Shown in pieces: positions 1 through 64,000 of a stretch of DNA of 64,000 nt. Under the pieces are notes generated by a model, which had not been told where the DNA came from, searched no databases, and saw nothing but the letters and a program-made list of their open reading frames with translations. The stretch comes from Sclerodactyla briareus. Its lineage: Eukaryota > Echinodermata > Holothuroidea > Dendrochirotida > Sclerodactylidae. The translations under genes and the position numbers were made by a program. The stretch is taken from positions 1-64,000 of the forward strand of contig JAODTK010004976.1 in the NCBI GenBank assembly GCA_026419785.1, read 5' to 3'. Position 1 is the first letter of the stretch; each line of letters begins with the position of its first letter.

Positions 1-1135
1 CGCGACAGGCAATACTGGTTAGACCGTTTATGGATTCGCGCTTGTAGGTAGGAATACTTTTATAGGGATTAGATTAATAGCGTCCTGAGGGCTAGTTTCC
101 TTTTGATGGACAAAATAATTCTTTATCCACATTTATAACCCTATATGCACTATGTGATAATAGTATGTGATATTAACGAAAACGTGCTGCCGTAACGGGA
201 ACACAATGGCCAAAGTACCTTAATAGGTCAGATAACAGAAAAACCCATACGTTTCACCCAACACCGGCGAAATCTAGAAAGATGTGCACAATCATACTCG
301 GGCAAAACCAAGATAGAGGTTCGGTTTTTGGGTTTGCCTGTCGACCGTGTAGTCCACTCTCATAGATTTCTCAATTCGCCGTTATAATGTAGGAGGCGAT
401 GACATGGGAGGGCTCGCAACGGATAACATCTATGAGAACTTGTTCTGATAACCGACAACACCATTTAAAACTGCGTCTGTTCCCAATATTTGTAGTGCAT
501 ATCTCTTTTAATACGAGCTAGAGAGCATTGAGAATACAAGTTGTTATAATCACCATGTTAAGAAGACTTCTAAACGTTATTAAACATAGGTCAGGGAGAA
601 ATATATCAGAGTAAATATATGCGCAAAAATGATATATTAAAACAAAGGGCAGAAAAAAAAGGGGTTAAAAATATGTCAACTCGGTGTGGATGCAGGCACG
701 TAGAACATTGGGCAATTAGGGATATGCATAGTAAATCACTTATATCGTAGCTTTTTCCAAGTGAACTCATGAATAATTATCATTGTTATTGCTGTTATTT
801 TGTGGTGGGGGCGGCATTGCGCAGTAACGCAAGTGATATTTCAAAACACAAGCACTCATAATTTAAAATAGCTTTGTTGCCACACTAATAGGGCCGAATG
901 ATGTATTATATCTTTATAAAAATTTCAGTGTCCCTCTTGTACATCGGAATCAATTTCAGGTCACGTTGAAATTAGCACCGTACTCGCGACAGACAATGAG
1001 GTTAGACACTAATATGGATTCGAGACTTGTAGTAGAAAATTCTTTTATAGTGGGGCTTAGATTAATAACTGTCATGATAGGATGGTTCCTTTGGAATGGG
1101 ACAATATGATTATCCCCCATTTTCTAACCAATAGA

Positions 1136-1907
1136 TGTGGTAGCGGCCCAGCCAAATTACAAAATTGGCAAGACAATACTTTCTGTGAGTTTGTCATATT
1201 GCCTGGCTAAGCGTTTACGATCCTGTCGCTGTGAGGCTCACCGTCTTTGACAGCTTCATCTCGTCTGTTCTCAACAGGTAAGTTATGACACTTACTAGGG
1301 TTCGTATACATTATCTATAAATTTTACATATTTACATCAATTTATGTGCATGTAAAATTCCTTATGGCATGATATTTCGGCGTTTACAGGTACAGTGATC
1401 GATCACATATTCCAGCCTAGGCCTACGGTGCTATTGATTACAGTGCCATCGTAGCACTACATAGCGGCATGTAAGTTGGTGCCGTAAAATAACCGCGCTT
1501 CGCCCGGTTGCAGGGCAGGGTCCATGTCTGTTCATCGTGGCGTAGCATCATTGCATTTCACGCTAGGTTGGCTGTGTTATCACAAAGTGCTACGTTATAT
1601 CGCTTCATAGCAGCAGCCTTCCCCTGCCGGTTATTTCGCCATGGCTTAGGACCATCGATAGTTTGCTCAGTCTGAATGCGACTAGTGCAGCATTCATTAT
1701 GCGTACTTCACTTATGTGGTTCCTTGCTTTGCTACACACTCGGTATGCATATTACTATTACTTTCACACACACGCTGTTCCTAGTTTTTGGTTTCTGTTC
1801 ATATCTTTTGAGGGACAATGGTGGGCGTGGAGAAATGAGAGATTTCGCTGGATTTGACGCTGTGTGGAAATCTTTGGCTTATGGTAAGAGATGGGGTATT
1901 GGCAACA
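1136..1907. mobile_element. Insert in repeat copy 2; possible solo LTR
   Basis: The flanking tandem-repeat sequence is continuous across this block when compared with the first and third copies, so about 770 bp was inserted here. The insert can be bounded as TGTGGTAGCGGCC at the left and GGTATTGGCAACA at the right, the TG...CA form expected of a long terminal repeat. A TATAAAT lies near 1315. I see no clear target-site duplication and no coding domain; the two overlapping frames of 64 and 108 codons have no recognisable motifs. A solo LTR is the best guess; an unknown SINE or MITE is possible. Confidence 0.35.
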
Positions 1908-3590
1908 TCTCAAACTCTTCATATGCACTATGTGATAATTGTATGGATATTAGGAACACCGTGATTGCGTCCGTAATGGAAACACAGTTGGCAATTACCT
2001 AAAATGTGAATAGGTCAGATACAGAAATAAACGGAAGTTTTACCAACACCTGGAATTTGTAGTTCACGCAATCATTACTTGGGCGAGCATATAGAGGTTC
2101 GGTTATTTGGGTTTTGGTTTTTGCCTTGTTCGCCGTGTAGTGTAGTCACTCTCAGGATTCTCAATCGCCGTTATAATGCCGATGCACCACATGGAGGGAT
2201 TGCACCGAATAACATCTGTGGGAAACGTTCTAATCACCGACAAACACCGTTTAAATATCGTGTCTGTAGCGTAAAAGAGCGTATATCTCTTTCAATAGAG
2301 AGCTAGTAGAAACAATGAGAAGGGAAGTTGTTATAATCACCATGTAAAGGAAACTTCATAATCTTTATTATCTATAGGTGAGGGAGCAGAAATATCAGGG
2401 GAAAAATATATGTTCCAATGATGTTTATTGAGCTAGACAGCAATAGGTTATAAACAATATTGCAATCGGTGGATGCAGCTGTAACGTTGGTGACTAGTCA
2501 ATTAGGGATATCCGTATATGAATTTCAAAACTCTCGTAGTTTTTTTCGAACCAACTTTCAAGGAATAATGAAATATTATTATCATTGTCATCTCGAGGTG
2601 GGGGCGGCATTGAGCAGTAGAGGAAAGTATACTTCAAAAACAACACTCATATTTACAAATAGGCTGTCTATTCCTAAATATGCCGAATGATTTTGTATAT
2701 CTTTAAAATCTCATGTCCCTCTTATGCACTCGGGATCAATTGCAGGGCAATGGTTAGACCGTTTTATGGATTCGAGACTTGTAGGAAGGAATCTTTCATA
2801 GTGAGCTTAGATTGATCACTGTCCTGAAGGGCTGGGTTCCTTGAATGGGACAAATGATGCTCGTCACACATTTTCTAATGCAATACATGCACTATGTGAT
2901 AATTGTATGTGATATTAGCAAAAATGTGCTGCATAACTGAAACAGAGTTGACAATTACCTAAAATGTGAATGAGTCAGATACAGAAATAACCGAACGTTT
3001 TACAACACCTGGAGTAAATCATGCAATCATTACTCGCGCCAACAACATGTTTTTTGTCTTATCGCCGTCTAGTCACTGTCATGGCTTACTCAATAACCCT
3101 TGTACCAGAGGAATATTATTTTCTGGGAACTTGCTATAATAACCGAACAACACCATTTAAATGTCGCGTCTGTTCTCCAATATTTTCTGAGCGTGTATCT
3201 CTTTTAATACGGAGCTACAGAGCAATTAATGAGAAGGGAAGTTGTTATAATCACCATGTTAAGGAGACTTCATAATCGTCATTATCAAGGTCAGGGAGAC
3301 TTATTAGAGTAGATATATTTGCAATGAGGATATATTACAATAGCAAGCAATAGGGTATGAAAATATTGCAATCGGTGGATGCAGCTGTAACATTGGTGAC
3401 TGGTCGATTAGGGATATGCGTATTCCATTACAATATATCATAGCTTTTTCGAATTAAACTTCAAGGATTCTTTATTATTGTCATCTCGGGGTGGGGGCGG
3501 CAGGTACTCTCGCGACAGCTATAATAGTTCGACCCTATGGAATTCGAGACTTGTAGGGAGGAACCATTGCGCATATGGGCTTCGATTATT

Positions 3591-3611
3591 CGCCGACCTG
3601 TTAGGTCGGCG
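3591..3611. other. Perfect 9-bp hairpin
   Basis: CGCCGACCT and AGGTCGGCG pair perfectly around the loop GTT. It lies in the fourth tandem copy where the other copies have an unrelated block. No T-run or gene adjoins it, so a transcription role is not indicated. Confidence 0.6.
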
Positions 3612-3797
3612 TTCGTTTGAATAGAAAATGATGCTAATCACACATTTTCTAATGTAATATAGCACTTTAATTATTTGTATACTGATAAATCAAAATTACT
3701 GGACAACTGGGACATTGTGCACAGTTAGCAATCATTACCTGTGAATAATGTGAATAAGTTAGACACGGAAATGACCTAAACGTTTCACAACAGCTGA

Positions 3798-5133
3798 ATC
3801 CAGGCCGTCAGTCTCACCAGTATCGAGTTGTAAGGTGATGGACTCAATATTTCGGGTTCTATGAATTAACCTTGTCGATGAAAAATCTGATTAGCACCTC
3901 CCAGCATGTTTCAAAAAAGGTCGTTCGTGTTTGTCTAATCTTTTAGAATTAATGGGAGATGTTACTAATGCTGTTTACTGATGCAACACATCCCCGTTTT
4001 GATATTATCTTCTTGGGACTTTCAGGAATCCTTCCTAAAGTTCCCCATAAACGTCTGTTCTCAAATTGGAGAGTCTAATGTCCTCAGATGGATTCGAGGG
4101 TGGCTTCATGACGGGACAACGGGTTGTTATTAACGGTTGTGCTTCTTCTTGGCAGAAAGGTCACTAGTGGCGTCCCACAGGGATCGTTTTCTTCTTGGGA
4201 CCCCGCTTGTTTCTGACTTACATAAACAATCTTGATAATTCAGTCAATCCAGAGTGAAAAGTTTGCAGACAACACAAATTGTACCGAGAGGTTTCGTCGG
4301 ACGACGATGTTAAAATTGTTCAGAATGATCTTGACCTGATTTCCAAGTGTTCTTCTGATTGGCAGATGTTGTTCAACGCTGGCAATTATAAAAGTAATGC
4401 ATGCTGTTTCCAAAATAGTAATCCTCATATCTGTTTGACTGGTCAGGATATTCAGGTGGTCGACTTGGAAAAAGATCTTGGTGGGTGCCTCCGAGGGTTC
4501 GTTGAAACCTTCTAAGCAGTGGATTCTCGGTGGATTCTTGGTCTGATAAAGCGGCATTTCACTTCCTTGGATGAGGATATAGTTCTCAGACTCTTCAAGC
4601 AACTAGTGAGTCCTCACCTCGAGTATTCAGTCCAAGTGCGGAACCCTTATTTCGTGAAAGATGAGCAGTTGATTGGAAATGTCCAGAGGAGGGCTACTGA
4701 ATAATTAGTAGCCTGAGAGATTTCCCGTACGAGGAATGACTCAGGCGTCTTGGGCTAACTTCGATGGAGCTGGGTGGGTTCGGGTGTTTGATCCAGGTCT
4801 TCAAAATTGTCCATAGACTTGATGGTTTGGCATTCGATGACTTCTTGAGTTTTCCAAATGACTACTACTCGTGGGCACCACCTCAAGCTTCGAGGTACTC
4901 GGTGTAAGAATATGGATCTTCGAAGCACTTCTTTTCACAGAGAGCCATCAACGAGTGGAATAGCCTTCCGGAAAATGTTGTTATGTCTGGTAGTGTGTGA
5001 ATGCCTTCAAGAAGGCCCTTGAATATTCTTCAAAATTGTGGGCGAACTATGTAGTTTCTGGACTCGCTTGCTTTTTGTGGGATTGTGGTTTCAGGGTCGT
5101 TTCTAACTGAACTGAACTAAACTAAACTAGTAG
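3798..5133 (+). mobile_element. 5'-truncated CR1/jockey-type LINE, reverse transcriptase remnant
   Basis: Read in shifting frames, the segment gives the order of motifs of a non-LTR reverse transcriptase: a palm block ending KVPHKRL near 4045, a WIRGWLHD-like block near 4090, VPQG near 4170, and the catalytic block read here as FADN (KFADN in KFADNTNC) near 4265 where FADD is normal. The thumb and connection region follows (frame 4279-4515, then 4519-4704 with HLEYSVQVRNPY and VQRRATE). A C-terminal RAINEWN-like block lies near 4945. It ends with a short tail built from AACTGA/AACTA units at about 5104-5129. Each side continues the 970-bp tandem repeat, so this is an insertion into that array. 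Many frameshifts make it inactive. Confidence 0.85.
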
Positions 5134-5313
5134 ATCATGCAATCATTACTCGGCCAGCATATAGAGGTTCGGTTTTTTTTTGTGTCTTACTCCGTCTAGT
5201 CACTGTCATGGCGTACTCAATTGCTGTATAATGAAGAGCTACGACAGGGAGGCTTGCACCAGATTAATGTTATGTGAACTTGTTCTAATACGCCAACCAC
5301 CATTTAAATATCG

Positions 5314-6140
5314 ATTTGATCTCACCCCTGGGATCTCACACCCTGCTCTGCCTGATCCAGGTATTCAGGAATCTGTGAGCTGGTATGATTTACTCAATCG
5401 CTATATTATGTAGAGGCGAGGGCAATTCAATTCAATCGACCTTGTGTATACTCAAGCATTCATACAATGTACATAGCAAAGCACTAAGTATAAGCGGGAC
5501 ACTAGAAAAACGAGTGTTTTTATCGGAGCTGGGGACCCAAACAAAGCTTATATACAATGAAACAAAAAAGAGGATGTCAGATGTAACTGGGACTAACTCT
5601 GAAGGCATTCCGAGTATTCAGCGAGTAGATAACATTTTAGCTCATTCTTAAATTACTAATGTGAGTTCTCAAAGGGTTACAATCATTTGGCGTTGAATTC
5701 CAGATTTTGTAGCAGTAAAATTCAAAAGGAGTTTGACGTGTTTTTATAATTGTTCCTTATTTAGTGAAGAGTGAATTTCTCCTCACATAATTGAAAACTG
5801 GCAACGAATCCCCAGGGTTTACGATGTCGTTGACAACCGTAAGGCCATTGACAAATGGTTCTCTGTTACCTACGCAACCGAATTCCCAAGAACGCAAACT
5901 TGCCAAATGTATATAATCTCTATTCTTTCCATGCATTGGAGATATATTGTATTAGTTTTCCTGACCTGTCCTAAATTAGCGACAGCCATTAGTGATGAGA
6001 CCCTAATCTTATTTCGGCGGCACATGTGTCCAGTGATATTATGATTTTGTTTGGTAGCTCCCGTCCGCCGGATGGTCCATACACAAGATTGGGGGAGAGT
6101 TCAATCAACCGCTGTCTATGCTCCGTCTAGGGAAGGAGGG
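5314..6140. other. No recognisable gene
   Basis: AT-rich sequence after the tandem array. An 88-codon open frame (5385-5651) has no motif, signal peptide or flanking splice logic that I can recognise. Confidence 0.5.
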
Positions 6141-6500
6141 TCTTTTACTTAAGACCTAATTAGTCCAACTGACTAGTAACGTCCGTAACGACAGTGCAAC
6201 TCCCGTCACCTGACTTGACAGTTTTCTAGTCATAGTCATCACGACTAGTTTACACACCACGGTCGTTTGTATCACCTATTATAACAGGCTAACTCAAAGC
6301 ATGCTACTGACTTATTATTCACTTCACCAGTCGGAAATGACTGTCTACCGACTAGAGCACAGACTAGCTTACAAAATGAATCCGATTTCCACGGACTATG
6401 TCTTGACTAGCAAATTTGTTAGTCAGTGTGGTGCCTCTCCCGACTAGCAGCTTTAAGTATCTAGTCCATGGTCACCGACGAACGTGTTTTCTAGTAAAGT
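6141..6500. repeat. Cluster of GACTAG / CTAGTC motifs
   Basis: About ten copies of GACTAG or its reverse complement CTAGTC, some as near matches such as TTAGTCAG, fall within 350 bp, often in the context CGACTAG or TCTAGTC. Spacing is irregular, roughly 10-70 bp. The intervening DNA is not repeated, so it is not a simple tandem array. Possible readings are clustered binding sites or the decayed interior of a transposon subterminal region. Confidence 0.5.
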
Positions 6501-7590
6501 GCAACTCAAAAGCAAAATTTCACCTATTCAGCCCTAAGAAAAAGACATGATTGGCTAAACAGAGATAATATTGTGGGGACTGGTATATCTAATGATAACG
6601 TCTATACCGATATAAAGTTCCATGTGGATTCACTGATCTTTAAAGTTAGCTCCATTCTGCATATGAATCAATAAAATGGACCATACACGCAACAACATAG
6701 GGCTAACCTCTTGTATTTTATTGTTTGATTGTGATGACTGGAACAATTGACGAATGTCTGTCTTTTACACAGTGACCATCAACACCTATCAACCCACTAC
6801 CTGACTGCGGCAATCCATCTCACAGACTAATCATTTCTAAAGTGAAAGTTATGTGTTTATTTGTTTAAAAAACAGAATATTCGCAGAGTTTTGCACCTAC
6901 GACAGGATGCTTTTCAATCTCACCCAATATGCAAATGATTGATTGTCGGGTTTAGACAGGCACAATTAGTGTTTCCTCAGCTCTTATCAGCCTCTTGCCT
7001 GATAATGCAGTTGTCTTCTAATGTACATGCCATACACGATTGTGTCATATGGTGTGATACAATCAGTAAACTGTAATAACATACATGGACGTTATCTATT
7101 CAGCTCCCTAGATGTTCACTCAATGTTCATGTCATTGAGTGTAACATCTGGTGGATCACCAGAATATTTAAGAAATCAGTCCTAATTCAGTGTTTTATAA
7201 GAGACAAGGTTATTCGTACTACATCACAAGAAATGTACTGTACATTTGATATATAGTTTACATGAGTACACACCTAGTTGGGGCACTGATAATAGTTGCC
7301 GTCTAATGATGACATTTCCCCTGGAGCACTACCATATCAACTTGAAGTGCAAAACCAATTACACCCCTTGAATAAGGTCATTATACTTATGCACCGAGAC
7401 CCGGGAATCGGTACCAAGCCACCCTCAAAGCACCACACCATAAGGTGTTTGGATAAAACCACTGGGCACTACACACGTCTCCCAATGCCACATCATGAAC
7501 ACATGTTCCATAACCCCAAATCCTGAATTTGGAGTCCCAAACAATATTCCTCTGGTCCCAATGAATGAGTTTTATCACACCAGTGCTGTC
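6501..7590. other. No recognisable gene
   Basis: AT-rich DNA with only short open frames lacking motifs. Nothing supports a gene on either strand. Confidence 0.5.
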
Positions 7591-8690
7591 TTTTTTTTTT
7601 TCAAATCTTTTCTTGAGAAGTGGAGGTTGCATTATGTCTTGTGTAGCACTTTTAAATGAAAATCTTGCATTGACCTAACGTTTCTTGGTCCGAAAGAAAA
7701 AAAAAACCTACATCAAACTAGTTCAGACCCTACCTCAAGAAACCTGTATTTTCATCCGTGCAAAATATACAAGCCGAGAACTAGCGTTCATGTACTCCCC
7801 ATGAAAAAAGCCTGCATTCCATCCGATTTTGACGGGATTGGATCCGGCATTCTGAACTGATCATGTTAACAAGGATTTCAGACCTTGACCACTCTTAAAC
7901 AGCCTTTGACCTGATCCCAAGCAAAAGGATCATGTACTCATTCTGGGGAACCTATACCTAGTATGGGCTTTATCCATTTAGGTGGGGTTTAGTTCCCTTG
8001 TTAACAAGCTGGAATTTGCTAAATATCAATCTCACACAAATTTCATTCCCCCTCCCCCTCCCTGCCAAATGACCCCCATATTCGCAAGAACAACATAGTT
8101 CATTGACTTTTTATTTTATTTTATGAAAGAGCTGCATACAAAATTTCAGCTTGAATGGACCCAAGTATTATGAAATTATCAAGTTAACAAGATGTTCAGA
8201 CATGGTCCTCTTGACCTCTAATGACCTTTGACCTGACCCCAAGGCGATAGGAATCATGTACTAACTATGGGAAACCCACTTACAAAGTGTGGGCTCCATC
8301 CATCTAGGTGGAGTGGAGTTCACAATTTTAACAAGCTAATTGTTCGGCCAAATATCAATTTTCCAACAATTCTTTCATTTTTCACCAAAATGACACTCAG
8401 TAAACATTTTTCAAAGAAATTCCACATATTTTCATGGAATTAACCCCTGGTCCACATTGGAAACAATAGGTTTCATGTACTTCTCATAAAAAAGCTGTGC
8501 AAACCAAATTTTTCAGCTTGATTGAACGAAGCATCCAGGACCTCTCTTGATCTCTGATGACATTTGGCCTGACCCCCAGAACATTAGGGATCATGTACTA
8601 TATAATCATGGGCATCCCACGAACAAAGTATGATCTCAATCCATGTAGATGGGGTTGAGTGATTGTGTTAACAAGCCAGGCATCACACAT
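7591..8690. repeat. ~330-bp tandem repeat with DR1-like motif
   Basis: A block reading TGACCTTTGACCTGACCCCA, then GGATCATGTACT, then GGGCTCCATCCATCTAGGTGG and TTAACAAGC recurs about every 325-340 bp (anchor ATCATGTACT at about 7929, 8252 and 8590). The best copy contains TGACCTTTGACCT at 8222-8234, the arrangement bound by HNF4/RXR/COUP-type nuclear receptors, though here it is part of a repeat. No open frame persists through the copies. The same family lies in inverted orientation near 44 kb. Confidence 0.75.
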
Positions 8691-11600
8691 ACTCACTGTT
8701 ATGACTGCACGAATCCTCTCACTTCATCAAGGAATGGGAGGCTGGATCATTTTTCGGGAGAAGGGTTGGAGACCAAGAAAATAACCCAGGCCGGTCTCAA
8801 GCACTACATCATTGTTGGTATCATGATACAATCTGCATGTATTAATGAAATACACAAATGCTAAATACTGTATGTGTCCATTACTCAAATCCATGTTACC
8901 GTGTTGACATAACCCAATAAATCATTAGGATTGCATAAGACTGTACAAAATAGTGGAAACAGAAACAGGGATGGTGATGTGTCAAATTTAATGTCATTCA
9001 GCCTAACTAGGTCGTGTTACACAACAATCAGTTGGGGGCGCTGATTATTTGCAGCTTCCATAACCCCCAATTTGAAATGCTCATTGCCCACTGTACCTCG
9101 TCTACAAATTGACATTTTGTTTTGCCAGAGTAAATGCTATTTTTTGAGAAACACACAATATCTCTTCATATATTCAGGTGATTGTTACTCTAAGCGTATT
9201 AGGTGATCGCGATGTATCCTGTCTCTTCAAGTTTGCTCAGCCGCGTTGATATAGTCGCTTCATATTACGAGGTTAGGGTCACGCCCCCGCAGCAACAGGC
9301 CCCGCCGGCCTAGTCCTTTTGAATTACAGACATGTTCTAATCGCCGCAAAAAACCGTGTTTCCGTCGCAAAATGTCTCTGCTGAGTGCAGTTTACTGAAG
9401 TAGCAGTTTGGTGGGATGCCAAGGAGTAAGTGTTGTTTTGAAGTTTAATATTATTAGTCGAATAATCAAGATTTGTGTAGCCATTTGTCTCGCATAGCCT
9501 GCGCGCACGAAGCCGTAGATTATCCTATATTCCGTATGCCTATTCGCTGTAAGGTTGTGTGGTGTTCCTGTAGTTCCTGTAGTGTCGTAAACTAGCGCTA
9601 CGGTTCCGTCATATTTTAACGTCAAACTTCATTGCTATTCTTCGGCAGTTTTAAATCAATTTTAGATCCTTTTAGCTAGCGTGTTCTAAGGATATATAGG
9701 GACTTGTTCATGCTTATATGTACGCATTATATCAATTTGATCAGTAGTTACAGACATTTAAACACACGCAGTGGGTCCGTCGTCAAGATTGGGTTCCGTT
9801 GGAACACATAATATGTGTAGTCTCGATAACAGCGTCCGTATTTCCCCAAACTCTCTTACGGGTGAGGGCGCTATAGATACCTAAATAGTTATTGTGACGA
9901 AATGACTGTTTTGTTATACTTAAAGAGAAAGTCTGCTCTAGAGGACATTGCTAATTCCACGGACTGTTACGCAATGTCGTTAGAAGTATGAATTGTTCGC
10001 TTTTGCATACTATGTAACCTTTTAAGTTTTTTCTAGTTATTTTGCATATATTTTCTTTATTTCTGTATACATTGAATGATGTAGCATACAGTTTCAAGCA
10101 TCTAACAAAATTCTGAGTTCCTTGACTCTTTCAACGATCCAGTGATCATGGGCAATCAGTGCCCGTATGTGAGAGTTAGTCCAAGTATAGATTACTTGGA
10201 GTGGAGGTTCTCTACCTGATTGCGAATGGCTGTAGTGAATTGCACATCTTCATAAATGTCGAGAATATAGGTTGTAAGAACGGCACTGATTTTAGAATTG
10301 GTCGGATGCTTGATAGTTCATACATCGAGGATTCATCCTGACATTGCAGCACAGGGAATGAAAGAGGCAATGGCAATACCTACACATTCCACAATAAGAG
10401 TGAATTGCACCCCTTCTATGGAGTAGCCCCATTCACAGATCTGGAGGTAGACAATTGATCGCCTGCAAAAAATATGAATAAACGGTCAACCATTCTTTAA
10501 TGAAGAGATTGACGATCAGCCATTTTTTCAAATGAAGAGACTGCTAACAGGGTGAACAGGCTCTATCATTAATTATGAATTTGGTAGGCCATGAATGCAG
10601 ACAATACCGAATTATAAATAGGGCAACCACCAAAAGTGCCTCTACAGAAGGGGAGGGGTGGCAAAAGGATTTGCCTGACAAGAGGACAAGGTCCAGATTA
10701 GGGGTTGGGGGTGGGGCAAAGTCCAAAATGGGGTAGGGGGGGGGGCAGCATCCCATTCCTGACAGGTTTACGCTGACTCTTTCTCCCTACCAACAGAAAT
10801 ATTTTGGGTCTTCTCATTTTTCCATTTCCAATGAAATGAAATTCTAAATTGTCTTCAAATTCCCCCTACCAAGAAATTTGTTAAAGCTGGGGGGTTGTCC
10901 CATCTGGTGGGCTGAGTAGCTTGCAGATTGTAAGAGAAATTTCCAAGCAGACTATTGTTAACTGCTAATGACACTACTGACTAGTAGGCCTATACATTAT
11001 GTAATGTGCATTGCCAGAATTCTCTGACATGTTGCTCTGTATGTTACACAGGTTATCAGGGTGGTGCCTTCCAATTTCAGCGAAACGAACCAGATTAGGG
11101 GAGCAGTGGCAGGGGGTCCGGACCCCCCGTTTGGTTCAGAGCCTTTGGAAACACGAATGCATTTCTTCCAATAATGTGGATGTAAATGGCTTCTAGGGGG
11201 TAGGATTTGAGGGGTTTCGGGGCTTTTGGGGGGCTGGGGCTCAAGCCCCCAAGATATGTGCTCGAGCCCCCCCCCCCTCCGAAAGAAACGCCAGAGGGTG
11301 GTTTGATATGTTTATGTTGCGTATGCATATTGACCTGATCATAAGCGTCCTGCCCCCTCTCCCCACCCTTAGGCCCACCTAGTTTCCCGCAGGTCACATT
11401 TTCTCGCGAACTGAGCCTAACTACTCCGTAAACAAATGTGAATTCGGTCAATTACGAAGCAAATGTTATATTGCAATAATGCCACGACACGCCAACGACC
11501 GTGGTGACAAGACACCCCAATAATGATTTTTATATCACAGTAATCCATGTATATCAATTGATACTATTTTTTTTCGACACTTTTTCATGCTTGAGAAATT

Positions 11601-12110
11601 GCAGAAACGTGACCTATAGTTGCAAGGCTGGAACATGCAGTCATACATCGTAGAGTTTCTGAACGTTAAAATTTTCCTCCGCGGCCAACCTATGATGCGC
11701 TTCCGACTAGACCAATTATCCCCCGACATTTTAAAGAACCTAACTCTGCCCTTGTTAGCCCTACCCCCCCCCCCCCCCCCCACCTCGCAAACGGGACTCA
11801 GGAACGGCGCCAGTGGTCAAAAAGCTCGGGAAGTGCCGTTTTCTGCAATCTGGGGGAGAAATGAACACACTACGTACTATCGGGTTCGGACCCCTCCCTT
11901 TAAAAATTCCTGCATCTGCCCCTGGGAAGTCATGGACTATAGTCTACATAGAGGGGCATTTGTGTAATATATTTGCAGAGGGGTTGAGGAGAGAGAGTAG
12001 ACTAGGGGAGTCAAATGAAAAAAAAAATGTAAAAAAAAGTTCAAGAAAGGTGAGTGAAACAAAAACTAATCGTCATAACACTACTAACTTATCATTGAAA
12101 AATAGCAAAT
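8691..12110. other. Non-coding stretch with homopolymer and G/C-rich patches
   Basis: No gene is recognised. Notable local features are a G-rich strip at about 10640-10750, the palindrome at 11112-11127, a C run at about 11764-11780, and a G/C-skewed block at 11200-11280. The open frames here (for example 11095-11451 minus and 11620-11967 plus) are low-complexity proline/glycine translations of these runs. Confidence 0.5.
11112..11127. other. 16-bp perfect palindrome GGGGGTCCGGACCCCC
   Basis: The sequence is identical to its reverse complement and sits in a stretch resembling a short dispersed repeat with GGGG/CCCC-rich ends. No function is apparent. Confidence 0.6.
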
Positions 12111-12490
12111 AATATAATAATATAATAATAATGTGGTGCTTATATAGCGCCTTACGCAAAGCCTCAAAGCGCTTAAGAAAGAGGGAATAGTCAACAGTTA
12201 CGGAAGAGGAAAGTTTTCAGCTTCTTTCTGAAGGATTCCAATCACTGGTGGCCGACCGAAAGTCGTCTGGTAGGCTATTCCAAAGAGATGGTCCTGCCGA
12301 GACAAAAGCCTTGTTACCATAAGTATTAGTAATTGCGTTCTTTTTTGATGATATAAGTTGCGAGAGGACGAACGCAGAGTGCGTGTAGGGCAATACGGCT
12401 CAATCAGGTCTTACAGTTACTTTGGGCCGATGCCCTTGAAGATCTTAAACATGGTGAGTAGAAGTTTGAACGAGATACGATCAAAGAAAT
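12111..12490 (-). mobile_element. 3' end of a LINE (RT C-terminus) with ATT tail
   Basis: Translating the minus strand gives, in broken frames, the conserved C-terminal blocks of CR1/L2-like reverse transcriptases: RISFKLLLTMFKIFKG near 12470, then LIEPYCPTRTLRSSSRNL near 12390, then TYGNKAFVSAGPSLWNSLP near 12270-12320. The element ends in AAGCACCACATTATTATTATATT, so the (AAT)n run seen on the plus strand at 12111-12135 is its 3' microsatellite tail. It is 5'-truncated and has at least three frame breaks, so it is a dead copy. Confidence 0.85.
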
Positions 12491-13432
12491 GAATGACAGG
12501 AGATATGCTTAATTACATGTAGGCCTCATAAGCAGTTTGACCATGCATCTCTAAGCACACCACCTGAACTGTTGACTATATAGGCTACTCGTATAGGCAG
12601 ACTGGGTCTAAGGAACTGAACATTGTGTGATTATTTGGATTTGTTGAATGAGTGTGGATACGGCTACAATGTGACTCAATCCATCTTTGAGCTCTACTCT
12701 ACTTTGGTGCTAGACTTACTTGGGGAATACGCCCCAATTAGCCTATGCATGAAAACCCAAGTCATTGATCGATATCTGAAAAAAGTATGACATGATCCGT
12801 GTGCTTCACATTATGTTATCTTCACATCAAATTTGGCCATTTTTTTAGATAAGGGTGAGTTTCTCTGAATTCTTCAATCTCAAGTTTGGAGATATTTGCA
12901 CATATAATGAATATGAGCTACATCAGCATAAAACCCCACATTTTCTGTGCAGCTTCACACTACCTAACCCTTTTCCGGCAATTTGGAAGGCATCTTCGCT
13001 GATTGAGTGGGATGTCCACGTAAACAATGCTCCCACAATGTGTATTTTTTTTTTTTAGATTTCTTTTTGAGAAAAGTCCTCACAGAAGGAAACATCAGAC
13101 TGCAGGTTTTGACTAGGGGGGAGGGTAGGGTGTGGGGCTGGGGGGGTGAAATCGTGTGTTTATGGTGGTCCTGGACTGCTTCCGTCCGGGCAATCCTGGC
13201 GGAACCACTGTGTACAGTAGCCTACATAGTGTACAGTACATATCGTGAACACTTGAGAATATCAAACATTTGCCAGCAGCACTATCACTATGTACAGTGT
13301 ACACTATGATACTCTAGCCCCAGCATGGTTCTAAGAACCAATTAAGGGCCATACAATGAGAGGAGGTGCTGCAGTGAGAATACTGGCACTAGCCCAGATT
13401 CAGGTTACTACAGTTTATGTCCTCTGGCCCAG

Positions 13433-13471
<39 letters not shown>

Positions 13472-15046
13472 ACAGTAGCTTGAAAAGCTAACATGTGCAC
13501 TGTATCAAATAGTATAGCCTATACAAATATATCACTTCTATATTTCACAAAAGAATGTTATTAATTAATTAATGTCAGAGGCAACTGAAGAGAGAACCTG
13601 CATAACATGTCCACAAATTCAGGTTCCATTCCAACTGGACCTTCATACATATGCAACAAAAATGTACAATATATAGGCAACAAAAATCCATCAACTAATT
13701 CTCAGTAACGCTCTTGCAAAGAATCTCTCAAAATGATTTCATGCATAAATTGCATTATAATCAACATACAACATCTGTTGGCCTACATTGCAGATAGGCC
13801 TTCTACCTCGTTTGCTATCTTAATACTACCATCACACAAAAGATTGTGCCAATGAGATACAGTGCGTACCAGTGTGCGTAACCAACAGGACACGCATTGT
13901 CATGAAATGCTAATTACGCCATGTCCACCGCACTATTCAAAACTTATTCACGCACTGCCACGGCATGTAGCCTACCGGTAGCCATTTTGTTCTTGTCGAC
14001 CACCGCGCTCGATCATCATTGCGCAGGCGTAGTTTAAAACTTTGCCAAGAAACATGTGCGGGAGGGAACTATGGCAGGCGATGCGGGGAGGATTTCCCGA
14101 CTGTCGAAAACTATTCGTAAAGTAGTCGTAACTAGGCGTGAAGTGCGTACCGGCCACTGGGGTCGAGTGGCCATGCAGTGGTACCAGCGCAACAAAACTG
14201 TTTGCGAATAGTTCGCGCACAGTTAATAGAATGTTCACGACAAATTCTCGAAATTTCCGTAGTGCAAAATTTTGAAATTGAAAATTTCACCGCATGGCCG
14301 GATTTCCCGCAAGGCTGCCCATGAACACTTCCCCATTGGCACGAAATGGTGCGAACGAATGCGCAAACTATTCGGAGACTCCAATGCGGGCAAGTGTGAA
14401 GGGGGCTTTATACGAAACTGTTCACTAACCTCATACCATATGCGTGACTCTTTAAAGCTGCATGGTCCATAGGTAGCTAGCCACTAGTCCACCTCAATCA
14501 GGTCCATGAGCGACCAGCATCACCCGTTGAGAGCAAATATTTCAAATTATATACCTGTACAACCTCATGAACACCATATCACCATGGTCATATAGTGCAA
14601 AAGTCTTAAAACAACAGGGGCAGGACTGGGTGTTTCTATCTCGGTTTATGCTGGGGCTGTCATAAACTCAGTCTGTGGGGAGAGTTTACCACCACAATGA
14701 TGTATATGCTGTGATTTTAGCATTTACAAAAATGAACTAAATCACCAATTGTGCTGTAGCTCAAAACTGCCCACAAATGCCATTATTTCATTGGCGGACT
14801 TTTTGCGACTAAACTGACACCTAAAATGACAACCGACTTCAAATTCTTGAGCACGCACCGACCCATAAATTACCACTGGTCACTGATAACAATTACCACA
14901 TGTTATTATCATCCAAGTTATTATGCAGGAAAGGCATTTGACTCCCCAAAACTCTTTTTGGGTGAGAATATATCCCCTAACTGATTGCCGACCCCAGCTC
15001 CCGAGATGATTGCGGACCCCTAATCCCAGAACACGCCATAAGCACC
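12491..15046. other. Non-coding stretch; poly-A run and possible MITE end
   Basis: No gene is seen. There is a pure A run at about 13438-13469 and a short palindromic patch TGTACAGTGTACA near 13295. The block ending GGGCAAGTGTGAAGGGGGCTTTA (about 14390-14412) reads like the terminal inverted repeat of a cut-and-paste MITE, but I could not find a convincing partner end. Confidence 0.45.
13438..13469 (+). repeat. Poly-A run
   Basis: Roughly 32 consecutive A. No retroposon body is recognisable upstream, so its origin is unclear. Confidence 0.8.
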
Positions 15047-16512
15047 ATGTGTTAGAGCAATGAAACAATGGATTACATAACATAACTATCTGTGCTATTC
15101 AACTGTGACGTCATATCCTGATTGTGCAATTGGGATTCGCCTAATTTTCTGATCATGAACCAAAGATAGAAAGTTGATGAATCCACATACAAATGTGATG
15201 GGGTTTTAAACCTATAGATGTAGTTTTCCATTCCTGTGGTATATTCTCTATTGTATCCAGGCCTGTAGTTATCCTCTACGACCTTTGACCTTAACAAACG
15301 GGACCACTAGTACATGATAATGCTGAGAGAGTTCCATTGTAATCCAACCTAATCCGTAGAAGAAACATTTTGCCAATATTTATACCTAATAGTCCATTGA
15401 ATAATATACCCCCACTAAGTAGGTGTCACTATTCGAGATAACATTGGTCAGTATGATGGTAATCCACCTTAGAGGAAAGCATTCGCAGTTTCCATATAAG
15501 GGCCCCATCTGCCCCTTCATATACACCACATAAGTAGCTGTCTAATCTGGGGGGGAGGGGGAGCACAGGGGGCGAGACTGTTCAGGACTGGTGTGGGCAC
15601 TCAAAGACTTAGCAGAGCATCACCATACAGCTGTAGCGGGTTCGTGTAGGGGGTTAATATTTCACAAAAATTTATGAATGCTGACTCATACCAAACCTGT
15701 TTGAGGGATGAAAAATTGATATGTTTAATTTCTACCGTATTGAACGACGTCTCGCGAGGACCTCGCGATGTCGATGGGCCGGACGAGTAGAAATACAGTC
15801 GCCGATCATTTTGGAGCAAATTAGACGGCTAATTTTGAAAATAGGTGTTGCATTGATCATCATTCTAATGCCTTATTGAAAGCAACAATATTAAGATGCC
15901 TTGCCTTCACTTCCGTTGTTATCTTATGATCGGCCTAGTTTGTGCCGTGAAGACACTGAAATATGGAATTCTGACCACATTCAGGCCAACATCCATGTTA
16001 TATTTTCAAAGTTATCTCCAGTATCAATCTTGAAGAAAACAATGGAAGTAAATAGTTTAACACCTGATACAGTTAATGCATCATAGTACTCTTGTCGTTT
16101 TATTGTCAACCAAAAATGTACTGTTTGTGCTATGAATTGCCGAAAGGATGGTCATTAGACACCAATCTAGCCATTCTCAAGGAGTCATTCTATGAAACTA
16201 GGTGGTCTTCTTCGGACTCTATCTTGGAGAATGGACTAAAAGCAACAAGTTGGACAGATCATTAGAGAAATATGCCTCATATTTGATGTTTCGAGCTCGA
16301 CTAAAAGTGGTAGTTGGTAGTTTTGTGCTACGAGTGTTCAAGGATTACACTCGCTTAAGGGTAAGTAAACTTCCCACAAAGGTTTGTTCCAGTAGTGGAT
16401 ATGCTAGGAATATTAGTTGTCAGACCACTTGCCAAAACAAGTGTTGTATATATATTATATATAGATAGATATATTAATATATATAATATATTATATTATA
16501 GTATATATAATA

Positions 16513-16550
<38 letters not shown>

Positions 16551-16872
16551 AATATATATATAGTATATATATATATAAGAGATATATATATATATATATA
16601 TATAGGGACCGCTGGCAAGTCATAACCCCAACACCCAAGGCCCAGTATTTCATGATGCTTGGATTGCAAAGTCCAGGAGGTTCCAGGTCTAAAATATTGC
16701 TGCCACGTGCATAATGATCGGTGACACATGAGGATATGGCTATCCATGCATGGTCCCCTCGCCTGGCCTCGACGCAAGCATTGGGCATATAGACCCGTCC
16801 CCCCACCTCCATGCCAACCTGCCCAACATTCAAGGCCATCCTGGCATCCCGCCCTATAAAACCGCCAGAAGC
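15047..16872 (+). repeat. Tandem duplication of ~1.8 kb, unit 1
   Basis: From AGCACCATGTGTTAG this unit matches the one starting at 16873 along its whole length, including ACATACAAATGTGATGGG, GAATAATATACCCCCACTAA, GGCATATAGACCCGTCCCCC and CCATCCTGGCATCC. Differences are mostly one-base indels. A TGACGTCA (cAMP-response-element core) is kept at 15106-15113. A minus-strand frame of 72 codons at 15601-15819 has a partial counterpart in unit 2 (shared YGDALL), but indels break the match, so I do not call a gene. Confidence 0.85.
16447..16604. repeat. AT-rich microsatellite
   Basis: A run of TA and TATA variants about 155 bp long lies inside duplication unit 1. The corresponding place in unit 2 (about 18270-18295) has only about 30 bp of it, so the tract changed length after duplication. 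Confidence 0.9.
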
Positions 16873-18600
16873 ACCAGTGTGTTAGCGCAATGAAACATGG
16901 ATTACTAATAACTATCTGTGCATCAATTGTGACGTCATACCTGATTGTGCAATGGGTGATTCTCCTAAGTTATCTGTATCATGACCAAGATAGAAAGTTG
17001 ATGGGAATCCACATACAAATGTGATGGGTTTTAAACCTATAGATGAGTTTTCCATCCCTGGGGTATATCTCTATTGTATCAAGGCCTGTAGTTATCCTAG
17101 ACCGGAACTTTGCATTAAACAAACCGGGACACTAGTACTGATATGCTGAGAGGAGTTCCATTGTAATCCACCTATCTCCGTAGAAGAAAATTTTGCCAAT
17201 TGTTATACCTAATAGTCCATTGAATAATATACCCCCACTAAGTAGGTGTCACTATCGATGATAAACATTGGTCAAGTATGATGGTAATCAACTTAGGAGG
17301 AGCATTCGACCAGTTGTCCATATAATGGCCCATCATGCCCTTATATACACCAAACATAAGTAGTAGCCTGTCTAATATGGGGGAGGGGGAGCACAAGGGG
17401 GCGGGACTGTCAGGACTGGGTGGGTGCACTCAAGACGTAGCAGAGCATCACCATACATGCTGTAGGCTGGGTCGTGAGGGTGGTTCATATGCACAAAATT
17501 CTGAAAAATGTCATGCTCATACCAAACCATTTTTGATGGGCATGAACATGATCCTGTTGAATCTACCAGTATTGAACGACGTCTCGAGGTACCTCGCGAT
17601 TTGTCGATCGGGCCAGGACTATAGAAATACATGTCGCCGATCATTTTGGAGCAAATATTTAGAAGGCTATATTTTGAAAATAGGGTGTTGTTGCATGATC
17701 ATCATTTTCCTAACGCCTTAAAAGCAACAATATTAAGAGCTTGCCTTCACTTCCGGTGTTATCTGATGATCGGCCTAGTTTGGCCGTGATGAGACACTGA
17801 AATCTGAATCTGACTCTACTTCAGCCACATCACATGGTTATATTTTCAACGTATCTCACAGTACTCAATCTTGAGAAACAATGGGAAAGTAACTAGTTTA
17901 ACACATTTTAGCAGTTAATGCCTCATATTACTCATTGTCGTTTTATGGTCAACAAAAATGACTGTTTGTGCTATGAAAATATGCCGAAAGGATGGTCATT
18001 AGACCACCATATAGCATTTTCAAGAAGTCATTCTATTAACGAGGTGTCTTTCGGACTCTATCTTGGAGAAGGGAATAAAAAGCAAACTAGTTTGAATATT
18101 AAGTAGAGATATGCCTCATATTGATGTTTCGACAGCTCGACGAAAAGTGGTAGTTGTGTACGGAGTGTTCAAGGTACACTCGCTTAAGGGGGTAAGTAAA
18201 CTTCCACAAGGTTTGTTCCAGAGTGGATATGCATGAATATTAGTTGTCAGCCACTTGCAAAAAGTGTTGTAGATATATATATATAATATATAATGCTCGT
18301 TATTACTATCTGAATTTCACTAAAGAGAGGAAGGGAACCGCTGGCAATAACCCACCACCCCAGTCCCAGGTCATTTCATTGACTGCTTGGAGTGCAAGTT
18401 CCCGGTATGTCAGGTAAAATTTTTGCCTGCCCACGTGCATATGATCGGTGAACTTGAGGGGTATGACGATCATGCATGGTCCCTCGGCCTGGCCCTACAG
18501 CAAGCATCCTGGGCATATAGACCCGTCCCCCACCTCCAAGGCCAACGTGCACGAACCATTCAAGGCCATCCTGGCATCCAGCCCTATAAACCCAGCTGGG
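16873..18600 (+). repeat. Tandem duplication of ~1.8 kb, unit 2
   Basis: Second copy of the 15047-16872 unit, ending near CCCTATAAACCCAGC. The TGACGTCA element is kept at 16930-16937. The minus-strand frame at 17372-17644 corresponds to the unit 1 frame at 15601-15819, yet the proteins agree only in short patches, which argues against selection on the protein. It could be a true local duplication or two haplotypes joined end to end in the assembly. Confidence 0.85.
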
Positions 18601-20640
18601 GTCCAAATGCTACTCTGATTTCAACTGATGAGATGGGGGACCATGGGAAGATACCATGTAACCGTCTTTATCCACGAGAAACATACAAAACAAAGACCCC
18701 TCCCAATGTTCTCGTGAACTCATTATTGGGGTCTACTCGATGTGCATACAGTAAAATAAGGGTTCAAGATATGTTCCCATGAGCTTCCATGTTCCCATTT
18801 GTATTCTTCATCATCGGAGAGCGACAAGGTTGGATGTTGGCCATGCAGGGTTTAATGAGTTTAATGTCACAGGTTTCGAAGATCTCATGGTTCGATGTTT
18901 CATGGGAAATCAAACCTGCATAGAAACATCAAACCCGGACATATTTACATGGGCCCCCATGATTTAGCTTAAATTGCGCTTTGCATGGCCAGTGCAGATC
19001 CCCCACAATTCCAAGCTATGCGTGATATATTTGCTTTGATCCACTACTCCCCACGCCTTGGGGAGGAAATCAGACATGGAATATCAACAACAAAACCCTG
19101 GAAACATTGACATACCTCATTTATTAGCTAACGCTAGCACTTGAGATTACCCCACATTATTTTATTTTACAGAGGCTACACATGCGTTGATCGCCATGCA
19201 CCCCTTCCCAACCTACGTCTGGCTAATTACATGCTGATAAGGTAGAGCCTAGCTTACAGCTTGGGCATAGTCGGCACAGGTAAGCCATTTGCATATTCCA
19301 TGCATATTTATGACCATGCTGGAATCCTGCACACCCTCCCTTTATTTCACTCCTCACTCCTTGATCACTAGCACATAATACCTACTGTCCTACTTCTAGC
19401 ATGATGCTATAATGTATACTGTTACCTGGGTTGTAATGAGATTAGGGTTATTTGGGTACTAGGAGGTGGGCGTTAGGTTAGTGCTGGTTAGGGGTCATGT
19501 AGGTTTAGGTGTGGGTAACGTAAGATGGGATTAAATGGAGGCTAGATGGAATCTGACCCAAACCCACCCCTAGGCCTAATCCCTCTAAACACTAATTCCC
19601 ATACATCCCGTACACTTGGGTATACATTATGCGTCAATACCTACATCCTCCCAGACTGTATATTTCCTCAAGTCCAGGATGAGTCAAAAGGTTGAACCCT
19701 TCCGTAATCTAACATAAACCTATAAGCCTAGGCCTTAGCTAGCAAAAGTTCAATTGTTAGCCTATACCAGACTCGATCATCAGTCGATGGCCTAAAACAA
19801 AAAAAATCTGCAAGCAAATCCCACTAACAGTAACGATAACACAGAGCATCCCGGGTTTATATTGCACTTGTATACCGTTCCAAATGTGGTACATGGAAAT
19901 ATCAAGCATAATTAATCCATAAAAGTTGCCATTCCTTGTAGATCCGGGTTGTCCAACCCGGCCGCGGGACAAGTGCGGCCCGCCACGGGTTTGCGGTGTC
20001 CCCGCAAAAAAAGACGTCAACGGCGCATGTTGAATTAATGAATGGACCACCTACACAGAGCTCATTTCGCGTGACCATCTCTTGTCCACTAGAAAAGCAT
20101 GTACCAATACATGTAGTCTCAAAATGTGTGTGAATGAGGCCTGCCCTTGAAAGAAACGTACACGCGACCCATAGCGCAGCTACCGAATATCGACGTCATA
20201 CCAGTTGGTTGCGGGTACACAAAACATGTCATTAGCTAATCATTCACTTGAGGTGGTAGAAGAGCTGCTTGATCTCTCCAATGAAGGGAACAACTCTAAA
20301 TAGGAGGACCCGTCAATGAGGTCAAAGACGCGATAGAATAATTCAACTACTCGATGAGAAGCTGGTTGGTTTGACAACTGGCAACGAATCTGCCTGACGG
20401 GCAGCATAGTGGATTTGTCAACTTTGGGAAGAAGGCATCAGAGCAAGCATAATAGCACGCATGAATCATTCACCAGGGACAGTTATGTGCACAAAAAATG
20501 GAGTATGAACATGTTATGGAGAAAGTTGTTTTCCTGTGAACCTTTAGGAGAGCGCAGGACTTACTCACCGGACAGATTTGTTTTTAAAGTGTTCCTTGAG
20601 GAAGAGGAGTAGGTGCCGACTCCGTTATGATGTTGTCTAC
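18601..20640. other. No recognisable gene
   Basis: Short open frames without motifs. The block at about 19945-19995 (GTTGTCCAACCCGGCCGCGG and GTGCGGCCCGCC) resembles the end of hAT-type elements and may belong to the remnant that follows. Confidence 0.45.
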
Positions 20641-21060
20641 TGCAGTAACGTCCGTTGGTTGAGCAGAGCTGCCAACTTAGCTAAGAGTATGGCGACTTCT
20701 TGAGGAGATGAAACACTTTTTTTCATGGACAGCAAGAAGAACAAGGACACACCTTCCTGAATGAGAGGCATGGCTAATGATTCGACATGCTAGTCGAATA
20801 ACCCGCACCTATCTGATCTCAAACCTCAAGCTTGCAAGAGGGATCGTGCACAAGAACTGTTCGGAAGCATCAGGCATTCACACAAGAGAAATTCCGTTTC
20901 CGAAGGACACTTTTGGTGCACTTTCAAACACCTCGGAACCCAGACCTGCTGCATCAGTTGACTATTGAAGTACCGAGCGGAGAGAATCGGCTTGGTGACG
21001 CGTTTGATACCAGATTCCAGGTTTCAGGGTCAGTTCGCAAGAGATGAAAGTTTTCGCTGA
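20640..21060 (+). pseudogene. Possible hAT (ZBED5/GTF2IRD2-type) transposase remnant
   Basis: Reading several frames together gives a block like LISNLKLQ, then AQELFGSIR, then AFTQEKFRF and a phenylalanine/histidine-rich segment, then FDTRFQ. This order resembles the region of vertebrate and invertebrate ZBED5-like hAT transposases where a LNLKLQG motif precedes a helix and an F..RF.DF block. No complete frame survives: the two longest open frames are 63 and 71 codons and lie in different registers. Ends resembling hAT termini may lie near 19945 and 22200. I infer a dead element; the family assignment is uncertain. Confidence 0.35.
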
Positions 21061-24000
21061 CGGCTGTGATATAGTTTTTCTGCCCAAGTCATCCGAACCT
21101 CCCTTAGGTGGCACTCCGTTTCGGTCAATGTTTGGTTTAGACTCCGGTGGTGAAGCCAAATATTCCCCAGAATGCAGGACGTCAAAACCAAAAGGCGTTC
21201 ACTATCGTCCGATAGCCATCTGACCATCATGAGCATCGGCACTACAACGGGCTTCTGGAAGCAGACTATCAGCTTCCTGTGTGAACGGAAACAGTGCCAA
21301 ATCTCCCAATAAGCCCCTCCATGGGGTGAGGAAAGTAGTCATATTATACATAGATCGATAGATTGATAGAGATTAGTAATTTATGTCATTTTTTAAAGAA
21401 AAAACAGACAGAAATTATGGTTTCTGCCGACAATAACAGAACATTATAGACAAATATACCTACTAGTAGTATGCTGAAAAAGTCTGGAAAACACACAGAA
21501 AACATAATCAACGAGTGAGCGTGGAATTATACAAGTGGATTAGTTCCGGAAGAAATGATGCGGGAAACGGCTGTTATGGTGTGATTGGAACCCGAATCAA
21601 TGTAGATATGTGTGAATGTTTGTGGGTGTATGAACAGGGATGAGTGTCATCGCACGTTATTGCATTTACCCTCTTTAGCAAATTTCCTCATAGATAGAGT
21701 TAATTGTTGGGAAGAGCTATGCCGGATGCAGGAGTTCCGAGATCTACGAATTCGTCTATAGATCTTTAACCCGTTCTATCTATCTTCGTGGCATACTTCC
21801 CCAAAAAAGAGACTATACAGTAAAAGTCGAGGATGCTTTGGATAAGGCTCTGATAGATAGAATAGGTTTCAATATTGTAGTATCCAATCTACAACTGCTT
21901 TAGTTTAGTTTTACGAAGGAAATACAAGTCGTGACAATCGTTACCCTTAATAGCCTTATGGAAACAAATTTGAATGGGAAAGGGGCGACTGGTAGCAATG
22001 GGAGGGGACAAAAGGTCATTTCTGCCGATTGCCATTCATCTGCTCTATCTGGGAGGGAAAAAGTAAATTGTGACTCTGCCTGTAGTGATCATATGTGGTT
22101 GTTTTCATCAGGCATTGGTCATCGTTTCATCGGACGAAATATAAAAAACATTACGGCCCCCTTCCCCCATATTATTATTACATGGGGCCCTCTCTGCAAA
22201 AGGTTGCGAAACCCTTTGTAGATACAGCTAGTATCATGCCAGTTTCATGAAATGCGGACAAGGCTTCTCTCTGCCGATTCCCGGGGACAATTCCCACCCA
22301 GACTATTCCCACCCGGACAATTCAAACCCAAATGTGACCTAACTCCATAGTCCCTAACCCTGATCGGGACCACAGCTCAGCGTTTATTGCATATTAGTAT
22401 GCAGTTGTAACGGATATATAACGGCGCCTGGTAAGGGTAGAGATAACGCCTCAATATAGGAGGTCATTTCATCTCTTCAAAAAGACTAGCTAAACATTCC
22501 AAATAAGTCATGATCGAAGGTTTATATTGTACTTGCTGCGAAATTAGGCCCCTCGTAATTGAATCTGCCTGTATTAGCAGACCGAATGCCGGAATATTAT
22601 ATAGTTGTCCGGGGTTCATTGATTACATGTTAAGGGAATTTTAGGCTGTTTGGGGGGCAAGACGGGGGGGGGGGCAGGGAGGAAAGGACCAATAATGAGG
22701 GCCCCAAGCGAGAACAGACCAGGGGGGGGCACCCTGTCAGGGTGAACGATTTTGCCAGACCCAGTAGGTATGCCGATTACATAGTAGTTATTAGTCATCC
22801 CCGCCGATTTCCTTTTACCTAGAGACGGAAGTGCTCGACGAGGATGGCGTGAGCATTCTCTGACCCAGCGGGTGAACAGAGCAGACATTGGAGCAGACTG
22901 CTCTCCCACGAATCCACCTGACCTTAAGAAGTCCCTATTACATGAGTGACCGGTCAAGGACTGACATAATAGGGCCTATAGGTGTTTGCCCATTTACGAA
23001 AATGTAATGGGCTACTCAAAAGGTACTATTAGGCCAAGCCAACAATCTCCTACATGCCATATATACCAGTAATAGGTTTTATAACTAACGATTTTTTATT
23101 ATTTATCATACTGGCCTGACAAAAAATCCTTCAGTACGTAACTTTGAGCAATGCTGGCAAGTTCTGCACACCAAAAACATAGAATCACAAGTGTAAAATC
23201 CTCCAGCTCAGCTACAGTGAACATTTGAAGTGAGAGAAACTGATGACAAATTTGTTGGCAATCTATTACCCCATTGAGTGGGGGTAGGCTAGTGCCAGGC
23301 TGAGGTGTGTGCTTTCAACTGTTATTTTAGTAAAGAAAATATGATTTCGGGCAATGCTGGATACCCGGATTTGTTCAGTGCAATTCCCAAACAGGGACAT
23401 GCATGACATTTCTATTAGGAATGAGTGTATTGGTTAGTGTATATTAATAGGGGGATTGGTGATTATTGTAGAGTACTCGCAGAGAAGTTAGGAGTGTAAT
23501 ACATTAAAGGTCACCATACAAAACAACCAGCCTAACCATTTCTGAATTCCAAACAATTCGTTTTCAGTCACCAAGGAGAGTACAATTGTTTGTTGGCAGT
23601 TATCCACACAAAGTTACAATTGAACTTCAATTCCCTTACCGGCATTAGGATAAAATTGAAAAAGGCCGGCGGAGAAATAATTATTTCCCTGAACTTCGAC
23701 CTGTCATCATGTTGGGCAGAATCACCAGAGTGAAGAACGATACTTCAGGATAATTATAGGGTTAGGTTAGAGCTCAAAATCATTAGGTCTGTAGTATCAA
23801 ATCACGGGAGGTTGAAGGCTGTCATGGATCAATATTCGTCACGGAAATTCGGTTATCCAGTTTTCGAAAGATGCTGTAGTTGGTATCAGGGTACGTGATA
23901 CTACTGGATTATTTGAGATGATATAATAATATGGGAAAAAGAGCCCTAAAACTTTTCTTAATGAGAGTTCATATAATCTAAGGCAACCTAAACAACTCGA

Positions 24001-24330
24001 AAAATACGAAGGTTGAATTTTTCCAAGAATGGTTGAGCTAAACTGCACAGAATTAGCGACGCGGTTATTTATTGTAAGGTAGGACACGAGGCGAGGTCAT
24101 TAATTAAATCGGGAAAGAAATACTCGTTATTTCTTGAACGTTAAGTTTCTGTCGCTTCCGTATTTCTTGAACGTCCAGCTCCACGCACCACGGCCTTGTG
24201 GTCTCCCGATATATTTCCGTTTGAATCAACAAGCATGGGCTCGACAATGGAGGGGTACCAAGAAGTAGCTGGCTATCTCTTCGTTATTCCCACATCGAGT
24301 GTGTGATCGTGCATGTGCGTTGCACCGATT
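21061..24330. other. No recognisable gene
   Basis: Long non-coding stretch. A short tandem motif of about 15 bp (GGACAATTCCCACCC, AGACTATTCCCACCC, GGACAATTCAAACCC) lies at about 22286-22330, and a G run at about 22664-22673. The block at 22155-22225 ending GTTGCGAAACCCTTTG resembles a hAT-type terminal sequence. The open frames have no motifs. Confidence 0.5.
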
Positions 24331-25080
24331 ACATGTGCACTAAGTCCCATGGGCCTCAAGGAATGTCGGTAAACCGACAGCGTCAGCGTCAGCTAGGACC
24401 GTCGACAATGGAAGTTTTAGGTCGCCTGTCACTATGACGTCACAGTTCCAGAATTGAAGATCCGAGGGTAGCTGTACCACTGTCGAAGAAAGTGGTTGTG
24501 CGGAATCCATTTGGCCTGGACGGTGGCGGCCATACACAAAACACTCAGTTGATTGGCTTGTTCTTGCCGGTGTGACGATACAATCGAGGTGCTCAAAAAT
24601 GAGTTGTTCCGTCGTTTCCTCGAGTAGCAATTTCTTGGATTTTCACTGTTCTGTTGTACTACTGCAACGCCACCCCCACGCTGGAGGACGGTCGACGTGA
24701 AGAAACATTCGTAATCGGTGGCACAAGCTCACAAACACGAGACTATCGACATCGGTCCCCAACCAAGTTTCGGTTAGCGCCAATAAATCAACGTTTCGTG
24801 AGGTGAGAAATCACTGATGAGTCGCCTTGTTCTTACGACGGCAATACCAGGCAGAGAGACAACGAGCTGTGCGGCCCCCGGGAGACTATGTCACCATTCC
24901 GTTGAGATGGCGCAAAGTTCTCTGAGTTGTGGGGGTCGAGCGGGGTGAACATTGGTTCAACCTTGCAGTACAATCGTGCCGATCCAAGAATACACTTTGG
25001 CCGTTGCTGCGGGTAGCATGATCATGGCTTGGGTGTTTGTTAAGTAGACGAGATTTCGCGCGATGCGCCATTTGTCACTT
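24330..25080 (-). mobile_element. LINE endonuclease (APE-like) domain, CR1/L2-type, broken
   Basis: On the minus strand a frame near 24780 reads VDLLALTETWLGTDVD, which contains the ALTETWL block of the apurinic-like endonuclease that opens ORF2 of CR1/L2/jockey LINEs; its glutamate is a metal ligand in this family. Upstream (about 24810-24900) is a RNKATH-like block. Downstream the open frame 24340-24630 carries CDVIVTGDLKLPL, matching the later GDFN-type motif. Asparagine is replaced by lysine in GDLK, and several frame shifts separate the blocks. No reverse transcriptase follows, so this is a fragment. Confidence 0.8.
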
Positions 25081-26050
25081 GTTTCGTAATCGCTCTGGTT
25101 TTTACGAGCGATGAAATCGCTTCTGGTATTGTAGTTCGTTTTGGAAGCATGGTTAATGGCTTAGCCTTGACGCCGTCGCTTCAATAAAATTAGTCACTGG
25201 AATGCTATGTTATAACTATGAACGTCTCTGGTGACGTGTTGCAAAAAGCTATAAACAATCGATGACAGCGCTTGCGCATTGTAGTTCGGTAATAGTTTTC
25301 ATTTTAGTCAGGTTATGTTAGAATTGGAGCGACGGACAGCTCCCAACAGCTTCAATCGAGATTTGACCAGTGTCATGTTGGAGAGAAAGTTTGAATCAGA
25401 ACAAATCGGCTTCAACAGTTTGTCTCTGTGCTTCTACTAAGTAAATACCGATAAAAGTAATTTATTTTTAGGATTAGTAGTGCCATTTGCAACGAATCGG
25501 ATGACTTATCATTTATGATTTTCGCGATTAATTAGAGGTGGTCAATAAAGATAACCCCAATATAGCGTTGACAGTCCGAAAATACAGGAAGCTGATTCGC
25601 TTAGACGTCATTGAGAGCCCATTGCAGAACGGCTCGCTCCACTTGTGTTCGCCTAGATGTTTTTGACTGTGTTAAGAAACGCTACAGGGACGTAATCCTG
25701 ATATTCTGCCCCATCATTCAATGAACTGTGTTCAAATACAAATATGCTATTATTCATAAAATAATAGAATTTCCGTGCCATTGCCTGCAGTCTCACGGCA
25801 CTTAATCCCTATGGTAAACAAAACAAACACTAACACAAGTATAGGGTCACGAACAGGATTCGCATTCCTCTTTTCCCTGATGTCCGTGAAAATCCCACGG
25901 TCCTGAGAATTGTCTACAATCACTTTCCACAATTCTCCGAATATCACTCACAGTTTTGAGTAGACAAAATCCACTCCTTCCAACATCTATACTCTCGATA
26001 CATTCGATCGATACGTTCGATCCTATACTCACAATTTCCCATAATATTCA
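25081..26050. other. No recognisable gene
   Basis: Could include the 5' leader of the minus-strand LINE fragment that ends nearby, but I see no motif, repeat unit or splice-bounded exon. Confidence 0.4.
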
Positions 26051-26130
26051 CGGACCGCAAGGCTGGTGTAGTGGTTAACACTACGTTTTCGCATCTCGCG
26101 GCCCCGGGTTCGATTTCCTGTCGCGTGCGC
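26050..26130 (+). repeat. tRNA-derived SINE head
   Basis: The segment has an A-box-like TGGTGTAGTGG and a B-box GGGTTCGATTTCC at the spacing of a tRNA gene. Sequences flanking the boxes do not pair into an acceptor stem, so it is not a functional tRNA gene. The most likely source is a tRNA-derived SINE; its body and tail are not recognisable. Confidence 0.55.
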
Positions 26131-26519
26131 AGTTTTCCGTTTTCCGTGTTTCTTTTACGTGTTCTTACTTTTTTACCCAGTTTAATTGGTTTCATGGTCG
26201 CATTAAATCCCCCATAGTTTTTCGGAGGCAGTGTAGCTTTGGTCATTCTTTAGGCGGCATCTACAGCTTGTTTCACATTTGCCGCATTTTGCTTGCGGCA
26301 ACACTGATCCATGACCGATTCACATCAGCCCACTTTGTGTACAGCAGAAATAAAATCTTTTCAGAGCACAAACATATCTAGGGACATATGACAAAGCAAC
26401 ACAATTTCCGAAACCGAGTGGGTGTTCGATGTGCTTAAACACTATTCTTTTCGACGGTCCATTTATAGATGCAAAAATGTTCCCTACCAAGAACCGCCAA
26501 GAATATGGATGACATCCCG

Positions 26520-26950
26520 ATTGACACGAACTTGGTGCACCTGTCCACCCCCATGAAATTCAATGAGTTTAGGAAGTGGGCAATACGCCAGTCTGCTGCC
26601 CTCTATTTGGAGGTTTCAGCGAAATTATGAATTAAGTTTGTTCGATGTGAGACGAATCTTGGTGGGTAAGGGTAACAATTCGTCCCGAAAAACATTGAAG
26701 GGTCATTTCAAGGTCATCGGCGGGCAAATTTGTATAATTTTATGGTTTTCAACTTCGTCAACTGGACACGAAACTTGGAGTGGGGTCACATTGGTCCCAA
26801 AATTGTCTTTCAATGTCATCAAGGTCAATTTGCATGATTTATGCTACTTTTTCATAACTTTTTCGGATTTGAACGAAAACTTGGTGGATGTGAACTACAT
26901 TTGTTCCTGATCAACGTTGAGGCATTTCAAGTCAGCAGAGGCCAAACTTT
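26520..26950. repeat. ~115-bp tandem repeat, about four units
   Basis: The phrase ACGAAACTTGGTGG or a close variant occurs at about 26527, 26650, 26767 and 26874, followed each time by a TTGGTCCC- or TTCGTCCC-like phrase and then CATTTCAAGGTCAT or CATCAAGGTCAAT. The 115-codon plus-strand frame at 26563-26910 is a translation of these units and not a gene. Confidence 0.75.
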
Positions 26951-29900
26951 TTTTGTTTTCTAATGCGGGGAACGGGACTGTCAATCATCATTTGATATGG
27001 ACAGGGTATTCATGACACCAAGGCTGGGGTTATATTTAACTCAGGTTACTCGCTTAAAAAAATCTACAAAAACGATAAGACTGCAAAATAGCACTATCCA
27101 TGCCCATCTTTTATCGGGAGTATGAATGCCTTGCTTCTGGTTACAATGAGCGAGGATTTGATGGACCGGACGAACAACTCTCTTGCCTTCCTTTGTTTGC
27201 CCCCCTTGTTGTCTTTCACACAGCGCACTTGTCACTGATCGTTTCAATTCCGCCTCTGAATAGTCCATCCCTGGTTTACTGACTATTGAATTGACTTATT
27301 CGCCGGAGTGCCAATAACGACGCGCGGGTATAGGTGATTGCCATCTGTAATACTGCATACAGTTCGTTAGGTGGCTAGGCTGTGCTAGGCAACAGCTATC
27401 GCAAAACAATCAAAATAACCCTCTGACTTGAATGATCCGTCCTCAAATGTTCAGCAAAATTATCTCAAGTGGCCTTCCAAGATCGATAGGAAGAAGACGA
27501 TGTTATATACGCTGGAAATAGGTTACAGTATAACGAATTTATATCGAGAAAATCTGAGGAGTGGCAGCCGCATCGTGCAGCGCAATCCTACACCTACATG
27601 ACATGAACACCACCACTATCTGGTCGTGAACAGTTCGGACATGCGCAAAATCTCACAACACAGTCAGAGAAGTTGCATCTCATCATACACCTATATGTAC
27701 GCAGTTAGTTCAAAAAACTGACATTGAGCACCTGATGTGTTAATTACTCCGACGATGCACACTCAGGGTACAGTAGGCCCACATGTAGTAACGAAAATAT
27801 TGAATACCCAAACTGTCAGTTATCGATTGCCTCAAGTCCAAATTGCTGTGCATTCTAAAGTTCTGTCACTTTTAAGCAGACACACTAGTCATTCTCGTGG
27901 ATCAGGTAATGGAGTACTGGATTTCTTCCTTTGATAACAGTTTACAGTATAGGTGCAAATTGAGGCCAGGATCATGCTCTAGTAAAAAAATCAGTTTATC
28001 ACCCCTAATCGCTGTTTTTGTGTTTCTTCCCTACTGAGAGGAACCCATCAAAATACACAGATTCGTCCTCATTTTGGCAGCATCAGATATTGGATTAGAT
28101 TTTTCCAGATGCCACAGTTTGTGATATTGTTTCCTAAGCTCATCACTGAGAATGAAAGCATGAATTAATCACTCACCCCACTGCTTCCGCTCCAAACTAG
28201 TTTGTTATTGAAGTCCTCACCGATCACAGTGTTTGAGTGGTCAATTGCTGCTAACCATGAACAAAATTTGACAACAACATTTATTGAACTTTTTTTTTTT
28301 AAATAAGAACTGAATCTGAAAAATGCAGTGGAAATCTGTCCTGGTAAAAATGGTGTCCCATCCGAGACTTGGGAAAAGCCGTTACAGGTATAGTAATTGC
28401 ATTCTCTAAGTGAAAAGAGGAACATTGACAAAATTAGTCACTCTGTCGATGAATCTGGATACAGTGTTACGATGAATCCATATCGTTCACGTATGCCCGG
28501 TTGCATCACTGCTCATATGTACTGTAGCTTTTATAGCCTACCAACTGATAAACCATGATACTGATTGACATCATGATAACGCTGCCATACTAGTTGTATA
28601 ATGTAAAACATGTAGTTACGTGCAGAGCATTGCACGCCTTTGGTTCCCTTGCGTGTCCGGATTCACATTTGGATATGTACAATGTGCACGGCACGCTAAT
28701 GCGGTACGTCACAATAGCTCAAGCGTTGAATATTTTCCCAGAAAGTGCATTAACCATGGGGATAGAACACGATCGCAATGATTACCCTGTTCTTCATACA
28801 GCACGAAATGTCAGTTTGAATATGCAACAAACGTAACGGCCCTCATATACCACTTATTATAAAATAGGAACCCCTGGTGACACTGGAAAAAGTCTTGTAT
28901 GTTATGGTCCGAAATAATTTGACTGCCCCTCAGCGTGTAACAGATATAAGAAAACCACTGACAGCACTGACGACGCTGAATCAATGATTGGCCAACCCTG
29001 AATGAAAAAATGTTCAAATTGTGAGTTACATGTAGGGCCCCATGGCTATAGGCACCGTGCTCATTTTATAGGGGCACTTTTGTGTTAGCGGTGTCAATGG
29101 AGCAACCAGAATAAAACACGAATTCCACTCATTTGTGGGTGGATCGCCACCAAATTCTTATTTCGTTTTGTCATTCACTTTTTTCCACAACTCAAATCAA
29201 ACAATTTTCGGGTTTTTAGCGTCAATATGCCATTCCATGGGAAACTAGCTGGCCTTCCTGTATATCATGGTAGGCATGTGTTTTCGGATTGAATTTCAAT
29301 CGGATCTCTGCAATTTTGTCTCGCCTGAATGAAATTCACAAGACAATTGTGCTGTTATAAGCTGCCCACAGCAAACCCCTCTGTTACCCAACCAATTTGA
29401 AAGTTGGATCAACCTTCAAAATACTGTAACATTTCCTTTCCTCTCTCCTTGCCTGGGGGATGGGGAACAACTGTAGAGGTTTCCTATCTCGACTGCTGCA
29501 TGGGATAGTTTTTGTTGGTGTGTTGTCTGCTGTTGTATGCTTTGCGTTCTTTCTCGATACCATCTCTCAATGACCCCGCAGATAACGAGTGTCGTCCAGT
29601 CTTGCAACAAACCATATACGCAATATCGACAGAGCGCGCAAGTTCCTGACCTGAAGGACTACCGTTGCAGCTTAGCTGCCGAGCCCCAGCCAACCACATT
29701 CGGGGGCTCCGAGTAGGTCCAATAAAGCCGCCCCCATCATTGCAAGGTGAGTAATCGAGATCACATCTAACCCGTTCTGACAGGTCTACACTGCTCCATG
29801 TGAATCCAGAGGTTGATTCCGTACATACACTGACTCATCCTACAAGTACCGTCCACCAGTTGTCCATCGATCTACCTGCATGACCTCGGCGCTCTTTAGC

Positions 29901-30146
29901 AACCGGCCGGACGCGCACTTCGGTTATCAGTGAATAAATCTGTTTTTTGCCGAGTCCTCAAGGAAAATAATAGGGAGTCAGGCCTTCACTCACGTCGCTC
30001 CTGATCTGTGATCAAATGCCGTCGAACTCCGGCATCACTTGGGTTTTTTTGTGTTTTGCTCATACCGCGAGGTCTTTGTTAAAAGTCGTATTCATTTCAG
30101 CTTGTTTATGGTTGATTATGTTGGTTATGATTGATCATTGGTAAGT
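26951..30146. other. No recognisable gene
   Basis: About 3.2 kb of mixed-composition DNA before the DIRS element. Frames of 60-90 codons occur on both strands (for example 28594-28836 plus), but none shows a domain, repeat or signal peptide that I can identify. Confidence 0.5.
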
Positions 30147-30180
30147 TAACCCCCCTGCGTTAAGGGGGCTACTTACGAGG

Positions 30181-30330
30181 GCACTTAACTTCTAGACTTA
30201 CTACAAATTGCATTTTCGCGTCGGCCAAACGGCCGCTCAACACACCCTATACCACTAAAAAAGAGTTAGCACAGCGCCGGTACCGACACGCAGCCGTAAC
30301 TAGCTGGGAGCGGTACTGGGCTGCACTATC
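30181..30330. repeat. Left inverted terminal repeat of the DIRS-like element
   Basis: Its reverse complement matches 36749-36890: both share GATAGTGCAGCC, AGTTACGGCTGCGT, TTTTTTAGTGGTATAGGGTG and GCAATTTGTAGTAAGTC. The outer extension at 30147-30180 (AACCCCCCTGCGTTAAGGGG onward) is not shared with the right terminus but is matched by the internal complementary region. Confidence 0.88.
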
Positions 30331-30394
30331 ATTCCAACTAGCACCCGGGGCCCCCGGCTTATGGGGAGGACGGGCGGGTGCTCCCAGAATGTAA

Positions 30395-30476
30395 GTTGGC
30401 CCCTCGTAGTACCTCCCCTTAACGAAGGGGGGTTCACTTACTTCAGGCCTTACCTTCTGGACTTACTACATTGCAG
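30395..30476. repeat. Internal complementary region (ICR)
   Basis: The first half, CCCCTTAACGAAGGGGGGTT with the preceding CCCTCGTA, is the reverse complement of the left outer end near 30147-30182. The second half, ACTTACTTCAGG...CTTCTGGACTTACTAC, is the reverse complement of the right outer end near 36860-36900. The two meet at GGGGGGTT/CACTTACTT. In DIRS-1 this region templates joining of the element's ends into a circle. Confidence 0.82.
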
Positions 30477-30799
30477 ACTCCCACCGCAAGGAGGTGGGAA
30501 GCGGGGATCGAATTATCCAACTGGAATAAGACACTCACCATAAAAAGATGTTCTGATTACCGCCTCCGCAGTCAAACAGACTACACAGCCGAGCGGGGCC
30601 CATCCTCACAGGCAGGATGTCCCCGAGCCATCCACAGCCCAACACAACAGCCCTACTAGCTGAGGCAGCGCGGTAGGGAAGGTGAGTGGCACAAAGCCGA
30701 AGCTTACCTAGAGGCCAGTTACCCCCAGCGCGAGGGCCACAGACGCTGACCCGAACCGTGACCCCCGCACGGGAGGGAGGCGGTGGCCATGCGGGATTC

Positions 30800-31930
30800 A
30801 CTCCGCAGGGCGTCCCCTAGGTATAAGCGTCAAGTTATCTGAGATTTCATCTCGAGCCTGTAGAATCTCCTCTAACGGCACACCTTTATAGAGCGCGGAG
30901 GGAGAGGACAACCCCCCCCCCCCCCGCACTTCGAGAGCTCGCGGTCGATACGGACCAACGCCCGGCGAATCACGCTGATACACTAGAGATCGTATCCCTG
31001 GAGTCGCGTGTATGAGGTAGTACACAGACCTCCGGAGGGACGTCCGCTTCCAGGTCAACCCGAAGGGCCCGAACTGGACACCACACCTCGTCCCCCTCCA
31101 CTCCCGAGAACTCCCAACGCACGATGAAAATCGGAGCCGGGGAAGATTGACCTACTGCCGTCTTAGTGAGAAAACACGTCCGGAACCAGGCGGCCCCCCG
31201 TGAGGCTCGAAACGCATATGGCCGCGGGCGGAATAGACGGAGGCAAACAAGGCACCACGGCGCCGAGCCGAGGCCGCCAAGAGGAACGCTGTCTCACCAA
31301 CGCTGCGGCAAGAGAGTCAGTCCGCTAGCGTTCATTGGAGGCTCCGCAGTATCCGAGACGTCCCCTGTCCCAGGGCGAACTAGAGTGCGAACCCTTGACG
31401 ACCAAGACATGCTCCGAAGGAGAAGGTCAAGTGGCTTCGCATAGACACCGTTGACCCAGTCCGACCGCCTATTATACCGAACAGCGGAGCGGTAACCCCG
31501 GATCGTGTTCACTTGCCGCCCTAAACGGAACAAGTAAGAGGAAAACTCGCCAACCTCCCCTCCAGTGGACGCGGCCCGGAGAAACCGGCGATCCTCACAC
31601 CACCCTCGGTACAATCCGAGTCGCGAATCACACAGGCAGCGGTGGAATCTCTCCGACCCGGGCCGCCATCGCGGCAGCCTTCTCCGAACGGCCCGACGCT
31701 CGGAGGGAATCTTCTGCCACCGCCACGCACCAGGCCATAAAAAGGGAAAGAAACCAGAGCCTCCGTATCGGACGGCGCGTTCCCAGACCCGGAAGCCCCA
31801 GGAGGTCGCTCGAAGCGGGGAAAATTCGCGGCGCACCCGCCAGCAACGCCAGAAGTGGCCGGAACCACCTCGGTTCGGCCAAAACGTCGCTATCATGGGG
31901 ACCCAACACGGGCTCCCTGCCAACCTTTTG
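30800..31930 (-). pseudogene. Tyrosine recombinase of the DIRS-like element
   Basis: The N-terminal SAM-like part appears in the frame 31294-31923 as FSSYLFRLGRQVNTIRGYRS, followed by a DLLLRSMSW block and a LVRPGTGDV segment, as in DIRS and Ngaro recombinases. The C-terminal catalytic part is in the frame 30798-31058, where GVPLEEILQARD matches the family's helix before the nucleophile. A neighbouring frame reads RLYLGDAL, placing the likely catalytic tyrosine, and another reads HTRDSRD where the H..R pair is expected. At least three frame breaks separate these pieces. Strand exchange is the family function; this copy cannot make the full protein. Confidence 0.75.
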
Positions 31931-32229
31931 ACTAGTCGAACGGCTGGAAGGCATACGCACGGAAAGCCACAACCAGAGCCAGATCATCGACCACCCAGGC
32001 GCACCTCGAGCGGGACTCGTGGTGCAGAAGATAGGCATCTTTGCGTTGAGAGGCGACGCGAACAGGTCCACCTCCGGACATGAACGCCTCGACAACGCTT
32101 TGCACAACTCCGACGTGATGAGACCACTCCGTCGGAGCAAGAGTGATGCGCGAGAGCGTGTCCGCGAAGGGAAGTTCTCCTGAATCCTGAAGGTGAACCG
32201 CCTGAACGCGCACCCCGTGCGTGCGGAAC

Positions 32230-32560
32230 CACAGGAACAGATCCTAGGTCACTGTCCAAAGACCCCGCGAATGCGTCCGCGCCCTGCTGGGTTATGTACG
32301 ATATCGCCGCAGTACTGTCGCAACGGACCAGTACGACGGTCCGCCACTCGCGCAATAATTTCACGGCGCGGAACAACGCAAGCAACTCGAGCACATTTAT
32401 TGTGTGTCCCCGTACCTCCCGATTCCCACACTGAGCCAACGCAACTCCAGCTAGGCGTCGAGTGAGGTAAAAAGTTGGACGGGAAGCGGGAACCGTACGC
32501 CATGACTTGGTCCCTTTCGGCCATCCACCGGAATGCTCGGGTCCGTGTGGCGGCCACACC
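32230..32560 (-). pseudogene. RNase H domain of the DIRS-like element
   Basis: Within the minus frame 31984-32772, around residue 125 of the open frame, the sequence reads INVLELLALFRAVKLL, then VVLVRCDSTAAISYITQQG. These are the second and third acidic blocks (ELLA and CDSTAA) of retroelement RNase H in the DIRS group. The first aspartate block is in another frame near 32500. The domain follows the reverse transcriptase directly and removes template RNA during reverse transcription in intact elements. Confidence 0.8.
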
Positions 32561-32789
32561 TGGCGTCGACAGATTTCCCGAGACGACGGGCGCAACACGC
32601 CAAGAGGTGTATCTGGAGGGGGCGCATGATACAGCAAGCCAAAGGTGACCAGGTCACTAGGTTCGCCCATGAAACCGAGGAGAACCAGCCACGCCCGCGC
32701 AGGGAGTTCTGCCCTGAAACAGCCGACACCCGGCTGCCTGGCCTCCAGTCTCCCCAGGTTGGTGGTGGCCACACCGTCCGCCTAATCGA

Positions 32790-33580
32790 TCTGCGCACCC
32801 AGATAACGATCTTTGGGGACGGTCTCAGGTCGGACTCGTCGTATGACGAGCCATCCCAGGCCCCGCAAGTCCAGAATCCGTTCGGTGCTCCTCTGACCTC
32901 CGCCTCTGAGTCCCCCACGATAGCCCGTCTTCCAGATACAGTGAAGATCTGGCACCCCCTGACCGAACGCAGATGGCCCCCGTGGCCCTCGTGCCCCGTG
33001 TAAACCCACGGGGCGCCGTCGACAAGGGAAAACGGGGAGACTGGTACATCGGTAGGAGGAATCGCGAAGCGGAAGCATAGGAAGAGGGATCCTCCCCCTA
33101 CGGGGAAATGCCAGTTTCAGCCGCTAGGTCCCCCGACGTCGTCCAGAGACCCCTCCTCCAGGTGTTTTAAACTCACCGCTAGTTGTTCCATGCGGAGTGG
33201 GGTGGGCGGACGAACACTGTTGAGAGGACGCAGTTCAATATGGCCCGCCACGAACCGTCCCCTCTTTTGCATCAGGAAGAAGACGCCACAAACCGTGGGA
33301 CTTCTTGCGGGAGGAGGGGAGTAATGGCCCCTTGGCCAAAAGGGTTTCGATCTCCCTCTCCAACAACGACGCCTGGGAGCGGTCCGGCGGGACCGGCGTA
33401 GCCCGAAAACGCCCGGGCTCGGGGAGGCGCCGTAAAACTCCAGACGATTCCCGGGAGGCGTGGCCAGATCCACCTGTTCGAGGTGACAGTGGGCCACTCC
33501 CCCGCAAAGTCCCGGAGCCGACCCCCCACAGGCGGGGTCCGCCTGGGGTCCGGACAATGGGCCGGTAGTCACTTACCCCC
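32790..33580 (-). pseudogene. Reverse transcriptase domain of the DIRS-like element
   Basis: The N-terminal block reads LEREIETLLAKGPLLPSSRK in frame 33235-33597, then IELRPLNSV with a PLRMEQLAVSLKHLEEG segment in frame 33117-33572. These match the DIRS pattern of REI..LL.KGA followed by DLRPLN and F.ME. The polymerase core appears in frame 32825-33049 as SLYLEDGL, where YLDDWL is usual; the first aspartate is glutamate here. The rest of the palm is split by frameshifts. Its start is not visible as a separate ATG; in intact elements it is fused with RNase H. Confidence 0.78.
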
Positions 33581-33589
33581 GGGCTGGCT

Positions 33590-35545
33590 GGAGGCATAGC
33601 CTCCTCTGCCCGGCGGAGAATGACGCCCCCCTTGGCTGCCGTGACGCTTTGTCCGTGTCCCTTCTGCTAACGGGGGGGGGGGAACCCTCCGCCCTCTGGG
33701 GGCCGAGACGCCCTGAGAAGCCTCCCCCGCGCGCGGCGACTCTGATCAGAAGACTGTCCTCTACGGCAGACACGTCCGCCGTCTTCCAGTACGTTTCCAC
33801 CCGGGAAGCGTTCTGTTCCAGGACCCGTGAAAACAACCTCCGGGAGGTCGGGCCCAACAAGGGGCGCTCAGGAGTTCGCCCGCAGCAGAGGCGAAGGAGG
33901 TTTCAAGTCCGGAGGACCCATATTCGCCCCAAAACAAAAAAAGACGTGTGCCTTGACGCAAATGCGGGCAAACTGAACGCAGGCCAGCCTAGTAACCGCC
34001 GACTGGACCCTTGCCATCACCTCCCGCAAAGAGGGGTCTGCCGACGGCTTCACCTGGGCGACCACTCCGCTAACACTGAGAGCCGAGACCTTGACTACCG
34101 ATCTCGCTGTCACGGTCAAAAACCGAGATCGCTCTCGGTCTGCCTGGGCCGATCCTTCAGACGGAAGGAAGCTTCCCCCCTCCTTGGCCGGGAGAACCGA
34201 CGTCCTCCCCGACAGGACCAGCCGGCCCCACGCTCTCGGCAGGGAGGTGAACGGAGAATGGCATCGTACTGGCCTGGGGTACTCGAATGAAGGCTGTCCT
34301 CCCGCTATGAGACGCTCGACGGAGACGTCTCGGCCCTAGCCTGGAAAGCTGGAACACTTCCAACCGGCATCTGGAGGGTATGCAGCGGGCGGAGCGTATC
34401 CACGGTGCTTGTCCCAACGCGCCCAGCCTGTCAGATCTTCCGTCGCGGCCTCCCTGGTCCTTTGACAAGTCCAGGGAAAAAGCCCGAGCCAGTACCGCCA
34501 CCGCCGCAGCGTCGTCTGCCTCAACGAGGCCCGTAAGGGTGGCTCTCCGTCAACTGAAGGGACTCCTGGCCCGACGGGCCCCCTCAATGGACGGGGCAAC
34601 AAACTCCGATCCGTCCGAGTCTCTGTCCGAAGTTCCCAGCATCGCCAGGAAGGGGGTGGGCATCCCCGAAGAGACCCAAGCGGGGGAACCCGTCGCGAGG
34701 TTTGTTTGGGCTTCAGCCAGGGGCAGCGCCCCCCAAACCCCGGCAGTGCGCCAATGACGGGGACCCTTCGGGCGACCGACGTGAGATCCACACTGGGTGG
34801 GCGCACTAAACAGGAATACGTCACGACAGCCCGTGGACGGGCAGTCCCATGAACAGTACCAGGGCCCCTGACGTACCGAACGGATTCGGGGGAACGCCAT
34901 AACAGAGGGCGGTGTGGCTCCCAGGAACCCGTCACCCCACTGGAGGAACGTTCCATGACCCTGCGCCCCGGCGCAGGGGTCTGCCACCCCCAGGCAGGGC
35001 CAAACTGGTCATGGTGGGGGGGCTGAGGCCGGAAACCCGACACGCGGGAGGCCTGCCCTAACCCGGTTAGGGACATGGACGACGGAAAGGATGACGGCAC
35101 AGCGCCAACGTAGTCGTCTCTTAAACAGCGGTCCCCGCAGGGACCTCAATCCCCCCAACCCAGGCCGAGGCAATGCACGTTCGCCTGAGGTGGAGGGAGA
35201 AGGGAGGGGGGACTGAGTCACCGAGGTGCCCGAGGGATCGCCAATGGTCCGGAAAGACCCGGTGGGTGACCGAGGTATTAAGCCCGCTGGCCCTTCAACG
35301 ATAGTGACCGTCACGACCGGGTCCGGCACCACGCAGGGCCTCATTCCCCCATTACTGGCGAACCCAACAAGGGAAGCAGAGTGGAGGAAGAAGGGAAAGA
35401 CAGGAGCAAGGTCCCGACGCGAGTAGTAGAACGGGGGGACACGGAGGGATCCCACAAGCGTGGATTGAGCGCACGCAAGCCCCGACGCGCCGGTAAAAGG
35501 GGAGGACCTCTGAGCCTTGCGGGAGGTGCGCTGGCTCGAGGACAT
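33590..35545 (-). pseudogene. Putative gag-like region of the DIRS-like element
   Basis: Several overlapping minus frames fill this part: 35009-35545 (begins MSSSQRTSRK), 34336-35100, 34157-34501, 33868-34119 and 33573-33860. Together they make a serine/proline/arginine-rich protein followed by a segment containing LREVMARVQSAVTRLACV and a more hydrophobic tail. Position 5' of the reverse transcriptase is where gag lies in DIRS elements. I recognise no zinc knuckle and cannot align it to a known family, so the call rests on position and on frames being far longer than elsewhere in the window. Confidence 0.5.
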
Positions 35546-35559
35546 TGTAACTAATGCTC

Positions 35560-36748
35560 TTCATCTTACATAACTGTAAAAAGCAAACGACACCAGAGTT
35601 AGTAAATCAGGGTAAGGTACTCAAATAAGTACTATACTAGACAATGACTCGAAATGTCAAGAGGACCCAGAGAGCGCCCGAGGGTCCACAATGACCCCCT
35701 GCGGCCAAAGTTGCAACTTGACCAACTAGGGTACGTTACGCAGATATAGGGCAAAACGTGAAAAATGCACGAAACGGTAAAGGCCCACCCCCAACTTACC
35801 GAGGGGGGGTGGGAGGAAACGCAGACGGTCAGAGGGCCCCTCAGGGGACCCAAAGACACCCAAACCCTGGGTCTACGGCCCCCCAGGGCACCAGGGAGGG
35901 GAAAAGCTCACGACGGGAAAATAAAGATGGCCGCAAGCTAACTGAGGTGACGTCACCGCTCGGAGATGACTCATCTGAAAGAAGAAACAAAAATGTACGG
36001 TTCATGACATGAAAAGAAATTTTTGCCCCTCTCCCAGGCTATAGCCCGCAAAAGCGGGCAACATATGCGTGACATATGAATAAAATAGGACTATAGACCA
36101 CACCAATATGGCACCCACGCACCGTAGCGAATGCTAAAAAGGACGTGAGGGTGCCCGTCTTGAATGCAAATTAGGCAACGGCCTGAGAGCCAAGCGCTCT
36201 GGACGCACTGGGGCCTAGCCACACCGACAACGGGGGGGGAAAACACCAACAAAGGCAACGAAGGGAAAACCCCATAGCCACAGGGTGTAAAAAGTCTAGT
36301 GCAAAGCAAGCGAAAGGCGAAGGAGGGGGAAGACCCGCTACGAACTAGTGAGGGAAAACATCCCCTCCCGGAGCCCAAGGGGGCGGACAGAGCCCAGAAG
36401 GGCTCAAACGAACCGAAACAAGCTAGCGGGGAGGAAAAACGCACCTAGCCGGGCGGGGAGGAGGGAGAAAACCCCAGCCCCCCACGAAGAACGGTCGGCC
36501 CAAAACGAAGCCCAGACAAAGAACAGGGCACACACAAGAACCGCACTGGCACGCTATCGAAAGGTCCCCCGATCCCAAGGAAGGGGCAGGGAATGAGTGA
36601 ATAATACAGGAAAACTACACCACAACCCCAAAAAGAATTAATCACCTGATAGTGGTTGAAATTGTGGTAGGAAGTAGCGTGAGAAGCGTAAACTCAACGA
36701 GAATAACGTTAGCCGGGTGTTGCTGTTGCAAACACACACCGAAAAGAA
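35560..36748 (-). other. Non-coding leader of the DIRS-like element
   Basis: About 1.2 kb between the right terminal repeat and the gag-like region. Its frames are low-complexity arginine/proline or serine/leucine runs caused by purine-rich DNA on the plus strand. I see no promoter motif. Confidence 0.5.
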
Positions 36749-36902
36749 GATAGTGCAGCCCCGTACGGCTCCCAACTAGTTACGGCTGCGTTCGGTACGG
36801 CGCTGGCGTATCTTTTTTAGTGGTATAGGGTGTGTTGAAGACGGCGTTGGACAAAAATGCAATTTGTAGTAAGTCCAGAAGGTAAGTGCCTGAAGTAAGT
36901 AG
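36749..36902. repeat. Right inverted terminal repeat of the DIRS-like element
   Basis: This is the start of the element in its coding direction. It pairs with 30181-30330 with short indels. The outermost GGTAAGTGCCTGAAGTAAGT is missing from the left repeat but matched in reverse by the internal complementary region. Confidence 0.87.
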
Positions 36903-37782
36903 GTCGAGTCACCAGTGACAAAAACGGACAATATAAAATTGGACGGGTAGTATAGTATATGCGGCAAATGTGCTTTTATGCGTGGATTAAACTAATGAAA
37001 CATGCCGAATCGTTTAAAGGCAACTGCAGCCTTGGGTACAACAGAGTTTTTCGTGGAATAGAAATCTGCTCTATAGGGGCGAACCCTATTCATATACGAT
37101 TTCGTATCATGGAGTTCGAAGTTGGTCTATTATAAAGACATGGGGATACATCCCAATTGCGGAAATAAACGCATTACGTCACACTTGGACAACCCGTACC
37201 TATTAGTACCAGGATGAAACAACGCCAAGGTTCCACGAGGTGCCAACTAGCGCATAAATCATACCTTCATTCAGGAATCGTTTCAATGCTCATTGCCTGC
37301 AGCGCCACTCAACAAGGAACCAAGTTTTGTATGGGACAGATTTCGACTGTACAGACCGTGGTTCACAATAACTCGGAAAGTTGTTAGTAGAGTTTAGGTA
37401 CGATACGGACACTGCAGCACGTATCGCTTCAGTCGTGGACACCATTCGTTCTTGGCGGACCTTGTGATCTGCCGGCGGTTCCATAAGTAGTGAACTTGCC
37501 TTGATGCCGCAAACTTGGGTAAAGAAAAAAACATATTCTGTATTCTATCTAGTGCTATCAGTGTATGAATGTCGCTGCTTTACTGCACTGAGTACTTGAC
37601 TTTAGTCGAGTAATTATGTAGTAATGGTAGGGTGTATGTGCGTGGGTATGGACTATGTGTAAGAGGGCCATTTGTATTGTGTCATAGAGATCCCTAAAAA
37701 AATCCGTTGGGTGACATTCTTATTTGATAAAAAAGAGGTTGACCGTGCATAGGACCAAACACATGATCGATCAATAATAAGT
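36903..37782. other. No recognisable gene
   Basis: Flank of the DIRS element. No target-site duplication is evident, as expected for this class, and there is no motif-bearing frame. Confidence 0.5.
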
Positions 37783-37856
37783 AATTATTTCATTCATCAT
37801 TATTTCATTCATGCATTCATTCATCCCATTCATGATTCCATTCATGATTTCATCTA
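37783..37856. repeat. ATTC-type microsatellite
   Basis: Imperfect ATTC/ATTT units such as CATTCATTCATCCCATTCATG. Confidence 0.8.
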
Positions 37857-38170
37857 AGGTTGCCAACAAGGCATATTGAGAAAATTCAAAGGAGATCAGC
37901 TCGGTGTGTAACTCGTGACCCAGGAGACCCAGTATCACGGTTTGTAGTAGAACAGATATATAGTCTGTTCGAGTACATGCCAAACCACATGGCCATACCT
38001 TCTACCGGTTCATCCGTAAACCTCGGAACGAGGATCAACGCTAAACTACCCAATAGGATAATCGCCCCTCTCAAAGTAAGTCTGTGTGCGGCTAGAGATC
38101 TGATCTGGGGTAGTACACCAGCTAGCAGTACATACAAAGAACGCCAAGTAACTCTTGTGAGGGACAGGTA
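37857..38170 (+). mobile_element. Possible LINE reverse-transcriptase C-terminal fragment
   Basis: The frame 37860-38171 begins with HIEKIQRRSARCVTRDP, which resembles the IEK.QRRA.RFVT block near the C-terminus of CR1/jockey-like reverse transcriptases, and later has MAIPSTGS where these proteins often have VAIPS. The agreement outside those blocks is weak and no 3' tail is recognised, although a CA-rich microsatellite follows at once. Confidence 0.4.
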
Positions 38171-38276
38171 AAAACACACGCACACAAACCACCCACGCGC
38201 ATGTCCACACGCGCGCACATGCACACACACACCAAGCATATACACATGCTCCTACACATAGCACATGAATACACGC
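38168..38276. repeat. CA-rich microsatellite
   Basis: Imperfect ACACAC and CACGCG runs. The minus-strand frames over it are cysteine/valine-rich translations of the repeat. Confidence 0.85.
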
Positions 38277-40390
38277 ACTCCTTGAAAAGCAAATCCCCGT
38301 GACGTGGAATGCAATCGCGTTCAGGGACAAATCATGTAATGAATATATTGTTGAAAAATGTCACAGTGTTAAACCTCAGCAGCGTCACGACTTTTACTAG
38401 CTATGGGGCCCGTATTTCCGACAGTTTGTATGCGCATACACTAAACGAAAGAAACGGAAACCGGTTGCCATGACAAAATAAGGATACAAAACACTATATG
38501 ATGAGGAAGTAGGGTTGTATCAGTAAACAGTTTACAGGAACCGACGGTTGGGTCCACTTCATTAGCATGTTCAAAATTGTAACTAGATCCAGACTTGTGG
38601 TTAATTGTTGAAACGTGTCATCGAGGACAACTTAGCGAGCCACCAGAGACAATGCGGAGGGACGATATCTGGGTCTTCCGCTAGATTCCACTTCGGTAAA
38701 AGACAAAAATACATTTGGTGTGGCAAAAACGTGAAGTAAGCGTACCATATAACTAAAATGAATAGTCACCTGGAGTGAAGAAAAGAAATCTATGGATTCA
38801 TTTTTCGGACGGAGGCCCGAACATTATCAGGAGTAATAGTATAGGCAGCAGATTAAGGAGATGTGTTGATGCGGGCGATATCGTTGCGAAGGGATGAAGA
38901 GTGTGGGAGAGTGGGTGGGGGGGGGGGTACTGCCAATAATGTAATCCCATGCAAAAGGTATAAAATAAATATGTGGCCATTCACACATCCTCAATACAAA
39001 CAAATTCACAGTCGGTCACGTAGGGAGCCCAAAACGATCTTCGCCACCCAAAACAAAACGATCATGTAATTATATAAGAACATTGACACACCGACCTCTC
39101 ATTCCCTGTGTTGTTGGGCGGAGGGAGGGGGATGGGGTGTACGTTTTCTGGTTATAAGCTTACCCAGGGGAGCTTCATGCTGGTGGTGGTGATGTGTTCT
39201 GGGGACCTACTGATTGTTACAACCGAATGACCTGGACATCTTACGCCGAAGATAGAGATGTACCCGCGAAATCAAGGAGAGAAAGATTCAGCCAGGTTTG
39301 GACGAATAATGCAGTAGCCGAGAATTTACTTACCGATACCTTTTCACCCGACTCGATCATTGTACTTCGGGGGGATATAAAGTAATCTAAAAACGGTGAA
39401 TGAGGATGGAATGAAACAAAATACATATACCTAACCACGAAGCGCACGCCAAGATATTAATACAAAAACAATATACATGACTGCTCTAAAACCTGTTCTA
39501 TACAATGGCTAATTCCACAAAATTAGTGATCCATGTGAATGTCCTTACTTCCAATGCCTGTTGCATATTTACCATATGTTCATTTACACATATCTCATTA
39601 GAAGTTATATTATAGATACATTTTTAGTATTGCGTATAATCAAAATATTCGGTTAAACAGACGTTATCAGATATGAAATATGACAATGTTAATCATTGAA
39701 AGAATTTTGATTACTCCGTAGGACGAATGAAAATTAGAGAGACAGAAAGGCATAATTGCAAACCTGATTTGAGGTGAAATGAATTCATAATGTCGGGCTC
39801 CTTAATTCTGACACTCCTGGTTATAGTCTTTGAGAACTTGAATGGTTTTGTCAATAATAGCCCCACAAGTCCTGTATATGCATTAGAATGGAAGACTTCA
39901 TACCAGATATTCTTGTAGGAAAGAAAATGATTGGACGATATAGGTGGAAAAAAAATTGCCCCATGCCGTAGAGTGGCTCCCAATTCTATTGTATAACGGC
40001 CCATATGTGTACCGCGATAGTAGGGTGATAATGATGGCTTCGCAATACCTTTCTTTGGCGGGTCATATCGATATTATGTGTTTTGAGGGGGGATGGAGTC
40101 CCAGTGAATTTCAATACCTTGTCTTACGCCGCATTCCATGTGCCGCCTTATGACACAAGGCATTGCACATAGTACTTGTAACTGATAGACTGGGTCACGA
40201 GGGTTAAACAGCAAGCCATGGGTGGCGATTCTCTGTCGTCCCATGGGAGCTGCCGTAGTTACCAATTTTTAGAAATTATTTGGTATGCGTCACGATTCGT
40301 TGGTACGAAGTTCCATTTTCCTGGGAACCACAGACATATATACGTAGACGTAACAGCGCCCATATGTTACTGCCTTATGCACCAATTTGC
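38277..40390. other. No recognisable gene
   Basis: Contains a G run at about 38917-38928 and AT-rich DNA near 39560-39700. No coding domain is recognised. Confidence 0.5.
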
Positions 40391-40394
40391 AGCC

Positions 40395-40573
40395 AATTGA
40401 CGCGCGGGGGATCTGGGAAATGCACCCAATGTAAAGAAACCGCTCGCGCAATGTTACATCGTAGTAACCCACCAACGCGTTATCGGCGGCGAGCAATGAT
40501 ACGCTTTTTTTGTGGCTACTCATGCAATATTGAGGCAGGTATGGCGCAATATACGAATCAATTTCTGAAATAA
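40395..40573 (+). pseudogene. Possible piggyBac-type cysteine-rich C-terminus
   Basis: The end of frame 40280-40573 reads GKCTQCKETAR, then about 15 basic residues, then MIRFFCGYSCNIEAGMAQ before the stop. A C..C pair followed by basic residues and a YFC..C-like segment is the layout of the cysteine-rich domain that ends many piggyBac transposases. Only the first C..C and part of the second half are present and I find no transposase core upstream, so this is a weak similarity. Confidence 0.25.
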
Positions 40574-40574
40574 T

Positions 40575-43010
40575 TTTATTCTGAGACTGAGAAGAGTTCT
40601 TCGCAATTGTGCTGTTAGATTTGACAGGATGTAGACATCTTTTGTTTCTACCCCGTCCACACTGATATGAAAAAAAGAAGTCGTACAGTACTAGAGCATA
40701 CATCTACTTAAGCGTTAGGCCTAAGGAGCTTGCGAGTCTGGCCGATGGAAGACTACATAGAGGCCATACTCGAAAACTCTAGGTGAATGATATAACATGG
40801 CTAAACTCCTTTTGCAACTAAGGTAGGCTCAATTACCTGGCAAATTATTCAAAGGCAGGGAATATCGCTGGGCCGCTGTGAAGAGTATGAACACAATGAA
40901 GCTGATTTTTTTTTTTCAACCAATAGTATAGCAATAGGTTTGAGCAAAATTGCCATAGACCATTTGGGATGAGCTGCAGATTAATACTCAAGCAATAAGT
41001 AGTGCTGCTTGGTGGCCAAACCAATGAATCCCCAGTATTCTTAGTTAATTCACGGGCGCCCAAAAGGAAGGCCTTCAACAAAAACTACAAAACGAAAACT
41101 TTGAGGCAGGCAGCGGCGCCTACAGGAGTATGGCTGTGGTGCCGGGAGAGGAGGCCTGCTTACAGAAGACTGCGGACCAGGGTCACTTGGGATTACCTCT
41201 CATTCTCCCCACCTCCCCTCCCCCATTTCATGAATGCTAATGAGGTACTTTAAAAAACACAGGCAGACATGAAATGAAAGTTGTGGACAGGGGAAAATTT
41301 ACAAGCCCAAAATGTTGATGGTCATGAAGGGGGCAGTGCCATCAAGTGAGGGTTAGTGTCAGAAATCAGGGTGCTTGCTGCAGGAACTCTGACCTCCATT
41401 CGGGCAAATGCATTGTGCCGCCGCTGCTTTTAGGATCTTCTGTCTTTATACAACCTTTAGAGGGTCTAGGTTTGGAGGTTTTCAGGCTCATTAGTCTTGC
41501 TTCCTCGGGGAGGTTCTAATTCTTTTATGCACACCAATCCTCAAACCGTGCCAGCATAGTGCCTTGATTTTTGTCTCAAATGGTATACTTGCTCCCCCCC
41601 TCAATCTCTTCAAGGCCCGGCAAGGGTGCAACCTGGTGCTGCACATCATAGTCAGGCAGCCGAATATAACTCAGAGTAATCATTCGAAAGTAAATGGGAG
41701 AAGATTTAGCAATTGATGTAATTCAGTAAGTTTATTGGCTGCACCAACAAAAATTGTGAGTCAAAATCTAGTAAAAAACTAGTAAAAATTCCGTACTGGT
41801 ATGTAGTGCCGATCTCGCGCAACTGGTTTCCGTCATTTTAAATAATTTAACTATGAATTTTTTTTTTTTTTGCCGTCAAAGCTACTATCGTATTTTTTAC
41901 GTATTTTTTCTATAGTTTTAAGCAGATGTATTTCGATTTACTGACGAATTCCCGAAATAACGATGGTAAATGGATTTCGTTGCCGAACGTACACAGTCAA
42001 TGGTAATTGCTATAGAGGCTTCAATCTTTTGGGGTGCATTTCCCAGCATTCACCGCGAGTTCAATTGGCTGCAAAATACGGAGCCGAACTCCACTCTTCT
42101 ATCTCTGTGGGTGATGTTTTTAAAAGTAAACCTATTTTTCCATTTTTAAAAACGATTAACTACACTGACGGAAGCTTATGTTGATCGTGAGACTTAGTCA
42201 TGACACATCAGCATACCACAGGCGTTAAGGGTCCACACCGCAGTGGGCTAATTGGATACAGTCGACTACAGCTGGCTAGAAACTATTTTGCTCTGAATAT
42301 AACCGCCTTCAGGTTAACATGGAATATATATAGTGGAGGATATTCAAGCTTCTAATTTGAATTCGGGTTTGGCATTTTCATGGTGTATACGGGTAATTTT
42401 CAAAGTAGTCTTAAAAATATAATATGATTGATAATGGCATGTGGTAATACTGCTCATACAGGTCAAAGTTGCATGCAATGAGATACCAGTATATACAGAA
42501 TATATTTAGCAACCTACATACACTTGAACTTTTTCAGAGTTTATCATATAGATATTCCGGACGCTTTTTCCCCGAATTGGATCTCATCTACTGAATTGCC
42601 TATTCAAATGGTCTGCCGAAACATTGTTCTCCATACCTGAAACATGTATAACAGTTGAGTCACAAAAACGTACATGGTGACGATTGCGAAGACCTTGTGT
42701 TAATCTGAGCACATGATTCGGCTTAACCTCGATCTTGCTATTGTGTTGATCTTCGGGCCCGCCTGATGTCTGGTGGCCTGATGGGGATCATCCCTATTGG
42801 CATGTAGCTTCATAGTAACCACTGAACACCATAACAGAGGGTTCGCATAGTTTTGGAGAAAAAGTGGCGGCCGTGGTTGCTTGTGTCGATCGTTATACGA
42901 CACTCGCCATTTAGCATTTAACGAGAGCACCATTGCCCAGAGACCTATTTAGAGACCCATTAGAGACCCCTTTTCTATCCTTGACTCCAGCCCGGATTCT
43001 AGGTAGTCGT
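40575..43010. other. No recognisable gene
   Basis: T runs near 40910 and 41860 and AT-rich sequence. Frames up to about 85 codons have no motifs. Confidence 0.5.
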
Positions 43011-43014
43011 GGCA

Positions 43015-43110
43015 AGTGTTTATATGTGTGTGTTAGTGTACGTGTGTATTGGTGTGTGTGAGTGTATGTGTGTAATGTGAGTGGGTATACGTGATGTATG
43101 TGTGAGCCTG
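43015..43110. repeat. GT-rich microsatellite
   Basis: Imperfect GTGTGT units mixed with GTAT. A 74-codon minus frame here is a threonine/histidine-rich translation of the repeat. Confidence 0.8.
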
Positions 43111-43249
43111 GCTGTGAAGAAGCATAACTGACCACAACCGGTAGATTCGTCGTAGAGGGTATGCCCGAGCGAGTCCGTGAGAGAACCTGCGGGCTGGCTG
43201 CTGTAAGAACAAATGAGAGTTAAAAAGATATTACATTTTCAGTTGTAAA

Positions 43250-43900
43250 CTGCTAGGGTGGGCAGCAGGATGGCCTAGGCAAATAAGGGTATGGTTGGGA
43301 AAGGGAGGAGACAGAAGGGAGCGGGAAGTAGCACCGGAGACCGAAGAGAGGATGGTAGGTTAGTGGTAGATAGTAGGTGTTAGGTGAGGGTGTAGGCTCT
43401 TCGTCGTCGGGTTCAGGGCCTGATGGGGTGTTCAGTGTCGGCGATGACTGGAAGTACCGATTCCACAACGGTATTTAGTTCATGGAGTAAATGGCGCTTT
43501 ATGTGGCTGAGGAATAGGAGACGAAATTGCGTCCAGTGAGGAGTCTGTGGTAGCCCTCAGTCATGGTCAAGTTCAAGGGGGGGGGGGGGGGGGGATGTCA
43601 TCTTGGTCGAATACTGAAGATAGACTCGAAGTCGCTTCGTGTAGGCGTCTCAACAAGTCGGAGCGGTAGGTTAAGGTAGATCTCTTCGGGATGAGGCCAA
43701 GGTAGACTGCAGTGTGGTGGCTTGTAACTTTGTATCCGTCAGTTCTTGTTGAAGAGAAGTTAGGTCGTCGGTAGCCTGCTTGAGAGCCAGTTGGGAAGCC
43801 TCGAAAGCAGTTTCTACTTTGGAGACTGTGGAGGCTTCCAGACGTTGCTTGGTACGTGACTCTATGTCATCCAGCAGATGTGTGTTATCCTCTCATGTAC
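43250..43900 (-). pseudogene. Coiled-coil and proline-rich coding remnant
   Basis: On the minus strand an open frame without ATG runs from about 43898 to 43678. It starts after a TGA and reads LLDDIESRTKQRLEAS, then KVETAFEASQLALKQATDDL and LQQELTDTKLQATTLQSTL. It is charged, alanine/leucine/glutamine-rich and has heptad spacing, typical of a coiled coil. After a frame break it continues as SDLLRRLHEATSSLSSVFDQ, then a homopolymer C run read as polyproline, then a proline-rich tail in frame 43253-43468. I do not recognise the family; a retroelement ORF1/gag or a host coiled-coil exon are both possible. Confidence 0.45.
43577..43594 (+). repeat. Poly-G run
   Basis: About 18 consecutive G, interrupting the minus-strand coding remnant. 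Confidence 0.9.
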
Positions 43901-43959
43901 TCTCATGAACATGGGGAGTACAAGCACTGCATAGTTTTGGGTGTTAGAGCAGGTGTCAT

Positions 43960-44770
43960 TTGGGGGAAGAAATAGAAAAATTGTATGGGTTCCCATAATG
44001 AGTACATGACCCCTATTGTTTTGGGGTCAGGTCGAAGGTCATAGGAGGTCATCAGAGGTCAAAGTCTGGAAAATCTTTGAAGAGGCAAAGTCTAGAATGC
44101 TTGGTCCAATCAGGTGAAAATTTGGTGTCTAGCTGTCTAATGGGGAGTACAAGCACCCTATTGTTTTTTGGTGCAGACCAGCAGTCATTTCGGGGAGGAA
44201 AATAGGAGACTGTGAAAAATTGATATTTTGGGCAATTTTAGCTTGTGAGGAGCAAACCCGACCCACTAGAATGGATGAAGCTCATACTTTGTATGTGGGT
44301 TCCGCATAATAAATACATGATGCCTATTTTTGGGGGATCAGGTCAAATGTCATCTCAGGTCATTAAAGGTCAAAGTCTGAAAATCTTTCTAAAACACGAT
44401 AAGTCCCGAATGCCTGGTCCGATCAGGCTGGATTCGGTATGCAGCTTCCTACTGGGAAGTACCATACCCTTAACGGTTTGGTGTAGACTAGGAGTCAATT
44501 CTATGTAGGGGTAGGAATTGTGGAAATAGATTTTTTCATACAATGTTCCAATTCGGCTTGGTAACACAATAACTCATGCTTGGTATGTGGATTCATCTCA
44601 AAGCATACATGGTCCCTATTGTTTGGGGGTCAGATCAGCAGTTATCTGGCATCGGGAGAGGTCAAAAGTCTGATGCTATGCTTGATGCTATTCCTTGTTT
44701 GAAAGTATCCATAAGTAATGCCACAGATAGTATCGGTCTGTACCCAATGGCTTTTCCTGGGTAGAGAAGG
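43960..44770. repeat. ~300-bp tandem repeat, inverted relative to 7.6-8.7 kb
   Basis: Three units begin with TGGGTTCC..ATAAT..GTACATG..CCTATTGTTTTGGGGTCAGGTC at about 43986, 44297 and 44588. Each contains AGGTCAAAGTCTG-type phrases. The reverse complement matches the array at 7591-8690 (for example AATGGATGAAGCTCATACT against the complement of its ATCCATTTAGG and GGGCTTTATCC block). Confidence 0.75.
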
Positions 44771-45480
44771 CTACCCGAAATGATGGCAAACGAATTTGTC
44801 ACGTAGAATGTTACATCGTTCAACCTACTATGGCAAAATAGCTAGGTCGAGACATCACTTGGGGGTTGAAGACGCCATCGAGGTACGTTATCATTTCTTT
44901 GGTGCAGCGTAGAATTTACAGTTTGCGCGGGCCAGGGCACATTGGATTCCCAGATATCTGGTACGTTACTGCCGTGGGCAGCCTGTGTATTGTCCTTTAG
45001 TTATTTGACGTTTTATGGTTTTACGGTTTAGTACTCCATACGGATAAAATATTCATTTGCAGGTATGTCATGCGAGGTATTGTCTTCGTTATCTGTATAT
45101 TGTCGTGAGACTTTGTCTGTTGGATGTTATGTAATGCAGGAGTGCGTAGGAGTTGGTGTGACGTGAAGTTGTGATTTATGTATATTTGTGTATCCTTATT
45201 ATTGCAATATTGGTCTATATTGGAGTTCACGGAGGCTTATGACTCCGATGCGAGACCTCCAGTCGAGACTTCAGGCGTACTTATTCTGACACCGGTCGAC
45301 CGCAGATACAACCTACATGTGTATTTTGAAAGTCATGCATTATCCCGATATTGTGCCCACAACTCTTCGGTGTTTTGGCATTGGAATATCATAAACTGGT
45401 ATCAATGACATTGGGGTTCTTTCTGGACACAAACATTCCTAATTTTGAAGTTGGCCGATCGTAAAGGGTTACCAACACAG
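44771..45480. other. No recognisable gene
   Basis: No domain-bearing frame, repeat unit or splice-bounded exon seen. Confidence 0.5.
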
Positions 45481-45482
45481 TA

Positions 45483-45645
45483 CGCACCCACCCACCCACA
45501 CACCCACACAGACACACACGCACACCCACGCAAACACACACACACACACGAACACGCCCCGCACACACACGCACACCCACGCACACACATAAACACATAT
45601 ACACGCGTACATACACGCATATATACACAAACACACACACACATA
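45483..45645. repeat. CA-rich microsatellite
   Basis: Imperfect ACAC, CACGCA and CACCCA units. It creates several overlapping plus and minus frames that should be ignored. Confidence 0.9.
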
Positions 45646-46526
45646 GCAGTCAAGACTGCATATACTCATTCGTTCCTGCGAAGATTAAAACGCGTGGAAG
45701 GCAAATTACATTCTCACCCCGCGAAAGTACGTGTTCCAATCAGTTGGATAGGAATTCCACTGTATACTGTAGTTTATTCGGTGCGCATTATTATTATTAT
45801 GAATTTCAAATCTGAGAAGCGTTAAAAAAAGGCAGATGCCTTGACCTTCATGCAATACTATGAAGATCGACCGGTATCAAGGCCAGTTTGAGCAATTACA
45901 TGATTACACAATAGCTAACATAATACAGCAAAACAATGGGCAGAATCCGAGTGCAGTTGCTTTGGTTTAGAGGTAGGTCGATGACTACGCGGTGACTGAC
46001 AAATGTCACAATCCCTACCTAAAACGGAAAGGAAAATTTTCCTTCTATTTCACTGCTAGTATTTATTGAGCTGTTGCTCTCTTTTGAGTCAAATGCAATA
46101 ATAGTAGGCAAATCAAGGAATAACTAGAGCGGATTTACAACTCTTACAACTTTTTAGAACTTGACGGTTTTTTTTTTTTTTTCCTTTGGAGATTATTACA
46201 AGTCCAAACGGGAACCATTCTGACACGACGTGTAACGCGGATTTCATCATCTAGCTTTGGTAACAGGTAAGGAATCATATCCACGAGGAAATAAGGATTG
46301 GGAGTGGTAGGGGGAAGCCCCACACCAACTTTCAGTTTCAGTGGAAATAACAGCATTAATGCTGATCATTTAACAAAATGCATTGATGCATTCGGGCAGC
46401 AAACATCAAATTCGGGTATAAATAGGCAATAGTCGAACAATGATGAAATAAAAATAAACGATTGCTGGAAACTTGGCAAACATAACCAAAAATATTTTCG
46501 CATGCCGAAGGCAGTATTGTTTTGTT
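45646..46526. other. No recognisable gene
   Basis: A T run lies at about 46168-46182. Nothing else is recognised. Confidence 0.5.
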
Positions 46527-46554
46527 AGCTCAAACCAGCTATGCTGGTTGAGCT
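46527..46554. other. Short hairpin next to the TCTA microsatellite
   Basis: AGCTCAAACCAGC pairs with GCTGGTTGAGCT around a TAT loop with one bulged base. It is followed within 20 bp by the TCTA repeat and may be the edge of a small element. Confidence 0.5.
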
Positions 46555-46570
46555 ATTAGAATCCGCTTGT

Positions 46571-46610
46571 CAATCTATCTATCTATCTTCTATCTATCTA
46601 TCTATCTATC

Positions 46611-46669
<59 letters not shown>
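46571..46669. repeat. TCTA microsatellite
   Basis: About 24 TCTA units with two imperfections near the left end. A 70-codon frame with YLSIYLSIYLS is its translation. Confidence 0.95.
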
Positions 46670-46769
46670 CAGTTGTTAACAATTGCCTTTTTGGCCCCCA
46701 AACAGTCATTCTGTGATGGATTTGGACCACAACTTGGACACAATGTTTATTGACCCATGAGACCGGTTT

Positions 46770-48300
46770 GACTTTGTGAGGTCAAGGTCAAAGCCCTTCA
46801 AGGGGCAAAGTATAGGCCCATTATGTGTCATAATTTCAAAATGTATCTCCTTCTAAAAAGATTGTTGCACAGTTGCTGATGTTCGGTCATTTTAAATGAA
46901 ATGGTCTAAACAGTCCCGTTACTTCGGGGTGGTTTCAGATTTTTCGGTCCAAGGGCCCCCACCTTGGCCCGAGCCCATTTTATGAATATTTTCACACAGT
47001 ATGTACTAAACTTGAAATCCATCTCCTCCCACACAAGATTCAATATTTCTCAAAGCTACATGTAATGGTCCTTGGGTGGAGGGCCATAGGGGTGTTCGGG
47101 AATTTGGGCTCAAGGCCCAGTTTGGGCCCTGGGGTCTATTTTCTGAAATACCGTAAAAACTTTTATCTCCTACAAATTCTTTGCACAGTGCTGATGTTCA
47201 GGTATAATGATGGTCTAATAGCTGTACCTTCAGGGTGCCTAGAGATTTAGTTCCCAAGGCCCAGTGTGGGCCCTGGGGCCCACATGTGAAGGAATATGCA
47301 AAATGCTTCTCGTCTCAAGAATTCAGTGCACAGTGCTGACATTCGGTCATAATTGATGTTTAAACAGCATACTCTGGCGTTGTTCAGGATGGTTGCGTCT
47401 AAGGTCCCCATTGGCCCGTGGCACATTTCATTTATGAAATTTCACACAATAGTACTTGAAATGCACCTCCTCTCTCAAGATTCAGTTGATGATCTTTAAA
47501 GTTACAAGTAATGGTCTTGGGAAGAGGGCCATTTGGGGTGTTCATGGATTTTGGGCTCAAGGCCCGCTGTGGGCCTAGGGCCAATCATATGACATACTGC
47601 CAAAAAAATTTTTTTTATCTCCTAGCAAATTTGTTGCCACAAGTGCTCATGTTCAGTCATTAATGGTGGTCTAATTTGCTTTGCCTATGGGTGCCCAGGA
47701 GAGGTCCCAAGCCCGTGTGAGCCTTAGAGCCCATCGTGTGGAATTACACAAAATGTTTCTCCTCTTACGAATCTGTTGCGCAGTGCTGGCATTCGGTCAT
47801 AATGATGGTTACCGCCGTACCCTTGGAATTTTGGTCCAAGGTCCTACTTGGGCCCTTTTATGAAATTTCACACAATGGTACTTGAAATGCATCTCTTCTT
47901 ACAAGCTTCAATAGATTTTCTTACATTGAACGAGTTAAGTTACATGCAATAGTCCTTGGGTAGAGGGCCATGGGAGGTGTGTGGGAATTTTAGCCCAAGA
48001 GTAATATAGGAATCTGCAAAATCTTGTATCTCCTTTTTTTACAAATTCTGTGCACAGTGCTGATGTTCAGGTATAATGATGGTCTAATAGCTGTACCTTC
48101 AGGGTGCCCAGGGATTTAGGACCCATGGCCCAGTGTGACTGTTGGCCCTGTGATCCATTATGTGGAATATTTATTGAATGCTAAGACATTTTTGGGCCAT
48201 ATGAAGATCATGGTCAAAAGTCATGAGGGGCACAATAGGCCATGTGTTTGAAATCTGCATATTATGGCCTAATGAGCTGAATCATTTATCACATAATTGT
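46770..48300. repeat. Higher-order tandem array, ~440-bp period built of ~145-bp subunits
   Basis: AATGGTCCTTGGGTGGAGGGCCAT recurs at about 47064, 47510 and 47949, a period near 440 bp. Inside each period a subunit with GCACAGTGCTGATGTTCAGG recurs two or three times (about 46866, 47180, 47327, 47640, 47772, 48050), followed by AATGATGGTCTAAT and GGCCCAGTGTGGGCCC. Both ends carry GGTCAAAG-containing phrases (about 46780 and 48213). No frame runs through the array. Confidence 0.8.
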
Positions 48301-48529
48301 ACATTCGTCTTGGTACATTCGTGCAGTTTGAGCTACAGCACCATGGTGCTTCTAGTTGTTGTGGTAGCACAAAATTGGACCACTTTTTTTTAGACAAGCC
48401 GTCACAGACGCTGCCAAAATAATAGTCATATATATGTGAAACAGTGGTTTTTACATGGTTGGACTTCCTTAAACTTATCCTCGTGAGAATGTGAGCACTG
48501 AGACCGTGCCGAGATCAGCCTATAAAATA

Positions 48530-49866
48530 GCTTGTGTTTTTCTACACCAAGGACCTACTGGTAACATATAATTTTACTCCCAAGATTTCATGGAAGATTA
48601 TCTCATTCCAAGAGCAGAGCTCAAGGCAACCAATAATTCTATATGACCTTTTTCATTATTGCTTTGGAAAATCTAGTGATGAATTTCCAATGCAATTTGC
48701 CTACAGGTCCAAGCGCAGTACAGAGGATGCCATATTATACAGTCTCGAAAGATTGTATTCACATATTGAGCACACAAATCTGGGCCGCACTGCAAGGGTC
48801 ATGTTCTTTGATTTTATGTTACCTTACGTTCATCGTCACAGAACATCCAATGTTATCACATCCAACACAGGTGCACCACAGGGTACGGTTCTCGCACCAT
48901 TTCTTTTCCCGTTATATACATCCGATGCAAAGTCAACCAATGAAAACTGCTCTTTAGTCAAATTTGCAGATGACACCTCATTGATTGGTTTGATAACGAA
49001 GATGATGCTACTGGTATAGTACCAAAAACATAACTTTTTTACCTATTGGTGAAGATAACTGCCTAGAACTCAATACCACAAGACAAGAGAAATGGTCATA
49101 TACTTTCGAAAATCTGGAGGGGTATCACGTATGGTTACTATCAAGGTAATACTATGAAAAAGGGTGGATAGTTATAGATATCGTGGGGTTGTGATTGATA
49201 ATCGTCTGGCTTGGCATGATCATGTTGACATGCTAATGAAGACACTGAATTCCAGATGCATTGCCTGCGTACGATCAACAAGTTTGACATCAACAACAGC
49301 ATTCTTGCCATTTTCTATAACTCATCATCGTATGGTTTGGCAGTACAAGCTTATTTCATGGGGCGGCAATGTTAGGAAGGAAGATGCTCATCGAATGATG
49401 CTTGGGCAACAGGCAAGTCGCATCATTAGGGAGAGTCAGTCATCCTCGGCCTCGTCCTACCATACCTTCTAGGGGTTAAGCTTGAAAAAATCCTACATGA
49501 GGAGGACCACCCACTCCACGAGTCCTCTGTACAAAGCGATCATCCCTAGGAGTGGTAGAATGAGCTGCCCTGGGCTAGGACTAACTACAAACTCTCCTCC
49601 TTTATCCCACAGTGCATAATGCGTCATAACCTGTATTTCAGGCGTTAGTCATGCATGCTACGTCGTTAGTTTTTTGTCGCCATCTTCTCACAGTGCAATG
49701 TGTTGTTCCCATATCTCTGTTCGTTTTTATTGTCGTTGTACACATGTTTTTATACTTATGTAATTATATCTATTTCTTACCCCTTTAAATGTTTTCTATA
49801 TTTTTTTTTTTTATACGAGCACGCATTACCCTTGGGTTAAAAAAAGTGAATCTGATTATCTTATCT
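48530..49866 (+). mobile_element. LINE reverse transcriptase, internally deleted and truncated
   Basis: The frame 48534-49019 contains QFAYRSKRSTEDAILY, then ARVMFFDF, then NTGAPQGTVLAPFLFPLYTS and CSLVKFADDTSLIGLI. These are fingers and palm motifs of a Rex1/L2/CR1-type reverse transcriptase with the FADD catalytic pair intact. Between MFFDF and NTGAPQG only about 16 residues remain where the family has several tens, so the middle of the palm is deleted. A second frame (49164-49472) has YRYRGVVIDNRLAW and WQYKLISWGGN, the thumb and C-terminal part, and RSGRMSCPG-like coding follows near 49550. The 3' end is a short ATTATCTTATC-type tail. Frameshifts make it a dead copy. Confidence 0.88.
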
Positions 49867-50847
49867 TGTGGAAAACTAATCATGGCTATGACGTGCATGC
49901 AGAACATATTGAACTGCTCCATCCAGCAACCCTAAAGATTTAATCTTTGTAGTAACAAGAGTTCGAGCCAATCATCACTACTGCATACATTAAAACAGGG
50001 GCACTCAACCACAGGTAACAGTCCGGGGTGGCAAATAATAACTTCAGGTTAGTCACTTAGTTCCAGCGAAGTTATTCTAAGATTCTCCCATGAACTTACC
50101 AGTCGTTCTCACAATACATTATGCTTTTATAGTATAGCCCACTGTTCAAATTCTGTGCGGGTATTAAAACAAATCTCTCTCTCACGGAAAACGTCTAAAC
50201 CAGACACCTTCTCACAAGAAATGATAGTAACCTATCTCGATCCGATCCAACAGGAAGTTTCGTTCTATTCCCTGTGAGGATTGAAACGTTTATCTGCATC
50301 GCTAGAATTCCTCTGGCTCAATGTTCATCTGTTTCACTTTTGATATGCTCTCTCGATCATTATATACATATGGAATCCTAATTGTCCGTATATACCTTTG
50401 CGTTCATGGGTAGCTGTGTCAACAGTTCGAGCCAGGCATGAGTCCACGTGTACTTCAGAAATCCTATCATAGGAATTAACATATGCTAACCGTGAATGAG
50501 CTTAAGACCATGGATACCCATATTCACAGATTCTATACACTAGAGACACTTTATCATGGGTTGAATTGACCCCGTCAACCAAGCACGTGGTCTATTCTAC
50601 CCAGATAGCATGTTGGAAATCATACTTAGAAGTATTCCTCGTTATCTCTCACAGTGCTATCACCAACATCAGAAGCTATGGAATGGCGTCTGTGTTTCAT
50701 ATCGGCACTGTCTCTGATATCCTTCGTCTGTCAAGGAGAGAAGGGTACGTAGTTACATTACCCTGAAGTTGCTGGTTTGGTTGATTACTCAGAATTTTCA
50801 TCTCGGCAATCCTGGAATGTTACACCATGACTATAGTGCAGGTTATG
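49867..50847. other. No recognisable gene
   Basis: Could contain 5' exons of the Ig-domain gene downstream, but no splice-bounded coding block is evident. Confidence 0.4.
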
Positions 50848-51034
50848 CTACACTGGAAAGAATACTGTGAAATTGCAGCAGAGTTGCCATATATTTACTG
50901 TAAATTGAGTTTTTACAGTAGATTACTGTGGAATTTTCAGTGATTTACTGGGAACTCTACAGTAGGCTTCAGTCCACAGTAAATTACTACTTACTAGGCA
51001 AACTGTTGCATTTACAGTTTTTTTCACAGTGTAG
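50848..51034. mobile_element. ~187-bp MITE rich in TTTACAGT / ACTGTAAA
   Basis: The left end CTACACTGGAAAGAATACTGTGAAAT and the complement of the right end, CTACACTGTGAAAAAAACTGTAAAT, agree closely, giving terminal inverted repeats. The interior has many ACTGTAAAT/TTTACAGTA words. It has no coding capacity. A target duplication is not obvious. Confidence 0.6.
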
Positions 51035-51550
51035 ATTGTAGGAATGCTATAGTTCTGGGATTCCAGGTAGCTATCCTATCCTCTCTTGATATGTCGAATT
51101 GGGACACTAGGTTTCTCGTTTTGCCAGGAATGAAATATACTTGATTGCCAGACAAGGTATTTCTGGCGTACTTGTTGTAGGGCAACAAAATACCAAGTTA
51201 ACCCGAGAGACAGATCACATATATTTGTGTATCACTGTGTATTAAGAAAAAAAAAAACATCGATAAGAACACCCACTGATCATATTTTTGTCCAGGCTAT
51301 AATAGAATATGCTATCAATGTAAGTTTAGAAAATACTGTTTTAAATGTCTGCAGCCGAGTGGATAGGCATACCTGTCAAGACGGTAGGCCTACCTTAAGG
51401 TACCTTATCGGCATTTGTTGCGTCCGTCTTCTCTGCATACAAAAAACCATCTTGAGAAATCAACCATGCCGCAGCGTAGTTCTGCTTTAATTCTTTCAGA
51501 CCTCCTTCCCACGATTACAATTAACTTTATTATTTATATTTATTCCTCAG
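51035..51550. other. Upstream flank or intron of the Ig-like exon
   Basis: No coding block other than the exon that follows. The last 30 bases are T-rich and end in CCTCAG, a good splice acceptor. Confidence 0.45.
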
Positions 51551-51868
51551 AACATATTAGAATGACTTTACGTGACGTCGGACACTTCCGTGCTGAGAAT
51601 AATTCTTATAGTTACTTCCTGTGTTACCTGGATACTCCGGACGTAAACGCTGACGTGGTCCCATCCGAATTGGTTTGGCGACACTAGAATGACGCGAGGG
51701 CGCAATCCTGTACCTACCGGTATTTACAACACATCAGCAGAGGGGTTTTCCCGCTGGAAAGTGAAACTAAGCAATTCTTCTAATGGAGCTTTTGGAGTGT
51801 TTGGTTGTAATGCCACCATTACTGGAAAAGCTGCTACGTTAGTGCCACCATAAGGATGAGATCCTACG
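51551..51868 (+). CDS. Ig-like extracellular domain exon (two frame breaks)
   Basis: A T-rich tract ending in CAG precedes the block and G|GTAAAA follows it. The translation begins HIRMTLRDVGHFRAENNSYS and runs through FLCYLDTP and VPSELVWRH to a TAG at 51685. One base further in register it continues RNPVPTGIYNTSAEGFSRW, then NGAFGVFGCNATITGK and ATLVPP; a second, opposite shift restores IRMRSYG at the end. Disulphide-type cysteines (FLCYLD and GVFGCNAT), glycosylation sites and the RDVGHFRAEN turn (the place of the usual D.G.Y.C.A.N) suit an Ig fold. The first shift is +1 and the second -1, so the 318-bp length stays divisible by three and both borders are phase 1. The resemblance is to N-terminal Ig domains of Ig/EGF (Tie- or MEGF-like) receptors of invertebrate deuterostomes, from memory of the family. 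Confidence 0.65.
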
Positions 51869-52866
51869 GTAAAACTAATCATATTAAAGCGCCCATCCGC
51901 CTTCGAAAAGAAAATGAGAAACAAGCAATACCGCAACAAGACTGCGTAGTGATTCATTGCCACATTTGTGGCTTCTCGCATCCCCACATATACGATCTCT
52001 CTCTCTTGTTGGAGGTATTGGTTGATAGCTATTTCAGACATCGATTTCACTCTGTTGACATCGATGAGTTTGAATCGACGACAATCGTAATCCTTTCGAG
52101 CAGGGCACGGTAAAACCGGTCATTCTGTCTTCGACCCAGATGTTAAAAGATGTATGTTCTCCTCTTGTCTATTTAATGTTGAATATTATTAGTGTTTCTT
52201 TCTTAACAGAAACAGGTTTTGGAGACATCTCAATGCTAAAAGAAGTTTGTCATCTACTGTTTTGTAACGCCGCAACTCAAGCTCAAAGCTCACTTGTTTG
52301 CAATTGTGTGCGGAGAACTGTCGTTATGGGGGGGGGGGGGGGGGTGATAGGGGCACTGTTCCTGGTTGTGCTGGGTTCTATTTTGTGTTCTGGGTCAACG
52401 CGTTAGGGGGTACATGTACCGCTATTGTTGGAAACAGTGTATCAAACAAATGTTCTCCCTGCCCCTACCTCCCGTATTCAGGCTTTTCTTCCCAGTGAAA
52501 CCTGTCAGGTGGTACCTTTTTGAATTGACTATAATATCAATGTTTGTCATAGCCAACTGGGAGTTAGGAGATGCATGGCTACACTGAGAGCTTAAGACAC
52601 AGTAAACATGCAGTCATAGATGTGTCTTTGAGAACTGCGACCAAGTGATAAACAAAACACGGTCTATGATTATAGGACAAGCATGGGTGAAGGATATTAT
52701 TACGTGCACAAAGACAATTTCAGTATGTCCAGGGAAAATTGGTGTTAAGGAAAAGGTGGACAATGGGAGCCATAAGGTGCATTTACAGTATATTACACAC
52801 TTTTACTGGGGGGCATCTGATTTGTTTGCTCAGGTAGCGAATAAGGATATCTAGGATCCAACTGTA

Positions 52867-52912
<46 letters not shown>

Positions 52913-52958
52913 TTATATACCCCCATATAACCACCCCAGATATATATACTATTATACG

Positions 52959-52995
<37 letters not shown>

Positions 52996-53990
52996 TATCT
53001 ATAACAGGCACCTCAAATTTGCTTGACTGAATAAGTTTTCAAACGAAATTGTAGGCTCCCGGCAAGCGAAAAGATGCAGTTTGCCTAGACGAACGAAACT
53101 TTACATTACAACATCCCTCTAAAATGTTATGTGCCAATTTGTCAATGTCAAAGTCAATATTACCACATTCCAGTTGTTTAGCTTGTCTGACCTTTCACAC
53201 CTGTGCGTTCTTGGGAAAGGATAGCTCGTGTTAGGAGTGTTGTATGAACATTAGCTAATTACACTTTATGGTTTGTTCTCAAACAAAGACAAATCTGGTT
53301 CATCACAAAAAAATAACACTCGATGTCACAAGGTCAAAAGTGTCGTCTTGCTCGAACGAGTCAAAAGGGTCAAAGAGGTCAAAGAGGTCACCAGATTTGT
53401 AGTTCGCCCGAAACTTTTCATAACGGCATGCCTCTGAAATGATTTCCCGTGCCAAGATATATAAGATCTGTCCTATGATGACCTTAAATGACCTTGGATC
53501 TAAAAAAAAAGAACAATAGGGTTCATCCTCACCATACGTGCAACCCAAATACTAATTTAAACTTGATAAATATCGTGTTCGTTAGATTTCTTGATGAACA
53601 AGGGGTGTTCACCGCACAAGACAACACACAACCATAACCACACACACAACAATGCAAAAACACACACATACACACAAATACGCCACGCACAGCGCGTGAC
53701 ACCGCATAGATTTCTTTTGCCTTCGGCAAGGAACAAAAAATGATACGATACCCCATTTGAAAAATAAACTCCAGATCACAGTATTCAAACATTTCTAATC
53801 TTTTAAATCAATTGTTCAATTCCTCAATTCCTTGTATATGGTTTACCCTGCGATTCCATCTTACCGAATTACATTACTCTTCCATATGATAGCTTGGATC
53901 ACCACACACAATTAAACAAAGGGTATGTTGTTTCCCCTAGTAGAAGAAAGTTTTCCATTACTGCACGGACTTATGGCCATTCTTCGAAAA
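51869..53990. other. Probable intron or intergenic DNA with simple repeats
   Basis: Contains a G run (52327-52345), an AT microsatellite (about 52868-52995), a GGTCAAAG-rich patch (53330-53400) and CA-rich DNA (53630-53690). No further exon is recognised. Confidence 0.5.
52868..52995. repeat. AT microsatellite, two blocks
   Basis: TA runs at about 52868-52920 and 52962-52990 separated by a short non-repetitive link. Confidence 0.9.
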
Positions 53991-54068
53991 GGTATAAAAT
54001 AAGTTTGATCCGTTGCTCGGTGATCCATTGCAAGTGAAAAGTGATGTTGCTGCTGTCTATACCGTAAT
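53991..54068 (+). promoter_or_regulatory. Possible TATA promoter and short first exon
   Basis: TATAAA lies at 53993-53998. About 50 bases on is an ATG at 54044 with AAGTG before it, starting MLLLSIP, and GTAAGTA (a near-consensus donor) begins at 54069. The coding part would be 25 nt and end in phase 1, like the exon borders nearby. An in-frame TAA four bases before the donor conflicts with this unless there is an indel. It could mark the start of a second gene of the same family. Confidence 0.35.
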
Positions 54069-54341
54069 GTAAGTATTTACAACAATATCAAGTTTTCGCT
54101 TGGTTATAACAAGGAAAACATGGTGGAAAATAAAAATGCGGTAATATAGCACCTATTTACAGTGAGGAAATGTGTTGGTGAGGTTTGACAAAATTGGCAA
54201 AGCTTTCAAACTGTTATCATGGGAGAAATATATTAATGTTTATGGGTAGGGAAAATACAAGGCCATCCGTTACTGCGGAATTGTAAAACATGCCCACCGT
54301 TCCCACAAGCCTCGCAGTGTGTTGTGTTGCAACATTTTAGC

Positions 54342-54453
54342 TGCCTACGGGGTCCACAATAATTTCGCTGTTCATTGTGGCGGTCATCTTACCGTTGCTG
54401 GCGTATGCATGTGTATTGAGGCTGAATGGCGTCAAGCAGTGTACAGCGTTCTC
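54342..54453 (+). CDS. Hydrophobic segment, possible membrane or signal exon
   Basis: After an acceptor-like CAACATTTTAG the frame reads LPTGSTIISLFIVAVILPLL, then AYACVLRLNGVKQ, and a donor-like TAG|GTAGGG follows. About 20 uncharged residues followed by R and K look like a membrane-spanning helix with a positive inside end; alternatively AYA just before the cysteine would suit signal-peptide cleavage. The final codon before the donor is TAG in this frame. It is not recognised as a known family and may be chance. Confidence 0.3.
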
Positions 54454-54454
54454 A

Positions 54455-57290
54455 TAGGTAGGGATGGTTTAGTTTTTGAGAAACAAGAACAATGCAAAAA
54501 TACCACAATGGTACCGTTATACAGCTGTTGTAATGATAAGTTCAACGACGACCTGCCACAGTATCGGAGAAGAAGGAAGGGGCGTGTTATGTACACTATC
54601 AATTATTGGATGATGAAGTAAATCTTGTACTTGCCGTTTACACAATTTAAAATGAAGAATTGAATAATTAATTTCATTCATTAATTCGTTACAAACCCTT
54701 GAAGAAATGAAATGACTTCCGTTAGGCTTTATGACCTATCAGCCGCTTTTGAAATCGTTACAACACAATTCCCACTGAATATCCTGTGACCATAGAGGCA
54801 GCTGTCTTCAGGATGCCAGCTACATCAATTACTCCGTTGTAGATATTCTAATGAACCACGGCGAACCACGGCGAAATGCAAAATTTTACGACACACTCGC
54901 GCTCGCTGAAATTTCACTACACTATGTATTATATATGCTCTAGAATTAACTCCCAATGGTACAGTATTCCTGAACCTTTTGACTGGAGTTTTCAGATACC
55001 CATATCGTTCTCTCTTGTTGATCTCCTTCGTTGTTATCAATGCTATCACAATTCAACATCAAATCGATATATTCTATTCATAGTGAATCATCAACCATTT
55101 TTCCCCAGCTGACATCATACCGACAAATGAGTTATTTACTCGAACAGTGAACATCGGTGATGAGGGGATAAACATCACAATGAGTCCCACAGCTAACAAA
55201 CTCAGTTAGAAACTTCAGATGGCGCAACTCCGCGGACTGGATCAAAAAGGCAAGAGAAAACTAGACTCTTTGTTCGATGTCCCAATTCATGAAAGGGATT
55301 TATGAATGTCACAATGATGGAGAGAGAAATAAAGCTAGACCACGCGTACATTTCCTAGCTGAGAGGTGGAGTATGCAATGGGCCTACGGAGCTACTTAGT
55401 CCACATTATAGGATAGGGTGTCGCAAAAGTCGCAATTGTTACGGTTGATTCTTGTCACCGTGATAGTGGGCCGGACAAGCGATATGCAAGAGGCTACGGA
55501 GACAGGTTTTTTTTTTAGATGGAAGAATCAGTTGAAACTGAAGAAGTAATAAATTCACAGCTGCCTTTGACTAAGTTTTGTCACAAATCTCCCTAATATC
55601 ATATAATACATTTCCAATTGGTTGAAGTTCCTGTTAAAGTTCTGTCTGTTATTCTCCTATGGGAAGAGACAAAAGTGAAAGAACAGTTACCCTTTGGAAC
55701 GGAAGACATCCCTCTGTTTTTAAGATCTGATATACCATGTAAGGGGGCAGAGAGTGAAACCGATGAACCCTGTTTGTGTTTCACTGTTTGTGTTTCACTG
55801 ATTAAAATAACCACACGCAGGATTAGAGATAACATGCGTGGCGTGCGTTAGACAAATTAAACATATGTAGAGATACAAATCCATCCAGTCTATTTTATAT
55901 TTAGAAAGACGGAGAACCTGTTATTTTACAATCCATTGGCATTTAGGCATGTAGGTAGTATTACACTATGCCCCTGCTAACGATCATAGGGTGATAGTTA
56001 GAATGGGAACGTTGCGGAATCATATCACTCATGTATGGGATTTTAGGAGTCCAACAATATAATACGCATGTTTATTATAGTTGTCGCACTAACCGATATC
56101 TGCGATTATTGCCACATTCCGAGGTTATTTTGAGTTACTTTGAAAAGCATGTGATGAGAAATCGCTAGGTTACATAATATCTCTATATCCTCCGGGAACA
56201 TGGTAGGGTAATCGGGCCATCGTTGTGTCTGGAGGCTCCAAAGACATGTGCAACAGGGATGTACAGAAAACGCAAAAATGAAATATTCACCAAAATAGAT
56301 AAATCACATGATACACGAGCATTATTAACTACAACAAGTTGACACCGCTTCACACCCATCATCAATGCATAGCAATACGAGTATGCAGGGTGGGTTATTA
56401 ATTGAAGTACACTCGCTTACAACATTATTCACTTTCCAAATCAAAGTTACGCCGCAGTTGCACCCTGTGAAACTCGGATATATATAAAAACATCGCGGCA
56501 TATTTGATAATGACCAAACGGAACAAATTTGATTTATCGTTTGTCCACTCGTTTTTTTTTTCGCAAACTTCGCTTTGTCTGGTGACTTTATATTGTACCT
56601 TCCTAAGAATGCAGCATGGTTGTTAGCATTCTCATCGTGGGGGCGAATCATACGAACTAAAGTGCGAGCTTAAGCCATACAGGCCAGTTCGAGGTATTGT
56701 GCTTTTAGATTTGAAATCAGTCGCAATGTCACAAAACAAAATCTAATTTCCAAAACCACCAATGGGGGGCCCCCCTGTCGGATTTTTACTCAAAAAACAA
56801 TACAACGGGTCTCATTTCCGTTCGTAAGGAAGACTCAAATGAATGTGGAGTTGATGGAATGGGAATATGGATTTTACACCGAATGTGGTTTCACATGTGT
56901 TAACCTCTGACCGAACCAAACGGAATAGGGTTCATAGGGTTGTCCGACCAGACATCTATGAAACTGTGTGCTAACAAGTTGGATCGGTCTTTTTCACAAC
57001 CGAACCCCCAAATACTATAACATTGAAAAAACCGCAAATACAAAAGTTTCGATTGGGCCCAAATAAAGAACGAAATCACATTTCACACTAACCAACGCAA
57101 GGACGTCGATGCCCTGGGTTCCGTACAAAGTTTGCAGACCTGACCTCTGTTGACTTCTTCAGATGATTCTGACTTGACCCACCAATACAATTCATTTGGT
57201 CCTGGCCGACTCTACCGTATTTTCAAGCAAAATAGCAAAATATAAATAGGTGTAGGCATCACCCAGACCAGCATGCATAACTTCTTCTGG
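54455..57290. other. No recognisable gene
   Basis: Mostly AT-rich. Frames such as 55618-55851 (+) and 56325-56651 (-) have no motif. If the receptor gene is continuous this is intron. Confidence 0.45.
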
Positions 57291-57294
57291 TACT

Positions 57295-57425
57295 ACGTTC
57301 TTATTTTCTCTCTGATATTATTTGCAAGCCTTTTGTCTCTTGGACTTTATCTGAACTTGAGTCAATGACAAATCTTGAGGGAACTTGATAACAGATATGA
57401 GCTCCATCAATAGCAATAATTCAAT
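57295..57425 (-). pseudogene. Possible Harbinger-type (DDE_4) transposase fragment
   Basis: The minus strand reads IIAIDGAHICYQVPSRFVID and then runs to ISERK and a stop. IAIDGAHI closely resembles the first catalytic block of Harbinger and related transposases (GAIDGTHI followed by a proline). The downstream NRKG..S.NVQ block is not clear, and a TGA lies immediately upstream. Only one motif supports the call. Confidence 0.3.
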
Positions 57426-58120
57426 CTATCGTGTTTAAGAGGACAAAATCTGCCTGAAAAATCAATTTTTACAAAGGAAAAGAATTTTCAAGGAGATTCC
57501 CATATAGTTCAAAGACTCTCGAATGGCCCTTGAAATCAGTGGTCGAATCCTAGAAGAGTCAGTTAATAGGATATCTGGAGAGAATGCAAGCAATATTTAA
57601 CTTGCATGAATGTACAGGAAACAAGAGCCGTTTCAGTCCGAGTATCATTCGAGTTCTCATATAGTTTTAGTCGTATTGCAGACCACTACGGTGTGTGCAA
57701 GTTTCTCAGGTCGCTGTAAACTGACTTCATTTGGTACCCATGTTTTTGACAAATGCCTCGCTAATCCGCAAATCGTATCATCCAAAATGCTAGGAAACTT
57801 TCCAGACTGTGTCTCAGTCAGGTGTGAACTCAACTGGAACATTCCTATATACTATGACGTCAACGAGGTTATTCTGCCCCCCCCCCCCAAAAAAAAAAAG
57901 AAGGGAATTCAACATTTTTTGATCGGGATACCTTCTTGTGCTGGTTGGATTTCTTTCATTATTGTATCAAAGTGATGAGAAGTAGGTGATAGGAAGATAG
58001 AGTAACGATATGAGATGAAGAAAAGAAGTTGGGTTGAAGCCGGCTAACAGCTGTCAAATCACCTGCCATTCCTGTTCTGTCCACATGCTAATCGAATTTC
58101 CCGTTTCCTCCCACTCACAG
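57426..58120. other. Upstream flank or intron of the first EGF-like exon
   Basis: A C/A homopolymer junction lies at about 57878-57899. The last 30 bases are pyrimidine-rich and end in CACTCACAG, a good acceptor. Confidence 0.5.
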
Positions 58121-58238
58121 ACTGTCCAGCGTAGAGATGGCCACCGGAATGCGTTGGCATTTGTGACAACTGTTACAATGGCGGGGTATGTGATGAATAC
58201 AGCGGAAAGTGCATCTGTCCTGCTGGATTAGAGACAAT
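58121..58238 (+). CDS. EGF-like exon (stop or frameshift near start and end)
   Basis: After the acceptor the phase-1 frame starts with CPA, hits a TAG at 58132-58134, then reads RWPPECVGICDNCYNGGVCD and EYSGKCICPAG. The six-cysteine spacing C..C..CxxGxxCDxxSGxCxCPxG is that of an EGF-like (MEGF/laminin-like) repeat. The stop sits where these repeats usually have glycine before RWG. The end reads LETM and a stop, consistent with a lost base or two in a normal GFRGDNCE-type ending. A GTGAGA donor is available at 58239. It is likely one module of an extracellular receptor, together with the exons at 60.9-62.7 kb. Confidence 0.7.
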
Positions 58239-58239
58239 G

Positions 58240-60918
58240 TGAGACTGTATAACATTTTCATTGTAGCCAAGCAATGAATGTAATGCACATTTCGGAATAG
58301 TGAACTGGTTTTGGTCCATGAAGGTATTCCATCAGTTTAATTTGGTTCAATCGGGAAGAATCAGGAAGGAGTCTCACGAACGACCGAAACCATACCAGCT
58401 ATAAATGTCAAACTGCAACGTTAACCACGGTGCAGAGATGATGGCCCCTACCAGTGGTAACATTAGAAAGTGGTCGGAAATGCCATCGAGCCATTGAAGT
58501 AGTTAAAACCTGATTCACCTCCTCCCGGATTCGCCGTAGGGGAGATCTCATCAACCCTTTTCGGGACTCAGAAAAGCAGATGTATGATGAACAAAAAACA
58601 ACTGCAATATTTCCGGAATTTTTTTAAGGCACCTCATATATATATATAGGTGAGCTGCGACAAAGGCGTCAATCTACATGGTTGAGATTGGTACATCGAG
58701 TAGTCATGCACTCTGACAGGCCCCTTCGTCCGTTATTTCAAAATTATTCAAACTGTCAGATTCGCTTTGAGGCAAAATCCTAAGCTCTTGCTATTTTCAA
58801 ATGAGTTGTTGTGTATGTTCTAAACTCTAAACTGCAGATACAACCGTTAAAACAGATTCGCGCTGTGTCCTACACGGCAGCCTTCAAATGGAGAAGAAGG
58901 TAAACCCACTTGGGGGGGGGGGGGGGGGAATCGCGAAAAACGTTTCGTGTGTGGGAAATACTATACTAGTATTATGTGTGGAAAACTTCTGAAAATTTGG
59001 TCTCGACCAACCAACCTCCCAACCGCCCGATCCGGCACAACTCATAGACACTGTATGCCACAGAGACACTAATGTGTAGTTAGCCTATCTTAGTAAACAT
59101 AACACATTTTGTTCACACTTTCATATCATCTGTTTATGGCTAGTCATAAGCTATCTAACAATTGATTCGAACTAAGTAACAGAAGAGAACTCTGTAACAA
59201 GAGATTGGGACTGAGGATTATAGTTAAAAATAGTTAAAGCCGAAATGTAATACCTCATTTGGTAATACTACCTTCAACGTCATTCTCCTACCCTGATACA
59301 AACAACAACATTTTCTTACCGACGTTTCGCTTGAGGGTAAATTCCTCACTGTTCGCTCACCCAACTCATCCCTCATTCACCCACTCCCCCTCACTTATTC
59401 ACGCACTCACTCACTCACTCATTCATCACCCATCTCATCAACCGTCCTCCCGTCAAACGACCAAGCCTAATCCTGACGACTTCTAACATCCATGAGATAC
59501 CGAATTGCGCCGACCAGAGCTATGTTATCGTCAAGGTGGGAGGCCCCAACCCAGCGGGTCCCGTACTGACAGGCAGAAAACGTTGGACAGGAGTGCGCCA
59601 TATATTAACTGAACAAAGGTAGTTGACGCAAACGGATCAGGTAACGAACGTTTACCATCACCGCCTTCTCAAGACCCATGAAATTTGGACACACGGTCCT
59701 ACCAGCGATAGCCGATTAAATTATGATTCCCGGCATAGGAATACTAAAAGTAGCCGATTAATCGTATGTAAAATGTAAAAAAAATGGAAACCATGGACTG
59801 TCACCACTACCATCAGACCCAATATATACCTGGTAAACTGAGAAGTCACTCATGATGGCGGGGGAGGGGGGGGGAGGGGATAGGGGCAGCTGGAGGGCTT
59901 TCATCAAGCCATGAATTTTTCTACCAGTTGATTGTCTGATTTTCCAAGGGAAACGCTTTGAGTGATCTTGTGCACGTAGTATTCTAGTACACATGGAACA
60001 TTCCTAATTCGGTTCAGGCAAAAGGCTGCTCCCTTCAAATGGAAGTGTTCCTAACTTCCTATACATGCCCAATATTAAAATAGAGGGAGTGAGGTCAGAC
60101 AGAGTATGACAGTTGACCGAATTAGTTTTAAAAAGCCCTGGGGTGTATGGTGCTTGTAAATATTATCTGACACCAAGGGTGGGACATTTTAGCCTCTCTG
60201 AGTAATTTTTGGTAACCTGCTAGGCATCACCTCAAAGTCGTACATTTACTCATTGGAAACTCTCAACTTTTATCAGGCCACAGGGCCAATTCATGAAATG
60301 GGCGGAGTAGTATGCTTTTCTCACCGGAAACTATTATATATTTCATTTCATACTAGCCCGTCGTAAAACTCCACTCTAATGGTTTCTTAATCAGGTCAAC
60401 TGATCAAGGCGGTCCCAAACAAACATGGTTGCACATCTATGTATGTACGACTGCGATGTCCAAACACCAATAAGATGAATCGATCTTGTCAATAGAATGC
60501 TATTTGAAAACTTCTCGTAGCCGTTTTTTCTTTGTATAAGTACTTGATGAAAAGATTCCCCCCCCCCAGTTGGTATAGAATCGAAACTTACAAATCAAAG
60601 GACTAAAAATATGCTGCAGTGTAAGACTTCATCTGATTGCCATTGCGTATTGGTAGAGGACCAGGCAATACAAATAGACATGGGCTCTGCGTTCAGGTCT
60701 GTCTTGATGTCCAGACCACGAACATTATAAACCACCCATATTGCTGTTATAGCTTGATTTAAAATCCTAAATGTTTTGGCGTAAGACGAACTAACAATCG
60801 TATAGTGTTATGCCATATTGCGCAAATTTATAAAGAACTGAGGAATGTATCCATTGAGCAGAATTTCTGTTGTTAAAAAGTTTTTTTTTTGTTTTTTTTT
60901 GGTGTACTGATCCTCTAG
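58240..60918. other. Probable intron
   Basis: Lies between two EGF-like exons on the same strand. It contains a G run at about 58911-58928, CACT/CATT simple repeat at about 59345-59435 and a long T tract just before the next exon. No additional exon is recognised. Confidence 0.45.
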
Positions 60919-61081
60919 AAGGTGGTGATGCTGCAAACACTTCGCGTGAGAAGGTAATATCCACTGCTCATCTAATTAGTCTGAGTCATGATGCATGCGC
61001 CGGCTCTTTTATTCGGTCGCCCGGCAGCCTGCCGGACTGCCGATGTGTAACTGGACGTAAAGGACTCCCGTGCCGATCAAT
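60919..61081 (+). CDS. Cysteine-rich EGF-like exon
   Basis: A long T tract, then CCTCTAG, precedes the exon and GTAAGT follows it directly. The frame enters in phase 1 (AA then GGT GGT GAT) and reads GGDAANTSREKVIST, then DACAGSFIRSPGSLPDCRC and VTGRKGLPCRS. The four cysteines with DC.CVTG.KGL.C resemble the cysteine-rich module that follows EGF repeats in Tie-like receptors. The end is phase 2 as read, while the other modules end in phase 1, so a single extra base is possible. No stop codon is present. Confidence 0.6.
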
Positions 61082-61796
61082 GTAAGTTCAAAAAATCTAC
61101 TAACACTACGAAAACCAATATTTGCAACTCGCCCTTGGCAGGCTGGCACTAACGAGCCGCATCCATCGGCTAAGGTTCAAAACCGGGTAGCATGTAGCAT
61201 AATGAACGTATCTATGACGAACGAACGAACGACATGCTGACTTGGGCATGCGTTGCTCACCCGAGGGCCTCTGTCATTTCCCACTAATTTTACGTTACTT
61301 AGCGCTCTACTTGCAGGCGCGACATCCCTTGTCCTACAGCCACCTAATCAACGAGCTCATGCATTCTTGCAAAATACCCGCAACGTCACAGTTTCTTTTT
61401 TTCTTCCCGGACCCACTCCTTGTAGAATGCGTTTTGATCCGCTGCCTTATTGCGGTCCTAGAAGTAGTGAAATTGCAAATATATGCAACGAGTTCAACAA
61501 TTCAGTTAAAAACATACAAACATATGAAAGAATTGCGTTCTGATCTGAAACACATATCGTTAGCCACTCTCTTGAGCTATACTACTATTCATTCTAATCA
61601 AAATTACCTCACGGACACTCTCTCATTTTTTAGGGGAAAGATTATAGGAGCATCCCAGATGTGATAGAAAAAGTGTTTATACGAGTGTTCATTCCCGTTG
61701 TCTTCAGAATGTAGCAGACTGGGCGGGTCAGTAGGTAGGTACATAATACTTGATGGAACTTTAACACATTCATGCCATATATTTATCCACCAACAG
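61082..61796. other. Probable intron
   Basis: Between two splice-bounded exons. The 140- and 96-codon frames here overlap each other in different registers and show no domain, so I leave them out. Confidence 0.5.
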
Positions 61797-61928
61797 AATG
61801 CACTAGCAACACATTCGGAGCAAGTTGTCTCCAGATTTGCCACTGTGAGAACGGTGCGTCATGTGATATGTACAGTGGGACCTGTGAAAGTGGCTGTGAC
61901 AGTGGGTGGACTGGGCATAACTGTCAAG
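61797..61928 (+). CDS. EGF-like exon, intact
   Basis: Bounded by ATCCACCAACAG on the left and AAG|GTAACA on the right. The frame enters in phase 1 and has no stop: CTSNTFGASCLQICHCENGA, then SCDMYSGTCESGCDSGW and TGHNCQ. Eight cysteines occur in the order C...C..C.C...C....C..C....C, ending with GWTGHNC, the standard close of MEGF-type EGF repeats. The length is 132 bp, exactly 44 codons, and both borders are phase 1, the form that lets modules be duplicated without changing frame. This is the best preserved coding exon in the window. Confidence 0.85.
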
Positions 61929-62530
61929 GTAACAAATGAACATAGATCGCTAATGTATATCTTATATATAGGGATAGGCTAGCCATGTAAATATTGAAAA
62001 TGTAAGGAAACGCCAATCCATATAGTTACAGATTTTCACCGTGCAAGGTGTTTAGCTGCTTACAGCTGTTGAACATTGAACAGTGTTCCCTCAGAAACCT
62101 ACAACCTTTTGCCTTTCGAGCGCAAAGTATCACACTATTGGCTATTTCCATCTCATAATATATTAATATAACTTTCTTGCTATTCTTGAATTGTTAATAC
62201 TAATGTTCATACTTGCTATGCTATCAGAAAATCCATCCATCATTGCCTAGTAATTCTCTCCGCTGTGATTTTAATATATTGAGGGCTGGCTTCATTCTGG
62301 CCTCCATTTTATTCTGCTGGAGTGGCCACAGTGCGTATGAGAAAGAAAAAACCCTCTCTACCAGTCTACCATGACAACGTAACATGAACAATATAAGTTA
62401 GGATTGCAAAATCAAGGCACCTGATTGGTTGAGATTAATATAATTGGAAATTTGGTGCCTTCACTGAGCATTGTCGCCTACAACATGATGACGGGTAAAC
62501 GTATTTCATCTCTCATTTGGTTTCATTCAG
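61929..62530. other. Probable intron
   Basis: AT-rich DNA between two EGF-like exons with no motif-bearing frame. Confidence 0.55.
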
Positions 62531-62685
62531 TTCCAGACAGTGTCCCAGGGACTACTACGGACCTAACTGCACGGCAATGTTCAATGCTACAATGGACACG
62601 TCATGTAACAGAACGACGGGGGCATGTCCTGGTTATAAATGTGCACCTGGATATAGGCCCTATGGAGAAAATCGTACATGCATTG
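62531..62685 (+). CDS. EGF-like exon with N-glycosylation sites
   Basis: TTTGGTTTCATTCAG precedes it; the donor is ATTG|GTAATT. The coding frame reads QCPRDYYGPNCTAMFNATM, then DTSCNRTTGACPGYKCAPG and YRPYGENRTCIG. Cysteine spacing fits an EGF-like repeat, and NCT, NAT, NRT and NRT are potential N-glycosylation sites, so it is extracellular. The exon ends in phase 1. The phase at its start does not match phase 1, perhaps because of an indel in the TTCCAGACAG stretch, which also holds alternative AG acceptors. The 94-codon ATG frame over the same bases is a shadow. Confidence 0.8.
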
Positions 62686-64000
62686 GTAATTGATAGCTTC
62701 AAACTCTGATTTAGGGTAGATTGTTGGTTTATTAACCACTTCAAAGGGAGAGGGAAAACCCGTTCAGCGGATAGTTTAGTTTAGATTTTGTTTTACGCGC
62801 AGCACTGGAAATAGCAATTAGCTAGTTATTAAAAGCTTGACTGTTTCTATATATAATATAGAAGGAATAAGAATATCAGGCAAAAATATGAATCAGAATT
62901 ACGTAGCCATTTTTTGAAGTCCTGCAATTGGCGCCCTCTTTGTCATTTCTTAGAAATTACTCATCGTAATTTTTAATATCTGTATGGTCATATAGTGGTA
63001 ATATGTTTTTATTTATCTAACTATAACATTGATCATTAGGTCAGCACTACGCGGTGAAAGGAAATAATTACAATATTTCGCCTATTGTCATATTGTATTT
63101 GGTTTAATATTGTCCATGGAGTGTCCATTTAGAGACTCCCATGGACAGCTGAATCCCAACGCACTTCTTGACCTCTTTACCACTTCTCACTGTTTCACAT
63201 GTTATTGTTCAAACAAGAAAAAAAAAGATAAATGGCTTTCCGATGGTATGATGCTTGAGAATTCCGTCACAAGCTCATGGAGGCCAGATGAAAAGATTAC
63301 ATTCCAGAATGGGCGATGGGTATCTAAGTTGTCCCTAATAAGGTATAAGACCCAAGTTAATTTTATCACGGCAGAGCGTCACAATGTTCGAATGTCTCAC
63401 CTTAGCACGGCCACATAGATGTCGAAGCGGAAATCTTTTGTGATTGCTCGCCAGAGGAACTTTGTCTTTTCATTCGCGTTTCTTTGTGTGTATGTGCGTT
63501 CGCGCGTTGATCTGTGTATATGTGGAATATTAATCAGCCCATGTCGTTTTTGATAAAAGGGGGAAAATCCGAAAAAAACACTTTTTGGGTTTGTTGGGGG
63601 TTTGTTGGAATTTTCCCATGTTTTCCCATTGTGAAAACAGAACAACACAATTGGGTCATGTAATTGCGCAGTAGGACATAGAAGACTTGATCACTCTGCA
63701 ATGTCTGTTCCCCGTTCTCCCGACAATTAAAATGATGCTTCTCTCCAGTTGATTACTGAAACTTGAGAAAGGGAGAAGGTTCTCGTTTTCAAGTACTTTC
63801 GCGGGTATTTGGGGGTGAATGTGACTCATACCTAATATGTGAGTACGATGCATCAATTGGTTTTGGTAGATCTACGATACATCAAATGGTTTTGGTTAAG
63901 ATCAAAGTCAGGATATCATTTATTCATGATAAACCTAGAATGGTCGGTTTGGGAAGATGAAAAATTTGGTGTTGAGCTCATGTATGAGAAGCACGGAAAT
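62686..64000. other. Probable intron and right edge of the window
   Basis: No further EGF-like module is recognised. If the receptor gene continues, its membrane and cytoplasmic parts would lie beyond the right edge. The 102-codon frame at 63110-63418 has no domain. Confidence 0.45.

Follow-up and report, generated by a model that had tools for sequence, protein, structure and literature searches.

The 64-kb stretch of Sclerodactyla briareus DNA analysed here (the window) harbours an element of DIRS type, the parts of which are collected in Table 1. With a G+C content of 60%, the element stands out against the window away from it, where 2-kb blocks range from 38 to 46%. Outside the element, a scan of 97 of the 103 open reading frames in the window has yielded a single noteworthy match, to a LINE-type reverse transcriptase, at 48531-49016 (Pfam RVT_1, E 8.8e-7), which with 29.3 bits falls just under the cut-off of 29.6. 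Rfam and tRNA scans of the 64-kb window gave no match. The beginning of the window (16-3502) is occupied by diverged direct repeats, each several hundred bases long and about 69-71% alike, with units at 16-1137, 1921-2889 and 2751-3502.

Table 1. Features of the element, listed from its 5' to its 3' end; positions are those of the window.
Feature	Position	Strand	Basis and remarks
DIRS1-like element (very probable)	30147..36900	-	6754 bp; left (5') terminus 36900, right (3') terminus 30147-30149; repeats and borders common to copies
Left (5') terminus, an inverted terminal repeat that departs from the right repeat in its outermost part (divergent ITR)	36749..36900	-	
Site where about 490 bp of 12 other copies are missing	34596..34597	.	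Comparison with 20 fetched copies
Putative reverse transcriptase pieces, frames broken	32690..33370	-	tblastn with window and L033 pieces; YLED near 32938, YLDD in a copy
Putative RNase H piece (..NVLELLALFRAVKLL..VRCDSTAAISYITQQG..)	32240..32400	-	Motif and copy comparison; Pfam RNase_H E 0.16 (ORF 31984-32781), no better than chance
Putative EVDLFASPLNAK pol piece	31950..32100	-	Motif; DLFAS described as a DIRS1-specific pol motif (PMC2685390)
Putative tyrosine recombinase pieces (..VNTIRGYRSAV.. / ..DEVWCPVRALR..)	30970..31560	-	Motif and copy comparison
Internal complementary region	30401..30475	+	30401-30441 complementary to right extension and right terminus; 30436-30475 to left start
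Right (3') inverted terminal repeat, outer limit approximate	30171..30330	-	30180-30330 vs 36749-36890 at 84.9%
Right extension (rE), limits approximate	30147..30170	-	Matches internal complementary region, not left terminus; C-run/G-run hairpin possible

Comparison of 30101-36950 with the 64-kb window (E up to 0.001, with ungapped blocks as a separate comparison) has, besides the match to itself, identified three inverted matches in all. The first aligns the two terminal repeats over 152 columns (E 5e-37; coordinates and identity in Table 1) and bears out the inverted repeats that had been read from the letters in the original prediction; both repeats can be aligned in 13 of 21 copies. The second joins the left start, 36858-36900, to 30436-30475 (93% of 43, E 8e-10) and the third the right end, 30141-30181, to 30401-30441 (88% of 42, E 5e-6), so that an internal region complementary to both ends, as had equally been proposed, is present. 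Each repeat had also been assigned an unmatched outer extension. This holds for the right terminus, which carries an extension at approximately 30147-30170, but not for the left terminus, where a separate extension is lacking and the outer bases align, if imperfectly, to the right terminus. At least one terminal extension, the right one, is thus part of the window element.

The circle junction that had been predicted from these matches was addressed by joining the final 35 bases of a copy to its first 36 and comparing the product with the inside of the same copy in the 15 copies with two borders. In the window copy, 66 identical bases over 70 of the 71 positions gave a score of 106, while 20 shuffles of the junction reached at most 30. 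The internal region spans the joined ends in 11 of the 15 copies (the window copy and 10 of the 14 others); in two copies (L027, L030) only the right half of the junction is matched, and in another two (L034, L040) the junction test found no internal region. In the 13 copies having a match, the region begins at a distance of 287-341 nt from the 3' end. The commonest junction reading, GGGGGTTAACTTAC, represented in the internal region by GTAAGTTAACCCCC, occurs exactly in 4 of 21 copies and within two errors in 13 of 21, the window copy included, and the reversed control of a slightly longer junction string matched none of the 21 copies. In the internal region of the window copy, a G replaces the second T of this reading, which gives the C after GGGGGGTT in the original prediction.

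A search with the 5' end of the element against the assembly holding the window (319 Mb, 3171 contigs) has located this end in at least 40 genomic places, that of the window included, with all 40 that were scored, of 270 candidates, being significant. Borders were read from a sample of 25 sequences consisting of 20 fetched stretches, the window and four shorter loci. On the left side, 18 of the 25 align from the first base of ACTTACTTC, equivalent to the first base of ACTTACTTCAGGG, and hence begin with ACTTAC; six of the remaining seven begin at most three bases away and one, L027, is without the first 16 bases. The base adjoining the left border is A or T in 16 of 18 cases, and nothing common was seen farther outside in these 18 aligned left borders. 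On the right side, an end can be aligned in 15 of the 25 sequences and consists in all 15 of a G-run followed by T, with A or T as the next base and differing flanks thereafter. Among the ten sequences lacking a right end, four are short 5' loci too short to hold one, and in six fetched stretches (L025, L028, L031, L035, L038, L039) none was found. Shared borders with differing flanks indicate that the borders of the element do not fall elsewhere, in agreement with the expectation that other copies would have the same ends.

The coding content was approached by comparing the stop-to-stop pieces of the window and 20 copies among themselves (tblastn with window and L033 pieces). Toward the 3' end, motif pieces of reverse transcriptase, RNase H, DLFAS and tyrosine recombinase follow each other, which is the order in DIRS elements; that pol and recombinase pieces have this arrangement is less firmly shown than the structure of the ends and is suggested by motifs and copy comparison. 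The VNTIRGYRSAV and WCPVRALR pieces recur among the copies, and the pieces with VNTIRGYRSAV and DEVWCPVRALR are likened by us to DIRS tyrosine recombinases, while the EVDLFASPLNAK piece presumably represents the start of the methyltransferase part. Among 21 copies, DLFA[ST] was counted in 7, GYRSA in 7, [RC]CDST[AT] in 5 and Y[LIVM]DD in 1. In PMC2685390, DLFAS is described as specific to DIRS1-like pol and YLDD, common with LTR elements, and ADALSR as marks of reverse transcriptase and RNase H, respectively; ADMLSR in L032 resembles the latter. Pfam searches with overlapping sets of 10, 8, 4 and 70 pieces, the 70 being a selection from 109 pieces with a length of 105 aa or more, gave no match to reverse transcriptase, recombinase or methyltransferase models, and the RNase_H match (Table 1) is far below the cut-off, with unrelated families scoring equally or better (PCIF1_WW at 0.15 in the same search and Phage_Gp19 at 0.0047 among the 70 pieces). 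Two PDB searches with pieces retrieved unrelated chains only, with E 0.65 or worse, and of seven pattern matches in viral_contigs none was confirmed as a relative. This lack of support from protein libraries is put down to the broken frames.

The element had been considered structurally complete, which is correct for its ends but not for its inside, where the pol pieces are distributed over several broken frames and approximately 490 bp are missing upstream of the reverse transcriptase. Of 20 fetched copies, 12 span the site 34596/34597, and all 12 possess extra sequence there, 427-551 bp in 11 copies and 755 bp in L029 (median about 490); the other eight are broken or interrupted at this position. 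In L021 and L030, the extra stretch is matched by that of every other spanning copy, showing that one homologous stretch is concerned, and most simply this stretch would have been lost from the window copy by an internal deletion. An intron in its place was discarded, the stretch being by eye without GT..AG limits. Nine of the 15 copies with two borders are 6.7-7.6 kb long, although lengths in this assembly are noisy, compared with 3974-6283 bp for the 28 elements listed in Table 3 of PMC3266345. Shortened copies with both ends are found at 1.2 kb (L026), 3.1 kb (L023), 4.1-4.2 kb (L024 and L036) and 4.7 kb (L032). Four of these (L023, L024, L026 and L036, 1.2-4.2 kb) have preserved both ends together with the internal complementary region and are possible non-autonomous derivatives.

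Whether the broken frames and the 15% divergence of the inverted repeats reflect true decay, with copies mutating ever since an old burst, can be weighed by the type of changes involved. The copies are about equally far apart, as would be the case after an old burst, with a median of 12.1% substitutions (8.0-16.7%) and a transition/transversion ratio of 0.49 (0.31-0.80) in the 199 of 210 pairs that have at least 1000 aligned bases, and some copies have large internal deletions. On the other hand, the window copy differs from 20 copies by 12.2% substitutions with a transition/transversion ratio of 0.49 over 99,664 aligned positions and by 7.2 gap openings per 100 bp, of which about 73% concern a single base (matches below 150 columns left out). 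A ratio of 0.49 is the value for random change, and random substitutions combined with plentiful one-base gaps typify uncorrected long reads and not animal mutation. Repeats in the flanks, unrelated to the element, behave alike: 80 pooled alignments gave a transition/transversion ratio of 0.57 and 7.6 gaps per 100, in a set from which rows below 120 columns or above 98.5% identity were dropped, in which many rows are overlapping self-matches of tandem arrays and in which parts of the element that the window copy lacks may evade the mask. Within the window, the alignment of 15034-16471 to 16863-18292 covers 1361 positions and contains 18 transitions, 82 transversions and 104 gaps (0.22; 7.6 per 100). 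This duplication of about 1.4 kb resembles read error, or one region assembled twice. A few clean repeats are found among the rows considered individually, the 60 longest of the 80, such as L008 2621-3175 (transition/transversion ratio 1.45, 0.5 gaps per 100) and L024 6198-6588 (1.00 and 1.8 gaps per 100); the host's own mutations thus need not give such an error pattern, and the L008 pair demonstrates that the noise is not uniform across the assembly. True decay is consequently unlikely, with a small chance of being right, and the broken frames are probably for the most part long-read errors of the assembly, as judged from the spectrum of changes, with the internal deletion of about 490 bp in addition. 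With this signature in substitutions and gaps, neither age nor inactivity of the element can be stated, and the divergence of the inverted repeats has been dropped as a clock.

The inverted repeats, the right extension, the internal region complementary to the joined ends and the common borders with differing flanks are all observed, and together with the motif pieces they support the DIRS-like identity that had been proposed. The window element is very probably a copy of a multi-copy DIRS1-like tyrosine-recombinase retrotransposon. DIRS1-like elements are described in PMC3266345 as having inverted repeats that diverge in their outer part, together with a right extension and two internal complementary regions that overlap; a left extension is reported there only from fungi and amoebozoa. 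Similarities to this superfamily, in PMC3266345 including DIRS1 of Dictyostelium and the animal elements SkoDIRS2 and GaDIRS1, extend to terminal repeats with divergent outer parts, a right extension of about 25 nt, a complementary region near the 3' end that spans the circle junction, and putative pol pieces with DLFAS, with the putative recombinase pieces coming last. PAT and Ngaro elements are tyrosine recombinase retrotransposons, too, and a direct match of 42 nt at 74% between 30164-30205 and 30429-30470 might recall the split direct repeats ascribed to them (PMC3266345 for PAT; PMC9210276 for Ngaro). Nevertheless, this direct match arises as a consequence of the internal complementary region. 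The long match between the termini is inverted, and the counterparts of both ends lie within the element close to its 3' end, as PMC3266345 describes for DIRS1-like elements. Split direct repeats of the PAT or Ngaro kind were not seen in the comparison of 30101-36950 with the window, and an element of either type is very unlikely. The DIRS1-like family encountered here appears to be new, but of known kind and with an ordinary mechanism.

According to the DIRS model published in PMC3266345, from which the following steps are derived, the internal region would act as the template that completes both cDNA ends and unites them (..GGGGGGT-TA-ACTTACTTC..), whereupon the joined molecule would be closed to a circle and made double-stranded. 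The recombinase would subsequently swap the short T-T/A-A junction, centred on TA, with a comparable short site in the genome, leaving no target-site duplication behind, and the circle junction would be expected to read GGGGGGTTAACTTACTTC. Circles of DIRS-1 have been reported (PMC5633606). The A/T-rich positions at the borders (16 of 18 on the left, 15 of 15 on the right) would suit exchange at a presumed core of 2-4 bp, DIRS1-like elements being expected to insert at a short junction of 3 bp, although no empty target site was found. That insertion instead targets GTAAGT, the consensus of splice donors (which reads ACTTAC on the sense strand of the element), is improbable in the extreme: ACTTAC is present at both borders of the window copy, the right flank of which continues with AACTTAC like the junction, but in the other copies it forms the constant left beginning of the element and follows no right end among the 14 others that can be aligned (nearest is ACTCAC in L027). 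The splice-donor target was rejected on account of these right borders.

The most unusual sequence trait of the family is the hairpin in the right extension. Its commonest reading, C6TTAACGAAG6, is present exactly in 2 of 21 copies and within two errors in 12 of 21, with no match for the reversed control. It may distinguish the family from known DIRS1-like families. The hairpin and the two joined ends give rise to a near-palindrome of about 60 nt at the circle junction and in the internal region, and folding of this sequence gave z values between -1.8 and -3.5 for five copies and of -1.9 for that of the window. Most of the palindrome is, however, expected from the joining of two inverted repeats. 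There is a slim chance that the hairpin or near-palindrome, beyond plain complementarity, folds into a structure that signals template switching or serves the docking of the recombinase.

Repeat divergence and broken frames in this assembly bear the mark of long-read error and are unfit for dating elements or calling them dead, which serves as a warning. While the layout itself has already been described in PMC3266345, the analysis adds a many-copy DIRS1-like family, with ends that are readable across copies and that fit the published circle model.
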